Origin: Bacteroidales bacterium
Lineage (GTDB): Bacteria > Bacteroidota > Bacteroidia > Bacteroidales > UBA932
Reading direction: 5' to 3'
DNA: 64,000 nt
NCBI GenBank assembly: GCA_017619675.1
Contig: JAFZRX010000002.1
Location: 1 to 64,000, forward strand
This document shows positions 1 to 64,000 of the stretch, one piece after another. The position numbers and the translations under genes were made by a program. The notes beneath the pieces were generated by a model. It saw nothing but the letters and a program-made list of their open reading frames with translations, did not search any database and was not told the origin of the DNA. Numbering within the stretch: the stretch's first letter is position 1; every line of letters begins with the position of its first letter.

Positions 1-1
1 G

Positions 2-253
2 TGCTATTCTAGTGGCGAACATGATGGGACCGGTAATATCACCGTTCGACGTCATTCTAAGTTGAGATGGCTGATTGTAGAGGCTGCATGGGTAGCTTCA
101 CGAAAAGACCCAGCTCTGTCCGCTGCATTTGTTGAGTATTGCCGGAAAATGAAACCGAGCAAAGCAATTATCAAGATTGCGAGGCGCCTGGTCAATCGTA
201 TATATTTTGTGATGAAGCATCAGCAGCCATATGTCAACTGCTATGTCTCATAG
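2..253 (+). CDS. IS110-family transposase, C-terminal part (cut by window start)
   Basis: The frame is open from the window edge and encodes 83 visible residues. They match the C-terminal end of IS110/IS116/IS902 transposases: a YSSGE motif, then LRWLIVEAAW, then a basic helix ending in NRIYFVMKHQQPYV. In the family this region is the Transposase_20 (helix-hairpin-helix) part that follows the N-terminal DEDD catalytic domain, which lies outside the window. IS110 elements lack long terminal inverted repeats, so the right end cannot be placed by eye; it should lie within the next couple of hundred bases. The internal TTG at 62 is not the real start. Whether the full copy is intact cannot be seen. 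Confidence 0.88.
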   Translation, partial: CYSSGEHDGTGNITVRRHSKLRWLIVEAAWVASRKDPALSAAFVEYCRKMKPSKAIIKIARRLVNRIYFVMKHQQPYVNCYVS

Positions 254-585
254 TGCAATTGAAATCCTGTCTGGTAAACAGACTTCCTTTGGGAGAGAGT
301 ACTTAAATTCGAATGCGGCTTTGGAGTCCGCTTGTTAAAGTTTGTACCTCCCGCCTCCGTAACCTAATGCAGATACTTGCGGCACTGGCACCAGATGTCC
401 GCTTTGGGAAGTTTGTTTACCGAGGATTTTTATGAGTCTCAAATGCATCGATCTCTACGAGACCGATGAGCGATTATTGTTTCGCTCCGAATCAGCTATT
501 TTTCAAATACCTGATCCAGAGCGATTTATTGAAAAAGCTGAAAATATTATCAACTTTTATTTGGATTTCAACTGGGAAATCGAAT
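254..585. other. Intergenic stretch, probable right end of the IS110 element, no confident gene
   Basis: About 330 bases lie between the transposase stop and the end of the convergent FMN reductase gene. The part from about 420 to 590 is clearly AT-richer than the surroundings. An ATG at 432 opens a 75-codon frame, but its last third runs antisense through the 3' end of the reductase gene and it resembles no family I know. No terminal repeat, RNA gene or terminator is evident. The likeliest reading is the right flank of the insertion element plus leftover host DNA. Confidence 0.4.
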
Positions 586-1125
586 TTAACAAATCGCTTT
601 TCCCAATTCGAAGGCTTCCTGCAACTTGTTGTTGCCCACTATATCGCGAGGGTCGTTAACGCCGCCGCAGAAGAGCGTGCCTGCCAAATGGCTCTTTGAG
701 AAGCAGTCTATCCATCCCGCCAAGCCGGCTTCGGCGCGTTTAGGCGTCTCTTCATCGTCCTCGGCAGCAGTAGTAAGCAGATATACGTCGCGGAACTTGT
801 AGTCCAGCGGATACAGGGCGTTCAGGCGATCGATGAGCGTCTTCATCTGTCCGCTCATCTCATAGTAGTAGATGGGCGTCGCCCAGCAAACGACATCGGC
901 CTCCAAGACCTTGGCTATGATGTCGTTCACGTCGTCCTTGATGACGCAGCGACCCAGCTTCTGGCAGGCAAGGCAGCCCCTGCAGAACTGGACATCCTTG
1001 CCCATGAGGGAAATCTTTTCAACGTCGTTTCCGGCGCTCTGGGCGCCTTCCACGAACTGGTCAGCGAGCATGTCGCTGTTCGAACCATGACGAAGGCTCG
1101 TCGAAATAACTATTACCCGTTTCAT
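586..1125 (-). CDS. NADPH-dependent FMN reductase / flavodoxin-family protein
   Basis: The protein has 179 residues and a flavodoxin-like fold. Residues 1-30 hold the phosphate-binding loop (STSLRHGSNS), a central segment carries CRGCLACQ followed by a third cysteine, and WATPIYYYEMSGQMKTLIDR is the typical flavin-contacting stretch of the iron-sulfur-flavoprotein/NADPH-dependent reductase group. The family reduces FMN, quinones or small electrophiles with NAD(P)H in the cytoplasm; the substrate cannot be read from sequence. It is the last gene of a three-gene operon, 5 bases after the lipoprotein gene. The C-terminus looks complete (family-like ending near LGKAI), so the nearby IS element did not truncate it. 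Confidence 0.88.
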   Translation of the reverse strand: MKRVIVISTSLRHGSNSDMLADQFVEGAQSAGNDVEKISLMGKDVQFCRGCLACQKLGRCVIKDDVNDIIAKVLEADVVCWATPIYYYEMSGQMKTLIDRLNALYPLDYKFRDVYLLTTAAEDDEETPKRAEAGLAGWIDCFSKSHLAGTLFCGGVNDPRDIVGNNKLQEAFELGKAIC

Positions 1126-1130
1126 TCTTT

Positions 1131-1640
1131 CTATTTTTTCAGAGAATATGTGACTGTAACTGTGCCGGTGCCGAAGAATGATTTCAGCTCATCAGCGGTC
1201 TTTCCCTCGACCTTACCCAGCGGGGTATAGGACCAGCTGTTGTTTCCGTAGAAAACGCAGATATTGTTGCCGTTGTAGAGCATGATGTCTCCGGAGACTG
1301 CCGAAATCTGCTCATCGTGTCTTTCCAACGAGAATCCAAGCGGCCCGTAATGCTCAAAACCGTTGGCCCTCATCTCAACGGTTATGGATCCGGATTTCAA
1401 CTTTTCGGCCAGCGCCTTGGCGGTGGCATTATCTGCCAGGGTGGCTGTGATGGTCTTGCCCCCGGCAGTGATTTCCATGGTCATAGTCTGCGTGTTCTCT
1501 TTTCCGTTCTGCTGCCCGTTTTCCTCGGGCTGTTTCTTCTCTTCCTGTTTAGCTTCCTGTTCCACCGGAGCAGGAAGCTTTTCGCAAGCCGACAAGGACA
1601 GGATGAAACAGGACAATACTGTGAGTATAGCGGCTTTCAT
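1131..1640 (-). CDS. Cyclophilin-like fold lipoprotein
   Basis: The protein has 169 residues. An N-terminal signal ends in a lipobox (LSLSAC, Cys19), followed by a charged Glu/Lys/Gln/Asn-rich linker to about residue 50 and then a compact beta-rich domain of about 115 residues. Motifs such as ENTQTMTMEI, GPLGFSLER and GDIMLYNGNNICVFYG, with a final TVTYSL strand, match the small cyclophilin-like family (PF18050 type) often found beside flavodoxins and alpha/beta hydrolases. It probably sits lipid-anchored facing the periplasm or outside. Its start overlaps the hydrolase stop (TAATG), which suggests translational coupling. Family members have no proven enzymatic role, so no function is assigned. 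Confidence 0.8.
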   Translation of the reverse strand: MKAAILTVLSCFILSLSACEKLPAPVEQEAKQEEKKQPEENGQQNGKENTQTMTMEITAGGKTITATLADNATAKALAEKLKSGSITVEMRANGFEHYGPLGFSLERHDEQISAVSGDIMLYNGNNICVFYGNNSWSYTPLGKVEGKTADELKSFFGTGTVTVTYSLKK

Positions 1641-2680
1641 TACTTCAGGTTCTCTTTGAAGAAGGTTTCCATCTTGTCGTAGGGAATGACTCCGGCGACA
1701 TCATCATAGAGGTCGGTATGCACGGCTCCGGGGATGATGAGGAGTTCCTTGTTGTCGCCCTTCAGTTTCGCGAAAGCGCCTTCGCTGAAATAGCGGCTGT
1801 GGGCCTTCTCGCCGTGGATAATGAGCACGGGGGTCTTGATTTCGCCCGCCATGTCCAGCAAGGGCTGGTTCATGAAAGACATCGTACCGATGACATTCCA
1901 ACCGTCATTGGAGTTGCCGCTGCGCTTGTGGTAGCCACGGGACGTCTTGTAATAGGCGTGATAGTCCTTGACGAACCAGGGGGCATCGTCCGGAAGCGGA
2001 TCGACCACGCCGCCGGCACGCTTGTAGGTACCGGTGCGATAGTCTTCGGTGCGCTGGGAGGCCCAGGCCTGCCGCTGAGCGTCGCGGGCGGCCTCATTAT
2101 CGGTGCTGCCAAAGTAGCCCTCACGCGCCACGCGGGACATATCATACATAGTGGAAGTAACCGTGGCCTTAATGCGGGGGTCAAGCGCCGCCGCGTTGAT
2201 GGCCATTCCGCCCCAGCCGCAAATGCCGATGATGCCGATACGCTCGGGATCTACCAATTCGTTGGTGGATAGGAAATCGACGGCCGCAAGGAAGTCCTCC
2301 GTGTTGATATCGGGAGAGGCCATGCGGCGCGGTTCTCCGCCGCTCTCGCCGGTATAGGAAGGGTCAAAGGCGATGGTGAGGAAACCCCTCTCGGCCATAT
2401 GCTGGGCATAGATGCCGGAGGTCTGCTCCTTCACGGCGCCGAAGGGACCGGATACGGCAATAGCAGCCAACTTGCCTTCTGCGTTCTTGGGAACATACAT
2501 ATCGGCGGCCAGTTCAATGCCAAAACGGTTGTGGAAAGTGACTTTGCTGTGATTGACGAGTTCCGATTTCGGGAAGGTCTTGTCCCATTCCTGGGTGAGA
2601 TTCAGGGTATTCATATTCTTGTTCTGGTTGCAGCCGAGCAGCAGCATTGCTGCAAGGGCTATGGTTACGCGTTGTTTCAT
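1640..2680 (-). CDS. Alpha/beta hydrolase lipoprotein with a cysteine nucleophile
   Basis: The protein has 346 residues from ATG 2680. That start gives a clean lipoprotein signal (MKQRVTIALAAMLLLGC) and sits 4 bases after a TAnnTTTG promoter; a longer frame from 2707 would contain the promoter. The fold is dienelactone-hydrolase-like. The nucleophile elbow reads GICGWGG, with Cys where most esterases have Ser. A C-terminal PGAVHTDLYD supplies the catalytic His, and VLIIHGEKAHSR the strand before the acid region. The substrate is unknown. The gene heads an operon with the cyclophilin-like lipoprotein and FMN reductase and is divergent from an AraC regulator, suggesting an inducible response to a small toxic or aromatic compound. 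Confidence 0.85.
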   Translation of the reverse strand: MKQRVTIALAAMLLLGCNQNKNMNTLNLTQEWDKTFPKSELVNHSKVTFHNRFGIELAADMYVPKNAEGKLAAIAVSGPFGAVKEQTSGIYAQHMAERGFLTIAFDPSYTGESGGEPRRMASPDINTEDFLAAVDFLSTNELVDPERIGIIGICGWGGMAINAAALDPRIKATVTSTMYDMSRVAREGYFGSTDNEAARDAQRQAWASQRTEDYRTGTYKRAGGVVDPLPDDAPWFVKDYHAYYKTSRGYHKRSGNSNDGWNVIGTMSFMNQPLLDMAGEIKTPVLIIHGEKAHSRYFSEGAFAKLKGDNKELLIIPGAVHTDLYDDVAGVIPYDKMETFFKENLK

Positions 2681-2684
2681 GGTG

Positions 2685-2692
2685 CAAAGGTA
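2685..2692 (-). promoter_or_regulatory. Promoter -7 element of the hydrolase operon
   Basis: On the minus strand the sequence reads TACCTTTG, a match to Bacteroidota TAnnTTTG. It is separated from the hydrolase ATG by only four bases (CACC), so the transcript is predicted to be leaderless or nearly so. No good TTG box is visible 19 bases upstream. Confidence 0.65.
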
Positions 2693-2756
2693 AGGGGAAA
2701 TATCCAAGTTTTTGTACTTATTTTCGCTGACTTTATACCAATTTCGCAGATTTTGC

Positions 2757-2764
2757 TATCTTTG
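2757..2764 (+). promoter_or_regulatory. Promoter -7 element of the AraC-family gene
   Basis: TATCTTTG matches TAnnTTTG and ends seven bases before the ATG at 2772. Together with the opposite promoter at 2685-2692 it defines an 80-base divergent control region in which the AraC protein most likely binds. Confidence 0.65.
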
Positions 2765-2771
2765 CAAGGTT

Positions 2772-3641
2772 ATGAAGAAGATCCTGAAGGTCGATAACCC
2801 CAATGTCTATGCCGAGTACGTAGGTGCTCCGGTGTTGCATCCGCAGTTGGCTTTGATTAGTTATGACGAGGTGTCCCCGTTCCGGAGTAGCCTTAATAAC
2901 TATGGTGTCTATGGTCTTTTTATTCAGCAGCAATTCCCTAAGTATCTGTCTTACGGCACAAAATCCGTTGTCGTAGGAGACAGCTCCATTATAGCAGTTG
3001 CACCGGGTCAGATTGGCGGAGGAGAAGACAACGGCACACCCTTGTACATCAACGGATGGGCGCTACTCTGGTCACCGGAATTGTATAAACCAGAAAATCC
3101 GTTTTTCTCCTATTTCTATACAGACTGGCTCAAGATGGGGCCCCAGGAATGGGAAAGGATATCGCTTCTTCTGGTCACGATGAGAAAGGAAATGCAGGAG
3201 AACCAGGACTCCCCGGCATTACGTAGTATCCTCATTAGCTACCTCCAGTTGATCCTGGATTACTGTCAGCGCATCTACCTTCGCCAACTTTCGCAAAAGG
3301 AAAGCGGTGAAAGCGACATCCTCAAACGCTTCCACCGCCTGCTGGTAGACTATTTCTCCAAGGGCCTGCAGCACGAGAAGGGACTCCCGACTGTGTCCTA
3401 CTGCGCATCAGAACTGGCTTATTCGGCCCGCTATTTTGGCGATATGATTCACCAAGCTACTGGCGGAACCGCCATCGGCTATATCCACACCTTCGTCATC
3501 GACCAGGCTAAAACCTTCCTGATGAAAGGGCTCAGCGTAGGAGAAGTTGCCGATTTGCTTGGATTTGAATATCCGCACCATTTCAGCCGCCTGTTCAAGA
3601 AGGTAACGGGAATAACTCCGACGGAATTCTTGATGAAGTAG
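2772..3641 (+). CDS. AraC-family transcriptional regulator
   Basis: The protein has 289 residues from ATG 2772, chosen because it directly follows a TAnnTTTG promoter. The N-terminal about 180 residues form a divergent cupin-like sensor. The C-terminal about 100 residues are the two-helix-turn-helix AraC domain: LPTVSYCASELAYSARYFGD is the first recognition unit, and LSVGEVADLLGFEYPHHFSRLFKK plus GITPTEFL is the highly conserved second one. It is transcribed away from the hydrolase, lipoprotein and reductase operon and is the obvious candidate to control it. The inducer is unknown. Confidence 0.92.
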   Translation: MKKILKVDNPNVYAEYVGAPVLHPQLALISYDEVSPFRSSLNNYGVYGLFIQQQFPKYLSYGTKSVVVGDSSIIAVAPGQIGGGEDNGTPLYINGWALLWSPELYKPENPFFSYFYTDWLKMGPQEWERISLLLVTMRKEMQENQDSPALRSILISYLQLILDYCQRIYLRQLSQKESGESDILKRFHRLLVDYFSKGLQHEKGLPTVSYCASELAYSARYFGDMIHQATGGTAIGYIHTFVIDQAKTFLMKGLSVGEVADLLGFEYPHHFSRLFKKVTGITPTEFLMK

Positions 3642-3710
3642 CTATTAACACCGGTAAACCTGAATTTACCAGTTGAAGAATCTGCATGGCAAGCGTTTTC
3701 ATAAAGGTAA

Positions 3711-3743
3711 TAAAAAAGAGGACAAATCTTTCGATTTATCCTC
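3711..3743 (-). terminator. Intrinsic terminator of the sigma factor operon
   Basis: A 10-bp stem (GAGGATAAAT paired with ATTTGTCCTC on the minus strand, one G-U pair) is followed on the minus strand by a TTTTTT run at 3711-3716. It lies about 90 bases beyond the stop of the membrane protein gene at 3830, in the right place to end the minus-strand unit that starts near 4912 or 5865. Confidence 0.7.
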
Positions 3744-3829
3744 TGTAGTAGACCAAACACTCCGAATCTCGAACCTCGCTTTCATCGAAGGATTGCTTCA
3801 ACTCCAGTCGTTCATTGAGGATATTGACC

Positions 3830-4417
3830 CTACCTACTCTCCAGGGAATCGATGAGATTGTCGCAAGAAGCCATCAACTGCCTGTACTTTCTGGCAGTTA
3901 TCACCACGGAAATCACACAAGTGATCAGGAATAGAATCAAAAAGAATAACAGACTGCTGCCGGTGTGCCCCTGCGTATAGACCCGGATGATGATGAACAC
4001 GGTCATCGCTACGGCAAGAATGGCCCCGATGATTGTGGACAGGTGATAAAACTTCTTATAATCTTTGACGTTCTTTGCCACGGTCAGTACATCGCTTTCG
4101 AGCAGATTCTGCGGGTTGAACCTTTTCCTCATCCAGAGGACGGAGACCAGGTCTGCGATTGCCCAGAGCGATACGGCTGCGGCGAACCACATCGGCCATC
4201 CGATTGCATTGCATATGACAAGAATCATCGGGATTGTGAACACGTCCATTGACATTCTTGTGGTAAGGTCTTTCCCGATGAAAGAAGCCTTTTGCTTCTG
4301 AATGTGTTCCAGAAGACCTTTGTTTACGATTCGCTGCTCGTTGAGTGTCTCCTTCAAGTCATTGAATTCAGACTTGAGTTCCTGCAGTTCTTGAGAGTTG
4401 ATATCCACGGGTTCCAT
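3830..4417 (-). CDS. Four-helix inner-membrane protein next to an ECF sigma factor
   Basis: The protein has 195 residues. The first about 45 are polar and likely a coiled coil (repeated ELQELKSEFNDLKETL spacing). Four hydrophobic segments follow, at roughly residues 60-77, 78-95, 125-147 and 153-172, and the tail is a short charged cytosolic helix. No enzymatic motif is visible. It starts 12 bases after the sigma factor gene, which is the usual place for an anti-sigma factor, and the cytosolic coiled coil could bind the sigma factor, but it lacks a recognisable zinc (ZAS) or FecR-type anti-sigma domain. The anti-sigma role is therefore inference from position only. Confidence 0.75.
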   Translation of the reverse strand: MEPVDINSQELQELKSEFNDLKETLNEQRIVNKGLLEHIQKQKASFIGKDLTTRMSMDVFTIPMILVICNAIGWPMWFAAAVSLWAIADLVSVLWMRKRFNPQNLLESDVLTVAKNVKDYKKFYHLSTIIGAILAVAMTVFIIIRVYTQGHTGSSLLFFLILFLITCVISVVITARKYRQLMASCDNLIDSLESR

Positions 4418-4429
4418 TGTTTTGCTAAT

Positions 4430-4912
4430 TTAGATGTTCGACATTTGTTTTAATTGTTCTTTGATGCGAACGAGTTTGATGGAAACGTTCTTGACAGAGA
4501 TGCCGAGGATGGCGCCGATTTCGTCGTAGCTCAGGCCTTCGAGCCACAACAGGATGACACTTCTGTCAGCGAGTCCGAGCGCATTGATTCTCTTGTAGAG
4601 GCGTTTGACTTGCAGGGATTTCTCATAATTGTCCTCGTAGGGTTTGATGTCCATGTCCAGGTCCACCCGGTCGCCGGCACGCTTCTGCTTCTTGTCATAA
4701 TTGAGGCAGAAGTTGAGGCTGACGCGGTAAATCCACGTCTTGATATCACTTTTTCCCTCAAAGGAATCAAATCCCTGCCAGAGTCTGATCAGGATCTCCT
4801 GGAACAGGTCATTTACCTCGTCTTCATCCTTGGAGAACATATAGCAGACCGTATAGATTGTCCGCTTATACTCTTCAACGATTCTTGAAAATCTTTGCTC
4901 TTTCGTTTCCAT
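4430..4912 (-). CDS. ECF-subfamily RNA polymerase sigma factor
   Basis: The protein has 160 residues from ATG 4912; an in-frame GTG at 4930 would add six residues. Sigma region 2 is seen as the DEVNDLFQEILIRLWQGFDSFEG stretch with TWIYRVSLN. Region 4 is seen as ALGLADRSVILLWLEGLSYDEIGAILGIS, a helix-turn-helix that reads -35 DNA. There is no extra domain. It directs RNA polymerase to an alternative promoter set and is probably held by the membrane protein encoded downstream. The upstream gap to the Fic gene is only 71 bases and no TAnnTTTG is seen there, consistent with either read-through from fic or an autoregulated ECF promoter. Confidence 0.93.
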   Translation of the reverse strand: METKEQRFSRIVEEYKRTIYTVCYMFSKDEDEVNDLFQEILIRLWQGFDSFEGKSDIKTWIYRVSLNFCLNYDKKQKRAGDRVDLDMDIKPYEDNYEKSLQVKRLYKRINALGLADRSVILLWLEGLSYDEIGAILGISVKNVSIKLVRIKEQLKQMSNI

Positions 4913-4983
4913 TTCTTTTTTCGTTCTCACCCGTTAGACAACGAACCGTGGGAAAAACTACAAAAAACTGCAAGGATTGGTTA

Positions 4984-5865
4984 TCAATACTTTATTTTAA
5001 AATAGTCCAGAAGTGCCTTGTAGTTGTCCTGGGCCGTGAGGCAAGTGTCAGTCAGATAACCGTTAACATGCCCCCATTCGCTAAGCCCACGGTAATAGAA
5101 GAATTTGAGATCATCCGTAATGATAAATGGAACAATACCGTTGGCAAGGCATTCCTTGAACATTACCAGACGCCCTACACGCCCGTTCCCGTCCTGGAAA
5201 GGATGGATGACTTCGAATTTCTGATGGAGGTCGATGATGTCCTCCAGTGATTTCTCTTTCTTGGCATTGTAAGTGGCAAGAAGTGCTTTCATTCTTTGAT
5301 GGACTTCCTCTGGAGGGCAGGTGGCCTTTCCTCCCACCTCGTTGGGAAGCTTCTTATAGTCACCGACGTTAAACCAATCCTTCCGGCTGTCGGAAGTCCC
5401 GGTTTTCAGCGTGCGGTGCAGCTCTTTTATAAAGGATTCCGAGAGCCTTTCCTCTGCCCGGTCTATGATAAGATCGATGCATCGGAAGTGGTTGGTTGTC
5501 TCTACAATATCATCGACATTCACACTTTCGTCCGTGATGCCGATCGTGTTGGTTTCGAAGATATAACGTGTCTGTTCGTGGGTAAGCCTGCTACCCTCTA
5601 TATGGTTGGAATTGTAAGTGAGATCGATCTGTGTCCGGTGGTAAATACCTCCACTCACTTTTCCCGCTTTTTCCTCCCTGAGGCGCTTCATAAGCGGACT
5701 AACCTTGCGTTTTCCTTTTCTTGGCAGCGGGGCGTCGGCAGGTATGTTCCAGGTCTTCCCTGAAAGAAAGGCCCCCTCCATTTTTCCTGCGCTGCACCAG
5801 TTGCGAACTGTGCGCTCAGAAAGGTTATGCAATTCTGCATATTGGCTGACGGTAATGAAATCCAT
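4984..5865 (-). CDS. Fic-domain protein with N-terminal DNA-binding domain
   Basis: The protein has 293 residues. Residues 3-45 form a MerR/excisionase-like helix-turn-helix (TVSQYAELHNLSERTVRNWC). The Fic core has the complete active-site motif HPFQDGNGRVGR at 221-232, so it should transfer AMP (or another nucleotide) from NTP to hydroxyl side chains. An inhibitory-helix motif S86-NHI-E90-G91 fits the class II Fic arrangement, where Glu90 blocks the active site until relieved. The N-terminal DNA-binding domain and the palindromic operator at its promoter suggest autoregulation. No antitoxin gene lies next to it; self-inhibition replaces one in this class. The target protein is unknown. Confidence 0.93.
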   Translation of the reverse strand: MDFITVSQYAELHNLSERTVRNWCSAGKMEGAFLSGKTWNIPADAPLPRKGKRKVSPLMKRLREEKAGKVSGGIYHRTQIDLTYNSNHIEGSRLTHEQTRYIFETNTIGITDESVNVDDIVETTNHFRCIDLIIDRAEERLSESFIKELHRTLKTGTSDSRKDWFNVGDYKKLPNEVGGKATCPPEEVHQRMKALLATYNAKKEKSLEDIIDLHQKFEVIHPFQDGNGRVGRLVMFKECLANGIVPFIITDDLKFFYYRGLSEWGHVNGYLTDTCLTAQDNYKALLDYFKIKY

Positions 5866-5869
5866 AATC

Positions 5870-5930
5870 TATCGGCAATTTTAGCTCATATACCGATACA
5901 AATATAACATTATTTTGCCGATATCGGCAA
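5870..5930. promoter_or_regulatory. Palindromic operator region of the Fic gene
   Basis: A perfect 16-bp palindrome TTGCCGATATCGGCAA spans 5915-5930. A second site is built of TATCGGCAA (5870-5878) facing a degenerate half-site ATACCGATA (5890-5898). The promoter -7 element lies between the two sites, so a bound repressor would block initiation. The likeliest binder is the N-terminal helix-turn-helix of the Fic protein itself. Confidence 0.7.
5899..5906 (-). promoter_or_regulatory. Promoter -7 element of the Fic gene
   Basis: The minus strand reads TATATTTG, matching TAnnTTTG, 33 bases before the Fic ATG. It is flanked on both sides by the TTGCCGATA-type operator half-sites. Confidence 0.65.
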
Positions 5931-5950
5931 GAATAGAATAATTCTATAAC

Positions 5951-5978
5951 AAAAAAAGCACCTGCAATTGCAAGTGCT
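5951..5978 (-). terminator. Intrinsic terminator after tRNA-Met
   Basis: On the minus strand AGCACTTGC-AATT-GCAGGTGCT forms a 9-bp stem (one G-U) followed by seven T. It begins 7 bases after the 3' end of the tRNA and insulates it from the Fic promoter. Confidence 0.85.
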
Positions 5979-5985
5979 TTCGTAG

Positions 5986-6058
5986 TAGCGGGGGGAGGAC
6001 TCGAACCTCCGACCTCCGGGTTATGAGCCCGACGAGCTGCCAACTGCTCTACCCCGCA
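5986..6058 (-). tRNA. tRNA-Met (CAT), probably initiator tRNA-fMet
   Basis: A full cloverleaf reads on the minus strand: D arm GAGC/GCTC, anticodon arm with loop CTCATAA, T arm GGAGG-TTCGAGT-CCTCC, acceptor core GCGGGG/CCCCGC. Three consecutive G:C pairs (GGG/CCC) flank the anticodon loop, the hallmark of initiator tRNA. Position 1 and 72 are both T and cannot pair, which also fits initiator tRNA, where this pair is normally broken (C1 x A72). CCA is not encoded. A TAnnTTTG promoter lies 11 bases upstream and a terminator follows. Confidence 0.95.
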
Positions 6059-6069
6059 GTGTTGGACTG

Positions 6070-6077
6070 CAAAGGTA
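6070..6077 (-). promoter_or_regulatory. Promoter -7 element of tRNA-Met
   Basis: The minus strand reads TACCTTTG, 11 bases before the tRNA 5' end and 11 bases past the hisS stop, so the tRNA has its own promoter. Confidence 0.65.
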
Positions 6078-6088
6078 AGCAGATTTCT

Positions 6089-7435
6089 TTAAAAAACAAA
6101 TTTTATCATTCCGGCCGTGTCGTCCTTGGAGAAACTGCGCTGCTCGCCGGTGGAGAGGTTCTTTATCTGGATCTCTCCGCGGGCGGCCTCGTCACTGCCG
6201 TTTATGGAGATGAACGGGATGGCCTTGCGGTCCGCATAGTCGAACTGCTTCTTGAGCTTGGTGTTGTCCGGATAGACCTCGACGGCCACGCCGGCCTCAC
6301 GGAGAGCTTTTGCAACCGGAAGGATATAACTCAGCTCTCCCATATTTGCGAACAGCAGGTTGGTAGAGCACGCGATGCTCTCAGGGAATTTGTTTAGACC
6401 TTTAAGGACGTCATAGATGCGGTCAGCACCAAAGGAAACGCCCACTCCTGACATGTCCGGAAGGCCGAAGATACCGGTGAGGTTGTCATACCGGCCGCCT
6501 CCGCAAATGCTTCCGATCTGGAAGTCCAGGGCCTTGACCTCGAAGATGGCCCCGGTGTAGTAATTGAGCCCGCGGGCCAGCGAGAGGTCTATCTCCACCT
6601 GGCTGTCTATGCCGGCGGCGTCTATGAGGCCGAAGAGCTCCTCCAGTTCCCGGAGGCCCTCCATTCCGGCCTGCGACTTGCCGTCCATCATCTCCCTCAT
6701 ACGGGCGATCTTGTCGGCGGTAGTGCCAGAAAGCTGGAGCACCGGCTCCAGCACGGCAACCGCCTCCGGGGAGAGCCCCTTGGACAGCATTTCCTCCTTG
6801 ACGGCATCAAGACCTATCTTGTCAAGCTTGTCTATGGCAACGGTAATGTCAACCACCTTGTCCGGGAATCCGCAGATCTCCGCCAGTCCGGTGAGCACCT
6901 TGCGGTTGTTTATCTTAATGAGGACGTTGACATCCAACAGTTTGAAGACCCTGTCCACTATCTGGACAAGTTCCAGCTCGTTCACCTGCGAGCGGCTGCC
7001 TATGACATCCACGTCGCACTGGTAGAACTCGCGGTAGCGGCCTTTCTGGGGCCTGTCAGCACGCCATACCGGCTGGATCTGGAAGCGCTTGAACGGGAAA
7101 CTGATCTCATTCTGGTGCTGTACCACGAAACGGGCGAAAGGCACCGTCAAATCATATCTCAGACCCTTCTCGCAAACCTGTGAAGTCAGGGGCTTTGACA
7201 TGTCCACATCCGAAAAGGCGTCTCCGGAATTGAGTATTCGGAAGAGCAGTTTGTCCCCTTCCTCCCCGTACTTTCCCATGAGGGTCTGGAGGTTCTCCAT
7301 TGCCGGGGTTTCTATCTGTGAATAGCCGTATGTCCTGAACACGGAACGGATTGTATCGAATATGTAATTTCTCTGAGCCATTTCATGCTGGGAGAAATCT
7401 CTGGTGCCTTTTGGAATGGATGGTTTTTGTGCCAT
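6089..7435 (-). CDS. hisS: Histidyl-tRNA synthetase
   Basis: The protein has 448 residues and charges tRNA-His with histidine in the cytoplasm. Class II motifs are visible: the N-terminal PKGTRDF, motif 2 around [20 protein letters not shown], the histidine loop [14 protein letters not shown], motif 3 near [13 protein letters not shown], and a C-terminal anticodon-binding domain ([19 protein letters not shown]). The start at ATG 7435 ([10 protein letters not shown]) agrees with family N-termini; the frame is open to 7468 but that part covers the promoter. It is divergent from sppA. Confidence 0.97.
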
Positions 7436-7456
7436 AAAACTATGTTTTAGTCCGCA

Positions 7457-7464
7457 CAAAGTTA
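7457..7464 (-). promoter_or_regulatory. Promoter -7 element of hisS
   Basis: TAACTTTG on the minus strand, 21 bases before the hisS ATG. Confidence 0.6.
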
Positions 7465-7485
7465 GCATTTATTTGCGGTTTTTGT

Positions 7486-7493
7486 TATATTTG
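7486..7493 (+). promoter_or_regulatory. Promoter -7 element of sppA
   Basis: TATATTTG on the plus strand, 25 bases before the sppA ATG; divergent from the hisS promoter. Confidence 0.6.
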
Positions 7494-7518
7494 TGAGAAT
7501 TTGGGAAAATATCGGACA

Positions 7519-9318
7519 ATGAAACAATTTATCAAGACAGTAGTGGCCGTCATTTGCGGTCTCATCATATTCAACCTAATCCTTTTCATGTTCGGACTGG
7601 CCTTCATAGGGGCCATGGCGGCCGCCGGGAAGACGGCCACCAACCTCCCCAAGGAAGGCGTCCTCTATATGGACATGAACCAGTTCACCATCGCTGACCA
7701 GGAGTCCATGCCTGACGCCCTGAGCATGATCCAGGGCGGCTCAACCTCCTCGATAGGCATCTGGAAGGCCGTTCAGGCGATCAACGCCGCCGCCAAGGAC
7801 CCGGGCGTAAAGTTCATCTACATGGTACCCGACGGAGTCTCAGCCGGCAATGCCGACATCTTTGAACTACGCGCGGCGCTGGAGAACTTCCGCAAGAGCG
7901 GCAAGGCTATCGTATCAAGGATGGACGCCCCGTCAAACGGAAGCCTCTTCCTGGCTTCCGTGGCGGACAAGGTCTACCTCTGTTCCTATGAGGGCGTGAC
8001 CACGGGTTTCAACGGCATCGGCAGCCAGATAATCTACTACAAGGACCTCCTTGACAGGCTGGGCGTGAACGTGCAGCTTATCAGGCACGGCAAATACAAA
8101 TCCGCCGGAGAGGTATACATAAAGAGCGAACCCAGCCCGGAGAACCTGGAGCAGAACCAGGTAATGATAGACAGCATGTGGGAGAGTTTCGCAGGCACTA
8201 TCGCACAGAGCAGGGGCATCAGCCTGGAAAGGCTCAATGAAATGATAGACAACCTGGAACTCAACTTCCCGGAGGACTTCCTGAACGCCGGTCTGGTTGA
8301 CCAACTTATGACCAGGGAGGAGTGCAGGCAGAAACTCACTGACCTTGCAATGGTAAAGAAGTATGATGACATAAAGTTCATCCCCTTTGAGAATTACGTA
8401 AACGCAAAGGTCAAGGACAACCTCAGGGCCAAGAAGAAAGTGGCCATCATCTACGCCAACGGCCAGATAGTGGAAGGAACCCAGAACAGGGAGGTTGCAG
8501 GCTACCGCTTCGCCCAGATCATTTCCGACGTCCGCGCGGACTCCACCGTGAAGGCGGTGGTGTTCAGGGTGAACTCCCCCGGCGGAAGCGTCTTCGCATC
8601 GGAACAGATCAAGGCGGAGATTGACCTCACCGCAAAGGTGAAGCCTGTTGTGGCTTCCTACGGAGACTACGCCGCTTCCGGCGGATACTGGATCTCCAAC
8701 AACTGCGATAAGATCTACTCCAACCCCACCACCCTGACCGGCTCGATAGGCGTGTTCAGCATGATTCCTGACCTTAGCGGGACCATCAAAGACATAGCCC
8801 ACCTGAACGTGGTGACCGTGGGCTCCAACAAGCACTCCGGCATGTTGAGCATGATGTCACCTCTGGACGAAGAGGAGACGGAATACATGCAGGCCAGCGT
8901 GGAAAGGATCTACGACAGGTTCGTGAACATTGTGGCCGAGGGCCGCGGCATGGAACCGGCATTCGTTGATTCCATTGCCCAGGGAAGGGTATGGACCGGA
9001 TCTGACGCCCTCAGGATTGGCCTGGTGGACGAACTGGGCACCCTTGAGGACGCCCTCAATTATGCCATAAACCTGGTAGAACCGGGCACTGACCTGAGCA
9101 AGTGGAACGTCGCTGAATACCCCAAGCCGCAAAGCCCTATGGAAATGGCCATGGAGATGCTGGGACAGTCCGCCAGGGCAAAGGCCAACGTATTCAGGGG
9201 CACCCCGCTTGAGGATGTGGGATACTCCATCCTCAGGCTTTCAAAAGACTGGAAAGACCGTAAGGCCGGCTACATAATGGCCAGGATGCCATACGAGATT
9301 ATCATTAATAACAACTAA
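7519..9318 (+). CDS. sppA: Signal peptide peptidase SppA, 67K type
   Basis: The protein has 599 residues from ATG 7519 (MKQFIKTVVAV), which gives one N-terminal membrane anchor at about 7-33. It has the tandem S49 arrangement of the long SppA type. The general-base Lys is K194 in GKYKSAGE in the N-terminal half and the nucleophile Ser is S387 in YAASGGYW in the C-terminal half, exactly as in Escherichia coli SppA (K209/S409). It degrades cleaved signal peptides at the periplasmic face of the inner membrane. The arabinofuranosidase gene follows after 32 bases on the same strand with no terminator between, so read-through is possible. Confidence 0.96.
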   Translation: MKQFIKTVVAVICGLIIFNLILFMFGLAFIGAMAAAGKTATNLPKEGVLYMDMNQFTIADQESMPDALSMIQGGSTSSIGIWKAVQAINAAAKDPGVKFIYMVPDGVSAGNADIFELRAALENFRKSGKAIVSRMDAPSNGSLFLASVADKVYLCSYEGVTTGFNGIGSQIIYYKDLLDRLGVNVQLIRHGKYKSAGEVYIKSEPSPENLEQNQVMIDSMWESFAGTIAQSRGISLERLNEMIDNLELNFPEDFLNAGLVDQLMTREECRQKLTDLAMVKKYDDIKFIPFENYVNAKVKDNLRAKKKVAIIYANGQIVEGTQNREVAGYRFAQIISDVRADSTVKAVVFRVNSPGGSVFASEQIKAEIDLTAKVKPVVASYGDYAASGGYWISNNCDKIYSNPTTLTGSIGVFSMIPDLSGTIKDIAHLNVVTVGSNKHSGMLSMMSPLDEEETEYMQASVERIYDRFVNIVAEGRGMEPAFVDSIAQGRVWTGSDALRIGLVDELGTLEDALNYAINLVEPGTDLSKWNVAEYPKPQSPMEMAMEMLGQSARAKANVFRGTPLEDVGYSILRLSKDWKDRKAGYIMARMPYEIIINNN

Positions 9319-9350
9319 TATACTTTTAACTCATTCTAACAATCTGATCT

Positions 9351-12300
9351 ATGAAAAGAAAGTTGTTCATTTCCATTATCACAGCTGTGATAGTGATCCC
9401 TGCAGCGATACTCACTATTGCTGCATGCCAGAACGGCTCAAGACCGGAAGGTCCTTGCGACGTTTACGCCCAGGGAGGAACACCTTGCGCCTCTGCACAC
9501 AGTACCACCCGTGCTCTGTTCAAGGCATACAAGGGCCCTCTCTACCAGGTAATGCGTCAGTCTGACGGCAAGAAACTGGACATTGGCATCACGCCGTCCG
9601 GAGCCGCCGACGCTGATGCACAGGACAAGTTCTGCGCCGACACTTATTGCTGGATCACAATCATCTACGACCAGGGCCCCAGCGGAAACGACCTGCAGCA
9701 GGCCCCTCGCGGAGGATTCAGCGGCCACGCAATGGGTGGATTCAACAACATCCCCGTAGCGGACTGGGCACCTGTAACCATCTACAACCAGAAGGTTTAC
9801 GGTACGTTCATCGCTCCCGGTATGGGACTCCGCTGGAACGACACCAAGGGAATCGCGGTTGACGACCAGGCAGAAGGCCAGTACTGGGTAATCGCAGGTA
9901 ACCACTACAACGACGGTTGCTGCTTTGACTACGGTAACGCCGAGACCGACTCCCGCGACGACGGTGACGGAACCATGGAGACCACCTACTTTGGAAACCA
10001 GACCGCATGGTATCACGGAAACGAGCCGGGTCCTTGGATCATGACAGACCAGGAGAACAACCTTGTAGGTTGCGTAAATCCTGATCCTAACGACAAGTTC
10101 TGCCCTACCCTCAACCCTGTTGAGTGGAGATTCGTTACCGCTACCGCCGACGGTGAGCCTCATCACTGGAGGTCAATGGGTGGAGACGCCCAGGAAGGCG
10201 AGCTCCGCATCTACTACGATGGAGGACGTATCCAGAATCCTCGCAGCAGCTACGACCCGATGCGCAAGCAGGGAGCCATCCTCCTCGGAAACGGTGGAGA
10301 CAACTCCGTAGGATCACAGGGAACCTTCTACGAGGGCGCCGTAACCTTCGCAGGCACATTCCCTTCAGCTGAACTCCAGCAGGCCGTACAGGCCAACATT
10401 GTTGCCGCCCACTACGACGTAGAGCGCGTAACTGTTGCCGCAGAGAAGGACATCAACAGGCCTAACCGCCTCCAGACCTTCATCCCCGGCGAGACCCAGA
10501 AAGTTGCCGTCAAGTTCGTGAACACCACCGGCAAGGAGATCAAGGACCTCACCCTCAGCGTAGACGTTCCAAGCGGATGGAAGGCTGAGGCCGCCAAGAA
10601 GATCGACTATGCTGTCGCTCCCGGCCAGACCGTGATCGTTACATTTGACGTTACTTCAGGTGACAAGGAATTCAACGGTGACCTCCTTGGCGTTGCCAAG
10701 TGGGGCAAGAAGACCGAGAAGTCCATCGAGAAGGTACGCAACACCTATCCTATCAAGATCAACGAGTTCCGCATCTCCGGCGCCAACGCTACAGACTCAT
10801 TCATCGAGCTCTACAACGCCGGCAACGACGCCGTTGACCTCTCAGGATGGACCGTTACCACACACAAGATCAACATCCCTGTATTCTCCAACATCACCAT
10901 CCCTGCCGGAACAACTCTCGCTCCCAAGGGATTCTATGTTCTTGGACTCGCAACCACAGGCCTTGCAGTTCCCGCAGCAAAGGGTGACAAGGTTATCTAT
11001 CCGCGCAGCGTAGACGGAATCAAGGCCGGCGACACCATCGAGATCGACGGAGAGAAGGCCGTTGTAGCCAAGGTTACCGCTCCCGGAAGGGATGACGCAC
11101 AGGCAGACCAGAGGAACAACAACAGGGTTACCTACGGCACTCCTACCACACTGTGGCAGCCGCTTCCTGAGGGACCGGTAATCACCATCCCCGCAGGCTC
11201 AAAGAATGTTCCTGTAACCAATATCGCAGGCTTCAAGGTTGGCCAGAAGATGGCTATCGGCTACGGCGCAGAGTATCCTGCAGTTGACCGCACCATCGAG
11301 AAATATGAGGTTGTAACCGTTACCGAGGTCGGCAAGCCGGGAACACAGGCTTACCTTGCATACGATGCAAAACCGGGTGACACCAACATCAAGGTTACCT
11401 CAGTTGCCAACATCAGCCCCGGCGACAAGATCCGTCTTGACATCGCCAGCGAGGGACACGGAATCGAGTGGGTTACCGTCAAGTCAGTTGGAACCCAGTC
11501 CCAGGTAAGCTCAATCAGAGGTCCTATGCCTCTTGAGCAGGCCGGAACAGGTCTCGACCTTGAGGAACCTATCAAGTACTTCCACTCTGCCAACATTCCG
11601 TTCGCAAACAACGGAACAGGTGTTTCCTTCGAACCCGCAACCAAGTTCGACCACTCATCCAACGAGCCTGTACTGGCCCTCGTATTCGAGATCGAACTCA
11701 AGGAGGCCCTCGCAGCCGACCATCCTATTGACGCTCCTGTCATGAAGGCCGGTGCAAAAGAGGCCGGATTCCAGGGCGAGGCCAACCAGTACTACGGTGG
11801 ACCTGGCTTTGCAAATGCAGGTGCAATCACCCTCCGTACCGCAAAGGGCAACGTTGCTGACGCCCTCAACTATGGTCTCATCGTTGACGCATGGTCATCA
11901 GAGGGATATCACGCTGATTCCGGACACGGACTCGGCGGAAGCCGCGTAAGGGTTTACTCCCCCAACACCAGGAACTTGCTCCCTGGCCAGACTCTCATGA
12001 CTCCTAACCTCAGCTCAGGACGTTATCCTGACGGAGCAGACGCCGATGACAACATCAACGACTTCAAGCTCCAGGCTAACGGAAGCCTCGCTGCCAACGC
12101 TCCTGCCGGAGCAACCAACATCAAGGTTGCTAGCGTAGCCGGCCTCAAGCCGGGCGCCAAGCTTTATCTTGGCAATGAGGTTGCCACCATCAAGGAAGTA
12201 GGAACCGCAGGCGCAACCGTCCTTGCAGAGCGCGCTCTCTCAGGTGCAAAGGCTCTCAAAGTTCAGGCTATCCAGGGCTTTAGGGCAGGACAGGTCATCA

Positions 12301-12560
12301 AGATCGGCAACGAGGAAGTTACAATCGAGAGTGTAGAACAGGGCCGTCGTCCTCAGGGCATGCCTATGACTCCGGGCGCTGTAATGCAGATGCCTGCAAG
12401 CACCATCAACCTCACCACTCCTATCAGGGGATCATTCGGTGCAGGCGCACAGGTTGCCGGAACAGGTGTTACGCTCGCAGCTCCTCTCAAGGCCGCTCAC
12501 GCTATGGGATCACCATTCACGGACAACGTACCTTCACCTGGTGCTCCTAACGCTTATTAG
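9351..12560 (+). CDS. GH54 alpha-L-arabinofuranosidase with NEW3-like, lamin-tail and repeat modules (lipoprotein)
   Basis: The protein has 1069 residues. A signal ends in a lipobox (TIAAC, Cys26). Residues 34-355 are a GH54 catalytic domain like fungal AbfB, which removes arabinofuranose side chains from arabinoxylan and arabinan. Spacings match Aspergillus AbfB: C36/C46, C95/C100, vicinal C190-C191, nucleophile E235 in DQENN, acid/base D317 in GGDNS. A six-residue longer loop adds a C241/C251 pair. The fungal CBM42 is absent. Instead come a NEW3-like beta domain (about 365-465), a lamin-tail-like domain from about 466, five degenerate repeats of about 35 residues, and a second lamin-tail-like part ending in SPGAPN. 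The disulfide-forming VKOR-DsbA gene follows 8 bases later. The extra modules may bind polysaccharide or cell surface (inference). Confidence 0.93.
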   Translation: MKRKLFISIITAVIVIPAAILTIAACQNGSRPEGPCDVYAQGGTPCASAHSTTRALFKAYKGPLYQVMRQSDGKKLDIGITPSGAADADAQDKFCADTYCWITIIYDQGPSGNDLQQAPRGGFSGHAMGGFNNIPVADWAPVTIYNQKVYGTFIAPGMGLRWNDTKGIAVDDQAEGQYWVIAGNHYNDGCCFDYGNAETDSRDDGDGTMETTYFGNQTAWYHGNEPGPWIMTDQENNLVGCVNPDPNDKFCPTLNPVEWRFVTATADGEPHHWRSMGGDAQEGELRIYYDGGRIQNPRSSYDPMRKQGAILLGNGGDNSVGSQGTFYEGAVTFAGTFPSAELQQAVQANIVAAHYDVERVTVAAEKDINRPNRLQTFIPGETQKVAVKFVNTTGKEIKDLTLSVDVPSGWKAEAAKKIDYAVAPGQTVIVTFDVTSGDKEFNGDLLGVAKWGKKTEKSIEKVRNTYPIKINEFRISGANATDSFIELYNAGNDAVDLSGWTVTTHKINIPVFSNITIPAGTTLAPKGFYVLGLATTGLAVPAAKGDKVIYPRSVDGIKAGDTIEIDGEKAVVAKVTAPGRDDAQADQRNNNRVTYGTPTTLWQPLPEGPVITIPAGSKNVPVTNIAGFKVGQKMAIGYGAEYPAVDRTIEKYEVVTVTEVGKPGTQAYLAYDAKPGDTNIKVTSVANISPGDKIRLDIASEGHGIEWVTVKSVGTQSQVSSIRGPMPLEQAGTGLDLEEPIKYFHSANIPFANNGTGVSFEPATKFDHSSNEPVLALVFEIELKEALAADHPIDAPVMKAGAKEAGFQGEANQYYGGPGFANAGAITLRTAKGNVADALNYGLIVDAWSSEGYHADSGHGLGGSRVRVYSPNTRNLLPGQTLMTPNLSSGRYPDGADADDNINDFKLQANGSLAANAPAGATNIKVASVAGLKPGAKLYLGNEVATIKEVGTAGATVLAERALSGAKALKVQAIQGFRAGQVIKIGNEEVTIESVEQGRRPQGMPMTPGAVMQMPASTINLTTPIRGSFGAGAQVAGTGVTLAAPLKAAHAMGSPFTDNVPSPGAPNAY

Positions 12561-12568
12561 TATTCATT

Positions 12569-13729
12569 ATGGCACAGAAAAACAGTGCTATAACGCTTAA
12601 ACGGGTCACGGCGCTTCTGAGCGTCGTGGCCCTTGTTTTATGCGTTATCATGGCAATGCATTCCATTAAGGGAACCGCTATGATAGGATGCGGCGCGGGT
12701 TCTTCCTGCGACAATGTCCTGAACAGCAGATGGTCCGCCGTACTGGGCGTGATTCCCGTGGCAGGGCTTGCAGTAGGTGTTTATCTGGCCATACTTTTAT
12801 GTCTGTACTTTGTCAAGGACAGGGAGCTCTCCCCCATCATCTGGAAGATGCTCCTTGTATTTGGCGGAGCCATACTGGGTGCCGCGATCTGGTTCTTCAT
12901 ACTCCAGAAATGGGTTATCGGGCAGTTCTGCAAGTACTGTATGACCGCCCATTCCATAGGCATCGTAGTGACGGGCCTGCTATGGTATCAGGCCCACAGG
13001 AACTGTCCCAACAAATGGAATCCGGCATTCGGGGCCGCAGGTCTCCTGCTGGCCGGATGCCTGGCCGGATTCCAGCTCCTGACCACCCCCAGGGTGGCCT
13101 ATGACCACGGAATTGCGGAAGGCTCCCTCCCTGTGCTCAAGGCCTCTGAAACGCCCGTCCTGGGCAACCCTGACGCCACATACCACATAAACCTGATGTT
13201 CGATTACCAGTGCTCCCACTGCCGCAAGATCCACTTCGCGGCCAAGGAGATAGTGGAAAGGCATCCTTCGGAAATAGCCTTCGTGCTCACTCCTTGCCCG
13301 CTCAGTTACGCCTGCAACCCGTACGTTGCGGCAAGCGGCAGGGACCAGTTCGCAGGCTCCTGCGAACTTGCCAGGCTGGCGCTTGCCGTATGGTGCGCCG
13401 CCCCCGAGAAGTTTGCGGAATACGACGAATGGCTCTTCACTGCCGAAGACCCCGCAAAGGGCTGGTATCCGCGCACCATTGACGCCGCCAACCAGAAGGC
13501 GGCGGAACTGCTGGGCAGCGAGGAGCGCCTCTTCGAGACCACCCGCAACGCCGCCATCAGTTCCATTTTCTCCAAGAGTTTCGACCTGTTCGGCCGCACC
13601 ACCATGCAGGGCAAGAACGGCATTCCAAGACTGGTCTACAAGTCACAGTGGATCATTCCGGAGGTAGATACCCCGGAAGCCCTGATGGAAATCCTGAATA
13701 CGGTATTCGAGATACCTGTTACCTATTAG
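12569..13729 (+). CDS. VKOR-DsbA fusion, disulfide-bond-forming membrane protein
   Basis: The protein has 386 residues. Residues 1-175 are a vitamin K epoxide reductase domain with about five membrane helices, loop cysteines C41 and C47 (CGAGSSC) and the quinone-proximal pair C121-KY-C124. Residues 195-386 are a DsbA/thioredoxin-like domain with active site C215-SH-C218 and an extra C243/C249 pair. Such fusions oxidise periplasmic cysteines and pass electrons to quinone. The gene begins 8 bases after the GH54 gene and is clearly in its operon; the GH54 enzyme has four predicted disulfides, so it is the likely client. The 3' end overlaps the convergent DoxX-like gene by four bases. Confidence 0.94.
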   Translation: MAQKNSAITLKRVTALLSVVALVLCVIMAMHSIKGTAMIGCGAGSSCDNVLNSRWSAVLGVIPVAGLAVGVYLAILLCLYFVKDRELSPIIWKMLLVFGGAILGAAIWFFILQKWVIGQFCKYCMTAHSIGIVVTGLLWYQAHRNCPNKWNPAFGAAGLLLAGCLAGFQLLTTPRVAYDHGIAEGSLPVLKASETPVLGNPDATYHINLMFDYQCSHCRKIHFAAKEIVERHPSEIAFVLTPCPLSYACNPYVAASGRDQFAGSCELARLALAVWCAAPEKFAEYDEWLFTAEDPAKGWYPRTIDAANQKAAELLGSEERLFETTRNAAISSIFSKSFDLFGRTTMQGKNGIPRLVYKSQWIIPEVDTPEALMEILNTVFEIPVTY

Positions 13730-14778
13730 AGAAGCAGCAATGCAGCAAGGCAGGTGATACCTGCGGCCTGCAGCCATACGCGGCCGCGGGACTGGGCCTT
13801 TACGGAGTATTCCGTAGCGTCCCTGGCCAGGATCATGAACATTTCGTCCCCTGTAGGGAGTGATTTCTTGTCCCATTTCGCTATCACGGTGCCGTCTTCC
13901 AGGTAGGTCGCGCCTCCGTTGGAGCGGTTGAGGGCGACGGCCGTGCGGTAATCTGTCGTGAAGGTGCTCGTCCTCATATCCAGAGGGACACTTTCAGTAT
14001 TGGCGGCTGAGATGAGGATGAGACAGTTGGCCCCGTTCATGAAGGCTTCATTGCCGGATTCAGTGATGCGGGCCCAGTCTTCAGCTGTCATTTTCTCAGG
14101 CTCATAGGCAGAATAGATGATCACCTTTCCATAGGTGGCCAGTTCATCGTAATAGTCACCGTAATCGTCCTTGAAAGAGAGGATTGGGGCGTCCTGGTCA
14201 TAGTTGCCGTTAGCGCTGAAAATCTCTGACTGGGGTGCGTATGGGGTGAAGTCCACCAATGGAAGGTGGTTCTGTGAGTATACGGCAATTCCAATGATTA
14301 TGAGGGCGGCTATTCCAAAGCCCACGTACCTGATCTTTCGCGGCGGCGGCATGAGCTTGAACGGCAGGAAAGCCGGGATGCAGAACACGCAGAGCACTAT
14401 ATTCTTGAGGAATGTCTGCCAGTGGGTCAGGTGGATGGCCTCGCCAAAGCAGCCGCAGTCCATGTCAGGGTTCTTGATGAGCAGGAAGAGCGTTATAATT
14501 GTGAAGAACGCCATCATCACCATGGTTATGAGGGCGACTATCTTGCTCCATACCCCAGCAAGAAGCGCCGCTCCTACAAGGGCTTCCAGCAGCGACAGGG
14601 CTACTGCAAGGAACCTGTCCATTCCCATCAGGAAGGTGAGATTGAAGAACTTGAGGTATTCGCGCACTATGAGGGTGGTGCCCACCGGGTCAATGAGTTT
14701 GAGAAGTCCGGACAGGAAGAAAACCAGACCGATCAGACATGCGAAGAGGCGGCGGAAACCGCTGTAGAAAGAACCCAT
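13726..14778 (-). CDS. DoxX/MauE-like membrane protein (BT_3928 type)
   Basis: The protein has 350 residues. Residues 8-145 form the four-helix DoxX/MauE-like unit with SGLLKLIDPVGT near the start and the C108-G-C110-FGE motif typical of MauE-like proteins, which is thought to be redox active. A fifth helix lies at about 150-167 and a periplasmic domain at 170-325 has a thioredoxin-like strand pattern but no CxxC. A last helix ends at the C-terminus. The exact role is unknown. It starts 2 bases after tmk and converges on the VKOR-DsbA gene, so two quinone/thiol-type membrane proteins meet tail to tail. Confidence 0.85.
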   Translation of the reverse strand: MGSFYSGFRRLFACLIGLVFFLSGLLKLIDPVGTTLIVREYLKFFNLTFLMGMDRFLAVALSLLEALVGAALLAGVWSKIVALITMVMMAFFTIITLFLLIKNPDMDCGCFGEAIHLTHWQTFLKNIVLCVFCIPAFLPFKLMPPPRKIRYVGFGIAALIIIGIAVYSQNHLPLVDFTPYAPQSEIFSANGNYDQDAPILSFKDDYGDYYDELATYGKVIIYSAYEPEKMTAEDWARITESGNEAFMNGANCLILISAANTESVPLDMRTSTFTTDYRTAVALNRSNGGATYLEDGTVIAKWDKKSLPTGDEMFMILARDATEYSVKAQSRGRVWLQAAGITCLAALLLL

Positions 14779-14780
14779 AA

Positions 14781-15461
14781 CTATTTGAGGCGGCTGTCAA
14801 CCGCAGCCTTTATTTTGGTGAATATATCGTCCGGAGGAAGCATCCTGCCTTCCGGATCGGAACAGTCGATAATCAGGAAATCCTTGTCCAGCGAGGCCTG
14901 GCGGAGATAAATCTCCCTGACCCTTTTCTGGAACTCTATGCTGGCCTCGTGGATGTCCTGGCGGCCCTGCAGGTAACTGCGGTCGTCCCCCTTGCGGTTG
15001 CCGTGAAGGCTGGACTCCACAAATGAGATTGGAACGTCAAGGAAGATGTTCAGGTCCGGGCGCGGAAGGTCAAAGCGGCCGTATTCCGTGTTCAGGATCC
15101 ATTCCCGGAGGTATTCCGCCTTTCCCTGGCTTGGCATCTTGGCGCACTGGTAGGCCACGTTTGAATACACGTAGCGGTCCAGCAGCACTACGGAACCGTC
15201 CGCCAGGAACTGCCTGATGGCGGGTGCGGCGCCGTGACGGTCCTCCGCGAAGAGGAGGGCCACCAGCTGCGGGTGCACCTTGTCTATTTCTCCGAAATCC
15301 CCTTTAAGGAAGTTGCTTATGAGTTCTCCGTAGACGGGAGCGTCATACCTGGGAAAATGAATGTATTCCAGGTTGCCGAAACGGCTCCGCAGATACTCCG
15401 CGAGCCTTTTGACCTGAGTGGATTTGCCCGCTCCGTCCAATCCTTCCAATACTACCAGCAT
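14781..15461 (-). CDS. tmk: Thymidylate kinase
   Basis: The protein has 226 residues and phosphorylates dTMP to dTDP in the cytoplasm. The P-loop EGLDGAGKST is at 6-15, the DR(Y/H) substrate motif is LLDRYVYSNVAYQ, and LNIFLDVP precedes the lid region (RKGDDRSYLQGRQD). The start at ATG 15461 places the P-loop at the family-typical position and lies 5 bases after a TAnnTTTG element. It is divergent from folP and followed by the DoxX-like gene. Confidence 0.95.
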   Translation of the reverse strand: MLVVLEGLDGAGKSTQVKRLAEYLRSRFGNLEYIHFPRYDAPVYGELISNFLKGDFGEIDKVHPQLVALLFAEDRHGAAPAIRQFLADGSVVLLDRYVYSNVAYQCAKMPSQGKAEYLREWILNTEYGRFDLPRPDLNIFLDVPISFVESSLHGNRKGDDRSYLQGRQDIHEASIEFQKRVREIYLRQASLDKDFLIIDCSDPEGRMLPPDDIFTKIKAAVDSRLK

Positions 15462-15466
15462 ATTTA

Positions 15467-15474
15467 CAAATATA
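15467..15474 (-). promoter_or_regulatory. Promoter -7 element of tmk
   Basis: TATATTTG on the minus strand, only five bases before the tmk ATG, predicting a leaderless transcript. Confidence 0.65.
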
Positions 15475-15487
15475 CCCAAAAATTCTA

Positions 15488-15495
15488 TATTTTTG
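15488..15495 (+). promoter_or_regulatory. Promoter -7 element of folP
   Basis: TATTTTTG on the plus strand, four bases before the folP ATG at 15500, predicting a leaderless transcript. Confidence 0.6.
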
Positions 15496-15499
15496 CATT

Positions 15500-16204
15500 A
15501 TGGAAGTACAGATAATGGGCATATTCAACGCCACCGGGGATTCTTTCTACGCCCCCAGCCGGTACAACGCCTCCGTATTGACCTCAGGGGCTGACATCAT
15601 TGACATTGGTGCGGAATCCACGCGCCCGGGCTACAAGCCTGTCCCCCCTGCGGAGCAGTGGAAAAGGCTGGAGCCCGTGCTCAAGTCCCTGCCCGCCGGG
15701 CTCAACGTCTCCATAGACACAACCAGCGCCATGGTCATAGAGCGCACCATCGACCTGCTGGGGCGCAAGGTCATCGTCAATGACATCTCCGCGGGAGCGG
15801 ACGATGCCGACATGCTCCCCCTGGCCGCACGCGAGGGCCTCACCTACATAGCCATGCACCGCGGCGGCTTCTTCGCGCGCGCCGAGGTCGCTGACTTTTT
15901 CAGGGAATGGCGCCTGAAGGCGGAAGACATGGGAGTCACGGACTGGATCCTGGACCCCGGCTTCGGCTTTGGAAAGGATGTGGCGCAGAACTGGGAACTG
16001 CTCGTGAACTTGCGCGAACTGAAAGCCCTGGGGCGCCCCGTGCTGGTGGGCGTTTCCATGAAACGCATGACCTGCAACAGCGCCCTGGTAACAGAAAAAG
16101 CGCACGATTGTGCGCTTGAGGGCGGTGCCGATATCCTCCGCGTCCATAACGTGGCGGCCGCCGCGGCCACCATCCGGAGGTTCTACTCCCCTTCTATGAC
16201 GTAG
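15500..16204 (+). CDS. folP: Dihydropteroate synthase, short divergent form
   Basis: The protein has 234 residues, against about 270-285 for most DHPS. It joins p-aminobenzoate to the pterin pyrophosphate in folate synthesis. The TIM-barrel motifs are recognisable but altered: NATGDSF instead of NVTPDSF, DIGAESTRPG, NDISAG, DPGFGFGK, then GVSMKRM where SRK is usual, and RVHN where RVHD is usual. The N-terminal first strand is also missing, because the start directly follows the promoter. Catalytic Lys and the pterin-binding Asp-rich loops remain, so it is probably active. Its end overlaps the convergent divIC gene by 22 bases. Confidence 0.88.
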   Translation: MEVQIMGIFNATGDSFYAPSRYNASVLTSGADIIDIGAESTRPGYKPVPPAEQWKRLEPVLKSLPAGLNVSIDTTSAMVIERTIDLLGRKVIVNDISAGADDADMLPLAAREGLTYIAMHRGGFFARAEVADFFREWRLKAEDMGVTDWILDPGFGFGKDVAQNWELLVNLRELKALGRPVLVGVSMKRMTCNSALVTEKAHDCALEGGADILRVHNVAAAAATIRRFYSPSMT

Positions 16205-16464
16205 ACGTCTTCGTCCGGGGCGGCAAAGTGGAAGTTCTCCCTGGCAAACTTCTCCAGCGTATCCCTGTCCGTGGAAAGGTTGTGCAGCTGCTCGTCCAGC
16301 TGCGCATTGCTTTTCTGGTAGTACTCGATCTGTTTGCGCTGGCGCAGAAGGGTCATTTCCGCACCTATCCAGCGTATGAGGTTGTCCCTCATCAGGAAGG
16401 TGATGACCACCAGGAAAATTGCCGAAGACACTATTATGTAATTGACGACAGGGCTCTTTTTCAT
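16183..16464 (-). CDS. FtsB/DivIC-family septum formation protein
   Basis: The protein has 93 residues. It has a short cytosolic start, one membrane helix at about 6-25, then a coiled coil (about 35-70, IEYYQKSNAQLDEQLHNL) and a final KFARENFHFAAPDEDVYVI segment that is characteristic of Bacteroidota DivIC. It acts in the divisome at the inner membrane, scaffolding FtsL and FtsQ. The start lies 5 bases after a TAnnTTTG element. The gene is divergent from the sugar nucleotidyltransferase operon. Confidence 0.92.
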   Translation of the reverse strand: MKKSPVVNYIIVSSAIFLVVITFLMRDNLIRWIGAEMTLLRQRKQIEYYQKSNAQLDEQLHNLSTDRDTLEKFARENFHFAAPDEDVYVIEGE

Positions 16465-16469
16465 ATTTG

Positions 16470-16487
16470 CAAATTTAACTAAATTTG
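16470..16487. promoter_or_regulatory. Divergent promoter pair (divIC and nucleotidyltransferase operon)
   Basis: TAAATTTG on the minus strand at 16470-16477 drives divIC with only five bases before its ATG. TAAATTTG on the plus strand at 16480-16487 drives the operon starting at 16509 with a 21-base leader. The two -7 elements are two bases apart and face away from each other in mirror image, so both can hardly be melted at once. Confidence 0.6.
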
Positions 16488-16508
16488 TAAACTATAACCA
16501 ATAAAAAT

Positions 16509-17441
16509 ATGAAGCCAACATTAGTTGTCCTTGCGGCAGGCATGGGAAGCCGCTACGGCGGTCTCAAACAGATGGACGGACTGGGTCCCAACAACGAGAC
16601 CATCATAGACTATTCTATCTACGACGCCGTCCGCGCCGGGTTCGGAAAAGTCGTCTACATTGTCCGCGAATACTTCAAGGAGCAGTTCCAGGAAATAGTA
16701 AAACAGAAATACAGCAAGGTGCTCTGCACAGACGGCAGTCCGCTGGAGTTCCAGTTCGTGACCCAGGAACTTGACAAGATACCTGAAGGGTTCAGCGTGA
16801 ACCCTGAAAGGGTGAAACCCTGGGGAACCGCCCATGCCGTGCTCATGGCAGCGGAGGCCGTAAAGGAGCCTTTCGCCGTGATCAACGGCGACGACTACTA
16901 CGGCCGCGACTCCTTCCGCATCCTTGGAGAGTGGCTCCAGGCCCACGGAGACAGCACTGGAGAGTACTGCATAGTAGGTTTCACGCTGGAGAACACACTG
17001 TCTGAGTCAGGAGGCGTATCCCGCGGAATCTGCTCCTACGACAAGGAAGGCAACCTGGTTGACGTGGTGGAATTCCACAACATTGCCAAGGGAGAGGACG
17101 GTGTAGTGCGCGGAGACAACTCCGTCACCGGCCAGAACGAGGTCCTGGACGCGGACAACCTCTGCTCCATGAACATGTGGGGCTTCACCCCTGACTATTT
17201 TGAGAAGAGCGCGGCCATCTTCAAGGATTTCCTGGCCGCCAATTCCCAGGAACTGAAGAAAGAATACTACATCCCGTACGCGGTCGACTGCATGATCAAG
17301 GACGGCGGGGACAAATGCTGCGTGCTCAGCACTCCGTCCCGCTGGTTCGGCGTCACCTTCAAGGAAGACCGTCCGGGCGTAGTGGCAAAATTCGCAGAAC
17401 TAGTTAAAGAAGGCGTTTATCCGTCACCGCTTTATGAATAA
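16509..17441 (+). CDS. Sugar-phosphate nucleotidyltransferase family protein
   Basis: The protein has 310 residues. The nucleotide-binding signature is LAAGMGSRYGGLKQMDGLGP at 8-27, a variant of the GxGxRxxPxTxxxPK loop in which the PK lysine is replaced by the LKQ segment. A metal-site motif INGDDYYG follows near 135. It is a common Bacteroidota family of unproven substrate, probably making an NDP-sugar from a sugar 1-phosphate. It is the first gene of a five-gene operon whose other members include an AmgK-RapZ kinase and a MurU-like transferase, so an amino-sugar substrate is a reasonable guess. Confidence 0.85.
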   Translation: MKPTLVVLAAGMGSRYGGLKQMDGLGPNNETIIDYSIYDAVRAGFGKVVYIVREYFKEQFQEIVKQKYSKVLCTDGSPLEFQFVTQELDKIPEGFSVNPERVKPWGTAHAVLMAAEAVKEPFAVINGDDYYGRDSFRILGEWLQAHGDSTGEYCIVGFTLENTLSESGGVSRGICSYDKEGNLVDVVEFHNIAKGEDGVVRGDNSVTGQNEVLDADNLCSMNMWGFTPDYFEKSAAIFKDFLAANSQELKKEYYIPYAVDCMIKDGGDKCCVLSTPSRWFGVTFKEDRPGVVAKFAELVKEGVYPSPLYE

Positions 17442-18363
17442 GAGAACCAAGAATTACAATTTTTACGGCAACTTCCCGTTTTATACGCCGGGTTTCAAGG
17501 GCGGCATAATACTGCTGCTCCTCTTCCTTGCAGGCGCGCTCATAGGAACCATTGTAGCCTCTATCATAGCCGCGCCTTTCGCCTCCTCTTCTCCGGAAAC
17601 GGTAGTAGAGATGGTCACAGTCATTTCATATCCCATAATGTTCATCCCGCCAATGATTTACGCATCGCTCCAGAGCAAGCGCAATTCATTCTTCGATATG
17701 GGATACAAACTGGACAGCAACAACTTTGGCAGCCTGGGCCCGTGGAAAGCCGCTTTGTTGGCCACCGCTCTTGTCCTTACAGCCGGTTTCATCATCGACA
17801 TCCTGGGCTACATAATGCCGGACATGCCTGATTGGCTGAAGAACGCGCTTCAAGGCCTGACAGGAGGCAATATCTGGATCAATTTCCTGTGCGTCTCAAT
17901 CTTCGCCCCGTTCTTTGAGGAATGGCTGTGCAGGGGTATGATACTCCGCGGCCTGCTCAATTACAAGAAGGAAGACGGCACTAACGGAATCAAGCCGGTA
18001 TGGGCGATCGTTATATCCGCCGCCGTATTCGCCGTCATCCACGGCAATCTGTGGCAGGCCATCCCGGCCTTTATAATCGGTTTGGTAATGGGCCTGGTAT
18101 ACTACAAGACCGGATCCCTCAAGCTCACAATGCTCATGCACTTCGTGAACAACACGCTCGCCCTTGCCATGGGCCAGATAGATTCCCTGAGCGACTACGA
18201 GTACTGGATAGAGATAATGGGACCCAAGTGGTACTGGCTGGCATTTGCGGCCTGCGCCATCCTCACATTCCTCATTATCAGGAAGTTCCTGGCACTGCCC
18301 AACAAGTATCCAAAGGGAGGCTGCGACATCTTAGACCCCAACCAGGCGATAGAAGAAGCATAG
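17434..18363 (+). CDS. CPBP (CAAX/Abi-type) intramembrane metalloprotease
   Basis: The protein has 309 residues and about eight membrane helices. The three signature motifs are present: EEWLCR (EExxxR) near residue 162, FAVIHG (FxxxH) near 200 and HFVNN (HxxxN/B) near 235, which together bind the catalytic zinc in the membrane. The start overlaps the end of the nucleotidyltransferase gene by eight bases, so the two are co-translated. The substrate is unknown; family members cleave prenylated or bacteriocin-like peptides or act as scaffolds. The C-terminal tail is short and cytosolic. Confidence 0.9.
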   Translation: MNKRTKNYNFYGNFPFYTPGFKGGIILLLLFLAGALIGTIVASIIAAPFASSSPETVVEMVTVISYPIMFIPPMIYASLQSKRNSFFDMGYKLDSNNFGSLGPWKAALLATALVLTAGFIIDILGYIMPDMPDWLKNALQGLTGGNIWINFLCVSIFAPFFEEWLCRGMILRGLLNYKKEDGTNGIKPVWAIVISAAVFAVIHGNLWQAIPAFIIGLVMGLVYYKTGSLKLTMLMHFVNNTLALAMGQIDSLSDYEYWIEIMGPKWYWLAFAACAILTFLIIRKFLALPNKYPKGGCDILDPNQAIEEA

Positions 18364-18364
18364 G

Positions 18365-19762
18365 ATGGACGTTCTGAAGTTTTTGTACAGGGATTACACC
18401 TCGCAGGAGTGCACCCGGCTGGTCCCGCTTTCAGCGGGGGGCAGCCGCAGGCGCTACTTCCGCCTGAGCGCGGAGCAAGGCCCCTCCTGCATAGGCGTGA
18501 TAGGCACTGACAGGGACGAGAACGCCGCCTTCCTGGCCATCAGCGCCCACTTCAAGGCGCAGGGCCTCCCCGTTCCGGAAGTATTCGCAGTATCTGACGA
18601 TGGCCTGGCCTACCTCCAGGAGGACCTGGGCGACACTATCCTTTACGATGCCGTCGCCCCCGGGCGCAGGAAAGGCGAATACTCGCCTGCTGACCGCGCC
18701 CTGCTGGCCAAGGCCGTGGCCCTGCTGCCGGACCTTCAGTTCCGGGGCGCGCAGGGCCTGGACTGGAGCGTCTGCTATCCGCAGAGCGCTTTTGACGCCA
18801 GGAACATAGACTTCGACCTCAACTACTTCAAATACTGCTTCCTCAAGGAGAGCGGCGTGGAATTCAACGAGATCACCCTCCAGGACGATTTCGAGAAGTT
18901 CAAGGCTGACCTGCTGGCCTGCGCCCACGGCGACACCTTCATGTACCGGGACTTCCAATCCCGTAACGTGATGCTGGTGGACGGCCAGCCGTATTTCATC
19001 GATTTCCAGGGAGGACGCAAGGGCCCCATATATTACGACGTGGCCTCCTTCCTGTGGCAGGCAAGTTCCCGCTTCAGCGCTGAAGTTAGGGAGGAACTGC
19101 TGGGCGTCTATCTGGAAAGCCTCTCCCGCTACACCAAGGTGGACCATGCGGACTTCCGCTCCAGACTGCGCCTGTTCGTGTTGTTCCGGACCCTCCAGGT
19201 GCTGGGAGCATACGGATTCAGGGGGCTCATAGAAAGGAAAGAATACTTTGTGCAGAGCATTCCGGCCGCGCTGGACAACCTTCGCGCCCTGGGAGATTTC
19301 CCGCAGTATCCTTACCTGGACCAGGTGATAAAGGAACTGTGCAAGCCCAAGGAGAAGCCCGTGGAAGACGGACTTCTGCACATTGACATAATCAGTTTCT
19401 CCTACAAGAAGGGATTGCCGCAGGATAATTCCGGCAACGGAGGAGGATATATATTCGACTGCCGCGCGGTCCATAATCCCGGGAAATACGCCCGCTTCGC
19501 CCACAGTACAGGCAAGGACGCGGACGTGATACAGTTCCTGGAGGAGGACGGCGAAGTGCTGGTGTTCCTCGACAGCATATACAAGCTGGTTGACGCCCAC
19601 GTACAGAGATTCCTGGAAAGGGGTTTCACCCACCTGCAATTGTGTTTTGGATGCACCGGCGGGCAGCACAGGTCAGTTTACTGCGCCTGTGCGGTGGAGA
19701 AACATCTGAAAGAGAAATTCCCACAGACGGTGGTAAATGTCACCCACAGGGAAATGAAATAG
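18365..19762 (+). CDS. AmgK-like sugar kinase fused to a RapZ C-terminal domain
   Basis: The protein has 465 residues in two domains. Residues 1-325 are an aminoglycoside-phosphotransferase-type kinase like AmgK, which phosphorylates MurNAc/GlcNAc at C1. The ATP loop is LSAGGSRRRYFRL, the catalytic loop MYRDFQSRNVM (Tyr replaces the usual His before Arg-Asp) and the metal loop FIDFQGGRKGP. Residues 338-465 match the C-terminal half of RapZ (IISFSYKKGLP, FDCRAVHNPG, CFGCTGGQHRS), the part that binds glucosamine-6-phosphate in Escherichia coli; the RapZ ATPase half is absent. The gene is one base after the protease and three before the MurU-like gene. Confidence 0.93.
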   Translation: MDVLKFLYRDYTSQECTRLVPLSAGGSRRRYFRLSAEQGPSCIGVIGTDRDENAAFLAISAHFKAQGLPVPEVFAVSDDGLAYLQEDLGDTILYDAVAPGRRKGEYSPADRALLAKAVALLPDLQFRGAQGLDWSVCYPQSAFDARNIDFDLNYFKYCFLKESGVEFNEITLQDDFEKFKADLLACAHGDTFMYRDFQSRNVMLVDGQPYFIDFQGGRKGPIYYDVASFLWQASSRFSAEVREELLGVYLESLSRYTKVDHADFRSRLRLFVLFRTLQVLGAYGFRGLIERKEYFVQSIPAALDNLRALGDFPQYPYLDQVIKELCKPKEKPVEDGLLHIDIISFSYKKGLPQDNSGNGGGYIFDCRAVHNPGKYARFAHSTGKDADVIQFLEEDGEVLVFLDSIYKLVDAHVQRFLERGFTHLQLCFGCTGGQHRSVYCACAVEKHLKEKFPQTVVNVTHREMK

Positions 19763-19765
19763 GAA

Positions 19766-20500
19766 ATGAAGGCGTTTATCTTTGCAGCAGGCCTGGGAAC
19801 CAGGCTCAAACCGCTCACGGACCACTTGCCGAAGGCCCTGGTGCCCGTGGCGGGCAAGCCATTGCTGTGGCACGTGATACGCAAGCTGCAAGGCGCCGGC
19901 GTGGACGAGTTCGTGATCAACGTCCACCATTACGCGGAACTGATATCGGATTACATTGAACTGGAGGATTACTTCGGGTCTAAGATAGAACTGAGCGTGG
20001 AGGAGGACCAGCCGCTGGAAACCGGCGGCGGGCTCCGCAAAGCGGCAGAATTATTGCAGGGCTCAGGGAGTTTCTTCGCTCACAACGTTGACATCATTTC
20101 CAACGCTGACCTTAAGGCGATGGCCGATTCCGAACGCCCGGACGCCCTGGCCACCCTGCTGGTAAGCCAGAGAAAGACTCAGAGGTACTTCCTGTTCGAC
20201 AGGGACATGCGTCTGGTGGGATGGACCAACGTGGCCACGGGCGAGGTCCGGAGTCCGTTCAAGGACCTCCGCGTGGAGGACTGCGGCAAATATGCGTTCG
20301 CAGGCATTCACTATATATCGGAGAAAATCCTACCTTTGCTGCAGGAAATGCCGGAAAGGTTCTCCATAACGGACTTCTACCTTAAGATGGCGGCTGAGTT
20401 TCCCATCTACGGATACGCTCCGGAAGGGCTGGAGATTGTGGACGCCGGAAAACCAGAGACCCTGGAACGGGCCTCGCAAATGATTGAAAAGGGACAATGA
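19766..20500 (+). CDS. MurU-like sugar-1-phosphate nucleotidyltransferase
   Basis: The protein has 244 residues. The nucleotide-binding loop is FAAGLGTRLKPLTDHLPKALVPV at 6-28 and the metal-site region is HNVDIISN near 108. Length and sequence agree with MurU, which turns MurNAc-1-phosphate into UDP-MurNAc in the recycling route that bypasses the early steps of peptidoglycan synthesis. The gene directly follows the AmgK-like kinase, which would provide its substrate. Its stop overlaps the porin start (ATGA). Confidence 0.92.
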   Translation: MKAFIFAAGLGTRLKPLTDHLPKALVPVAGKPLLWHVIRKLQGAGVDEFVINVHHYAELISDYIELEDYFGSKIELSVEEDQPLETGGGLRKAAELLQGSGSFFAHNVDIISNADLKAMADSERPDALATLLVSQRKTQRYFLFDRDMRLVGWTNVATGEVRSPFKDLRVEDCGKYAFAGIHYISEKILPLLQEMPERFSITDFYLKMAAEFPIYGYAPEGLEIVDAGKPETLERASQMIEKGQ

Positions 20501-23166
20501 AGGGTATATTGTCAGACATATGGTTCCCTGTAGCGTTTACGCTCACCGTGGCGGCGACGCAGTTCAGCGGCGCCGTGGCGCAGGGCGGAAGCCTTCAGCC
20601 GGCCGTGCCCGCGGCCGCGCCTGACACCGTAACCTACCCTACGGACGGTTACAAGCGCGGCTGGTCCGCGCAGGAGGCCGGCCTCACCCTTGAAATCGCG
20701 GACAGCCTCCTCAACGCCCAGGACAGCGCCTTCATAGATTTCGATGCCGTCCTTGAAGAAGAGCCCGTAGTGGAGGAAGAACCCGTGGTTCCGGAATTCG
20801 CGGAACTCGACTCCCTCCTTTCCGTGGCCGATTCCCTCCTTGCAATAAGCCTTGACGACATACACAGGGATGATTCCACATTCATAGAGGACAACATCTT
20901 CCAGCACTGGTACTCCACCCTGGACAACAGGGCCCGTAAGAGATATGACCGGGAACAGATGATTCCAATCCTGCAGGCACGCAAGGACAGCCTTGAGCAA
21001 GTCAAGGCGGATAAGAAGGCATACAAGGACAGCGTAATAAAAGCCACCCCGCGTATCCTCAGCACCTACTTCCTGCCGGACTCCATGCAGTACAAGCGCA
21101 TTATCAGTTGGACTCACAGCCGTGATTTCCATGACCTCACGATACTTGACGCGGAAAGGGAGGAAGACATCAACTACCGTTTCAACGACTATCCCTTCCT
21201 GCGCAAGGACGTGAACGCCACCTGGCTGGGTACGGCGGGCTCCCCTGTCCTGTACAACAACTTCTTCAACCGTGTGTCTGAGGAAGGCGAGATGTTCTAC
21301 GACGCACTGGAGCCCTGGACATTCTCCGCGGCCACCCTGCCAATGTACAACACCAAGACCCCGTACACGGAACTGGCCTACTACGGAACCCTGTTCGAGA
21401 GCGAGCAGACGGCATCCCACAACATCCACGTACTCACCACCCAGAACATCACTCCTGAGTGGAACGTGACCGTAGGCTATGACCGATACGGAAGCGAGGG
21501 AATGCTTTCCAACGAGCGCACCGCCAACAAGAGCCTCTACGCCCACACCAGTTACGTGGGCGAGAAGTATCTCCTGCACGCTGGATACATATCCAACAAT
21601 GTCTCCCAGAAAGAAAACGGTATGATAGTGGACAACTTCTGGATCAGGGACACCACCGTGGACGCCCGCGAGGTGGATGTATACCTGAAGGACGCGAGCA
21701 GCAACACGGTCAAGAAAACGGTGTTCGTGGACCAGCAGTACCGCATCCCGCTGAGTTTCATAAAGAATCTGTTCAAGAAGAAGGACAAGGCCCCAGAAGT
21801 GGAGGAAGTCATCGCGGAACTGGAGGATGACCAGGAGATTGAGGAACTTGACCCCGAAGACCTCCATCCGGAGGCAGAGGAGCCCCTCGAGGCGCTGGCT
21901 GATACCACGGCTGTCGCCGACGAGGACGTCACCACCGCCTTCATCGGGCACAGCACGGAATTCACCCGCATCTACCGCAAGTACCAGGACAACATGACAT
22001 CGGCGCTGGCCAAGCAATACTATTCCTCGAGGGCATACATCAACCCTACCACGGCATACGACTCCCTTGGCGTCACCAAGTTCAACAACAAGGTGTTCAT
22101 ACGCCTTCAGCCATGGGCCAAGGAGGCCATAGTGTCCAAACTGGACGTAGGCGCCGGACTGGACATCCTGCATTACGCCCAGGCGGATCCCACATATCTG
22201 CACGAACAGGGTTCAAAGGCATGGACTTCCGGATACCTTTATGCCGGGGCGCAGGGCCAGTTCAGGAATTACTTCCAGTGGAACGCCCTGGGCCACTACA
22301 GCCTGGTGGGCGACGAGGCCGGGGACTTTGACATCAGCGCCAACGCCCTGTTCCAGTTCTACCCGTTCCGCAGGGCGCGCACAAGCCCCATCGTCCTGGA
22401 CCTTGGCTTCTCCACATCCCTTGACGAGCCTGGCTATTACGTCCAGCACATGATGGTCAACCACTTCAAGTGGGAGAACAGTTTTGACAAGATATCCACC
22501 TCCAAGTTCCAGGGAAAACTTTCTATCCCGCGCTGGAAACTCGAGGCGTCCGTGAACTACGCCCTGCTGGTGAACAACATCTATTATAACGAGCATTCCC
22601 TGGCCACGCAGAACACGGACCCCATGAGCGTGCTGAGCGTCACCCTTGACAAGGACCTGGAACTCTTCAAGTTCCTGCACCTTGACCACAGGGTGCTCTT
22701 CCAGCTCTCCTCAAAGCAGGACATTCTTCCCCTGCCCATGGTTTCCGCCAACGCCCGCTATTACGTCCAGTTCGGCATCAACGGCGACGCCATGACAATG
22801 CAGCTGGGCGCCAATGTCTTCTTCTACACCAAGTATAACCTGCAGAGATGGAATCCAAACATTGGAATATTCTACAACCAGACAGCCACGGAATACGGCA
22901 ACGCCCCGTACATAGACCTGTTCGCCAACATGAAATGGCAGAACGCCTGCGTATTCGTTAAATGGGAGAATGCCGGAATGGGCTGGCCCCTGGGCTACGC
23001 GGACTACTTCAGCGCGGACGGCCACATCCGCACCCCGCGCATCATAAAGCTGGGGCTGTTCTGGCCGTTCCACCCCAACCCGGGCAAGGCGGGAGGCAAC
23101 TCCTCCCACTCGCACGACTCCTCTTCAGGGTCGGGCAATACAAGTTCAAGGACTGCAAGGAGATAA
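20497..23166 (+). CDS. Porin_10-like outer-membrane beta-barrel protein
   Basis: The protein has 889 residues. An N-terminal signal (ending near AVAQGG) is followed by a 130-residue acidic, periplasmic region with an unusual run of Glu/Val (EEEPVVEEEPVV) and then many amphipathic strands with alternating aromatic residues, ending in a C-terminal barrel (HIRTPRIIKLGLFWPF) plus a Ser/His-rich tail. It matches the Bacteroidota putative porin family (PF14121). A very acidic insert lies near residues 425-470, probably a periplasmic or surface loop. Translationally coupled to the MurU-like gene (ATGA), it may bring cell-wall sugars or muropeptides through the outer membrane (inference). Confidence 0.88.
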   Translation: MKGILSDIWFPVAFTLTVAATQFSGAVAQGGSLQPAVPAAAPDTVTYPTDGYKRGWSAQEAGLTLEIADSLLNAQDSAFIDFDAVLEEEPVVEEEPVVPEFAELDSLLSVADSLLAISLDDIHRDDSTFIEDNIFQHWYSTLDNRARKRYDREQMIPILQARKDSLEQVKADKKAYKDSVIKATPRILSTYFLPDSMQYKRIISWTHSRDFHDLTILDAEREEDINYRFNDYPFLRKDVNATWLGTAGSPVLYNNFFNRVSEEGEMFYDALEPWTFSAATLPMYNTKTPYTELAYYGTLFESEQTASHNIHVLTTQNITPEWNVTVGYDRYGSEGMLSNERTANKSLYAHTSYVGEKYLLHAGYISNNVSQKENGMIVDNFWIRDTTVDAREVDVYLKDASSNTVKKTVFVDQQYRIPLSFIKNLFKKKDKAPEVEEVIAELEDDQEIEELDPEDLHPEAEEPLEALADTTAVADEDVTTAFIGHSTEFTRIYRKYQDNMTSALAKQYYSSRAYINPTTAYDSLGVTKFNNKVFIRLQPWAKEAIVSKLDVGAGLDILHYAQADPTYLHEQGSKAWTSGYLYAGAQGQFRNYFQWNALGHYSLVGDEAGDFDISANALFQFYPFRRARTSPIVLDLGFSTSLDEPGYYVQHMMVNHFKWENSFDKISTSKFQGKLSIPRWKLEASVNYALLVNNIYYNEHSLATQNTDPMSVLSVTLDKDLELFKFLHLDHRVLFQLSSKQDILPLPMVSANARYYVQFGINGDAMTMQLGANVFFYTKYNLQRWNPNIGIFYNQTATEYGNAPYIDLFANMKWQNACVFVKWENAGMGWPLGYADYFSADGHIRTPRIIKLGLFWPFHPNPGKAGGNSSHSHDSSSGSGNTSSRTARR

Positions 23167-23167
23167 T

Positions 23168-24328
23168 CTACTGCGTGCGCATGGTCTGCGCCGGGTCCAC
23201 CTTGGAAATGAACAGGGACGGCAACAGGAGCAGCAGCATTATGATGATGTAGGCGGCCAGGTCCGCGAGGAGTATCATGGGGATGTTCACCGCAACCGGC
23301 ACAAAGCTCACGAAATAATTCTCCGGATTCAGTTTAAAGAAATGCGTCTTGCCCTGGATCAGGCAGAACAGCAGCGCCAGCGCGTTTCCTATGAGCATAC
23401 CCTTCAGAACCAGGTTGGAAGATACCTGGAGGAACACCTTGGCTATGCCCTTGTCCGTCATTCCAAGGGCCTTGAGCGTACCTATGGTGGAGATATTGCG
23501 GAAGAGCATTATCAGCAGGCCCGATATCATGTTGAATCCGGCCACTATTGCCATCAGGAGCAGTATGAACACCACGTTGAAATCAATGAGGTCCAGCCAG
23601 TCGAAAAGTTGCGGGAACTGCCTTACAATCGAGGTGGCCATGATCCGCGGCTCGTCCTCCTGTGCGCACAGAAGGGCAATGTTGCCCAGTTCGGAAGCCT
23701 TCTCCTCCATCATGTTTGTGGACTTGTAGGCGCTTCCCAGGGTCACTTCCAGGGCGGACACCTGGTCCTCGTCCCAGTCATTCAGGCGGCGCATATCCTC
23801 TATTGGAACGTATACTATAAGGGCCTCCTCAATGTCCAGGGGATTATCGTAGATGGACACCACATTGAAGCGGCGGGCCTTGATGTTGTCTCCCACGAAA
23901 TAGGTGAGCATGGCATCCCCCTCGGAGATGGACATCATCTTTGCCAGTCCCGACGGGATTGACGCGTCAAGGCTCTCCCCTTCCATCTCGACGCCCTTGA
24001 AGACCACTCCGTGGATCTCGCTCTCCTGCTTTATTATACCCGCGCGGTAGATGACGGGGGAAATGCTCTTCACGCCCTCAACGTCCAGCAACTGCTGCAT
24101 ATAGGACGGATTGGCGCTGACGGGCTGGTCTGAATTCAGATAACTCTGCCCTGCAGGGCCCAGGACTATGTCCCCGGAGAACGAGGACACGCCTTCCCTG
24201 ATCTCCTTGCGGTATCCGGCAGAGATTGAGACCGCAAGTATCATGACAAGGAAAGAGATAGCTATGGACACCATAGCTATCTTTCCCTTGAAACGTAGTT
24301 TCCCGGCTATGAAGCGAGAAGCGTTCAT
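23168..24328 (-). CDS. FtsX/LolC-type ABC transporter permease
   Basis: The protein has 386 residues with the MacB/LolCE layout: one helix at about 15-40, a large periplasmic domain (about 45-255), then three helices at about 265-290, 310-340 and 350-375. The conserved MRTQ-like ending and IGTLKALGMTDKGI coupling helix are present. It resembles lipoprotein-releasing permeases of Bacteroidota, where one permease forms a homodimer with LolD, but no ATPase gene is in the window. It starts 3 bases after the M13 peptidase stop and is co-transcribed with it. Confidence 0.9.
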   Translation of the reverse strand: MNASRFIAGKLRFKGKIAMVSIAISFLVMILAVSISAGYRKEIREGVSSFSGDIVLGPAGQSYLNSDQPVSANPSYMQQLLDVEGVKSISPVIYRAGIIKQESEIHGVVFKGVEMEGESLDASIPSGLAKMMSISEGDAMLTYFVGDNIKARRFNVVSIYDNPLDIEEALIVYVPIEDMRRLNDWDEDQVSALEVTLGSAYKSTNMMEEKASELGNIALLCAQEDEPRIMATSIVRQFPQLFDWLDLIDFNVVFILLLMAIVAGFNMISGLLIMLFRNISTIGTLKALGMTDKGIAKVFLQVSSNLVLKGMLIGNALALLFCLIQGKTHFFKLNPENYFVSFVPVAVNIPMILLADLAAYIIIMLLLLLPSLFISKVDPAQTMRTQ

Positions 24329-24331
24329 CGA

Positions 24332-26341
24332 TTACCAGATGTGAACCCTTTCGCTTTCAGGACGGTACATAGGGTCGCCTTCCTTGATTCCGAACGCGTC
24401 GAAGAAATTCTGGAAGTTGCGTACCGCTACGTTGACCCTGTTGTTGCCAAGTGAGTGAACGTCCTCCTTTGTGCGGCGGGCGATCTCCTCTTCAGTGATA
24501 TTCTGGGCCCATACGCGTGCGTATCCAAGCCAGAAGCGCTGGTCTGCGGTGAATCCGTCAACCTTCTTGGGGGTCTTTCCGCCCAGTGCGTTCTGAAGGG
24601 CAGTGTAGGCGATGCTGAGTCCGCCGTGGTCAGCAATGTTCTCACCAAGGGTGAGCTGTCCGTTTGCATGAACACCGGGAAGTACTTCAACCTCGTCGTA
24701 CTGTGCCGCAAGCTGGTTTGCCTTCTCGCGGAACTTGGCGTCGTCCTCTGAAGTCCACCAGTTGATCATGTTTCCGTCCTTGTCAAAGAGGCGGCCCTGG
24801 TCGTCGAATCCGTGGGTCATCTCGTGTCCGATCACAACTCCGATTGCACCGTAGTTCACGGCGTCGTCAGCGTTGGGGTTGAAGAACGGCGGCTGCAGGA
24901 TGGCTGCAGGGAAGCAGATCTCGTTGGATGTAGGATTGTAGTATGCGTTTACGGTCTGAGGGGACATGTGCCACTCTTCCTTGTCCACGGGCTTGCCAAG
25001 GTCATCCAGGTTGTCCTGTACGAACCACTTGCTTACCTCGCGCATGTTCTCGTAATAGCTCTTGGAAGGATCGATGTTGATTCCTGAGTAGTCTTTCCAC
25101 TTGTCAGGATAACCAATCTTGACGGTGAAGGCCTTGAGTTTCTCCTGTGCGTAGGCCTTGGTCTCGTCGCTCATCCAGTCCAGGTCAGCGATATGCTGTG
25201 AAAGGGCGGTGCGGAGGTTCTCAACAAGTTCCTTTACCTGCTGCTTCGAGCTCTCAGGGAAGTATTTGCTTACATACATCTGGCCCACAGCCTCTCCAAG
25301 TACGCCGTTAGGAACTGCCATAGCCCTCTTCCAGCGCGGCTTCTGCTCGGAAACGCCGGTCATCTGGCGGCTGAAGAAGTCGAAGTATGCATCGTAGAAC
25401 TCATCGGAAATTGTTCCGCAGGCGTCCATGATGATACCAGATACCACGTAGTTCTTGAGGTCGTCCAGGCTGGTCTGTGCGAACAGGGGACCGAATCCCT
25501 CGAAGAATGAAGGCTGCTCCACGATTACCTTGTCAAGGTCAGGAAGGCCGAATGCGGCAAAGTAGGTTCCAAAGTCGAAGCCCTGGTACTTCTTGATGAT
25601 TTCCTGGCTGCTCATGGGGTTGTAGGAGGCTTCCACATCCCTCATCTGGAGCCTTGTCCAGGAGATCTGTGCGAGCTGGTCCTCGAAGCCAAGGACTGAA
25701 TCGGCAATCTTTGAGCTGTTCTCCTCATAACCTGCAAGTTCGAAAAGTTTTGCGAGAAGCTTGCGGTAACCTTCCTTGATGGCTGCGTTGGAAGGCTCGG
25801 TGTAGTAATCCCTGTCGCGCATTCCAAGTCCGCCCTGGCCCATGTAACCCACGTTCATGTTGGAATCCATGAGGTCTGCGGAAACACCCACGCCAAAGAA
25901 CGGGCCCTGTCCCTCCAGGTGGAGTTCGGCCACTTTCTTCACGAGGTCCGTCTTGTTGGAGATGGCATATATCTCATCTATATACTTCCTTACCGGCTCG
26001 AAGCCTTCGGCGTTAAGTCTGGTGGAATCCAGGGCCATCTTGTAGAGGTCTGCAATCTTCTGGTCAACGGTACCCGGTGTGGTTTCCATTGAAGCCATTT
26101 CCTGGAAAAGTGCGTTCAGGTTCTTTTCGTTCTCTTCTGAAAGGGAATCAAAGGCGCCAAAGCGCGCGTACTCCGGACGAAGGGGATTGTTCTTTATCCA
26201 ACCACCGTTGGCATACTGATAGAAATCCGCTCCCGGCGCAACGCTGAGGTCCATGTCAGCTTTGTCCACGCCTTCAACCTTGTTGTTCTGGCATGCTGCA
26301 AGGATCAACAGAGGCATCATAAATACAACTAACTTTTTCAT
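24332..26341 (-). CDS. pepO: M13-family metallopeptidase lipoprotein (PepO-like)
   Basis: The protein has 669 residues from ATG 26341 (MKKLVVFMMPLLILAAC), which gives a lipobox with Cys17. The zinc site is HEMTH with His506, Glu507 and His510, and the third ligand lies in ENIADHGG. The NAYYNPTSNEICFPAAILQPPFF substrate segment and the end RVHIW (family CxxW with Cys replaced) are typical of neprilysin-like oligopeptidases. It cleaves short peptides outside the inner membrane. A TAACTTCG element, one mismatch from TAnnTTTG, lies 29 bases upstream (26371-26378). Confidence 0.96.
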   Translation of the reverse strand: MKKLVVFMMPLLILAACQNNKVEGVDKADMDLSVAPGADFYQYANGGWIKNNPLRPEYARFGAFDSLSEENEKNLNALFQEMASMETTPGTVDQKIADLYKMALDSTRLNAEGFEPVRKYIDEIYAISNKTDLVKKVAELHLEGQGPFFGVGVSADLMDSNMNVGYMGQGGLGMRDRDYYTEPSNAAIKEGYRKLLAKLFELAGYEENSSKIADSVLGFEDQLAQISWTRLQMRDVEASYNPMSSQEIIKKYQGFDFGTYFAAFGLPDLDKVIVEQPSFFEGFGPLFAQTSLDDLKNYVVSGIIMDACGTISDEFYDAYFDFFSRQMTGVSEQKPRWKRAMAVPNGVLGEAVGQMYVSKYFPESSKQQVKELVENLRTALSQHIADLDWMSDETKAYAQEKLKAFTVKIGYPDKWKDYSGINIDPSKSYYENMREVSKWFVQDNLDDLGKPVDKEEWHMSPQTVNAYYNPTSNEICFPAAILQPPFFNPNADDAVNYGAIGVVIGHEMTHGFDDQGRLFDKDGNMINWWTSEDDAKFREKANQLAAQYDEVEVLPGVHANGQLTLGENIADHGGLSIAYTALQNALGGKTPKKVDGFTADQRFWLGYARVWAQNITEEEIARRTKEDVHSLGNNRVNVAVRNFQNFFDAFGIKEGDPMYRPESERVHIW

Positions 26342-26415
26342 TATATGTTTAATTTGTTTGAAACAGTCTGCGAAGTTATGAATTTTTGCGATATTTGCCA
26401 TCCTTAAATGCAGGT

Positions 26416-27375
26416 ATGGAAGGTCTTAGAACATTTTTCAGGAGAAATCCGCTGATTGTAGCCATGATAGCCGGCGTGACCATCTATCTGGTATATCACT
26501 GGATACCCGCCCTGCATCCTGCCGGCCCCGTCCTGGAAAAGGCCGTCCTGACCATACAGCCAATACTCATATTCATGATGCTGTTCCTGCAGTTCAGCCG
26601 CACTTCCCCGCACGACCTCAAGTTCCGACGCTGGCACCTGTACCTGCTCATAATCCAGACGCTCGTATGCCTCGCCAGCGCCGCCGCCCTCTTCTTTGTG
26701 AAGGGCGATGTGGCGCGCGTGCTCCTGGAGGCGTTCATGCTCTGCTGGATCTGTCCCACGGCGATAGCCGCAGGGGTGGTCACTGAGAAGATAGGAGGAA
26801 GCATCTCCGGGGTGATGTCCTACATAATCCTCATCAACCTGCTGGTTTCCATACTGATACCGCTGGTATTCCCTATGGTTCACCCCAATCCGGACCAGAG
26901 TTTCCTGTCCTCCTTCCTGACGCTGCTGGGCAAGGTATTCCCCACCCTGATCATGCCTGCGGCTGCCGCCTGGCTGATCAGGTACACAATGCCCCGCGCC
27001 CAGCGCTTCTTCATGAGGAACTATGGCAAGGCCTTCCAGATATGGCTCGTGAGCCTTTGCCTTGCCATAATAATAACGACACGTTCCATTGTGCGCAGCG
27101 AACTCCCCTGGTGGTCACTGCTGCTCATTGGACTGGTACCTGCAGTCAGCTGCCTCTGCCAGTTTGCCATAGGCCACAGGATAGGCGACAAGTTCGGCAA
27201 GGTGGAAAACATCACCGCCGGCCAGGCCCTGGGCCAGAAGAACACCACCCTGATGATCTGGATAGGCTACGTGTTCCTCAACCCCCTGACCTCCATTGCC
27301 GGCGGCATCTACTGCATCTGCCACAACCTTGTCAACTCCGCGGAAATCTCCCGCCGCAACCGCACTAACGGCTGA
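26416..27375 (+). CDS. BASS-type transporter (bile acid:sodium symporter family)
   Basis: The protein has 319 residues from ATG 26416 (MEGLRTFFRR) and nine to ten membrane helices. TEKIGGSISG (near residue 125) and NITAGQALGQKNTTLMIW (near residue 270) are the two crossover-type motifs of the BASS fold. It likely imports an organic anion with sodium; the substrate is not known and need not be bile acid. It stands alone between the divergent M13 peptidase and a convergent LRR gene. Confidence 0.87.
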   Translation: MEGLRTFFRRNPLIVAMIAGVTIYLVYHWIPALHPAGPVLEKAVLTIQPILIFMMLFLQFSRTSPHDLKFRRWHLYLLIIQTLVCLASAAALFFVKGDVARVLLEAFMLCWICPTAIAAGVVTEKIGGSISGVMSYIILINLLVSILIPLVFPMVHPNPDQSFLSSFLTLLGKVFPTLIMPAAAAWLIRYTMPRAQRFFMRNYGKAFQIWLVSLCLAIIITTRSIVRSELPWWSLLLIGLVPAVSCLCQFAIGHRIGDKFGKVENITAGQALGQKNTTLMIWIGYVFLNPLTSIAGGIYCICHNLVNSAEISRRNRTNG

Positions 27376-27441
27376 TTATCGGCGGAGAGGCAATCAATGC
27401 GATACCGACGCAGCAAACACTCTTGTAACTATCTTTTTCAT
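27376..27441 (-). pseudogene. Orphan signal-peptide remnant
   Basis: On the minus strand an ATG at 27439-27441 begins MKKIVTRVFAA and then goes out of frame; removing one base gives VGIALIAS, together a textbook signal sequence, before a stop next to the end of the BASS gene. Nothing recognisable follows. It lies just past the stop of the LRR gene, which itself lacks a signal peptide. It is either the stump of a deleted exported protein or a chance match. Confidence 0.35.
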
Positions 27442-27459
27442 ATTTCCATAATGGAATTT

Positions 27460-28932
27460 TTAACCGACGAGGCTCTCCAGGAACGGGATCAGTTCTCTTG
27501 AAACTGATTTGCCAAGGCGGTTCCTTCCGGGATCCGGTAGATTGACCATTGAGCTGAACACCAGGTTGCCCGCACTGTCCGCTACCTCAGCCTCAGGCAT
27601 ACGAGAGTAATAGATATCCTTTGCAGCGTCCCGGTAATAATAATTGAACCACTCGGTGCAGCCAAGTTGCTCCAGCACCTGCTTCTGGCCTTCACGGTCC
27701 GACCACATCCCTCCCTTATCTGCGGTTGTCACAGTTGCTATGACTTCAATCCCTTTATTGTGGAATGCCTGGTAGAAAGCCTTCAACTGTTCCATAAGCG
27801 CGATAGACGGTTCGCACCAGGGAGCCCAATACAAGAAGACCGTATACTTGTTCTTTTTTGTTATCCCCTTCATTGTAAACGGCCTTCCATTGAGGTCCAC
27901 AAGTGTCCCTTCATACCATCTCTGGCCAAAGACAGGTATTTCTACATTGCTAATGTCAAAGCCATAACCGTCCTGTTGGTACAGGAGTTCCTCAAGGATA
28001 TATCTGGCATCCCTGGACTGAAGGTATGACTGTGGAATCTGGCCGGACAGACGGTTCTCACAAAGCCTGAGTTCACGACCCACTTTAGCCAAGGAAGCCG
28101 GAGGCGTCCCTGTAAACCCATTTCCGGCAATATTCACTTTTTTAAGTACGGGAGAATCACCTATGCTTGACGGGATGGGACCTTCCATTTTTTCATTCAT
28201 GCAGAGATTAACTTCTGCAAGGGACTTCATGCCGGCAAACACATCGGGAACGGAAGTGATGGACGTGTCGGACAGATAAAGGGTGTCAAGGTTAGTCAGC
28301 TTCTGTATGGAAGCAGGCAGCGGACCGGCCAGATCAGGCTGATAATAGAAGGAGATAGATTTGAGAATGCTCCCGAAATCGCCTATACAATCCGGTACCT
28401 GACCTTTCATCCGGCGCTTTTCAAAACTGCTGCAGCTTATATACAACTTGGTAAAGTTCACTTTGTCCTCAAAGAAGATTCCCGGCCAGGTCTTTCCCGG
28501 AATCCAGGGATCTTCCCAGTTGCGGGCGTCAACCGCCTCGTAGAACTGCTCCAGGACCTTGAACGCCTTGGTCAGATTGGAATGGATGCCCTGCGTGAAA
28601 GAAAGGACCATTGTCCTGGCGTTCTTTCCAACCTTGAACAACAGGGTAACTTTCCCCTTCCTCTTTTCATAGGTAAGGTTGGACTTGAATGTGATGACCA
28701 GGGCAGACTCCCCCAGGGAGGTTGTCCGTTTGACGGAGATCCATGGTTTGGCGGATTCCTCAACGGTTGCCTTAGGAAGAGGTAAATCCTTGAATTTGAT
28801 GGTGAGTGTACCTCCTTTCTGGGAAACGGTAACGGCACGGGACCTTATGGAACTAAGGGATTTGCTGTCCAGGTTCAGGCTCTGGTTTGTACCTGTGGGA
28901 CGCTGCTTTACGGGTTCAATGATACGTGACAT
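27460..28932 (-). CDS. BACON-like / leucine-rich repeat / monothiol thioredoxin-like protein
   Basis: The protein has 490 residues. Residues 30-115 look like a BACON-type beta domain, 120-160 like the helical cap before LRRs, 175-305 hold plant-type leucine-rich repeats (GPLPASIQKLTNL, GPIPSSIG, LSGQIP), and 335-490 are an AhpC/TlpA-like thioredoxin fold. The active site reads W-C373-EP-S376, so the second cysteine of CxxC is Ser. The start ATG 28932 is forced by a stop four codons upstream, and no signal peptide is present although every domain is of an exported type. It may be N-terminally truncated or a recombinant gene. The substrate is unknown. Confidence 0.8.
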   Translation of the reverse strand: MSRIIEPVKQRPTGTNQSLNLDSKSLSSIRSRAVTVSQKGGTLTIKFKDLPLPKATVEESAKPWISVKRTTSLGESALVITFKSNLTYEKRKGKVTLLFKVGKNARTMVLSFTQGIHSNLTKAFKVLEQFYEAVDARNWEDPWIPGKTWPGIFFEDKVNFTKLYISCSSFEKRRMKGQVPDCIGDFGSILKSISFYYQPDLAGPLPASIQKLTNLDTLYLSDTSITSVPDVFAGMKSLAEVNLCMNEKMEGPIPSSIGDSPVLKKVNIAGNGFTGTPPASLAKVGRELRLCENRLSGQIPQSYLQSRDARYILEELLYQQDGYGFDISNVEIPVFGQRWYEGTLVDLNGRPFTMKGITKKNKYTVFLYWAPWCEPSIALMEQLKAFYQAFHNKGIEVIATVTTADKGGMWSDREGQKQVLEQLGCTEWFNYYYRDAAKDIYYSRMPEAEVADSAGNLVFSSMVNLPDPGRNRLGKSVSRELIPFLESLVG

Positions 28933-28948
28933 GTGGATACAGGTTTAG

Positions 28949-28986
28949 TTTTGATAAATCTAGTCATTATTAATGATTTATCAAAA
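28949..28986. repeat. 12-bp perfect inverted repeat upstream of the LRR gene
   Basis: TTTTGATAAATC (28949-28960) and GATTTATCAAAA (28975-28986) are perfect inverted repeats with a 14-base spacer, bracketed further out by AGG and CCT. There is no T run on either strand, so it is not a standard terminator. It lies 17 bases before the LRR gene start and 36 bases after the end of the upstream gene; an operator or an mRNA hairpin are both possible. Confidence 0.6.
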
Positions 28987-29022
28987 CCTGATGCCTGTCG
29001 ACGGCCTGGGTGGGACCTGATT

Positions 29023-29943
29023 TTATTTAAGGACGGAGAGGCGGGCCTGGGCGGAGAGACGCTCGTTTTCCGTGGGGGCGTATTTGGCCAGGAGGGCCAG
29101 GTATTTCTTTTCGGTCTTCTTGTCGTTTGTCTTGCGGGCTATAAGGACGCTGTTCTTGATGGCGGTGTAGTCGTCAGGAACGGACTTGAGGACCTTGGCG
29201 TAGCGCTTGAGGGCCTCCTTGGGATTGTCCTTGTATGTCTGGTAGTAGGCGGCCACGTCGTTCTGGAAGACAACGTTCTTGCACTTGTAGTCGATCATCT
29301 TCTGGGCGGCGTCCTTGAAGGCCTCGTAGGCCGTGGGGGTGCCTATCTGATACAGTTCGTAGCAGTACTGCTGGATGGATTCCTCGAATTCCTCCTGGGT
29401 GACAGGGTCTCCGGCGAACACCCAGGCCGGCTTTGACTTGTAATGATAGTCGATGAGGGCGTTAAGGCCCTGGGAAGTGAGGTCAGGGCTGTCGCCCTCG
29501 TAGGTGATGAGGGAGGTGAGCCTGGCCAGGCGCAGTTCCAGGTTCAGGGGGTCCAGCCTTATGGCCTGGTCCATGGCCTGGGTCGCGGTCCCGAACATGT
29601 CGTCGTCAAAGATGGTCTTCTGGAAATAGTTGACGTCCCTGTCCAGGGAATCCTTGAGGGAGAATACCGGTGGTTCGCCAAGATACTTTTCCTGGTCCAT
29701 GGGCACTATAGTGGTGGATGCGGCCTTGGTATAATAGTACGCCCACTTGGCCTGGAGCATGTTTATGTCTTCAGGATAGGCGGCTTCCCATTCAGTGATA
29801 AGGGTCTCTATACCGACACCGGCGGGGCCGAGGCGGTTGGATACGGTATTGTATCTCTGAAGGAAATCTTCCGCGGTGCGCTGCTGGGCGAAGGCCCCCG
29901 CGCAAAGCGCCATGGACAGTAAAAGCAGATATATCTTTCTCAT
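29023..29943 (-). CDS. Exported helical-repeat (TPR-like) protein
   Basis: The protein has 306 residues with a cleavable signal (MRKIYLLLLSMALCAGAFAQ) and then all-alpha sequence. Segments such as ATQAMDQAIRLDPLNLELRLARL, NPKEALKRYAKVLKSVPDDY and EKKYLALLAKYAPTE are TPR-like, with the Ala/Pro spacing of TPR units. It is a periplasmic protein of unknown partner. The stop of the upstream methyltransferase is 2 bases before its ATG, so the two are in one operon. The start ATG 29943 gives the better signal than the TTG six bases upstream. Confidence 0.8.
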   Translation of the reverse strand: MRKIYLLLLSMALCAGAFAQQRTAEDFLQRYNTVSNRLGPAGVGIETLITEWEAAYPEDINMLQAKWAYYYTKAASTTIVPMDQEKYLGEPPVFSLKDSLDRDVNYFQKTIFDDDMFGTATQAMDQAIRLDPLNLELRLARLTSLITYEGDSPDLTSQGLNALIDYHYKSKPAWVFAGDPVTQEEFEESIQQYCYELYQIGTPTAYEAFKDAAQKMIDYKCKNVVFQNDVAAYYQTYKDNPKEALKRYAKVLKSVPDDYTAIKNSVLIARKTNDKKTEKKYLALLAKYAPTENERLSAQARLSVLK

Positions 29944-29945
29944 AA

Positions 29946-31106
29946 TCAATAAATGTTCATTCTGATGCGGCGGGCCTGCGGGAGCAGGTTGTTGCAGCGG
30001 GTCCCAAGGTTCTTCACGAATCCCAGCGGATGGCCCTGGAAGCAGACCGCGAGGTATCCGAGAGGGGCTTCCGGGAGCCGTATGCTGTCCCTGTGAAGGA
30101 ACGCGAGCGCCGTGTCACGGTCAAGTTCCACCAAAGGGTATGCCGTACGGTCGAACGCCAGGCTCTGCGCATAGTCACAGTCCGGTACAAAGTCCTTGCC
30201 TTTCTGCACGCCCTTGCTTATCCCTTCCTTCAGGGGACGGAGGGATGAAAGGCTGCCGCGGCGCTCTCCCCCTTCGCTCTCCTTGACCAGGGCGCCGGCC
30301 CACTGGCCTTCGCCGGGCACTTCGCCCGGCACCAGCATGTGGCCGCAGCGCGTGGTGCGAACGCCGGAGGGCGCATCGGCAGGAGGAATAATCCTGCCCC
30401 CAAGCTCACGGGCGGCCCATTCCAGGTTGTCGTCGTTCTCCTCCTCCTCGAAGGTGCAGGTGGAGTATATCAGCAGGCCGCCCTGGCGGAGGGCGGGCCA
30501 GGCGTCAGCCAGGATCCGCCTCTGGCGGGCGGCGCAGAGTTTCACCACCTCCGGGCTCCACTCCTCCATGGCGCGTTGGTCCTTGCGGAACATGCCTTCC
30601 CCGGAGCAGGGCACATCGGCCACTATCACGTCAAAGAAACTTCCGAGCGAAGCGAAGGCGGCGGGATCCACACTGGTCACCACCACGTTGGGATCGCCCC
30701 AGAGGGTGACGTTGTCGCAAAGGACGGAGGCGCGCTGGCGCATCACTTCGTTCGCCACCAGCAGGAATCCGTCTCCGCAGCGGAGGCGCAGCGACGCGGC
30801 AAGGTCCGTAGTCTTGCCGCCCGGCGCGGCGCAGAGGTCCAGGACGCGGAGGTCCTTGCCATCGGGCGCGAGCCTTCTGAACAGCTCTCCCACGAACATT
30901 GCGGAAGAGTCCTGCACATAGTAGCATCCCGCGTGGAAAAGCGGGTCCAGGGTGAACTGGAGGCGGGATTCAAGCACATAGCCGTACGGACTCCATTCAA
31001 CGCGGGAGGCCCCCTGCGGGGGCTCTATCGCCTTGAAGGGATTGATCCTTATGGACACCGAAGCGGGCATCCCAAGGCAGGACAGGGCCAGTGCGTGTCC
31101 GTCCAT
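29946..31106 (-). CDS. RsmF-like rRNA (cytosine-5) methyltransferase
   Basis: The protein has 386 residues. The SAM-binding motif is LDLCAAPGGKTTDLA near 90; motif IV DVPCSGEGMFRK and motif VI YSTCTF carry the two catalytic cysteines of the NOL1/NOP2/Sun family. A C-terminal domain of about 130 residues (ending LLPQARRIRMN) is the RsmF-type RNA-binding part. It methylates a cytosine in 16S rRNA or possibly tRNA. The N-terminus is shorter than usual: the family helix before SIRINPFKA is mostly missing because the ATG lies right after the stop of the upstream gene. Confidence 0.9.
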   Translation of the reverse strand: MDGHALALSCLGMPASVSIRINPFKAIEPPQGASRVEWSPYGYVLESRLQFTLDPLFHAGCYYVQDSSAMFVGELFRRLAPDGKDLRVLDLCAAPGGKTTDLAASLRLRCGDGFLLVANEVMRQRASVLCDNVTLWGDPNVVVTSVDPAAFASLGSFFDVIVADVPCSGEGMFRKDQRAMEEWSPEVVKLCAARQRRILADAWPALRQGGLLIYSTCTFEEEENDDNLEWAARELGGRIIPPADAPSGVRTTRCGHMLVPGEVPGEGQWAGALVKESEGGERRGSLSSLRPLKEGISKGVQKGKDFVPDCDYAQSLAFDRTAYPLVELDRDTALAFLHRDSIRLPEAPLGYLAVCFQGHPLGFVKNLGTRCNNLLPQARRIRMNIY

Positions 31107-31107
31107 G

Positions 31108-31563
31108 TCAGAACTTGAAATTGCCGTTTATGTTGGAAAGGTCCACGCCTTCCGGGGCGCGGCCTTCCGACACGGCCACAAGGCCGTCCACTATCTTGTC
31201 AAGGCCTTCCTGGATCTTTCCGCCCAGCATGGCCTTCATCATGAAGTTCAACTGCGCGGAGACTTCAATCCAGAAATCCGTCCTGTTCTCAGGGGCCTGG
31301 TCAAAGTGAAGGATTATCTCAAAATGGAAGGGAGCGTTGTCATCTTCCAGTTCTATCAGGTAATAGGGCTCCCTGCGGGTGACCTTCACCCCTAACTTGA
31401 AACCCTGTACGGTAGCCTCTATCGTGTCATAGGTGGCGGTAACCTGTTCGCGCTTGTCCGGGGGAAGCATTTGGGTAAAATTGCGCATGTCCGCAAAGCC
31501 CATGTAAAGTTCGTATGGCGGGCGCGATACGGTTCCGTGTTTGCTCTTGTATTCTGCCAACAT
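31108..31563 (-). CDS. SRPBCC-like cytosolic protein of unknown function
   Basis: The protein has 151 residues from ATG 31563 (MLAEYKSKHG). It is conserved in Bacteroidota as a small soluble protein with START/polyketide-cyclase-like strand pattern: TATYDTIEATVQGFKLGV, PYYLIELEDD, FHFEIILHF and a long C-terminal helix (FMMKAMLGGKIQEGLDKIVDG). Such folds bind hydrophobic ligands, but no ligand is known. No signal or membrane segment. First gene of a short operon with the RNA methyltransferase, whose ATG lies one base past its stop, and the TPR-like gene. Confidence 0.75.
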   Translation of the reverse strand: MLAEYKSKHGTVSRPPYELYMGFADMRNFTQMLPPDKREQVTATYDTIEATVQGFKLGVKVTRREPYYLIELEDDNAPFHFEIILHFDQAPENRTDFWIEVSAQLNFMMKAMLGGKIQEGLDKIVDGLVAVSEGRAPEGVDLSNINGNFKF

Positions 31564-31568
31564 TTTTC

Positions 31569-31596
31569 TATTTTTGTGCACTCGAAGACAAAGGTA
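31569..31596. promoter_or_regulatory. Divergent promoters of the SRPBCC-like and Nudix genes
   Basis: TACCTTTG on the minus strand (31589-31596) lies 25 bases before the SRPBCC-like ATG, and TATTTTTG on the plus strand (31569-31576) lies 34 bases before the Nudix ATG. The two transcription units therefore overlap at their 5' ends. Confidence 0.5.
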
Positions 31597-31610
31597 GCAT
31601 TTTTTCTACA

Positions 31611-32066
31611 ATGGGTAATATATACGTAGGCAGCAAGGTCATTCTCTCAAAGGAGGAACTGGGAGACGATGTCAGGGACGTAAACGCCGCAGGCGGCCTG
31701 GTCCGCAACTTAAAAGGCGAATACCTTATGATACGCCGAAACGGCATCTGGGACCTTCCCAAGGGCCATCAGGAGCCTGGAGAGGAGATTTCCGCCACCG
31801 CCCTGAGGGAAGTGTGGGAGGAGACAGGCCTGGCCAACCTTGAACTGGGAGACTTCATATGCGAGACCCGCCACTGCTACCAGCGGAACGGCTGGGTGCT
31901 GAAGCACACCTTCTGGTACAGCATGACCTGCCTGGAAGACGCCGCCCTTGTCCCGCAGACGGAGGAGAACATCACCGCCGCCGTCTGGATGGACCGCGAG
32001 GCCCTGGAGGAGGCCCTCAAGGACACTTTCCCTTCCATCCTGGAAGTTTTTGCAAATGTGCTGTAG
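31611..32066 (+). CDS. Nudix hydrolase
   Basis: The protein has 151 residues from ATG 31611. The Nudix box is complete: G52, E58, R66, E67, E70, E71, G73 in GHQEPGEEI...REVWEETGL. These residues bind Mg and hydrolyse a nucleoside diphosphate linked to another group. The N-terminal VGSKVILSKEEL and a tail ending in helix EVFANVL fit a small bacterial housecleaning enzyme; the substrate cannot be told. Longer in-frame starts upstream cross the opposite promoter and are rejected. Confidence 0.93.
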   Translation: MGNIYVGSKVILSKEELGDDVRDVNAAGGLVRNLKGEYLMIRRNGIWDLPKGHQEPGEEISATALREVWEETGLANLELGDFICETRHCYQRNGWVLKHTFWYSMTCLEDAALVPQTEENITAAVWMDREALEEALKDTFPSILEVFANVL

Positions 32067-32124
32067 GAAGGTGAAACTTTTTGAGTGTCTGCACCGTATA
32101 TAATTTACTTGACACTTCACCAAA

Positions 32125-33174
32125 ATGAAATTATCTCAATTCCAATTCAGCCTTCCAAAGGACCGCATAGCCACAGAGCCCACAAGATGGCGTGACGAAT
32201 GCAAACTGATGGTACTCAACAGGAAAACCGGAGAAATAGAGCACCGCATCTTCAAGGATATCATTGATTTTTTCGGAAAGGGAGACACCTTTGTCTTCAA
32301 CGACACCAAAGTGTTCCCCGCCCGTCTCTACGGCAAGAAGGAAAAGACCGGCGCGGACATCATGGTATTCATGCTCAGGGAACTGAACAAGGAGCAGAGG
32401 CTCTGGGACGTGATAGTCGATCCCGCCCGCAAGATCCGCATAGGCAACAAGCTCTACTTTGGCGAGGACGACAGCCTGGTGGCCGAAGTCATCGACAACA
32501 CCACCTCCCGCGGAAGGACCCTGCGTTTCCTTTACGACGGCCCGTACGACGAGTTCAAGAAAGCCCTGTTCAGCCTGGGAGAGACCCCGGTGCCCCTGTT
32601 CGTGAAGGACAAGGTGACCGAGGCTGACAAGGAGAACTTCCAGACCATATTCGCAAAGAACGAGGGAGCGGTGAGCATGCCCGCCGCAGGCGCGCATTTC
32701 AGCCGCGAACTGTTCAACAGGATGATACTCAAGGATATAAACAAGGCGTTCATCACCGTACACATGGGTATAGGACAGTTCCGCAAGGTAGACGTGGAGG
32801 ACCTTTCCAAGCACCGCATGGACGCTGAGAGGATGATCATCACGGAGGAGGCCGCACAGATAATCAACTCCACCAAAAAGGCCGGACACAAGATCCTGGC
32901 CGTGGGAGTCACCACCATCAGGGCCCTGGAGTCCTATGTCACCACGGACAAGGAGGTCAAGGCAAACGACATGTGGACCAACAAGTTCATATTCCCTCCA
33001 TACGAGTTCTCAATTCCGGACGCAATAGTTTCCAACTTCCACATGCCTGAGTCCACAATGCTCATGTCAGTGGCCGCTTTCGGAGGATTCGAGAACGTGA
33101 TGAAGGCCTACAAGGTGGCCCTCGAGGGAGACTACCGCTTCGGTCCTTACGGAGACGCCCTCCTGATTATCTAG
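32125..33174 (+). CDS. queA: S-adenosylmethionine:tRNA ribosyltransferase-isomerase
   Basis: The protein has 349 residues and makes epoxyqueuosine in tRNA by moving the ribose part of SAM onto preQ1. Motifs FNDTKVFPARL, VSMPAAGAHFS (family SxAAPTAGLHF, altered), HMGIGQFRKV (family HVGxGTFxPV, altered) and the near-universal SNFHMPESTMLMSVAAF are visible. The altered middle motifs are typical of the Bacteroidota form. A strong terminator follows at 33197. Confidence 0.95.
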   Translation: MKLSQFQFSLPKDRIATEPTRWRDECKLMVLNRKTGEIEHRIFKDIIDFFGKGDTFVFNDTKVFPARLYGKKEKTGADIMVFMLRELNKEQRLWDVIVDPARKIRIGNKLYFGEDDSLVAEVIDNTTSRGRTLRFLYDGPYDEFKKALFSLGETPVPLFVKDKVTEADKENFQTIFAKNEGAVSMPAAGAHFSRELFNRMILKDINKAFITVHMGIGQFRKVDVEDLSKHRMDAERMIITEEAAQIINSTKKAGHKILAVGVTTIRALESYVTTDKEVKANDMWTNKFIFPPYEFSIPDAIVSNFHMPESTMLMSVAAFGGFENVMKAYKVALEGDYRFGPYGDALLII

Positions 33175-33196
33175 AAGTTCACATAAAGATTTGACT

Positions 33197-33234
33197 AACT
33201 ATCCGTGTAGCGGTTTCTACACGGATAGTTTTGT
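33197..33234 (+). terminator. Intrinsic terminator after queA
   Basis: A 14-bp perfect stem (AACTATCCGTGTAG with CTACACGGATAGTT) and a six-base loop are followed by TTGTTT. It separates queA from dprA. Confidence 0.85.
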
Positions 33235-33261
33235 TTATATTGGGCGCCTAAACTTAATACT

Positions 33262-34428
33262 ATGGAAACTACAGACGAGAGGGTTGCGTTCTGCACCCTC
33301 AACCGCATTTTCGGATTCAAGCCGGCGCTGGCCCGCTGCCTGGTGGAAGGGCTGGGCGGAGCCATGGCGCCCTTCCGCCTCCGCGGGCGGGAACTGCGGG
33401 ACCTGTTCGGTCCCTTCACGGAATACCCTGACAAGATCAATGACGATGAGTTGGAGCGCAGCCGGAAGGAACTCCTCTGGCTGGAGGATCGCGGATACTC
33501 CTTCCTGACACTGGACGATTCTCACTACCCCAGGGCGCTTTTCGAGTGCCCGGACGCCCCCATGGGGCTTTACCTGCGCGGCAATACGCCCCCGGAGAGG
33601 CTGTTCAACACCGCCACGGCGGTGAGCATCGTGGGCACCAGGGACGTTTCGCCGTACGGCAGGGAGTGGACCGCGCGGATCACGGAGGCCCTGGCCGACG
33701 CCGTCCGGAGGCCGGTGATAGTGAGCGGCCTGGCCATGGGCGTGGACGTATGCGCCCATGCCGCCGCCCTGGAGCACGGCCTCCCCACCATAGGCGTGAT
33801 GGCTACCGGGATAGACGGCGTGTATCCTTCCGTGCACCGCGGCATCGCCTCCAGGATGGCGTCCACGGAAGGGTGCGCCCTGATAACGGACTATCCGCCG
33901 GGAACGCGCCCGCAGGCCATCAACTTCCTGCGGCGCAACAGGATAATAGCGGGGCTGTCGCTGGCCACGGTGCTGGTGGAGTCCAAGATGGAAGGAGGCG
34001 GAATAATCACCGCCGAACTGGCCTTCGAGTATGACCGGGAGGTGTTCGCCCTGCCCGGCAGGGCCGACGACGTGCGCTCCGAGGGCTGCAACAGGATTAT
34101 CCGGAGCAAGATAGCGGAGCCCCTGACGGATCTGCCGGGCTTCGTGTCGGCCCTGGGGCTGGGCGTGCTCACGCGCCGCAGCAAGGCGTTGCTCTCCGAG
34201 GAGATCAACCGCCTGTTCGCGGCGCAGGTCAGCCCGGAGGACCTGGCCCGCCTGCAGCAGGTGGCCGCGCTCATCAAGTCGAAGCGCGGGATAGAGATCG
34301 AGGACATCGCCGCAAAGTGCGGGATGGAATACAGGGACGCCCTCCTTTACACCGGGATGCTGGAGGGCGAAGGAATAATCTACACGGACCTGCTCAAGCG
34401 CTGTTCAATCGTCTTCAAAAATGCTTAA
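33262..34428 (+). CDS. dprA: DNA-processing protein DprA
   Basis: The protein has 388 residues. The Rossmann-like core starts with VSIVGTRDVSPYG, continues with IVSGLAMGVDVCAHAAAL, NFLRRNRIIAGLS and VLVESK...GGIITAELA, and ends with a C-terminal winged-helix domain (EIEDIAAKCGMEYRDALLY). It loads RecA onto incoming single-stranded DNA during natural transformation. The N-terminal helical (SAM-like) domain is present. The stop codon is part of the promoter of the next gene. Confidence 0.96.
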   Translation: METTDERVAFCTLNRIFGFKPALARCLVEGLGGAMAPFRLRGRELRDLFGPFTEYPDKINDDELERSRKELLWLEDRGYSFLTLDDSHYPRALFECPDAPMGLYLRGNTPPERLFNTATAVSIVGTRDVSPYGREWTARITEALADAVRRPVIVSGLAMGVDVCAHAAALEHGLPTIGVMATGIDGVYPSVHRGIASRMASTEGCALITDYPPGTRPQAINFLRRNRIIAGLSLATVLVESKMEGGGIITAELAFEYDREVFALPGRADDVRSEGCNRIIRSKIAEPLTDLPGFVSALGLGVLTRRSKALLSEEINRLFAAQVSPEDLARLQQVAALIKSKRGIEIEDIAAKCGMEYRDALLYTGMLEGEGIIYTDLLKRCSIVFKNA

Positions 34429-34433
34429 CTTTG
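34426..34433 (+). promoter_or_regulatory. Promoter -7 element of tatD, overlapping the dprA stop
   Basis: TAACTTTG begins on the TAA stop of dprA and ends six bases before the tatD ATG, so tatD and ansA can be transcribed alone, from a leaderless or nearly leaderless mRNA. Confidence 0.6.
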
Positions 34434-34439
34434 TAAGTT

Positions 34440-35207
34440 ATGTATTACATAGACACCCATACGCACAACTCGGACGCGGCTTTCGCGGGAGAAGAGGACG
34501 CCGTTATCAGGCGCTGCCTGGACGCCGGCGTCCGGATCCTGCTCCAGCCGGACGTGGATTCACGCGAGCGGGAGGCCATGTTCGCCCTCTGCAGGCGTTG
34601 GCCGGGTGTGCTCCTGCCAATGCTGGGGCTCTACCCCGGATCCGTGGACAAGGACTGGGAGAAAGAGATAGAACTGATGCTGCAGTACGCCTCTGAGAAA
34701 GTGGTGGCGATTGGGGAAATTGGCCTGGACTACCACTATGGCAAGGAGTTCAAGGAGGAGCAGAAACTGGCGCTGCGCTGGCAGCTTGAGTGGGCCGCGG
34801 GCCTCGGCCTCCCGGTGAACATCCACCTGAGGGAGGCCACGGAAGACTTCTTCGCGGTCCTGGACAGCTGCAAGGCGCTGCCGCGGAAGGGCGGCATGCA
34901 CGCTTTCAGCGGCAGCCCCGAGACCTTCCGCCGCCTCCAGTCCTACGGCGAATGGTACGTGGGCATAGGCGGCGTGGTCACCTTCAAGAACGCCTCGTTG
35001 GCAAAGACGGTGGAAGACATCCCCCTGGAGCGCATCGTCCTGGAGACTGACGCGCCGTACATGGCACCCACTCCCCTGCGCGGGACCCGCAACGACAGTT
35101 CCAACCTGCCCCTGGTGGCCGCCAAGATTGCGGAAATCAAGGGTGTCACGATAGAAGAAGTGGCGGAAACCACAACCGCCAACGCAATAAAACTGTTCAA
35201 CCTATGA
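34440..35207 (+). CDS. TatD-family metal-dependent hydrolase
   Basis: The protein has 255 residues. The metal-binding positions of the amidohydrolase-like barrel are seen: DTHTHNSD at 5-12, GEIGLDYHYG near 97, NIHLRE near 122, MHAFSG near 147 and ETDAPYMAPTPLRG near 202. Family members are metal-dependent 3'-5' DNA exonucleases or deacylases of D-aminoacyl-tRNA. The start follows a TAnnTTTG element by six bases, and the end overlaps ansA (ATGA). Confidence 0.94.
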   Translation: MYYIDTHTHNSDAAFAGEEDAVIRRCLDAGVRILLQPDVDSREREAMFALCRRWPGVLLPMLGLYPGSVDKDWEKEIELMLQYASEKVVAIGEIGLDYHYGKEFKEEQKLALRWQLEWAAGLGLPVNIHLREATEDFFAVLDSCKALPRKGGMHAFSGSPETFRRLQSYGEWYVGIGGVVTFKNASLAKTVEDIPLERIVLETDAPYMAPTPLRGTRNDSSNLPLVAAKIAEIKGVTIEEVAETTTANAIKLFNL

Positions 35208-36247
35208 ACCTGAACCAATCAAAAGCGTCCATCCTGCTCATCTACACGGGAGGAACCATAGGGATGAAGGAAGACCCCGTGGACAAGGCCCTGCGGCCGT
35301 TCGACTTCGACCAGATTCTGTCGGAAGTCCCGGAACTGGGCAAGTTCGCCCTGAAGATAGATTCCTACACCTTCGACCCGCTCATCGACTCCTCAGACGT
35401 GGAGCCCGGGCTATGGATAGCGCTGGCCAAACTCATTGAAAAAGAGCATGACAACTACGACGGCTTCGTGATCCTTCACGGCACGGACACCATGGCCTAC
35501 TCCGCATCGGCCCTCAGTTTCATGCTGGAAGGCCTGGACAAGAGCGTAGTCTTCACCGGAAGCCAGCTGCCCATAAGCACGCTGCGCACGGACGGCAAGG
35601 AGAACCTTGTCTCGGCGGTTGAGATCGCCTCCGCCAAGGACGCGGAAGGCCGCTCGCGCGTGCCGGAGGTGGCGGTTTTCTTCGGCTCGCAGCTGCTTCG
35701 CGGAAACCGCACCACCAAGGCTGACTCCTCCAGTTTCAGCGCCTTCAAGTCTCCCAACTGCCCTCCCCTTGCGGAAGCGGGCATAAAGATAGTCTACAAC
35801 GACGCCATCATCCGCCGCCCGGCGCCGGGTGAGCCGTTCAGGATCAACACGGACCTGGACACTGCCGTGTCCGTCCTCAAGATCCATCCCGGGATCACAC
35901 CCAGCCTGGCTGAATACTTCCTCTGCGGCCCAAAGACACGGGCCTCCGTGATAGAGACCTACGGTTCCGGAAACGCCATCTCAAAGCCATGGTTTACCGA
36001 TATCGTGAGAAAGGCGGACGGGATGGGCAAGGTACTGGTGAACGTCACGCAGTGCATGGGAGGCTGCGTCGACATGGACCTTTACGCCACGGGAAAATCC
36101 CTCAAGCAGGCGGGCGTGGTGTCCGGTTATGACATTACCACGGAGTGCGCGCTGGCCAAACTGTTCTACCTTTTGGGCAAGTATCCGGACGCCTCAAAAA
36201 TAAAATCAAAGCTTGATGAAAATCTAAGAGGAGAAATCACAAAATAA
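35204..36247 (+). CDS. ansA: L-asparaginase, type I
   Basis: The protein has 347 residues and hydrolyses asparagine to aspartate and ammonia in the cytoplasm; no signal peptide. The first catalytic Thr is in IYTGGTIGM near 14, the second in LHGTDTMAYSA near 90, and the cytosolic-type tail has TTECALAKLFYLLG. Overlaps tatD by four bases. Asparaginyl-tRNA synthetase is encoded about 2.5 kb downstream, but in a separate transcription unit. Confidence 0.95.
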   Translation: MNLNQSKASILLIYTGGTIGMKEDPVDKALRPFDFDQILSEVPELGKFALKIDSYTFDPLIDSSDVEPGLWIALAKLIEKEHDNYDGFVILHGTDTMAYSASALSFMLEGLDKSVVFTGSQLPISTLRTDGKENLVSAVEIASAKDAEGRSRVPEVAVFFGSQLLRGNRTTKADSSSFSAFKSPNCPPLAEAGIKIVYNDAIIRRPAPGEPFRINTDLDTAVSVLKIHPGITPSLAEYFLCGPKTRASVIETYGSGNAISKPWFTDIVRKADGMGKVLVNVTQCMGGCVDMDLYATGKSLKQAGVVSGYDITTECALAKLFYLLGKYPDASKIKSKLDENLRGEITK

Positions 36248-36249
36248 AA

Positions 36250-36279
36250 TTGATAAATGAATTTTTTTTGCTAAATTGC
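36250..36279 (+). promoter_or_regulatory. Promoter of the exbB-exbD cluster
   Basis: TTG at 36250-36252, exactly 19 bases, then TAAATTGC at 36272-36279, a good fit to the full Bacteroidota promoter (TTTG-N19-TAnnTTTG) with one mismatch in the -7 box. The predicted leader is about 85 bases and AT-rich, unlike the short leaders elsewhere in the window. Confidence 0.6.
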
Positions 36280-36369
36280 ACCGGATTTCCAGACCCTGTC
36301 CGGATAGTTTGACGCACTGAATATTATAACTACTTAATATATTATTAATTAAAATCACAAAAGACGATT

Positions 36370-37152
36370 ATGAAAAAGATTTTCATGTTGTTAGCAGCCG
36401 CAGCCCTCATGCTCGTTTCTGCAAACATCGCCTCTGCTCGCACAGAGCAGATCGTTGCCCCTCAGGCAGCAGAAGCTGCAGATAGCGGCGAAATTGATCC
36501 GTTCAATGTAAAGTCTGAGGTTCCTCTCCATCAGGCTCTCAAGACCAAGTTCATCGAGGGTGGTGCAGGATTCATGTCCCTCATCATCATCTGCTTGATC
36601 ATCGGTCTCGCACTTGCTATTGAAAGGATTCTTTATTTGTCATTCTCAAAGACAAATGCCAAACGCCTTGTCGCAAAGGTTGAAAAAGCTCTCGAGGAGG
36701 GCGGAATCGAGGCTGCAAAGGACGTTTGCCGTAATACCCGCGGTCCTATCGCTTCTATCTTCTATCAGGGACTCCTCCGTTACGACCAGGGCCTTGACGT
36801 TGTAGAGAAGTCAGTTGTATCCTATGGCTCCGTTCAGATGAGCAACATGGAGAACGGTCTTACTTGGATTTCCCTCTTCATCGCCATCGCTCCTTCACTC
36901 GGATTCCTTGGAACCGTTATCGGTATGATCCAGGCCTTCGACGCCATCCAGGCTGCTGGAGATATTTCTCCTAACGTTGTTGCCGGTGGTATGAAGGTGG
37001 CCCTTATCACTACCGTAGGAGGTTTGATCGTTGCTATGATTCTTCAGGTGTTCTACAACTACATCCTCAGCAAGATTGACAATATCACCATTGACATGGA
37101 AGATGCTTCAATCAGCCTCATCGATGTACTTACAAAATACCAGAACAAGTAA
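36370..37152 (+). CDS. exbB: ExbB/TolQ-family proton channel protein
   Basis: The protein has 260 residues. It begins with a signal-like helix (MKKIFMLLAAAALMLVSANIASA), typical of the long Bacteroidota form, then has the three ExbB helices at about 67-88, 168-190 and 212-235. The proton-channel region reads LFIAIAPSLGFLGTVIGMIQAF followed by ALITTVGGLIVAM. With ExbD it uses the proton gradient to energise TonB-dependent outer-membrane transport. Codon use (GTT, GCT, CCT, CTC rich) differs from most neighbours and suggests high expression. Confidence 0.95.
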   Translation: MKKIFMLLAAAALMLVSANIASARTEQIVAPQAAEAADSGEIDPFNVKSEVPLHQALKTKFIEGGAGFMSLIIICLIIGLALAIERILYLSFSKTNAKRLVAKVEKALEEGGIEAAKDVCRNTRGPIASIFYQGLLRYDQGLDVVEKSVVSYGSVQMSNMENGLTWISLFIAIAPSLGFLGTVIGMIQAFDAIQAAGDISPNVVAGGMKVALITTVGGLIVAMILQVFYNYILSKIDNITIDMEDASISLIDVLTKYQNK

Positions 37153-37172
37153 TTATAGTTTAGACTTTCATA

Positions 37173-37613
37173 ATGAAAAATTATAGCAAAATATTCAAAT
37201 GGTTGATGATCGCGCTGATTGTTGTCAGTGTTGTCCTCCTTGTCCTTGGATTCGTAAAGGGCTTCGAGGCCAATGACGGCGCAGGCGTAGAGAATCTGCT
37301 GAGGTGGGCTTACGTAATGCTCGGCCTTGCAGTTTTCGCCGCCATCATAGTCAGCGCCATAGTAGGCTTCATCAACAATCCGAAGAGCGTCATTAAGCTC
37401 CTTATCGGTTTGGTGGCCGTTGCAGCCGTTTGCTTTGTGGTATACCTGGTATCCAAGGGCAACCCTGCAGTAGGCCTTACAGTGGACCAGCCAAGCGCAT
37501 CAACGCTTAAGTTCACTGACACTATCCTCAACCTTACCTACCTTGTCGGCGGCGTTGCAATCGCTTCCATCATCCTCGGTGAGGTAATATCGGCTATCCG
37601 CAATAGAAAATAG
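37173..37613 (+). CDS. Small four-helix membrane protein inside the exb cluster
   Basis: The protein has 146 residues with hydrophobic segments at about 8-28, 45-65, 70-92 and 118-138, a short polar periplasmic loop (SKGNPAVGLTVDQPSAS) and basic ends. No known motif. It sits 20 bases after exbB and 8 bases before the first exbD, so it is co-expressed with the energy-transducing complex. It may be an accessory subunit; this is position-based inference. Confidence 0.8.
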   Translation: MKNYSKIFKWLMIALIVVSVVLLVLGFVKGFEANDGAGVENLLRWAYVMLGLAVFAAIIVSAIVGFINNPKSVIKLLIGLVAVAAVCFVVYLVSKGNPAVGLTVDQPSASTLKFTDTILNLTYLVGGVAIASIILGEVISAIRNRK

Positions 37614-37621
37614 ATTAGGTT

Positions 37622-38200
37622 ATGGCTAAAAAGAAAACACCTGCGATTAATTCGAGTTCAACGGCAGACATCGCGTTCCTCCTTCTGTGCTACTTCCTCA
37701 TGACCACAACCATGGGATCACAGACCGGTCTGTCACGCCTTCTGCCCCCTATGCCTGATCCTAATCAGAAAGTTGAGGACCAGCAGGTTAACCGCCGCAA
37801 CATTATCGTTGTCAGGGTTAACGCAGCAAACAACGTTCTCGCCGGAAGTGAACCTATAGCCGTAAGCCAGCTCAAAGATAAAGTAAAGGAATTCCTCACC
37901 AACCCTTATAACGATCCCAATCTTCCTGAGAAGACCCCGACCGACATTGAGGGATTTGGTACCTACAACGTTTCCAAGGGAGTTATCTCACTGCAGAATG
38001 ACCGAGGAACAAGTTACTACCAGTACATTGCCGTACAGAACGAGATCGTAAAGGCCATTGACGAACTTCGCGACGAGTTCTCATACAGCAACTACGGAAA
38101 ACCTTTTATCAGGCTCACCGACGACCAGCAGAGCATTGTCAAGAAGGCAGTGCCGCAGAACATCTCAGAGGCCGAGCCTAAGGATGTATCCAAGAAATAA
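37622..38200 (+). CDS. ExbD-family protein (first of two)
   Basis: The protein has 192 residues. The short cytosolic start is followed by one helix (about 16-36) that begins SSTADIAFLLLCYFLM, in which the Asp is the essential proton-carrying residue of ExbD. The long periplasmic part (about 40-192) is typical of the larger Bacteroidota form and is rich in Asn, Gln and Pro. It works with ExbB and the second ExbD. Confidence 0.93.
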   Translation: MAKKKTPAINSSSTADIAFLLLCYFLMTTTMGSQTGLSRLLPPMPDPNQKVEDQQVNRRNIIVVRVNAANNVLAGSEPIAVSQLKDKVKEFLTNPYNDPNLPEKTPTDIEGFGTYNVSKGVISLQNDRGTSYYQYIAVQNEIVKAIDELRDEFSYSNYGKPFIRLTDDQQSIVKKAVPQNISEAEPKDVSKK

Positions 38201-38205
38201 TCATC

Positions 38206-38212
38206 AAGGAGG
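38206..38212 (+). promoter_or_regulatory. Shine-Dalgarno sequence AAGGAGG of the second exbD
   Basis: A complete AAGGAGG lies 7 bases before the ATG at 38220. Nearly all other genes in the window lack one, so it stands out and fixes the start over the longer open frame from 38058. Confidence 0.8.
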
Positions 38213-38219
38213 AAAAGTT

Positions 38220-38690
38220 ATGTCAAAATTCGGTGGAAGTAGAAATAACAAAGAGGTTCCGGGAATCTCCTCTGGATCTCTTTCCGATATCGTGTTCATG
38301 CTTTTGTTCTTCTTCATGGTTACAACACAGATGCGTGAAAGCGAGAACAAGGTTGTCATCAAGCTTCCTGAGGCTTCACAGTCTGTAAAGCTTGAGAGAA
38401 AGGACCTTGCTTCATACATCAACATCGGTACCCCTACCAGGCAGTATCAGGCCCAGTACGGTACAGATGCCCGTATCCAGCTGAACGACTCTTTCAAGAC
38501 CACGGATGACATCCGCGACTTTATCGCCGCAGAGCGCGAGAGTATGAGCGAAGGCGACCGCAACTTCATGACAACTGTCATCAGGGCGGACGAAGACGTC
38601 AGAATGGGTATCATTACAGATGTTAAGCAGGAGCTCAGACGCTGCTCCGCGCTTAGGATCATGTATCAGGCCCGAAAAGCTGCAGAATAA
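38220..38690 (+). CDS. exbD: ExbD-family protein (second of two)
   Basis: The protein has 156 residues from ATG 38220. The single helix (about 17-40) starts SSGSLSDIVFMLLFFFMV with the conserved proton-carrying Asp. The periplasmic domain ends in DVKQELRRCSALRIMYQARK. Two different ExbD proteins next to one ExbB are usual in Bacteroidota and suggest a mixed ExbD dimer. A strong terminator follows, so the cluster ends here and the TonB-like gene 2 kb on is separate. Confidence 0.94.
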   Translation: MSKFGGSRNNKEVPGISSGSLSDIVFMLLFFFMVTTQMRESENKVVIKLPEASQSVKLERKDLASYINIGTPTRQYQAQYGTDARIQLNDSFKTTDDIRDFIAAERESMSEGDRNFMTTVIRADEDVRMGIITDVKQELRRCSALRIMYQARKAAE

Positions 38691-38713
38691 AACTGCAACT
38701 TACCTTATATTCT

Positions 38714-38743
38714 AAAAGGCCGCGAGCTTACTCGCGGCCTTTT
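38714..38743 (+). terminator. Intrinsic terminator after the exb cluster
   Basis: AAAAGGCCGCGAG-CTTA-CTCGCGGCCTTTT is a perfect 13-bp stem with a four-base loop and an A run and T run on the two sides. Confidence 0.92.
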
Positions 38744-38764
38744 GAATGAAACAATTTTTAAATT

Positions 38765-40159
38765 ATGGAAAGGACAAAGATCAAAGAACTTTTACTTGCC
38801 ACGCCGGGACAGAAGGTCCTGGCAAAAGGATGGGTCAGGACCAAGAGGGGCAACAAGGAGATTGCCTTCATAGCCCTCAATGACGGTTCCACCATCAACA
38901 ACATACAGATAGTAGTGAACAAGGCTGAGATAGACCCCGCTGTCCTGGCCAAGGTTACGACAGGCGCCTGCATAGGCGTTTGCGGAGACCTTGTGGAGTC
39001 CGTGGGAAGCGGACAGGCAGTGGAGATCCAGGCAAGTGAAATTGAGATTTACGGGGAATGTGACCCTATGCGCTACCCTCTCCAGAAGAAGGACACCTCC
39101 TTTGAATACCTGCGCAGCGTCGCGCACATGAGGATGCGTACTAACACATTCGGAGCGGTTCTCAGGATAAGGAACCAGATGGCTTTCGCAATCCACGAGT
39201 ATTTCCACTCCAAGGGTTTCGTGTATATCAACACCCCTATAATCACAGCGTCTGACTGCGAGGGAGCAGGCCAGATGTTCCAGGTGACCACACTTGACCT
39301 GGAGAACGTTCCAAAGAACAAGAAGGGCGGAATTGACTTCACCAAGGACTTCTTTGGGAAGCAGACGTCCCTTACGGTGAGCGGACAGCTTGAAGGCGAA
39401 CTGGGAGCCACGGCCCTGGGAGAGATCTACACCTTCGGCCCCACTTTCCGTGCCGAGAATTCGAACACCCCAAGGCATCTCGCGGAGTTTTGGATGATTG
39501 AACCGGAGATGGCTTTCTACGATATCAAAGACAACATGGACCTGGCGGAAGATTTCATCAAGCATCTGGTGAAATACGCCCTTGACAACTGCTGGGACGA
39601 CATCAAGTTCCTCAACGACCGCTACGACAACGAACTTATCGACCGCCTCAAGAGCGTGATAGGTACGGAATTCGTACGTCTGGAGTACACTGAGGGAATC
39701 AAGATCCTGGAGAAGGCAGTGGCTGACGGAACACAGTTCGAGTATCCGGTATCCTGGGGCATCGACCTCCAGAGCGAGCACGAGCGCTACCTGGTGGAGA
39801 AGCACTTCGGCAAGCCGGTAATCCTTACGGGCTATCCAAAGGACATCAAGGCCTTTTACATGAAGCAGAACGAAGACGGCAAGACCGTACGCGCAATGGA
39901 CGTGCTGTTCCCCAAGATCGGCGAGATCATCGGCGGATCGGAGAGGGAGGCTTCCCTTGAAAAACTGGAGAAGAGGATTGACGAGCTGCACATGAGCCGC
40001 ACCAACCTGGAGTGGTACATTGACACCCGCCGCTTCGGCTCCTGCCCCCACAGCGGCTTCGGACTGGGATTCGAGCGCCTGCTGCTGTTCGTTACGGGAA
40101 TGCAGAACATCCGTGACGTGATACCGTTCCCACGTACACCTAAGAACGCAGATTATTAA
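38765..40159 (+). CDS. asnS: Asparaginyl-tRNA synthetase
   Basis: The protein has 464 residues. An N-terminal OB-fold anticodon domain ([18 protein letters not shown]) is followed by the class II catalytic core: [19 protein letters not shown], motif 2 [23 protein letters not shown] and motif 3 [16 protein letters not shown]. The LEFWMIEPE region and C-terminal [11 protein letters not shown] are the asparaginyl rather than aspartyl type. It is the first gene after the terminator and is followed by udk at 5 bases. Confidence 0.97.
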
Positions 40160-40164
40160 CAGAT

Positions 40165-40776
40165 ATGCTAGTAATTGGAATAGCCGGAGGATCCGGAAGC
40201 GGCAAGACCACCGTTGTAAAGGCCATTTGCGAGAAACTTGACAAGAAAGTCGTAGTTATCCCTCAGGACTGCTACTACAAAGACTCCAGCGACCTTACGG
40301 ACGAGGAAAAACGCGTCCACAACTTTGACCACCCTGATTCCATAGAATGGGATCTCCTGTGCAGCCAGCTGAAGGACCTGAAGGCGGGCAAGACCATTGA
40401 GCAGCCTGTCTACTCCTTCATATCTTGCACCAGATCAAAGACGGAGAAGACCATTGTCAAGCCTGCGGACGTTATCATCATTGAAGGCATCCTCATTTTC
40501 ACCTGCAAGCCCCTTCGCAACCAGATGGACATAAAGGTTTTCGTGGACGCCGACGACGATGACCGCCTGATGCGCGTGATGGAAAGGGATATTTCCGAGC
40601 GCGGCAAGGACGTGCATTGGGTAATAGAGCGTTACTCACGCACCGTAAAGCCAATGTATCTGCAGTTCATTGAGCCAAGCAAGCGCTACGCGGATATCAT
40701 TATCCCTCAGGGTGGTCACAACAAGGTAGCCATTGACATGCTCACCGCAACGGTGGAACAGTATCTTAACAAGTAA
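40165..40776 (+). CDS. udk: Uridine kinase
   Basis: The protein has 203 residues and phosphorylates uridine or cytidine in pyrimidine salvage. The P-loop GIAGGSGSGKTT is at 5-16, and the conserved QDCYYKD, NFDHPDSIEWDLL and VIIIEGILIF motifs are in place. Downstream of asnS by 5 bases and upstream of the TonB-like gene by 8 bases, so the three form one operon. Confidence 0.96.
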   Translation: MLVIGIAGGSGSGKTTVVKAICEKLDKKVVVIPQDCYYKDSSDLTDEEKRVHNFDHPDSIEWDLLCSQLKDLKAGKTIEQPVYSFISCTRSKTEKTIVKPADVIIIEGILIFTCKPLRNQMDIKVFVDADDDDRLMRVMERDISERGKDVHWVIERYSRTVKPMYLQFIEPSKRYADIIIPQGGHNKVAIDMLTATVEQYLNK

Positions 40777-40784
40777 GCCATAAA

Positions 40785-41507
40785 GTGCGTTTACACAAGG
40801 AAGACAGAGCCGGGATATACGGCACCGTGATATTCCACCTCGCGGTGCTGGTTATCCTGCTGGTCTGCCAGATCGGCTATTCCCTGCGGGGGGAAAACTC
40901 TTTCATACTTGATTTTTCCAAACAGGAAGAAATAGAAAGGATTCAGCAGGAGGAGATGTTCAAGGAGGATATCTCCTCCCGCATTGATGAACTGCTGGCC
41001 GCGTCTGCGGCCGGACAGATCAACGTGCGCAACATTGCCGTGGACAGGGGCGCCCTGCGCGACGACCGCGGCACTGATGCGCAGAAGTTGTATGAGGACG
41101 CCGCGCGCCTACAGCAGGAGCTGGAGAGCGGCTTCGAGCTGCCCAAGCCGGAGGACGGGCTTGCAAGCGTGCAGGAGGTCACTCCTGCGGCGCAGGACAA
41201 GCCCAAGGCCGAGACGCAGGAATACCAGGGCCCGTCCGTGGTCTCCTATTCGCTGGACGGACGGAAGGCCAGCCACCTTTCCATCCCCGCATACAGATGC
41301 ATGGGAGCGGGAATGGTAACGGTTATCATTACCGTAAATCCAAGGGGTGACGTCATAAATGCAAAGGTCCAGGAAGAAGCATCTTCACCGGACCAGTGTC
41401 TCAGGGAATTCGCCGTCAGGGCGGCGCGTCTCTCAAAGTTTTCTTCTTCTACCAGCGCTCCTGACAGGCAGATGGGAGATATCATCTACCAGTTTATAGC
41501 GCAGTAG
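40785..41507 (+). CDS. TonB-like protein
   Basis: The protein has 240 residues from a GTG start 8 bases after udk; no closer ATG fits. One membrane helix lies at about 12-33, followed by a charged coiled-coil and linker region (about 40-150) and a C-terminal TonB-like domain (MVTVIITVNPRGDVINAKV, then CLREFAVRAARLSKF). It could transmit energy from the ExbB/ExbD complex, or serve as a structural protein. The end overlaps the convergent protease gene by 14 bases. Confidence 0.82.
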   Translation: MRLHKEDRAGIYGTVIFHLAVLVILLVCQIGYSLRGENSFILDFSKQEEIERIQQEEMFKEDISSRIDELLAASAAGQINVRNIAVDRGALRDDRGTDAQKLYEDAARLQQELESGFELPKPEDGLASVQEVTPAAQDKPKAETQEYQGPSVVSYSLDGRKASHLSIPAYRCMGAGMVTVIITVNPRGDVINAKVQEEASSPDQCLREFAVRAARLSKFSSSTSAPDRQMGDIIYQFIAQ

Positions 41508-43065
41508 CCACATCTACCATATCGTCTATATCCAGATACAGGTGATAGAACGCCTGGTCTCCAAGTTTTGAATAACGGCCTACCAGGGCCCTTATCTGGG
41601 GCATCATATAGTACTCGGACGCCTCCCACTCCCCTTCTGCCGGAACCAGTTCGTCCTTGCTTGCGGCAAAGTCCAGGAACGCCTTATCAAGCTTGTTGGC
41701 GTCCAGGTACTTGAGCAACTTGCCGTAATCGTCTATCACGCTCAGCTCGCGCTTATGATTGTCAAAGAAGTACGAGGCAAAGCGCATCGGAGTGGCTTTC
41801 CTGGAACAGTTTGAATAGAATGTGGAGGCCTTGGTTGTGTCCAGCGGCACGAATACGTCCGGGACAATTCCTCCGCCGCCGTATACGGCCCTGCCGCCAA
41901 CGGTGTAGAACTCTTCGTCCTTATTCACCTTTATGCTGTCCGCGTCGGTGAGCTCGCCGGTCTCGTATCTCTTGTAGATATCGTACTGATAATCATCGGA
42001 ATACGGCTTCTGGATGCAGCGTCCGGACGGGGTGTAGAAACGGGCTACGGTGAGCCTGATTCCGGAACCGTCGCTGAAATAGATAGGCTCCTGTACCAGT
42101 CCCTTTCCAAAGGAACGGCGGCCCACTATCAGGCCCCTGTCGTTGTCCTGGATGGCTCCGGAGAATATCTCGCTGGAGGAGGCGGTGCCTTCGTCAATCA
42201 GGACAGTGAGTTTCACGTCCTTGAGGATGCCGCGGCCGTCAGCCTCGTAGGTTTCCCTCTCGCGGTGAAGACCTTCCATATACACGATGTTCCTGCCCTT
42301 CTCCAGGAAGAGGTTGGAAAGGTTCAAGGCCTGGTCAAAATAGCCTCCGGTATTGTCCCTGAGGTCAAATATCAGATAGGTCATGCCCTGGTCAAGCAGG
42401 TTCTTGCTGGCTGTAACGAACTCCTGGGTGGTTGTCCTGGTGAATTTCTCCAGTTTGATGTAACCTGTAGTGTCATTGATCATGAATGCGGCGTCCACGC
42501 TGTTTACAGGTATCTTTCCGCGGGTTATCTCAAACGGGATCACCTCTCCGTCACGCATTACGGTAACGGTAACCTTTGTTCCGGCCTGGCCCTTCATCCT
42601 GGCAACCATGCTGTCCTGTGGGAAATTTACACCGGCTATCACTTCCTCGTCCACTTTCAGGAGCCTGTCTCCCTGCTGGAGGCCTGTCTTGTCAGACGGG
42701 CCGCCGGCTATTACCTCCATTACAATGGCTGTATCGTTGGGAACGTTGAACTGTATGCCGATGCCGTCGAATCCTCCTGCCAGTTCGGTCTCGCTCTCCT
42801 TGAGCGTAACCGGCGGAAGATACATGGAATGCGGGTCAAGGGCGGAAAGCGCCGCAGAGGCGGCGGCCTCAGTCACTGAATTGTAATCTACGTCTTCTAC
42901 GTAGTTCTCGCTGATCTGCTGCAGGATGAGTTCCAGTTTCTGCCAGTCGTCATGGCTGACGCGCAGTTTCTTTTCCCTGCCTTGTATTGCATTGACTGTA
43001 ACGGCCAGCATAACCCCCAGGACTATGCCCAGCACGGCCGTTATCAGGGCTGTGTTCTTCTTCAT
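41494..43065 (-). CDS. C-terminal processing peptidase (S41 family)
   Basis: The protein has 523 residues. A single N-terminal membrane anchor (about 7-27) is followed by a helical lid part, a PDZ domain (about 75-165, DGIGIQFNV, GLQQGDRLLKVDE) and the S41 protease core. The catalytic Ser is in GTASSSEIFSGAIQD and the Lys in RSFGKGLVQEP. It trims or degrades exported proteins in the periplasm. Follows the dCMP deaminase by 5 bases. Confidence 0.95.
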   Translation of the reverse strand: MKKNTALITAVLGIVLGVMLAVTVNAIQGREKKLRVSHDDWQKLELILQQISENYVEDVDYNSVTEAAASAALSALDPHSMYLPPVTLKESETELAGGFDGIGIQFNVPNDTAIVMEVIAGGPSDKTGLQQGDRLLKVDEEVIAGVNFPQDSMVARMKGQAGTKVTVTVMRDGEVIPFEITRGKIPVNSVDAAFMINDTTGYIKLEKFTRTTTQEFVTASKNLLDQGMTYLIFDLRDNTGGYFDQALNLSNLFLEKGRNIVYMEGLHRERETYEADGRGILKDVKLTVLIDEGTASSSEIFSGAIQDNDRGLIVGRRSFGKGLVQEPIYFSDGSGIRLTVARFYTPSGRCIQKPYSDDYQYDIYKRYETGELTDADSIKVNKDEEFYTVGGRAVYGGGGIVPDVFVPLDTTKASTFYSNCSRKATPMRFASYFFDNHKRELSVIDDYGKLLKYLDANKLDKAFLDFAASKDELVPAEGEWEASEYYMMPQIRALVGRYSKLGDQAFYHLYLDIDDMVDVATAL

Positions 43066-43070
43066 CTTCT

Positions 43071-43475
43071 CTAATCAACTTTTTCCACCTCTATCCCTGC
43101 CCTCTTCAGAAGGTCTATTCCGTCCGTAAGGCGATACTCATCGCGATACACCACCCTCTTGATTCCGGCCTGGATGATGAGCTTGGAGCACTCTATGCAC
43201 GGCGATGCGGTCACGTAAAGCGTGGCGCCCTCGCTGCTGTTGCCGCTCATGGCAACTTTTGTGATGGCATTGGCTTCCGCGTGAAGCACATACGGCTTGG
43301 TAATGCCGTTTTCGTCCTCGCAGACGTTCTCGAAGCCAGACGGAGTCCCGTTGTAGCCATCGGAGATTATCATCTTGTCCTTGACGATGAGCGCACCCAC
43401 CTGGCGGCGCTTGCAATAGGAATTCTGCGCCCAGATGGCGGCCATCTGTATGTAACTGTGGTCGAACTTGTTCAT
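43071..43475 (-). CDS. dCMP deaminase-family protein
   Basis: The protein has 134 residues from ATG 43475; the upstream frame belongs to the previous gene. Zinc ligands and catalytic Glu are seen in HAEANA (near 75) and PCIEC (near 100), the CDA-superfamily pattern. ICP-like KRRQVGALIVKD and YNGTPSGFEN are typical of dCMP deaminase, which turns dCMP to dUMP for dTTP synthesis. It lies one base after the acyl-CoA ligase stop and 5 bases before the S41 protease start. Confidence 0.93.
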   Translation of the reverse strand: MNKFDHSYIQMAAIWAQNSYCKRRQVGALIVKDKMIISDGYNGTPSGFENVCEDENGITKPYVLHAEANAITKVAMSGNSSEGATLYVTASPCIECSKLIIQAGIKRVVYRDEYRLTDGIDLLKRAGIEVEKVD

Positions 43476-43476
43476 C

Positions 43477-45132
43477 TTAGTTTCTCTGGTAAAGGTAACG
43501 TTTGATACTCTTCTTTGGAGTACGCTCAAAGTCTTCGGGAAGGAATTCCATACGCTTGATTCGGGCGTAGTTGGGAATTTCTGAATTGATTTCCGGCAGG
43601 GCCTCCTCCAGGCGCTTCTTGATCTGGTCGGGGGTCATTCCGTCCAGGCTGGCCTGATGGTAATCCGGATAGATAAGGGCAACAAGGGCGCCGTTATCCT
43701 CTATCACAAGTGAATCAGTAACGTAATTCACGTTATTGATGACTGATTCCAGTTCCTCAGGATAGATGTTCTGGCCTGAAGGGCCCAGGATCATACACTT
43801 GCTGCGGCCTCTGAGGTACAGGAATCCGTCTGAATCTATCACGCCCATGTCTCCCGTACGGAACCATCCGTCTTCCGTGAAGGAAGCGGCGGTAGCCTCC
43901 GGGTTCTTGTAGTAACCAAGGAAAACATTGGGTCCCTTGACCTGGACTTCTCCCGGGATCTTGCGGGGATCCTCTGAGTCTATACGGATCTGGCAGTTGG
44001 CGATGGCCTTTCCGCAGGAGCCAAGACGGGTCTTGTACCATTTGGCGTAAGATATAAGAGGGGCGCACTCCGTCATTCCATAACCCACCGTGAACGGGAA
44101 CTTGATGGAGCGGAGGAATTTCTCAACCTCAGGATTGAGTCCGGCGCCTCCCATGATAACTTCTTCGAAACGGCCGCCAAAGGCGTCTATCATACCGTTG
44201 CGGATACGCGTGCGGATAACCCTGTTAAGGATAGGAATCCTCATGAAGGTCTTCCTGCGCTCCACAAGCGGCTTTATCTGGGTCTTGTAAACTTTCTCGA
44301 TGATGAGCGGAACTGCTATGATGATGTCAGGCCTTACGTCCTGGAGCGCGTTCATGATGATCTTGGGGCTTGGAACCCTGGTAAGGAAATGGATGTGAGC
44401 TCCAATGGTCAGTTCGAACAGGCATTCGAACAGAAGGCCGTACATATGGGCGGACGGAAGCATGGCGACAACCTCCGAGTAGCAGTTCATCTGAGGTTCG
44501 GCAAACTCTCCGGCAAAGTGGATATTGGCGTACAGGGCCCTGTAAGGGAGCATTACGCCCTTGGAGAAACCTGAAGTTCCGGAAGTATAGTTGATCATGG
44601 CCAGTTCTTCAGGCTTGTCCTTGTAGTAATTGATGTCATCCGGGCCGAATCCGCCAGGATATTTGGCGGAGAAGTTCGCGGAAAGGTTCTTGCGCACGTC
44701 CTGCAGGTAATCGTACTTGGAGTACAGGAAGTTAAGGGTGTTCATCTGCACCACAACCGCCAGTTCCGGCATCTCGGACTCGGAGAGGCCTTCCCAGATG
44801 ACATCGTCAACGAAAAGCACCTTGGCTTCCGAGTGGTTTACCAGATAATGTATGTTGCCTGCCTTGAATTCGTGAAGGATGGGCACCGGAACGGCTCCAT
44901 AAGTGGATGCCGCTATGAAACTTACCGCCCAGTTGGACTGGTTCTTGGAACAGATGGCCACCTTGTCGCCTTTCTGGAGGCCGCAGCCCTCGAAGCAGAG
45001 GTGTATGAGCGCTACGCGCTGGGCCACTTCCGCATAGGTGAGGGTCACTCCCTGGTAATTGGAGAGGGCGGGCCTTTCCCAGTTCTCCCTGAAGGAGGCT
45101 TCATATAATTTGTTTACCGATTTGAATTCCAT
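43477..45132 (-). CDS. Long-chain acyl-CoA synthetase-like AMP-binding protein
   Basis: The protein has 551 residues. The AMP-forming motif YTSGTSGFSKGVM is near 195, the A5 motif VGYGMTE near 345, and the hinge and C-domain WFRTGDMGVIDSDGFLYLRGRSK near 425. The catalytic Lys near the C-terminus lies in RTPKKSIKR. It activates a fatty acid for phospholipid or lipoprotein use. The start overlaps the stop of the upstream lipoprotein gene (TAATG), so the two are coupled. Confidence 0.94.
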   Translation of the reverse strand: MEFKSVNKLYEASFRENWERPALSNYQGVTLTYAEVAQRVALIHLCFEGCGLQKGDKVAICSKNQSNWAVSFIAASTYGAVPVPILHEFKAGNIHYLVNHSEAKVLFVDDVIWEGLSESEMPELAVVVQMNTLNFLYSKYDYLQDVRKNLSANFSAKYPGGFGPDDINYYKDKPEELAMINYTSGTSGFSKGVMLPYRALYANIHFAGEFAEPQMNCYSEVVAMLPSAHMYGLLFECLFELTIGAHIHFLTRVPSPKIIMNALQDVRPDIIIAVPLIIEKVYKTQIKPLVERRKTFMRIPILNRVIRTRIRNGMIDAFGGRFEEVIMGGAGLNPEVEKFLRSIKFPFTVGYGMTECAPLISYAKWYKTRLGSCGKAIANCQIRIDSEDPRKIPGEVQVKGPNVFLGYYKNPEATAASFTEDGWFRTGDMGVIDSDGFLYLRGRSKCMILGPSGQNIYPEELESVINNVNYVTDSLVIEDNGALVALIYPDYHQASLDGMTPDQIKKRLEEALPEINSEIPNYARIKRMEFLPEDFERTPKKSIKRYLYQRN

Positions 45133-47042
45133 TATTGCTTGAGGGAATTAAGCGTTTTCCTGTCTTTAATCTGCTCACCGCCGTCAAAACCGAAGTACAA
45201 AGTATCCCGGGTGGTGGTGACTTTCCAGTATTTCTGCCCTCCGGCCTCGACCAGCTCGGGCAACTTGATGATTACGTCCTGCGCGGTGATTCCCTGCCAG
45301 GAGGCGGGTTTCTGGCCGTGGAGGTTATACATCTCAAGGGTGTTGTCCTTATGGAGGACCATTACGGTGTATCCCTTTGCCCCGGTGAAGTCATAGACTT
45401 CAGGGCCAAGGAGGATTTCCTTGCCCAGGTCAACCGGGAATCCTGCCACGAAAGCGCCTGTGCGGCTTATCATATACAATGAACTGCCGGCGCCGAACAG
45501 GAACTGGATCTTGCCGTTATTGTAGTAGTCTACGTCAGAGACGTAGCCGCAAATCTTCTGTTTGAAAGGAACGCCCCAGATTCCCTTGCCGTTCTCGTCA
45601 TTGAGGCAGAGGGACAGCTGGGCGTTCTGGTAGAAGGTGTTCTTCTTGCCGTTACCGCTGTTAGTGACCTCGAACGGTCCCTGAGGGATCTCGACCACGA
45701 GTTCCGGGGTCCTGTTGGACTTGACCACGGCGGACTTCACGTCCATCTCCAGGCCGGAGCGGGTGTAACGCAGCAACTTGGTATCGTTGGAGGTGTAGTA
45801 CATGGTCAGCAGGCAGTCCTTGGAGGCCAGCTGGTCTCCCAGCAGCTCTTCAGAGGCTGCTGCGGACAGCAGGTCCTCAAGGGCGGCGCGGCTTCCGGAA
45901 AGCGTCCAGTTGCCTATGGCAACGCTGGCGCTTTCATCAGCCAGCGCAAAGAGGTCGCCGAACTCGCAGGCCGCGAAGGAGGCGTACGGGTAGCCGTCTG
46001 CTACCGTCTGCTCCTTGGCGGCGGCCCCTCCCCGGCGCACCGCGTTCACCGTATGCACTGTGCCGTCGTCCAGTTTCCAGGAAATGGTGGCCACTTCCTG
46101 GATGTCCTTGGCCCACTGCTCGGGGGTAGTCCCCGCCGCGGTGCGAAGGCTTTCGGCCAGTTGCTTGTTTGCCGACAGCCTCTGCGTGGCGTCAAGGTAC
46201 TTCTTGTATGCGCTGCGGTAACTCTCTGTCTTTGAAGGCGAAAGGCTTAGCGCGAAGACGGTGTTGGTGGGAGCCACCTCCCCCATCCTGCTGTTCCCTG
46301 CCTGAAGGCCGTCCAGCACGTTCATGAAGTACGATGCGTCCTTTCCGTTGCCCGTCTTGAGCAGCCATTCCTCCTGGCCCGCGCCCCTGTTGTAGATTGC
46401 AGTCCACTCGGAAGCCCTCTTGAGGAACGAAGAGTATTTGCTGAAGAAACTGTCGTATGGGCTTATGAGCCTGTCAGCGTAGTCATTGGAGAAATAAGAC
46501 GCGTTCCTGTGGCCCAGTTCCTTTGCCAGGGCGGCGAAGGCGTTGTTGTCCAGGATGGACGCTCCGGCCTCCAGATGCCTTGCAGAGGAACTTACTATGG
46601 TCTCCGAAGGCGATACCAGCATGAATACCCTGTCATTGTGAGGGACCATCTGGGCGGCGAGGCCTGAGGCCGTAGCCGTCCTGTACAGGGCGCTGTCCGC
46701 CTTGGACACCACCAGCAGCGGGACCAGATTGCCACTGTAGTGAAGTGACGCGGCCACGGAAACCCCCGAGAGGGATCCCGCATCCACAATCTCCTGGATA
46801 TAATCCTTGAAGGCGCCCGAGCAGAAATGGCTCAGCACGGGCATTCCCTTGGACAGTTCCTGGAAGGTCATAACTGCCGCCGCATCGGAAGGGATGGCGG
46901 CAAGCAAGGCGGAGTCCGCCTTTATTTTCTTATCTGAACTGTCAGGACCGGAACCTGAATATAGGGCATAGATACAGCCGGCTATAGCCAGCATCAGGGC
47001 CACTGCAATACACGCAAGGATTATAAGCGTCTTTTTGTTCAT
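45132..47042 (-). CDS. Large exported protein of unknown function
   Basis: The protein has 636 residues from ATG 47042 (MNKKTLIILACI). An N-terminal helix with lipobox-like AIAGC (near 23) is followed by a DUF3352-like half (about 45-400), with AIPSDAAAVMTFQELSKGMPVLS at the start, and a C-terminal half (about 420-636) of short strands such as YNNGKIQFLFGAGSSLYMI and YTVMVLHKDNTLEMYNLHG that look like a small beta-propeller. No catalytic motif. It is translationally coupled to the acyl-CoA ligase, hinting at envelope lipid work, but this is only context. Confidence 0.75.
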   Translation of the reverse strand: MNKKTLIILACIAVALMLAIAGCIYALYSGSGPDSSDKKIKADSALLAAIPSDAAAVMTFQELSKGMPVLSHFCSGAFKDYIQEIVDAGSLSGVSVAASLHYSGNLVPLLVVSKADSALYRTATASGLAAQMVPHNDRVFMLVSPSETIVSSSARHLEAGASILDNNAFAALAKELGHRNASYFSNDYADRLISPYDSFFSKYSSFLKRASEWTAIYNRGAGQEEWLLKTGNGKDASYFMNVLDGLQAGNSRMGEVAPTNTVFALSLSPSKTESYRSAYKKYLDATQRLSANKQLAESLRTAAGTTPEQWAKDIQEVATISWKLDDGTVHTVNAVRRGGAAAKEQTVADGYPYASFAACEFGDLFALADESASVAIGNWTLSGSRAALEDLLSAAASEELLGDQLASKDCLLTMYYTSNDTKLLRYTRSGLEMDVKSAVVKSNRTPELVVEIPQGPFEVTNSGNGKKNTFYQNAQLSLCLNDENGKGIWGVPFKQKICGYVSDVDYYNNGKIQFLFGAGSSLYMISRTGAFVAGFPVDLGKEILLGPEVYDFTGAKGYTVMVLHKDNTLEMYNLHGQKPASWQGITAQDVIIKLPELVEAGGQKYWKVTTTRDTLYFGFDGGEQIKDRKTLNSLKQ

Positions 47043-47078
47043 AACCAACAAATATAGCAATAATCCCGCATTATTCCA

Positions 47079-48260
47079 TTAGTAGATTGGATGAATCAGT
47101 TTTACCCTGTTAATCAGTGAGTTATATCGGTCAATGGCCTCCTCTGCTATGTCCCTCCAGGAACGGACTATGGAGGTTGACGCCCGCTCGCCTACGGATT
47201 TCAGGCGCCCGCGGTCCGCATTCAGGCTGCGGAGCGCGGCCTCGAAATCCTCGGCGCTGTTCCCAATCAGGAATCCGGACTCCCCGTCGCGCAGCATTCC
47301 CGATGCCGAAGCGTCCCGCAACATGATTGAAGGCGTATGCAGCGCGGCGGCCTCCCGAACCACCAGACCGTCAGTATCATACAATGACGGGAACAGGAAC
47401 AGGTCCGCGGCGGCATAATACTGCGTCAGTCTCTTCCTGTCCGTTAGACGGCCCACGAAACGGACTTTACTCTCCAAGCCCTTCTCCTCCACAAGTTTCC
47501 TCATTTCCACTTCCGCATATCCGGTGCCTATGAAGAACATCTTGAACGGCAGGTCCTTTATGCGTGCAAGTGTTTCTATGGTAAGCCGCAGGTTTTTCTC
47601 CCAGATATGCTGTCCCACATACAGCAGGGCCAGTTCATCCGGTCCAAGGCCCAGACTGCGGCGAGCCTCCTCAAAGAACTCCGGCGAATAATCCCCCACC
47701 AGGTCGCACCCGTTCTGCATCACCTCAATATTTCCCTTGAAGCCATAACTGTACAGAACGCCTTTCACGGACTCCTGAGGCACCCAGACCTCGTCCGCGG
47801 ACTCATAGAAATTGACTATACCCTTGATTACCGTATCCAGGATTATCTTGCTGGGAATCAACCGGGCGAAGTCGTCCTTATATTTTGAATGGAAGGTGGC
47901 CACCATGGGGATGCGCTGCTTCTTTGCAACGTTCTGCGCGGCCCAGCCCGATGTAAACGGGCAGTGCGCGTGAACGATGCGGAACTGCCTGCGCATCAGC
48001 TTTGCCTTGAACGCCGGATCCAGATCCGATATGCCCGTCACATACGGCGGCCTGAACGGCACGGCCACCGACAGGTAGCTCAGGACCTCGTATTTCTTGT
48101 CAGAATAATCCGCATCCAGATTCTCAGGCGTAATGACCGTCACACCTCCCACGCTCTCCTGCATCCAGTGCGCGTAATTCTCCACGCACATTGCCACCCC
48201 GTCCATCACCGGCGGGAAACTGTCATTGAACAGCCCAATATTCCTCAACTTGTTCGCCAT
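47079..48260 (-). CDS. GT4-family glycosyltransferase
   Basis: The protein has 393 residues with two Rossmann-like domains of GT-B fold. The acceptor part has NIGLFNDSFPPVMDGVA and VHAHCPF; the donor part has LLYVGQHIWEKN, FIGTGYAE and the GT4 EX7E-type region FLFPSLYDTDGLVVREAAA. It resembles diacylglycerol or phosphatidylinositol glycosyltransferases, which act at the inner face of the membrane. A TAnnTTTG promoter lies 20 bases upstream. Confidence 0.93.
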   Translation of the reverse strand: MANKLRNIGLFNDSFPPVMDGVAMCVENYAHWMQESVGGVTVITPENLDADYSDKKYEVLSYLSVAVPFRPPYVTGISDLDPAFKAKLMRRQFRIVHAHCPFTSGWAAQNVAKKQRIPMVATFHSKYKDDFARLIPSKIILDTVIKGIVNFYESADEVWVPQESVKGVLYSYGFKGNIEVMQNGCDLVGDYSPEFFEEARRSLGLGPDELALLYVGQHIWEKNLRLTIETLARIKDLPFKMFFIGTGYAEVEMRKLVEEKGLESKVRFVGRLTDRKRLTQYYAAADLFLFPSLYDTDGLVVREAAALHTPSIMLRDASASGMLRDGESGFLIGNSAEDFEAALRSLNADRGRLKSVGERASTSIVRSWRDIAEEAIDRYNSLINRVKLIHPIY

Positions 48261-48280
48261 ACCTCAGTTATAATTGGACA

Positions 48281-48288
48281 CAAATATA
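48281..48288 (-). promoter_or_regulatory. Promoter -7 element of the GT4 gene
   Basis: TATATTTG on the minus strand, 20 bases before the GT4 ATG. Confidence 0.62.
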
Positions 48289-48324
48289 CTACAATTATCG
48301 ATTGTTTGGAACCGAAGGTGACCG

Positions 48325-48351
48325 AGGGGGTTTGGGGGATTCTTCCCCCAA
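48325..48351 (+). repeat. G-rich hairpin repeat, copy 1 (downstream of tRNA-Arg)
   Basis: AGGGGGTTTGGGGGA followed by TTCT and TCCCCCAA forms an 8-bp hairpin. A near-identical core occurs on the minus strand at 55982-56009, downstream of tRNA-Ser. Both copies face the tRNA in the same relative orientation. Confidence 0.65.
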
Positions 48352-48366
48352 TGAATATACTGGATT

Positions 48367-48403
48367 ACAAAAGAGAGAATCACAGCTGTGACTCTCTCTT
48401 TTG
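48367..48403 (-). terminator. Intrinsic terminator after tRNA-Arg
   Basis: A nearly perfect 18-bp palindrome (ACAAAAGAGAGA... with ...TCTCTCTTTTGT, centre CAGCTG) begins at the tRNA 3' end. It ends with TTTTGT on either strand and can work in both directions. Confidence 0.8.
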
Positions 48404-48475
48404 TAGTCCCTAGTGGAATCGAACCACTATTTAAGGTTTAGGAAACCTCCGTTCTATCCGTTGAACTAAGGGACC
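48404..48475 (-). tRNA. tRNA-Arg (CCT)
   Basis: A 72-base cloverleaf on the minus strand: acceptor GGTCCCT/AGGGACT, D arm GTTC/GAAC, anticodon loop TTCCTAA with anticodon CCT, T arm AGTGG-TTCGATT-CCACT. CCA is not encoded. It lies 14 bases after the rpmF stop and may share that transcript; no clear promoter is seen in between. Confidence 0.95.
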
Positions 48476-48489
48476 GCGTCAAAGGACTC

Positions 48490-48672
48490 TTACTGGGCGT
48501 CCTTTACAATGATCTGACGGCCTCTGTAGTAACCGCACTCAGGGCATACCCTGTGGTAGAGAACGGTTGCGCCGCAGTTAGGGCAGGTGGCCAGTGTAGG
48601 GACGGGGGCGTGGTCATGGGTACGCCTCTTGTCTCTCCTCTGCTTTGAAAGTTTATGTTTCGGATGTGCCAT
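48490..48672 (-). CDS. rpmF: 50S ribosomal protein L32
   Basis: The protein has 60 residues. MAHPKHKLSKQRRDKRRTHD is the L32 start and CPNCG...CPECG supplies the zinc-binding four-cysteine knuckle, so this is the zinc-containing form. It follows the DUF177 gene, the near-universal neighbour of rpmF. Confidence 0.97.
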   Translation of the reverse strand: MAHPKHKLSKQRRDKRRTHDHAPVPTLATCPNCGATVLYHRVCPECGYYRGRQIIVKDAQ

Positions 48673-48691
48673 TGTAGTATATTTTTAATTA

Positions 48692-49105
48692 TTATTTGCT
48701 CAAATACTTTGTTACCTCCGGGTTGCATTCTTCCTCGGGATGGACTTTAATCATAGGGAGAGCAGTGCATACGTAGTCATATACATCCTGACTAAGGTCC
48801 AGGGCCTGTTCTGCGGTCAATTCATCATCTGTGAACGAGGTGTGAACCGGAATTTCAAGAGGGTCCAGACAACGGTCGCAGGCTACTGTGACGCTGCCGT
48901 CTATCTTGCTTTCAACCTCGAAGTCATAGTTGTGATTGTACACGGTAGCCTCTACCTGAAGCTCCGCCGCAAGTATTTCTTCGTTTCCGAATGCTTCAAA
49001 GAACTCTTTTCCGACAGACCACTCAAAATGGTTGCTGCCTTCCCTGAGCACTTTAAGGGGTATCTCAAAGGGTTGCAAAGTTAAATAATTTTTTTCTATT
49101 AACAA
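48692..49105 (-). CDS. DUF177 (YceD-like) protein
   Basis: The protein has 137 residues if it starts at the TTG at 49105, which overlaps the typA stop. A conserved pair CDRCLDPLEIP lies in the middle, followed by an acidic region (DDELTAEQALDL) and a C-terminal PMIKVHPEEECNP, as in DUF177 proteins, needed for 23S rRNA maturation in plants and bacteria. The start is uncertain: no ATG exists upstream of the conserved FEIPLKVLREG segment. A TAACTTTG lies inside the coding sequence. Confidence 0.88.
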   Translation of the reverse strand: MLIEKNYLTLQPFEIPLKVLREGSNHFEWSVGKEFFEAFGNEEILAAELQVEATVYNHNYDFEVESKIDGSVTVACDRCLDPLEIPVHTSFTDDELTAEQALDLSQDVYDYVCTALPMIKVHPEEECNPEVTKYLSK

Positions 49106-50907
49106 TCTTCCGAATCGCTATTTCTTTTTCTGGCAAGCGGATCCAGGAGAATTTTGCGTATTCTCATGTGATGAGGGGTGATTTCCACCATCTCATCGTC
49201 CTGGATATACTCCAGGGCCTCTTCCAGGGAGAACTTGATTGCCGGAGGCAGGAGGATCTTCTCGTCAGACCCGGAAGCCCTCACGTTGGTGAGCTTCTTT
49301 GTCTTGCAGATGTTGATGTTCAGGTCACGCTCGCGCGTGTGCTCTCCCACTACCTGGCCGCCGTAGATCTCCTCGCCCGGTTCCACGAAGAAACGGCCGC
49401 GGTCCAGGAGCTTATTCATGGAATAAGCGATGGCCTCGCCCGTTTCGAGCGATACCAGCGAGCCGTTGTTGCGGCGCTCGATCTCCCCCTTGTACGGCTG
49501 ATACTCTTTATAGCGATGTGCGACAACCGCCTCACCCTGCGTAGCGGTGAGCAGGTTGGAGCGCAGTCCCATGAGGCCGCGCGTGGGGATCTCGAACTCA
49601 AGGAGAGTCCTGTCGCCGCGCGGCTCCATGTGTACGAGCGCGCCCTTGCGGCGGGTGGATATCTCGATGGCGGCTCCCACGAACTCCTGCGGGACCTCTA
49701 TGGAAAGTTCCTCGATTGGCTCGCACCTCTGGCCGTTGATGGTCTTGTCCAGCACCTTGGGCTGGCCAACCTGAAGTTCGAAGCCCTCACGCCTCATAGT
49801 CTCTATGAGCACGGAAAGATGGAGGACTCCCCTGCCGTAAACCACAAAGGAATCAGCCCCCAGGCCGGGTTTCACCCTCAGGGCCAGATTCTTCTCCAAC
49901 TCCCTGTCAAGCCTGTCCTTCAGGTGCCTGGAAGTCACGTACTTGCCGTCCTTGCCAAAGAACGGGGAGTTGTTTATGGTGAAGAGCATGCTCATGGTGG
50001 GCTCGTCCACGGAGATTGGCGGAAGCGCCTCCGGATTCTCGAAATCCGCGATGGTGTCGCCGATCTCGAATCCGTCCACGCCCACAACGGCGCAGATGTC
50101 ACCGCACTGCACGCTCTCAACATTGGTCTTTCCCAGGCCGTCGAACACCATCAGCTGCTTGATCTTCTGCTTCTGGACTATGTCATAGCGCTTGCAGAGG
50201 CTTATCTGCTGGCCCGATGACAAAGTTCCGCGAGTCACCCTTCCCACCGCTATTCGTCCCACGTAAGGGGAATACTCCAGCGATGAGATGAGCATCTGCG
50301 GAGTTCCTTCACGCACCTCCGGTGCGGGGATGACCTCCAGGATGGCGTCCAGCAGGGGCGTGATGTCCCCGGACGGCTTACGCCAGTCGCGGGACATCCA
50401 GCCCTGCTTCGCGCTTCCGAATATGGTCACGAAGTCAAGCTGGTCCTCAGTGGCGTTAAGGTTGAACATGAGGTCGAAGACCTCTTCCTGGACGTCGTCC
50501 GGACGGCAGTTGGGCTTGTCAACCTTGTTGATCACAACGATTGGCTTCTTGCCCATCTGCAATGCTTTCTGCAGGACGAAGCGCGTCTGCGGCATGCAGC
50601 CTTCAAACGCGTCCACCAGCAGCAGCACGCCGTCCGCCATGTTCAGGACTCTTTCTACTTCTCCTCCAAAGTCACTGTGACCCGGGGTGTCTATGATATT
50701 GATTTTTACGCCCTTGTAGGTTACGGACACATTCTTTGCCAGGATGGTGATCCCCCTCTCCCTCTCGAGGTCGTTGGAATCCAGAATCAACTGGCCCAGG
50801 TTCTCAGGCTGCCTTACCAGGTTTGCCTGATAGATCATCCTGTCCACCATGGTGGTCTTGCCATGGTCTACGTGGGCTATTAAGGCGATGTTTCTTATTT
50901 CTTGCAT
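49099..50907 (-). CDS. typA: GTPase TypA/BipA
   Basis: The protein has 602 residues. The G domain has G1 AHVDHGKTTM, switch II DTPGHSDFGGEVERVL and NKVD; an EF-Tu-like domain II, an EF-G-like domain and the C-terminal BipA domain (TRERDLNINICKTKKLTNVRASGSDEK) follow. It binds the ribosome and helps in subunit assembly under stress. The start overlaps the stop of the GH27 gene (TAATG), an unusual neighbour for this conserved gene. Confidence 0.97.
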   Translation of the reverse strand: MQEIRNIALIAHVDHGKTTMVDRMIYQANLVRQPENLGQLILDSNDLERERGITILAKNVSVTYKGVKINIIDTPGHSDFGGEVERVLNMADGVLLLVDAFEGCMPQTRFVLQKALQMGKKPIVVINKVDKPNCRPDDVQEEVFDLMFNLNATEDQLDFVTIFGSAKQGWMSRDWRKPSGDITPLLDAILEVIPAPEVREGTPQMLISSLEYSPYVGRIAVGRVTRGTLSSGQQISLCKRYDIVQKQKIKQLMVFDGLGKTNVESVQCGDICAVVGVDGFEIGDTIADFENPEALPPISVDEPTMSMLFTINNSPFFGKDGKYVTSRHLKDRLDRELEKNLALRVKPGLGADSFVVYGRGVLHLSVLIETMRREGFELQVGQPKVLDKTINGQRCEPIEELSIEVPQEFVGAAIEISTRRKGALVHMEPRGDRTLLEFEIPTRGLMGLRSNLLTATQGEAVVAHRYKEYQPYKGEIERRNNGSLVSLETGEAIAYSMNKLLDRGRFFVEPGEEIYGGQVVGEHTRERDLNINICKTKKLTNVRASGSDEKILLPPAIKFSLEEALEYIQDDEMVEITPHHMRIRKILLDPLARKRNSDSEDC

Positions 50908-52271
50908 TATTTAAGGCTGTAAAGTACGCAAGCGTGCGGCGCCAGGGTGGCGGATACAATGCCCTTGCACTTGCCGGCACTTTCTCCCGTCCACATGTTG
51001 ACGGCGCTTACGGACTTCTTTGTTATGCCAAGATCCAGCAGGGTGGCCTCCACGGTCCTCTGTTCTTCCGATGTGTTGAAGAGGGCCACATAGGTCTCCC
51101 CTGTTCCGGGATTCTTGGAACGCACTACTAACTGTTTATTGTCGCGGTAAACCTGACGCACGTCGTCAGACTCCCTGTGCATCTTGAGGACGGCCTTGTT
51201 GGTGAGCAGCGACAGGGTGAAGTCATCCATGGTAGGAAGGTCTCCGCCGAACATCAAAGGTGAACGCAGGATGCAGAAGAAAGTCATCAGGGAATACTGC
51301 TCGTCCTTGTTGAGCAGGGTCATGCGGTCTACGCCGCGCTCGCCGCGGATCGCAAGGTGTCCCAGAGGGATCATGTCGCAGTCCGGCCAGGTACCCTGCT
51401 TGATATAAGGATACCAGTCCTGGGCAACCCTCATCAGATTGGTGACGTCCCTCCAGATGTCCCACACGTCGTTCACCATACGCCACATGTTGGCGTGGGT
51501 GCTGACGTGCTCGGCCTGTGCCGGAGGCGTAGCTCCCGGCGACGTGCTGAGCACGATGGGGCGGCCGCACTTGTCGATGGCGTTGCGGATAAGCTCTATT
51601 TCGTCCAGGTGGTATGGAGAAGAGAGGTCGTCGATCTTTATGAAGTCAACGCCCCAGGAGGCGTAGAGCTCGAACAGGGAGTTGTAGTACTCCTGCGCGC
51701 CCTGCTTGGTGGCGTCCACGGTGTAGTTGTCGCGGAGCCATCGGCAAAGCTGGACTTCGTTGTAGATCTGGTCCGCGGTGATGCCGTTGGTGCCCTTCAC
51801 GGGGGTCTTCGCATTCACGGCGATCCTTGGGATACCGCGCATTATATGTATGCCGAACTTGAGGCCCTTGCCGTGCACGTAGTCTGCCAGGGGCTTGAAT
51901 CCGGCGCCGTTCGCTGCTGAAGGGAAACGGTTGACCGCAGGTGTGTAGCGGCCCCATTCGTCCATCTCGTAGATAGGGTCTGTCTGATTGTAGCCGCCCG
52001 CGTGGTCGTTCTGGACAAACCAGCGGATGTCAACTACAACGTACTCCCAGCCGTATTCGGCCATGTTCTCCGCCATGTAGTCAGCGGCGGCTTTAACTTC
52101 AGATTCAACTACGGTTGGTCCGTAGCAGTCCCAGCTGTTCCATCCCATAGGAGGGGTGGGAGCCCAGTCGCGGAAGTCCCCGTAGGGGCCTTGAGCCTGT
52201 TTGGTAGAAGGGGCAGAAGTGCAGGCACACACGCACAGCGCTGCCGCAAGGATCCGGAAAAATGTCTTCAT
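50907..52271 (-). CDS. GH27 alpha-galactosidase lipoprotein
   Basis: The protein has 454 residues. The signal ends in a Cys-rich lipobox (LCVCAC, Cys15/Cys17). The GH27 barrel begins with TPPMGWNSWDCYG at 39-51. The nucleophile is D214 in FIKIDD and the acid/base D268 in the conserved R-x3-D of WRMVND. A C-terminal beta domain follows from about 370. It removes alpha-linked galactose (or, in some GH27 members, beta-L-arabinopyranose) from plant polymers. The gene follows the esterase gene by 15 bases. Its stop overlaps typA. Confidence 0.94.
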   Translation of the reverse strand: MKTFFRILAAALCVCACTSAPSTKQAQGPYGDFRDWAPTPPMGWNSWDCYGPTVVESEVKAAADYMAENMAEYGWEYVVVDIRWFVQNDHAGGYNQTDPIYEMDEWGRYTPAVNRFPSAANGAGFKPLADYVHGKGLKFGIHIMRGIPRIAVNAKTPVKGTNGITADQIYNEVQLCRWLRDNYTVDATKQGAQEYYNSLFELYASWGVDFIKIDDLSSPYHLDEIELIRNAIDKCGRPIVLSTSPGATPPAQAEHVSTHANMWRMVNDVWDIWRDVTNLMRVAQDWYPYIKQGTWPDCDMIPLGHLAIRGERGVDRMTLLNKDEQYSLMTFFCILRSPLMFGGDLPTMDDFTLSLLTNKAVLKMHRESDDVRQVYRDNKQLVVRSKNPGTGETYVALFNTSEEQRTVEATLLDLGITKKSVSAVNMWTGESAGKCKGIVSATLAPHACVLYSLK

Positions 52272-52286
52272 ATGGTCAGGGATTTA

Positions 52287-53420
52287 TTACTTGAAAAGCA
52301 TCTGGGAGAACTCGTGGAACGACTTGCGCCAAACCTGCCACTCGTGGTCTCCGGGGAATGAATTGAACCTTACGTTCACGCCGGCTTCCTGCAGTTGTGC
52401 CGCAGTTGCGCGGGTGTAGTTGATACGGGGGTCCTGCTCTCCGCAGGAGAGGTAGAACACCTTATGTTCCTTGTTGAACTTGGCCGGGTTGGTAAGTATT
52501 CCCGGAACATAGGCCTCGAGGTCCACGTCAGCAGAACCGTTGATTCCTCCGAACATTCCGCTTGAGAATGAAGCCACGTTCGCAAAAACGTCCGGCTCGT
52601 TGAGACCGATCTGGAATGACTGGCCGCCGCCCATTGAAAGGCCGCACATTGCACGGTTCTCAGGTCCCTTCTTTACACGGAAAGTCTTCTCGATGAAAGG
52701 GATGATATTGTTGATGAGTTCCTCCCTGTAACCGGTCATTCCGCCTGGTGTATAACCGCCGCCGCCCGGGCCGCCTGAAGGAACGTTGCTGTCAACGCTT
52801 ACCACAATCATCTCCACGGCCTTGCCCTGTGCGATAAGGTTGTCAAGGATGATGTTGGTGCGTCCCTGCTCTATCCATCCGCGGTAGTCCTCTCCGCCTC
52901 CGTGGTGGATATACACTACGGGGTATTTCTTCTTGCCCTTCTCATAGCTTGCAGGGGTGTATACCCTTACCGGGCGCCATGACTTGGTATAGTTGGAGTA
53001 GTAGCTCAGCTCGCGTACTTGTCCGTGGGGAACATTTTGGATTTCAAAGACTTCCATGCCTTCCTCAGGGATCTCGATGGCGCTGGCCCAGCGGCTGGTT
53101 CCGTAGAAGGAACGGCTTGCCGGATCCGCTACAGAAGCTCCGTTGATGATAAGGGAATAATAGTGGTAGCCGGGAACCTGCGGGTCTGTGGTCACAGTCC
53201 ACATTCCGTCCTGGGTGCGCTGCATGTCGTAACGCTTGCCGCCAAGGTCAATCACTACGCTTGAGGCCTGGCCGGCGCGGAGCCTGAACTCGACGCGGTT
53301 GTCGTTCAGGATACGCGGATAACCGTTCTGGTTGATATTGGTGACAGGAACTTTGTAATCCTGGGCTAAGGCGCTGAGCGAAAAGGCGAGCGCCATGAGG
53401 GCGAGAGCTATTTTCTTCAT
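52287..53420 (-). CDS. CE1-type esterase with N-terminal E-set domain (paralogue A)
   Basis: The protein has 377 residues with a cleavable signal (ALALMALAFSLSALAQ). Residues 22-125 form a CBM48-like E-set domain (SVVIDLGGKRYDM, GYHYYSLIING) and 130-377 the alpha/beta esterase. The oxyanion region is HHGGGEDYRGW, the nucleophile Ser is in CGLSMGGGQS, and the His in GDHEWQVW. Family members release ferulate or acetate from arabinoxylan. A Gly-rich insert SGGPGGGGYTPGG lies near the active site. First gene of the operon with GH27. Confidence 0.93.
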   Translation of the reverse strand: MKKIALALMALAFSLSALAQDYKVPVTNINQNGYPRILNDNRVEFRLRAGQASSVVIDLGGKRYDMQRTQDGMWTVTTDPQVPGYHYYSLIINGASVADPASRSFYGTSRWASAIEIPEEGMEVFEIQNVPHGQVRELSYYSNYTKSWRPVRVYTPASYEKGKKKYPVVYIHHGGGEDYRGWIEQGRTNIILDNLIAQGKAVEMIVVSVDSNVPSGGPGGGGYTPGGMTGYREELINNIIPFIEKTFRVKKGPENRAMCGLSMGGGQSFQIGLNEPDVFANVASFSSGMFGGINGSADVDLEAYVPGILTNPAKFNKEHKVFYLSCGEQDPRINYTRATAAQLQEAGVNVRFNSFPGDHEWQVWRKSFHEFSQMLFK

Positions 53421-53443
53421 AGGTTTCAGTATAATATAATATG

Positions 53444-54621
<1,178 letters not shown>

Positions 54622-54629
54622 ACCATTGA

Positions 54630-55778
<1,149 letters not shown>

Positions 55779-55814
55779 GATTTAAATTATTTTTGCAGAA
55801 ATAGCGAAATTATC

Positions 55815-55822
55815 TATCTTTG
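55815..55822 (+). promoter_or_regulatory. Promoter -7 element of tRNA-Ser
   Basis: TATCTTTG on the plus strand, 16 bases before the tRNA 5' end. Confidence 0.65.
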
Positions 55823-55838
55823 CAATCCCTTCGGGGAT

Positions 55839-55923
55839 GGAGAGTTGGCCGAGTGGTCGATGGCGGCAGTCTTGAAAACTGTTGAGCTGAAAGGCTCCGG
55901 GGGTTCGAATCCCTCACTCTCCG
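55839..55923 (+). tRNA. tRNA-Ser (TGA)
   Basis: An 85-base class II tRNA with the long variable arm. Acceptor GGAGAGT/ACTCTCC, anticodon loop CTTGAAA with anticodon TGA, long variable arm around GAGCTGAAAGGCTC, T arm GGGGG-TTCGAAT-CCCTC. CCA is not encoded. Own promoter and terminator are present. Confidence 0.97.
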
Positions 55924-55924
55924 C

Positions 55925-55954
55925 AAAAAGCCGGCGCAAAAGCGTCGGCTTTTT
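55925..55954 (+). terminator. Intrinsic terminator after tRNA-Ser
   Basis: AAAAAGCCGGCGC-AAAA-GCGTCGGCTTTTT is a 13-bp stem with one G-U pair and a T run; it starts two bases after the tRNA. Confidence 0.88.
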
Positions 55955-56282
55955 GCTTCGCGTGAGGGATTAATTAAATACGGGGGCGCTTCGCTCCCCC
56001 GAACCCCCTGGCCTCCCGGTCGTCGCATCGCTCCTCCCTCCCGGCCTGCGCCTGCTGGCGCTTTCGCTTCGCTCAAAAAGTTAACGAACCACTCTTTGGC
56101 GCTTCGTCCAATCGGGCGTGGATATAAATGGTTGATTGTTAGCATTATAGACAATTCAACGGTCACGGAATCGTGACCGTTAAAAGTGTCATTTATCTGA
56201 TTATCAATGTGTTACATCCACGGGACCCAATGTCGTCCTGAAAAATGATTATGGATGCGTATGAAATTCAGCACGATAAATG
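55955..56282. other. Gene-free stretch downstream of tRNA-Ser
   Basis: About 330 bases with no gene. It holds the second copy of the G-rich hairpin repeat (55982-56009), a C-rich and low-complexity part to about 56070, and a perfect 10-bp palindrome with four-base loop (AACGGTCACG-GAAT-CGTGACCGTT, 56158-56181) without a T run. A 118-codon frame on the minus strand reads through the tRNA complement and is not a gene. No integrase or direct repeat of the tRNA end is seen. Confidence 0.6.
55982..56009 (-). repeat. G-rich hairpin repeat, copy 2 (downstream of tRNA-Ser)
   Basis: On the minus strand AGGGGGTTCGGGGGA is followed by an eight-base loop and CCCCC, matching copy 1 at 48325-48351 at all but one base of the 15-base core. 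It begins about 58 bases after the tRNA-Ser end and runs opposite to the tRNA, as does copy 1. Confidence 0.65.
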
Positions 56283-56290
56283 TATATTTG
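56283..56290 (+). promoter_or_regulatory. Promoter -7 element of the small lipoprotein gene
   Basis: TATATTTG on the plus strand, 11 bases before the ATG at 56302. Confidence 0.62.
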
Positions 56291-56301
56291 TTATAAGTAT
56301 T

Positions 56302-57090
56302 ATGAAAACTTCCAGAATCATATTTTTTGCCTTGGCGGCGGTAATGGCCGTGGCATGTAATAACAAGAAGAAAGATGAGATCCAGCCCGTGTGGGGAACG
56401 CTGGACCATCCGTTGCAGGAAGAACGGGCGCCTGAAAAGGTGCACGGGGCAATGACCCTGCCTTATACGGACCGCTATGAGAATATCCTTGACGACCACG
56501 GCGTAAGCGTCTGGAGCCTGTTGTGGTGTAATCCGGACATCTCCGCTGAAGGTTACGGAATCCATGTCGTAAAGGACAAGAAAACAACACCGTTCCCTAA
56601 TATCTACCACGGAAGGAATCCCTGGGCGGAGTATAACGCTGACAAAGACTTGCTGTGGCTGTCCTGCACAGTCATGGGAGGCACGGGAATACATGTTGAG
56701 AAGCCTTATCTCTTCCGTTTCGATGAAACGGGATCGGCAATAATCGAGACCAAACTGGAACCGTACGAAATCCAGCAGGCACTGCGCAAGCGCCTGAGTT
56801 ACAAAGTGCAGGGAGACGATATCACTTTCTATGACAACGGACAGCCCATCTGCACAGTCACCAACACCATCACGGACATGGGCGGCCTGGATGACGAACA
56901 GCCGGTATGGATTGGAGAGCAATTATCCTATTTCATGGAGGATGGCGACCTGTACGTACGTGTAACGCCCGGTGCAAAGTTCACCACCGGCCTGGTTCTG
57001 ATGTACGACGATATGCCGGAACTGACAGCCAAGATATCTTTCAATGATTACGGCGCTCTGCAGATAGGCGGCATCACAGTTGCATCTTAA
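56302..57090 (+). CDS. Lipoprotein of unknown function
   Basis: The protein has 262 residues from ATG 56302, which follows a promoter and gives a lipoprotein signal (AAVMAVAC, Cys18). An upstream in-frame start at 56245 would include the promoter. The rest is beta-rich and soluble, with tryptophans (SVWSLLWCNPD, PWAEYNADKDLLWLSC) and paired acidic segments, but no known motif. It precedes the alpha-2-macroglobulin gene by 55 bases, which has a promoter of its own. Confidence 0.75.
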   Translation: MKTSRIIFFALAAVMAVACNNKKKDEIQPVWGTLDHPLQEERAPEKVHGAMTLPYTDRYENILDDHGVSVWSLLWCNPDISAEGYGIHVVKDKKTTPFPNIYHGRNPWAEYNADKDLLWLSCTVMGGTGIHVEKPYLFRFDETGSAIIETKLEPYEIQQALRKRLSYKVQGDDITFYDNGQPICTVTNTITDMGGLDDEQPVWIGEQLSYFMEDGDLYVRVTPGAKFTTGLVLMYDDMPELTAKISFNDYGALQIGGITVAS

Positions 57091-57114
57091 CTTCCACTTG
57101 AATCAAGTTTTTTG

Positions 57115-57122
57115 TAAGTTTG
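57115..57122 (+). promoter_or_regulatory. Promoter -7 element of the alpha-2-macroglobulin operon
   Basis: TAAGTTTG on the plus strand, 23 bases before the ATG at 57146. Confidence 0.6.
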
Positions 57123-57145
57123 TATCAATAAAACAAACGTTCGCT

Positions 57146-60100
57146 ATGCGTAAACTTCTATATGCGGCCTCGGTCGCCATTATCGTCATATTTGCCGGTC
57201 TGACGGCATGTACACCCAAACACACAGAGTCCATCGATCCGGCGTTCGCCAATTATATCAGCGCCTACACGGGCGGAGTGGTCCTGGAAGGGACACCCAT
57301 CCGCGTTGAACTGGCTAGGCCTGTCCCCATTGAGAAGCAGGCCCAGGGCCTGTTCCGATTCAAACCCGCCCTTTCAGGAAGCGAGCGCTGGCTGAGCCCT
57401 ACCGTGGTGGAGTTCGTGCCCGACGCCCTCAAGGAAGGAACCGTCTACGAGGGTTCGTTCCAGGTAGGCAAGGTGCTGGACGTGAAAGAAAGCCAGTGCC
57501 AGGCGTTCCCCTTCCAAATACAGGCGGCTCCCAAGACTGCCACGCTGACCCTTGACGGCATTACCATCAGGGACGATGCCACCCTCCAGGGAAGCATCCA
57601 GCTGAGTGTGCCTGCTGCAAAGGAAGACATAGTCCTGACCGTTGATCCGGAGACTCCCGTAACCATCACTGGCGAAGGCAACCTCTTCAGTTTCCAGACA
57701 GCCGGAATAACCCGTTCCAACGTGGACACGCCAGTGAAGATCAGCCTGAAAGTCAACGGCTTCCATGACGCAAAGCCCATCAAGGCCGTCATCCCTGCGG
57801 CTGGATCATTCAAGGTAATAGACGCGCGCATAGTACGTGACGGCAATCCCCACGCGGACGTACGCTTCAGCGAGCCGCTGGCCGCATCGGCCGCACGCGA
57901 AGGCCTCATCGAACTGTCCGGAGCCATCCGCCAGACCATAGACATAAAGGACAACTGCGCCCGCATTTATTTCGAGGCGGAGCCGCGGAAAGATCTCTCC
58001 CTGACAGTACACCGCGGAGTCAAGAGCGAAAGCGGCCTGGCGCTTGCCGATGACTTCCGCACCAGTTTCGCCGCATCGGACCCCTTCCCTGCCGTAGAGA
58101 TACCACTTGAGGGCAATATCCTGCCTGACCAGAGCAACCTGGTGCTTCCATTCCGCGCCGTGAACCTCAGCGCAGTGGACCTCAGGATAATTAAGATATA
58201 CGAGGACAACGTCCTCCTGTTCCTCCAGGAAAACGGCCTGGACGGCAATTCCGAACTGAGGCGCGCCGGACGCCTGGTTTACAGCGGCCAGATTCCATTG
58301 ACCAAAGACCCTTCGCTTGACCTTCACACCTGGAACGACTTCAACATAGACCTGTCAGGCATGTTCCAGAAGGAGCCTGGCGCAATATACCGCATCCTCC
58401 TGTCGTTCAGGAAAGAGTATTCGCTGTACGGAGGCAAGCCTGCCCCGCAGATGCTTCCAGTGGACAGCGGCAAGCCGTCAGAAGAGGAAGAGGCCACCTG
58501 GGATATCCAGAACAGTTACTGGTGGGACAATGTCATTGACTGGAGCCAGTTTGACTGGGACGACGTGAACGACCCCGAGACTCCATCCTACTATATGCAG
58601 TCCGAGCGCTTCAAGGCCGTGAACCTCCTGTCCTCCAACCTTGGCCTTCTGGCCCAGTATGCGGACGGTAACACCCTCTGGGCCACCGCCACCAACCTTG
58701 GTGACGCGACGCCGGCATCGGGGGTTGACCTGGAAGTATACGATTTCCAGTTACAGCGCATCGCCACGGGAAAGACCAACGGAAAGGGACTTGCGGAAAT
58801 ACAGGTTTCACACAAGCCTTTCGTACTCCTGGCCCGGAAGGGCAAGACTATAGGCTACCTGCGCCTGGCCGACGGCTATGAGAAGTCATTCAGCCGCTTC
58901 GACGTAGGAGGACAGGCAGTACAGAAAGGGCTCAAGGGATTCGTATATGGCGAACGCGGCGTGTGGCGCCCCGGCGACACACTGCACGTGAGCATGATCC
59001 TGGCCGACAAGATGCAGCGCATCCCTGAAGGCCATCCTGCTTCCCTGGAGCTCTATACACCTGAAGGCCAGTTCTATACAAGGATGCTCTCTACCGGTCA
59101 GGACGGATTCTACACCTTCCCGGTAGCAACCTCCCCTGAAGATCCCACCGGTTGGTGGAACGCATACATCAAGGTGGGTGGATCCGCCTTCCACAAGAGC
59201 CTGCACATTGAGACCATCAAGCCCAATCGCCTTAAAGTGGCCCTGGACCTGCCGGGCGATGTCCTGCAGGGCGGAGCCCGCACCACGGCCCGCGTGTCGT
59301 CGTCATGGCTGACCGGCGTTCCGGCCTCCGGCCTCCGCGCCAGCGCCACCATGACCCTCTCCAAGGGCCCCGTTTCCTTCCCGGGCTTTGAAGGATACGT
59401 CTTCCGCAATCCAGCCTCAACCTTCGAGGCCAGCGAACATCCTCTCTTCCAGACCATCCTTTCCGACGACGGAACGGCCGACACGGCCTTCAACCTGCCG
59501 CCGGCACAGGATGCGCCGGGACTCCTCCAGGCCTTCATCGTAACATCCGTGATGGAGAGCGGCGGTGACGAGAGTTTCACCACCCAGACCGCGCCGTATT
59601 CTCCGTTCCCGGCCTATGTGGGACTGAAACTCCCTGACGGTGACCTGGAGACTGACAAGGACCACACTGTGAACGTTGCCGTAGTTGACGCCACCGGAAA
59701 GAGGCTTTCCGGCAGGAAGGTGGAATATGCCGTATTCAAACTTGATTGGAGCTGGTGGTGGGAGAACGATCCCTACAGGCTCCAGAGTTATGTGAGCGGC
59801 ACAGGCGCCCAGCCAGTATCATCCGGCACACTGACTTCCGGATCGCAGGACGCCACATTCACACTGAGGGCTTCCGAAGAGGAATGGGGCCGCTATCTGG
59901 TACTGGTAAAGGATGTCCAGGGCGGACATATCTCAGGACAGACCGTAATAATTGACTGGCCTTCATATCAGGGCCGAGCCGGAAGGACGGATCCCAATTC
60001 CGTGTCCATGCTAACCTTCTCAACTGACAAGGACAGCTACAGGGCCGGGGACAAGGCCACCGTATATATTCCAGCTGCCGTCAGCGGACAGGCCCTGGTC

Positions 60101-62521
60101 GCCCTGGAGAACAGCGCGGGCGTGATCAGCCGCGAGTGGGTTTCCACAAAACCCGGCCAGGATACGCCATACACATTTACCGTGACCCCGGAAATGGCTC
60201 CTAACTTCTATGTACAGATAACCCTTGTACAGCCATACAACACAGGGAATGACCTTCCGTTGCGCCTGTACGGCGTCAAGAGGCTGCTGGTGGAGAATCC
60301 GGCATCGCACCTGGAGCCGGTTATCAAGGTTGCGGACACAGTGGCACCTGAAGAGAAGTTCACAATCTCCGTTTCCGAGAAATCCGGCAAGCCTATGACC
60401 TACACCCTGGCGGTAGTGGACGAAGGCCTGCTTGACCTCACAAACTTCAAGACTCCTTCTCCATGGGAGGCAATATACAGTACAGAGGCCCTGAGTGTGA
60501 GGACCTGGGACCTTTATGACCAGGTAGTTGGCGCATTCGCAGGACGCTTCGGTCCAATGCTGTCAATAGGCGGTGACCAGGAGAACATAGTGGCCGCACG
60601 CAAGGACAACAGGTTCAATCCTGTGGTGCAGTTCCTTGGACCTTTCACCCTGAACAAGGGCACTGATTCCCATGAAATCCAGTTGCCAATGTACGTGGGA
60701 AGCCTGCGCGTGATGGTAGTGGCAGGCCACGACGGCGCGTATGGCAACGCCTCGCGCACCGTGGCCGTCAAATCGCCTCTGATGGTGCTCATGAGCCTCC
60801 CGAGGCAGGTATGCACCGGAGAGGATATCGTACTGCCGGTGAACGTGTTCGCCCTTGACGACCAGATCAAGTCCGCACAGGTTACAGTGAAGGTTGAAGG
60901 CCCGCTCCAGATAGACGGATCAGCTTCTACCACGGCACAGTTCGACGGAGCTGGAGATACAGTGGTAAGGTTTGCCCTCAAGGGCACCGGAGAAGGCTCA
61001 GCCAAGGTAACAGTAACGGCCAGCGGTGCATCCCGCAGCGCATACGAAACCGTTGACATCCAGGTGGTTAACCCTAATCCTGAAACCGTCACCGTAAAGC
61101 AGCAAAGGCTGGAAGCCGGGGCTGTCGTAATGTTTGACGCGGGAGCGGGATCCACACTTGAACTAGCAGGATTCCCTGCAGTTGATGCGGCCGGCCTGTA
61201 CAGGACAATGAAGAATTACCCTTACAGCTGCACCGAGCAGCTCTCCTCCAAGGGCCTGACCCTCCTCCATCTGCTGCCGCAGCTGTCAGAGGCTGACTCC
61301 CAGGAGGCGAGGACAATAATACCTAACATCATACACCAGTTATACACCCGTCAGCGCAGCGACGGTGGCTTCTCCTACTGGAACGGCGGCAACAACTCAG
61401 ACTCCTGGGCAAGTTCGATGGCCGGCCAGTTCCTGGCCGAGGCGGCCGCAGCAGGATTCGAGGTACAGGGCGATGTCATAGACAACTGGAAACGCTTCCA
61501 GAACAACCTGAGCCAGGCCTACAGGCTGGCAGGCACCGCCGCCTTCACACAGCTGGACGAGTGCTACCGCCTCTACTCCATGGCTGTGGCAGGCTCTCCT
61601 TCCAATGCGGCTATGAACCGCATCAAGGAGGCCGGATCGCTTGACAGCCGTGCGGAATGGATGCTGGCAGCAGCGTATGCGGTAGCCGGCAAGATACAGC
61701 AGGCAAAGGAACTCACTACCAAGGAAGGCGTTGGAGAATACAGCGCCGCCGACTTCACATACGGATCCAACCTGCGTGACAAGGCGGTAGTCCTTCAGGT
61801 TCTGGCACTCACCGACAACGTCGCGGGCGCCCTTCCGGTTGCCCTTGAGGTTGCCGAGGCCATCAACAATGACCAGTACTCCACCCAGGAGGCAGCCTTC
61901 GCCGCAATGGCAATGGATCGCCTGCTTGCAAAGGTGGGCAGCCAGGGCGTCAAGGCAACCGTGGGCGGTCAGGCAGTAACATCTGCCAAGTCCGTATATG
62001 CGCAGTCCGTTTCCGGAAATGTTGAAGTCAAGAATACGGGCGACCAGTTGCTTTACGCAACCCTCATGACAGTCGCCAAGGCTCCTGCGGGAACTCCTGT
62101 TCCGGCAGCCGCAAACGGCATCAAGCTGACTGTATCCTATCTGGACGCATCCGGCAACGCCATGAAGGTGGATTCAGTTCCGCAGGGAACGGAGTTCACC
62201 GTACAGGTGAAGGTGGACAACGCCACGCCGTCAGACCTCCGATCCCTGGCGCTCAGCGCAAGCATCCCGTCAGGATGGGAAATCCTCAATGACCGCATGC
62301 GCGGCGGCAGCGGACAGGATGACGCGTCTTTCCGCGACATCCGTGACAGCCGCTGCGACTGGTTCTTCGACCTGGCGCAGGGTAAGTCCAAGACCTTCAC
62401 TATGAAGGTACGCGCGGCCTATGAGGGTTCTTACACCCTGCCGTCCATCACCTGCTCCGCCATGTACAATCCGCGCGTCGCGGCCAATACGGCGTCCGCC
62501 AGGACGGTCGTTACCCGATGA
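57146..62521 (+). CDS. Bacterial alpha-2-macroglobulin, thioester type, lipoprotein
   Basis: The protein has 1791 residues from ATG 57146. The signal ends in a lipobox (GLTAC, Cys22). Many MG-type beta domains follow, with the MG1-MG2 region (GVWRPGDTLHVSMILAD near 610) and a bait region, then the thioester motif C1362-TEQ-1365 in PYSCTEQL and an alpha/alpha-barrel TED with QRSDGGFSYWNGG. It traps attacking proteases on the periplasmic side by covalent bonding. Its stop overlaps pbpC (ATGA); the A2M-PBP1C pairing is known from many Gram-negative bacteria, where the trap is thought to guard peptidoglycan repair. Confidence 0.96.
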   Translation: MRKLLYAASVAIIVIFAGLTACTPKHTESIDPAFANYISAYTGGVVLEGTPIRVELARPVPIEKQAQGLFRFKPALSGSERWLSPTVVEFVPDALKEGTVYEGSFQVGKVLDVKESQCQAFPFQIQAAPKTATLTLDGITIRDDATLQGSIQLSVPAAKEDIVLTVDPETPVTITGEGNLFSFQTAGITRSNVDTPVKISLKVNGFHDAKPIKAVIPAAGSFKVIDARIVRDGNPHADVRFSEPLAASAAREGLIELSGAIRQTIDIKDNCARIYFEAEPRKDLSLTVHRGVKSESGLALADDFRTSFAASDPFPAVEIPLEGNILPDQSNLVLPFRAVNLSAVDLRIIKIYEDNVLLFLQENGLDGNSELRRAGRLVYSGQIPLTKDPSLDLHTWNDFNIDLSGMFQKEPGAIYRILLSFRKEYSLYGGKPAPQMLPVDSGKPSEEEEATWDIQNSYWWDNVIDWSQFDWDDVNDPETPSYYMQSERFKAVNLLSSNLGLLAQYADGNTLWATATNLGDATPASGVDLEVYDFQLQRIATGKTNGKGLAEIQVSHKPFVLLARKGKTIGYLRLADGYEKSFSRFDVGGQAVQKGLKGFVYGERGVWRPGDTLHVSMILADKMQRIPEGHPASLELYTPEGQFYTRMLSTGQDGFYTFPVATSPEDPTGWWNAYIKVGGSAFHKSLHIETIKPNRLKVALDLPGDVLQGGARTTARVSSSWLTGVPASGLRASATMTLSKGPVSFPGFEGYVFRNPASTFEASEHPLFQTILSDDGTADTAFNLPPAQDAPGLLQAFIVTSVMESGGDESFTTQTAPYSPFPAYVGLKLPDGDLETDKDHTVNVAVVDATGKRLSGRKVEYAVFKLDWSWWWENDPYRLQSYVSGTGAQPVSSGTLTSGSQDATFTLRASEEEWGRYLVLVKDVQGGHISGQTVIIDWPSYQGRAGRTDPNSVSMLTFSTDKDSYRAGDKATVYIPAAVSGQALVALENSAGVISREWVSTKPGQDTPYTFTVTPEMAPNFYVQITLVQPYNTGNDLPLRLYGVKRLLVENPASHLEPVIKVADTVAPEEKFTISVSEKSGKPMTYTLAVVDEGLLDLTNFKTPSPWEAIYSTEALSVRTWDLYDQVVGAFAGRFGPMLSIGGDQENIVAARKDNRFNPVVQFLGPFTLNKGTDSHEIQLPMYVGSLRVMVVAGHDGAYGNASRTVAVKSPLMVLMSLPRQVCTGEDIVLPVNVFALDDQIKSAQVTVKVEGPLQIDGSASTTAQFDGAGDTVVRFALKGTGEGSAKVTVTASGASRSAYETVDIQVVNPNPETVTVKQQRLEAGAVVMFDAGAGSTLELAGFPAVDAAGLYRTMKNYPYSCTEQLSSKGLTLLHLLPQLSEADSQEARTIIPNIIHQLYTRQRSDGGFSYWNGGNNSDSWASSMAGQFLAEAAAAGFEVQGDVIDNWKRFQNNLSQAYRLAGTAAFTQLDECYRLYSMAVAGSPSNAAMNRIKEAGSLDSRAEWMLAAAYAVAGKIQQAKELTTKEGVGEYSAADFTYGSNLRDKAVVLQVLALTDNVAGALPVALEVAEAINNDQYSTQEAAFAAMAMDRLLAKVGSQGVKATVGGQAVTSAKSVYAQSVSGNVEVKNTGDQLLYATLMTVAKAPAGTPVPAAANGIKLTVSYLDASGNAMKVDSVPQGTEFTVQVKVDNATPSDLRSLALSASIPSGWEILNDRMRGGSGQDDASFRDIRDSRCDWFFDLAQGKSKTFTMKVRAAYEGSYTLPSITCSAMYNPRVAANTASARTVVTR

Positions 62522-64000
62522 GCCGGGGGCGGAAAACAGTTATTGTCATTATAGTGGTCCTTCTGGCAGGCTGGCTTTGCTGCCTTCCGAAGGACCTCTT
62601 CAAAGGTACGCCATATGCCACGGTGGTCACCGACAGGGGCGGGGAACTGCTGGGCGCCCGCATCGCAGATGACGGGCAGTGGCGCTTCCCGCCCTGCACA
62701 ACGGTGCCCGACCGCTACGCCAAGGCGCTGATCCAGTTCGAGGACAGACATTTCCGCTGGCATCCGGGAGTGAACCCCGTCGCCCTTGTCCGGGCTTTTA
62801 TCAGCAACCTGAAGGCCGGGCACGTGGTGAGCGGAGGAAGCACCATCACCATGCAGGTAATACGCCTGTCCCGTGGGAAGGAGCGTACCATCTGGCAGAA
62901 AATGATCGAGGCCGTCCTGGCCACAAGGCTGGAACTGCGCTGTTCCAAGAAGGAAATCCTGGCCCTGTATGCCTCCTACGCCCCCTTTGGAGGCAATGTG
63001 GTAGGCTTGGAGGCGGCGGCGTGGCGATACTTTGGCAGGCCCGCATCGGAACTCTCCTGGGCGGAATCCGCCACCCTGGCCGTCCTTCCAAACGCTCCCT
63101 CCACCATACATCCCGGCAAGGGCCGTGACCAGTTGCTGGAGAAACGCAACCGCCTGCTGGAACGCCTCCACAAGCGGGGTTATTTCGATGATTCAACCCT
63201 TGAAGGGGCTCTGGCAGAACCGCTCCCAGACGCGCCCTATCCCCTTCCCAACCTGGCGCGGCATTATGTGGAGAGGCAGCCTCACGGGACGGAGTCCCGA
63301 AGCAGCATCGACATACACCTGCAGCGCCAGGTGGAGGCGGCCACCACCCGCTGGTCAGACGAGCTGACGCTCAGCGGGGCGGCTGACCTGGCCGCCGTTA
63401 TCCTGGACATCCGTAGCGGAGAGGTCATCGCCTATGTGGGCAACGCATCGCCCCTCCGGAAGCGCAACGGATCGGAAGTGGACATTGCCACAGCACCCAG
63501 AAGCACCGGAAGCATCCTAAAGCCCTTCCTTTATTGCGCCGCACTTCAGGAAGGGGTGATCCTGCCCCGGACCCTGATCAAGGACACTCCGGTGAACCTG
63601 AACGGTTTCATGCCCCAGAACTTTGACCTGCAGTTCCACGGCGCCGTTCCAGCCGCGGAGGCGCTGGCGCGCTCGCTGAATGTCCCTGCGGTCCATCTGC
63701 TCCGCGCCTACGGCGCCCCGCGTTTCCTGGAAGTGCTCCGGGAAGCAGGGCTGTCCACCCTGAACAGGAGCGCGTCGGACTATGGACTGTCCCTGATCCT
63801 GGGAGGAAGCGAAGGAACCTTGATGGACATAACGCAGGCTTATGCCAATATGGTCCGCCAGTACCAGAGACTGATCAAAGACTCCCCTTTCAAGGACAGA
63901 ATTGCCCTGTGGTACACGTTCGAGGCTCTCAAGGAAGTGAACAGGCCGGATGAAATTGACTGGAAACTGATACAGTCCGTCCGGAAGGTAGCCTGGAAGA
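62518..64000 (+). CDS. pbpC: Penicillin-binding protein 1C (partial, cut by window end)
   Basis: At least 494 residues are visible. One membrane anchor (about 6-24) is followed by the GT51 glycosyltransferase domain (IQFEDRHFRWHPGVN with its catalytic Glu near 78, GGSTITMQVIRL near 110) and the transpeptidase domain with S-x-x-K in RSTGSILKPFLY near 329. The C-terminal PBP1C-specific domain lies beyond the window. It polymerises and may crosslink peptidoglycan in the periplasm. Its ATG overlaps the A2M stop. Confidence 0.95.
   Translation, partial: MSRGRKTVIVIIVVLLAGWLCCLPKDLFKGTPYATVVTDRGGELLGARIADDGQWRFPPCTTVPDRYAKALIQFEDRHFRWHPGVNPVALVRAFISNLKAGHVVSGGSTITMQVIRLSRGKERTIWQKMIEAVLATRLELRCSKKEILALYASYAPFGGNVVGLEAAAWRYFGRPASELSWAESATLAVLPNAPSTIHPGKGRDQLLEKRNRLLERLHKRGYFDDSTLEGALAEPLPDAPYPLPNLARHYVERQPHGTESRSSIDIHLQRQVEAATTRWSDELTLSGAADLAAVILDIRSGEVIAYVGNASPLRKRNGSEVDIATAPRSTGSILKPFLYCAALQEGVILPRTLIKDTPVNLNGFMPQNFDLQFHGAVPAAEALARSLNVPAVHLLRAYGAPRFLEVLREAGLSTLNRSASDYGLSLILGGSEGTLMDITQAYANMVRQYQRLIKDSPFKDRIALWYTFEALKEVNRPDEIDWKLIQSVRKVAWK

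Follow-up and report, generated by a model that had tools for sequence, protein, structure and literature searches.

The window, which is the whole 64,000-nucleotide stretch of Bacteroidales DNA that was analysed, carries on its forward strand (+) an ORF at positions 9351..12560 that encodes a predicted GH54 alpha-L-arabinofuranosidase of 1069 amino acid residues, with matches to PF09206, PF10633 and PF00932. The protein shows a signal peptide (9351..9428, +) ending in a lipobox-like site, whose C26 would by sequence be the lipobox cysteine, followed by the GH54 catalytic domain (residues 35-355; 9453..10415, +), a NEW3 (NPCBM_assoc) domain (10485..10667, +; PF10633, E 5.3e-11), a lamin tail domain (10746..10976, +; PF00932, E 2.2e-12) and a repeat-like C-terminal region. 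The catalytic domain matches PF09206 with an E-value of 9.6e-115 and 383 bits (cut-off 25), covering positions 1-314 of the 315 in the profile, and Aspergillus AbfB (1wd3) with an E-value of 2.3e-98, in agreement with the enzyme identity given by the initial annotation. As in AbfB, the nucleophile, the acid/base residue and three cysteine pairs, one of them vicinal, are present: E235 (10053..10055, +), D317 (10299..10301, +) and Cys190-Cys191 (9918..9923, +) align with E221, D297 and CC of AbfB, where we take E221 to be the nucleophile and D297 the acid/base. The window protein differs from AbfB in its NEW3 and lamin tail domains; the C-terminal end of AbfB is presumably a CBM42.

The cysteines of the 1069-residue protein are located at positions 26, 36, 46, 95, 100, 190, 191, 241 and 251. 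Their spacings retain the AbfB landmarks that had been pointed out for this gene, with 10 residues from C36 to C46, 5 from C95 to C100, 45 from C190 to E235 and 82 from E235 to D317. A fourth cysteine pair, C241 and C251, also recognised by the initial annotation, delimits a segment (10071..10103, +) that begins six residues after the nucleophile; AbfB shows a G and a gap at these positions of the alignment.

Eight bases past the GH54 stop (12560), as had been stated, an ATG at 12569 opens a gene (12569..13729, +) which encodes a VKOR-DsbA fusion of 386 residues. Its VKOR membrane domain (12608..12973, +; PF07884, E 1.1e-16) contains C41, C47 and C121xxC124, and resembles by sequence 4nv2, which, like 3kp9, we take to be a structure of a VKOR fusion from Synechococcus. 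The DsbA-like thioredoxin domain (13145..13726, +; Thioredoxin_4, PF13462, E 3.5e-5 over residues 193-238) contains C215SHC218, C249/C265 and P353, presumably the cis-Pro by analogy. C41, C47, C121/C124, C215/H217/C218, C249, C265 and P353 are invariant in the 24 aligned VKOR-DsbA rows, window included. The protein thus combines the VKOR loop cysteines and CXXC with a thioredoxin-domain CXXC and conserved Pro, the same kinds of motif as other bacterial VKOR-thioredoxin/DsbA fusions, and should form disulfide bonds. According to the available text of PMC12453122, E. coli without dsbA and dsbB regains disulfide formation through the VKOR-DsbA of a Clostridium sp.; that text mentions no linked client, while the subfamily of the window is found with a GH54 gene.

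GH54 loci were taken from a search of genome contigs, in which the best 80 of 307 stretches were kept, so that the set leans to query-like sequences, and many of them are close kin. After removal of identical sequences and of those shorter than 500 residues, the 139 GH54 ORFs were reduced to 117, which were aligned with the window protein and AbfB. Clade a (GH54a) was defined by more than 450 bits to the GH54 domain of the window, with cysteines not used in the definition. C241 and C251 are both Cys in the 91 clade-a rows but in none of the 27 clade-b rows, and the pair is absent from AbfB and from two Streptomycetaceae copies, which supports C241/C251 as a feature shared throughout clade a and marking that lineage. 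The catalytic residues are the same in the clade-b and Streptomycetaceae proteins; the nucleophile is conserved in 91/91 clade-a and 27/27 clade-b rows, and the acid/base in 90/91 (one gap) and 27/27, respectively. C36 and C46 are lost jointly in four of the five rows that lose either, and a lipobox-like site lies ahead of the catalytic domain in 41 of 90 clade-a rows.

The initial annotation described GH54 as chiefly fungal and the enzyme as eukaryote-type, a view that was not borne out. Mean identity to AbfB is 51% for clade a and 52% for clade b, with 48% between both clades, so that, with AbfB as the one fungal sequence, clade a is no closer to it than clade b. Together with the widespread bacterial GH54 (307 bacterial stretches), these identities give no pointer to a recent fungal origin, nor do they favour a position of the bacterial protein within or nearest the fungal GH54.

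The next gene on the same strand encodes VKOR-DsbA in 62 of the 68 evaluable GH54 loci (best 80 of 307 stretches), across several phyla, and because of this repetition the adjacency is more than chance. The other 12 of the 80 loci were left out since the contig ends less than 600 bases past GH54; one of them, L027, shows the start of VKOR-DsbA. The pairing is kept even though the VKOR-DsbA is less than 50% identical to that of the window in 56 of 64 pairs. In addition, the trees of the two genes agree (Mantel r 0.63 for 64 pairs; best of 2000 shuffles 0.11), and both place Bacteroidota rows amid Planctomycetota rows, which suggests that both genes may have been exchanged between phyla.

Such exchange could also arise if both genes hitch-hiked on a common genomic island with no mutual action, the VKOR-DsbA serving the whole envelope. 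We consider this unlikely, as VKOR-DsbA aside no neighbour family occurs in more than 14 of the 68 loci (best 80 of 307 stretches, shadow frames removed), although small or fast-changing neighbours could escape a search limited to ORFs of at least 120 residues at E 1e-20. Two other candidates for membership of the unit were rejected as mere local surroundings: SppA, upstream in the window, lies on the upstream side at L013 but on the downstream side at L015, and the MauE-like downstream gene has no tblastn match at L015, L016, L017 and L019. Of the 20 genomes with both genes within the genus of the window, the genes are adjacent in 15, undecided in two, and apart in three (G036, G700 and G780); that these three retain both without their being neighbours also fits poorly with hitch-hiking. 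GH54 genes lacking a VKOR neighbour while the VKOR lies beside unrelated genes, a pattern that the initial annotation had set against the link, thus do occur in a few genomes, but co-occurrence survives there. In a weak, low-power test of global disulfide formation, based on crudely predicted exported proteins (some of which look cytosolic), neither their cysteine content, 0.885% in the genome of the window (G000, 464 kb including the window) and 0.816% in G016 (400 kb), nor the numbers of proteins with even/odd cysteine counts (37/32 and 21/24, respectively) show a clear difference.

Among 200 same-genus genomes, GH54 is above the cut-off in 23, VKOR in 21 and both in 20. VKOR-DsbA, searched as PF07884 and then scored against model A1, belongs to the family of the window in 20 of the 21 clade-a genomes and in none of the 179 others (Fisher p 1.3e-26, the genomes not being independent). 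An oxidase specific for a client is expected only where the client is, which holds in this genus, and beside it, which holds in the loci described above. VKOR hits outside the clade-a genomes gave 19 bits against A1 in G016, where VKOR is below the cut-off (25.6 bits), and no match in G695 or G790; the VKOR of G790 (27.8 bits) was therefore rejected as a relative of the linked VKOR-DsbA. DsbB was found in one of the 200 genomes, at 22.8 bits against a cut-off of 22.1. Since VKOR and DsbB are below the cut-off in most sampled genomes of the genus, it appears that genomes with GH54a are those that acquire or retain the oxidase. In 344 Bacteroidales, three genomes show a full GH54 domain, with VKOR-DsbA adjoining in each; the VKORs of 15 VKOR-positive genomes without GH54 were rejected as kin (28.4 bits at best, several with no match), full-length linked proteins scoring about 400-560 bits with the model of the linked family.

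In a sample of 274 genomes from the phylum of Aeoliella, with up to seven candidates scored per genome, only the GH54 genome exceeded 300 bits among the matches listed; at least 46 genomes show some match to A1, ten besides G386 reaching 175-293 bits with sister VKOR-DsbA proteins, and GH54 is absent from all ten. No single repeated neighbour of the sister genes could be named from first residues, or from Pfam, applied to that of L263 (a Verrucomicrobia genome) alone. Conversely, the GH54a genomes G381, G383 and G385 (L069, L084 and L088; completeness unstated), from groups outside the genus, give no match to the VKOR-DsbA model, yet their GH54a retain all eight cysteines.

Clade-b GH54 has most cysteines in common with clade a, yet does not track VKOR alone: no VKOR-DsbA of the window family was found in G695 and G771, the same-genus genomes with only clade-b GH54. 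This bears on a possible role of the DsbA domain as an isomerase or reductase that keeps the strained Cys190-Cys191 correct or switches the enzyme on and off. The vicinal pair occurs in 118/118 bacterial rows, window included, and in AbfB (1wd4) it touches the bound arabinofuranose, as described in the accessible part of PMC12102755. Nevertheless, such a role seems very improbable, because clade-b and Streptomycetaceae GH54 share the pair, two Streptomycetaceae copies (L347 and L348) have no VKOR-DsbA within about 6 kb, and the related clostridial fusion acts as an oxidase in the available text of PMC12453122.

Other neighbours of the fusion are informative about its range. A cysteine-rich type-B carboxylesterase adjoins VKOR-DsbA in G700, in G780 and at the second copy of G719; all three cases are in GH54a genomes. 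The order GH54a-VKOR-GH54b is found at L041, L056, L074, L080 and L253, and the genome of the window has four GH54 genes (three of clade a) for one VKOR-DsbA. These arrangements would fit a folding module that several secreted hydrolases rich in cysteine (GH54a, GH54b and type-B carboxylesterase) have in common, adjacent to GH54 by convenience rather than specificity. We regard this as a real possibility, though not the one we favour, given that no fusion of the window family was seen in the 179 same-genus genomes without GH54a, that the carboxylesterase cases fall within GH54a genomes, and that adjacency to GH54a is so frequent. The link proposed by the initial annotation therefore stands on adjacency, co-occurrence and agreeing trees, but "dedicated" is too strong a term for the oxidase, in view of the single VKOR-DsbA for four GH54 genes and the carboxylesterase-linked copies in three relatives.

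The reading that we consider likely is that GH54a and VKOR-DsbA form a portable client-oxidase unit, in which the oxidase installs the disulfides of GH54a, its main, not sole, client. The frequent side-by-side genes in distant bacteria suggest that the GH54 enzyme needs its partner to fold; whereas gene anatomy, conserved cysteines, adjacency, co-occurrence and the agreement of the trees are observed, we infer this dependence of folding or activity, as well as the electron flow and the bonds. GH54a would be exported to the cell envelope with eight catalytic-domain cysteines, and the C-S-H-C thioredoxin domain would draw electrons from their thiols and pass them via the VKOR cysteines to a quinone. 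The disulfides installed would be C36-C46, C95-C100, the vicinal C190-C191, located in the sugar site, and C241-C251, which is specific to the clade and lies just past the nucleophile.

A comparable system is AssT-DsbL-DsbI of uropathogenic E. coli, reportedly a dithiol oxidase system specific for a single client (Grimshaw, 2008), whose genes lie together. In each case an exported enzyme comes with an oxidase pair of its own. In AssT-DsbL-DsbI the client is a sulfotransferase, and DsbL and DsbI are separate proteins, extra to the general DsbA/DsbB (available text of PMC6067686); the unit of the window has a single VKOR-DsbA fusion and a glycosidase client, in a genus mostly without VKOR and DsbB. 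No report of a GH54-VKOR-DsbA unit was found among the matches listed in the open-access literature (excluding subscription journals and preprints).

If true, carbohydrate degradation would include a client-oxidase unit, in a genus mostly without VKOR and DsbB, with C241/C251 as the sequence mark telling which GH54 lineage accompanies the partner. This opens to experiment the question of how disulfide-rich hydrolases fold in bacteria that lack a general oxidase, and is a warning that GH54a produced without VKOR-DsbA may fold poorly. More tentatively, and with slightly more doubt than belief, disulfide formation in these Bacteroidales could be accessory rather than housekeeping, a client-driven cassette that passes between phyla with a disulfide-rich hydrolase, GH54a or in places the carboxylesterase.

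The GH54 gene of the window (positions 9351-12560, forward strand) is an ORF encoding a protein of 1069 residues with a PF09206 match (9.6e-115), and ends 8 bases before the start of a forward-strand gene (12569-13729) which encodes a VKOR-DsbA fusion of 386 residues (PF07884, 1.1e-16; PF13462, 3.5e-5), a distant relative of the solved VKOR fusion 4nv2. Aspergillus AbfB (1wd3) matches the window GH54 at 2.3e-98, and the alignment of both proteins confirmed the residue spacings described in the initial annotation. All eight non-lipobox cysteines are located in the catalytic domain, and a Pfam search placed NEW3 and lamin-tail domains C-terminal to it. Convergent with the VKOR-DsbA gene, the reverse strand (13726-14778) encodes a membrane protein resembling MauE/DoxX, with a PF07291 match and an NCBIfam BT_3928 score under the cut-off. 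This protein adjoins the pair in some close relatives only; MauE is linked with the disulfide-rich methylamine dehydrogenase. The window also contains a gene for a bacterial alpha-2-macroglobulin-like protein of 1813 residues (57080-62521, forward strand).

A GH54-domain scan of genome contigs gave 307 stretches, and the best 80 were used, 68 of them being evaluable, with a contig that extends at least 600 bases beyond the GH54 end. VKOR-DsbA was found next to GH54, downstream and on the same strand, in 62 of the 68 loci, compared with 14 of 68 for the next family, a GH43/arabinofuranosidase protein (frames overlapping GH54 or VKOR removed). Gaps were of 552 bases or less, negative values being an artefact of taking the first start codon, and the 62 loci include, by their labels, many from gut Bacteroidales and others from Phycisphaerae, Sedimentisphaerales, Aeoliella, Lentisphaerae and Oleiharenicola. 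Among the six exceptions, VKOR-DsbA is on a different contig in L061 and L075 (genome G036) and about 3 kb away in L086, while the genomes of L069, L084 and L088 gave zero matches to the linked VKOR-DsbA family. These last three, two of them labelled KSB1, have a GH54 of the window's lineage (clade a) with all cysteines kept.

Among 200 genomes of the same genus, 23 were over the cut-off for GH54, 21 for VKOR and 20 for both. GH54 without VKOR was found in G015, whose contig stops within the gene and whose genome is 77% complete, and in G695 and G771, whose sole GH54 type is the other bacterial clade (clade b). The only VKOR without GH54 (G790) is just above the threshold (27.8 bits; cut-off 27.5) and did not match the linked VKOR-DsbA model. 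Clade a and VKOR-DsbA were both present in 20 genomes, clade a alone in one, VKOR-DsbA alone in none and neither in 179 (Fisher 1.3e-26, indicative only as the genomes are related). Of the 20 genomes with both, the fetched regions show the two genes side by side in 15 and apart in three (G036, G700 and G780); in G801 and G808, contig ends interrupt the locus and leave adjacency undecided. DsbB was detected in one of the 200 genomes, with a marginal score. Across 344 Bacteroidales genomes, three show a full GH54 domain and 18 VKOR; all three have VKOR-DsbA next door (Fisher 1.2e-4), and a fourth GH54 match, in G280, is partial (28 bits). In a 274-genome sample of the phylum of Aeoliella G386, the chosen center, only G386 has a full GH54 domain, with partial matches in two more genomes, and only G386 exceeds 300 bits to the VKOR-DsbA model; sister proteins of 175-293 bits are present in ten more genomes. 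Such sister proteins (about 175-295 bits) were seen in varied gene contexts at L261-L263, L265 and L296-L306, and G384 shows three of them and one GH54-type copy.

When 91 rows of clade a were aligned with 27 of clade b, the vicinal cysteine pair was present in all 118; in AbfB, passages of PMC12102755 describe this disulfide as contacting the bound sugar. C36 and C46 are jointly missing in four of the five rows that miss either, the pattern expected for a disulfide bond. C241, six residues past the nucleophile, and C251 are found in 91/91 clade-a rows and 0/27 clade-b rows, and the alignment showed no such pair in AbfB. Two Streptomycetaceae GH54 copies have neither this pair nor a VKOR-DsbA within about 6 kb. 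Since the VKOR-DsbA link is to clade a and not clade b, these sequences point to C241-C251 as a feature that goes with the partner, a correlation only, as clade a also differs otherwise.

The GH54 and VKOR-DsbA trees of 64 non-redundant adjacent pairs are broadly congruent, with a Mantel r of 0.63, and none of 2000 permutations exceeded 0.11. Identity to the window proteins ranges between 73 and 97% for GH54 catalytic domains and between 35 and 90% for VKOR-DsbA, which is below 50% in 56 of the 64 pairs. The same ten rows cluster in both trees, where three Bacteroidota and G110 group with those of Planctomycetota and Verrucomicrobiota, an arrangement suggesting that the unit was transferred between phyla; the details are unsure, with several long VKOR branches and bins that may contain foreign contigs.

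Each component has precedents: GH54, fusions of VKOR with DsbA, and client-specific oxidases (AssT-DsbL-DsbI). Among the open-access papers listed by the literature searches, none was seen to describe the combination of GH54 with VKOR-DsbA, its distribution or the marker cysteines C241/C251. On the basis of its motifs and of a clostridial VKOR-DsbA which, according to passages of PMC12453122, restores disulfide formation in E. coli, VKOR-DsbA is most likely the oxidase of exported GH54a: its C-S-H-C thioredoxin domain would oxidize the enzyme, and its VKOR domain would re-oxidize the thioredoxin domain with quinone.

The initial annotation considered this oxidase dedicated to GH54, a term that two observations limit. 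The genome of the window has four GH54 genes, three of clade a and one of clade b, and a single VKOR-DsbA gene, and no VKOR gene adjoins any of the other three (two clade a, one clade b; C14 80808-89457 and C7 149642-150592, L093 and L094). Furthermore, carboxylesterases (PF00135) adjoin VKOR-DsbA in G700, G780 and at the second copy of G719. In these three same-genus genomes, cysteine-rich type-B carboxylesterases lie directly beside it at L235 (10778-12388, reverse strand), L250 (3688-5289, forward) and L254 (262-1977 and 3180-4814, both forward). Compared by eye, three of the four share six cysteine positions, and the fourth (L254 3180-4814) has four of them, the two others being jointly missing; an ordinary PF00135 neighbor (L235 8037-9593) has three cysteines beyond the lipobox one. 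Their location and common cysteines make the cysteine-rich carboxylesterase a likely second client of VKOR-DsbA.
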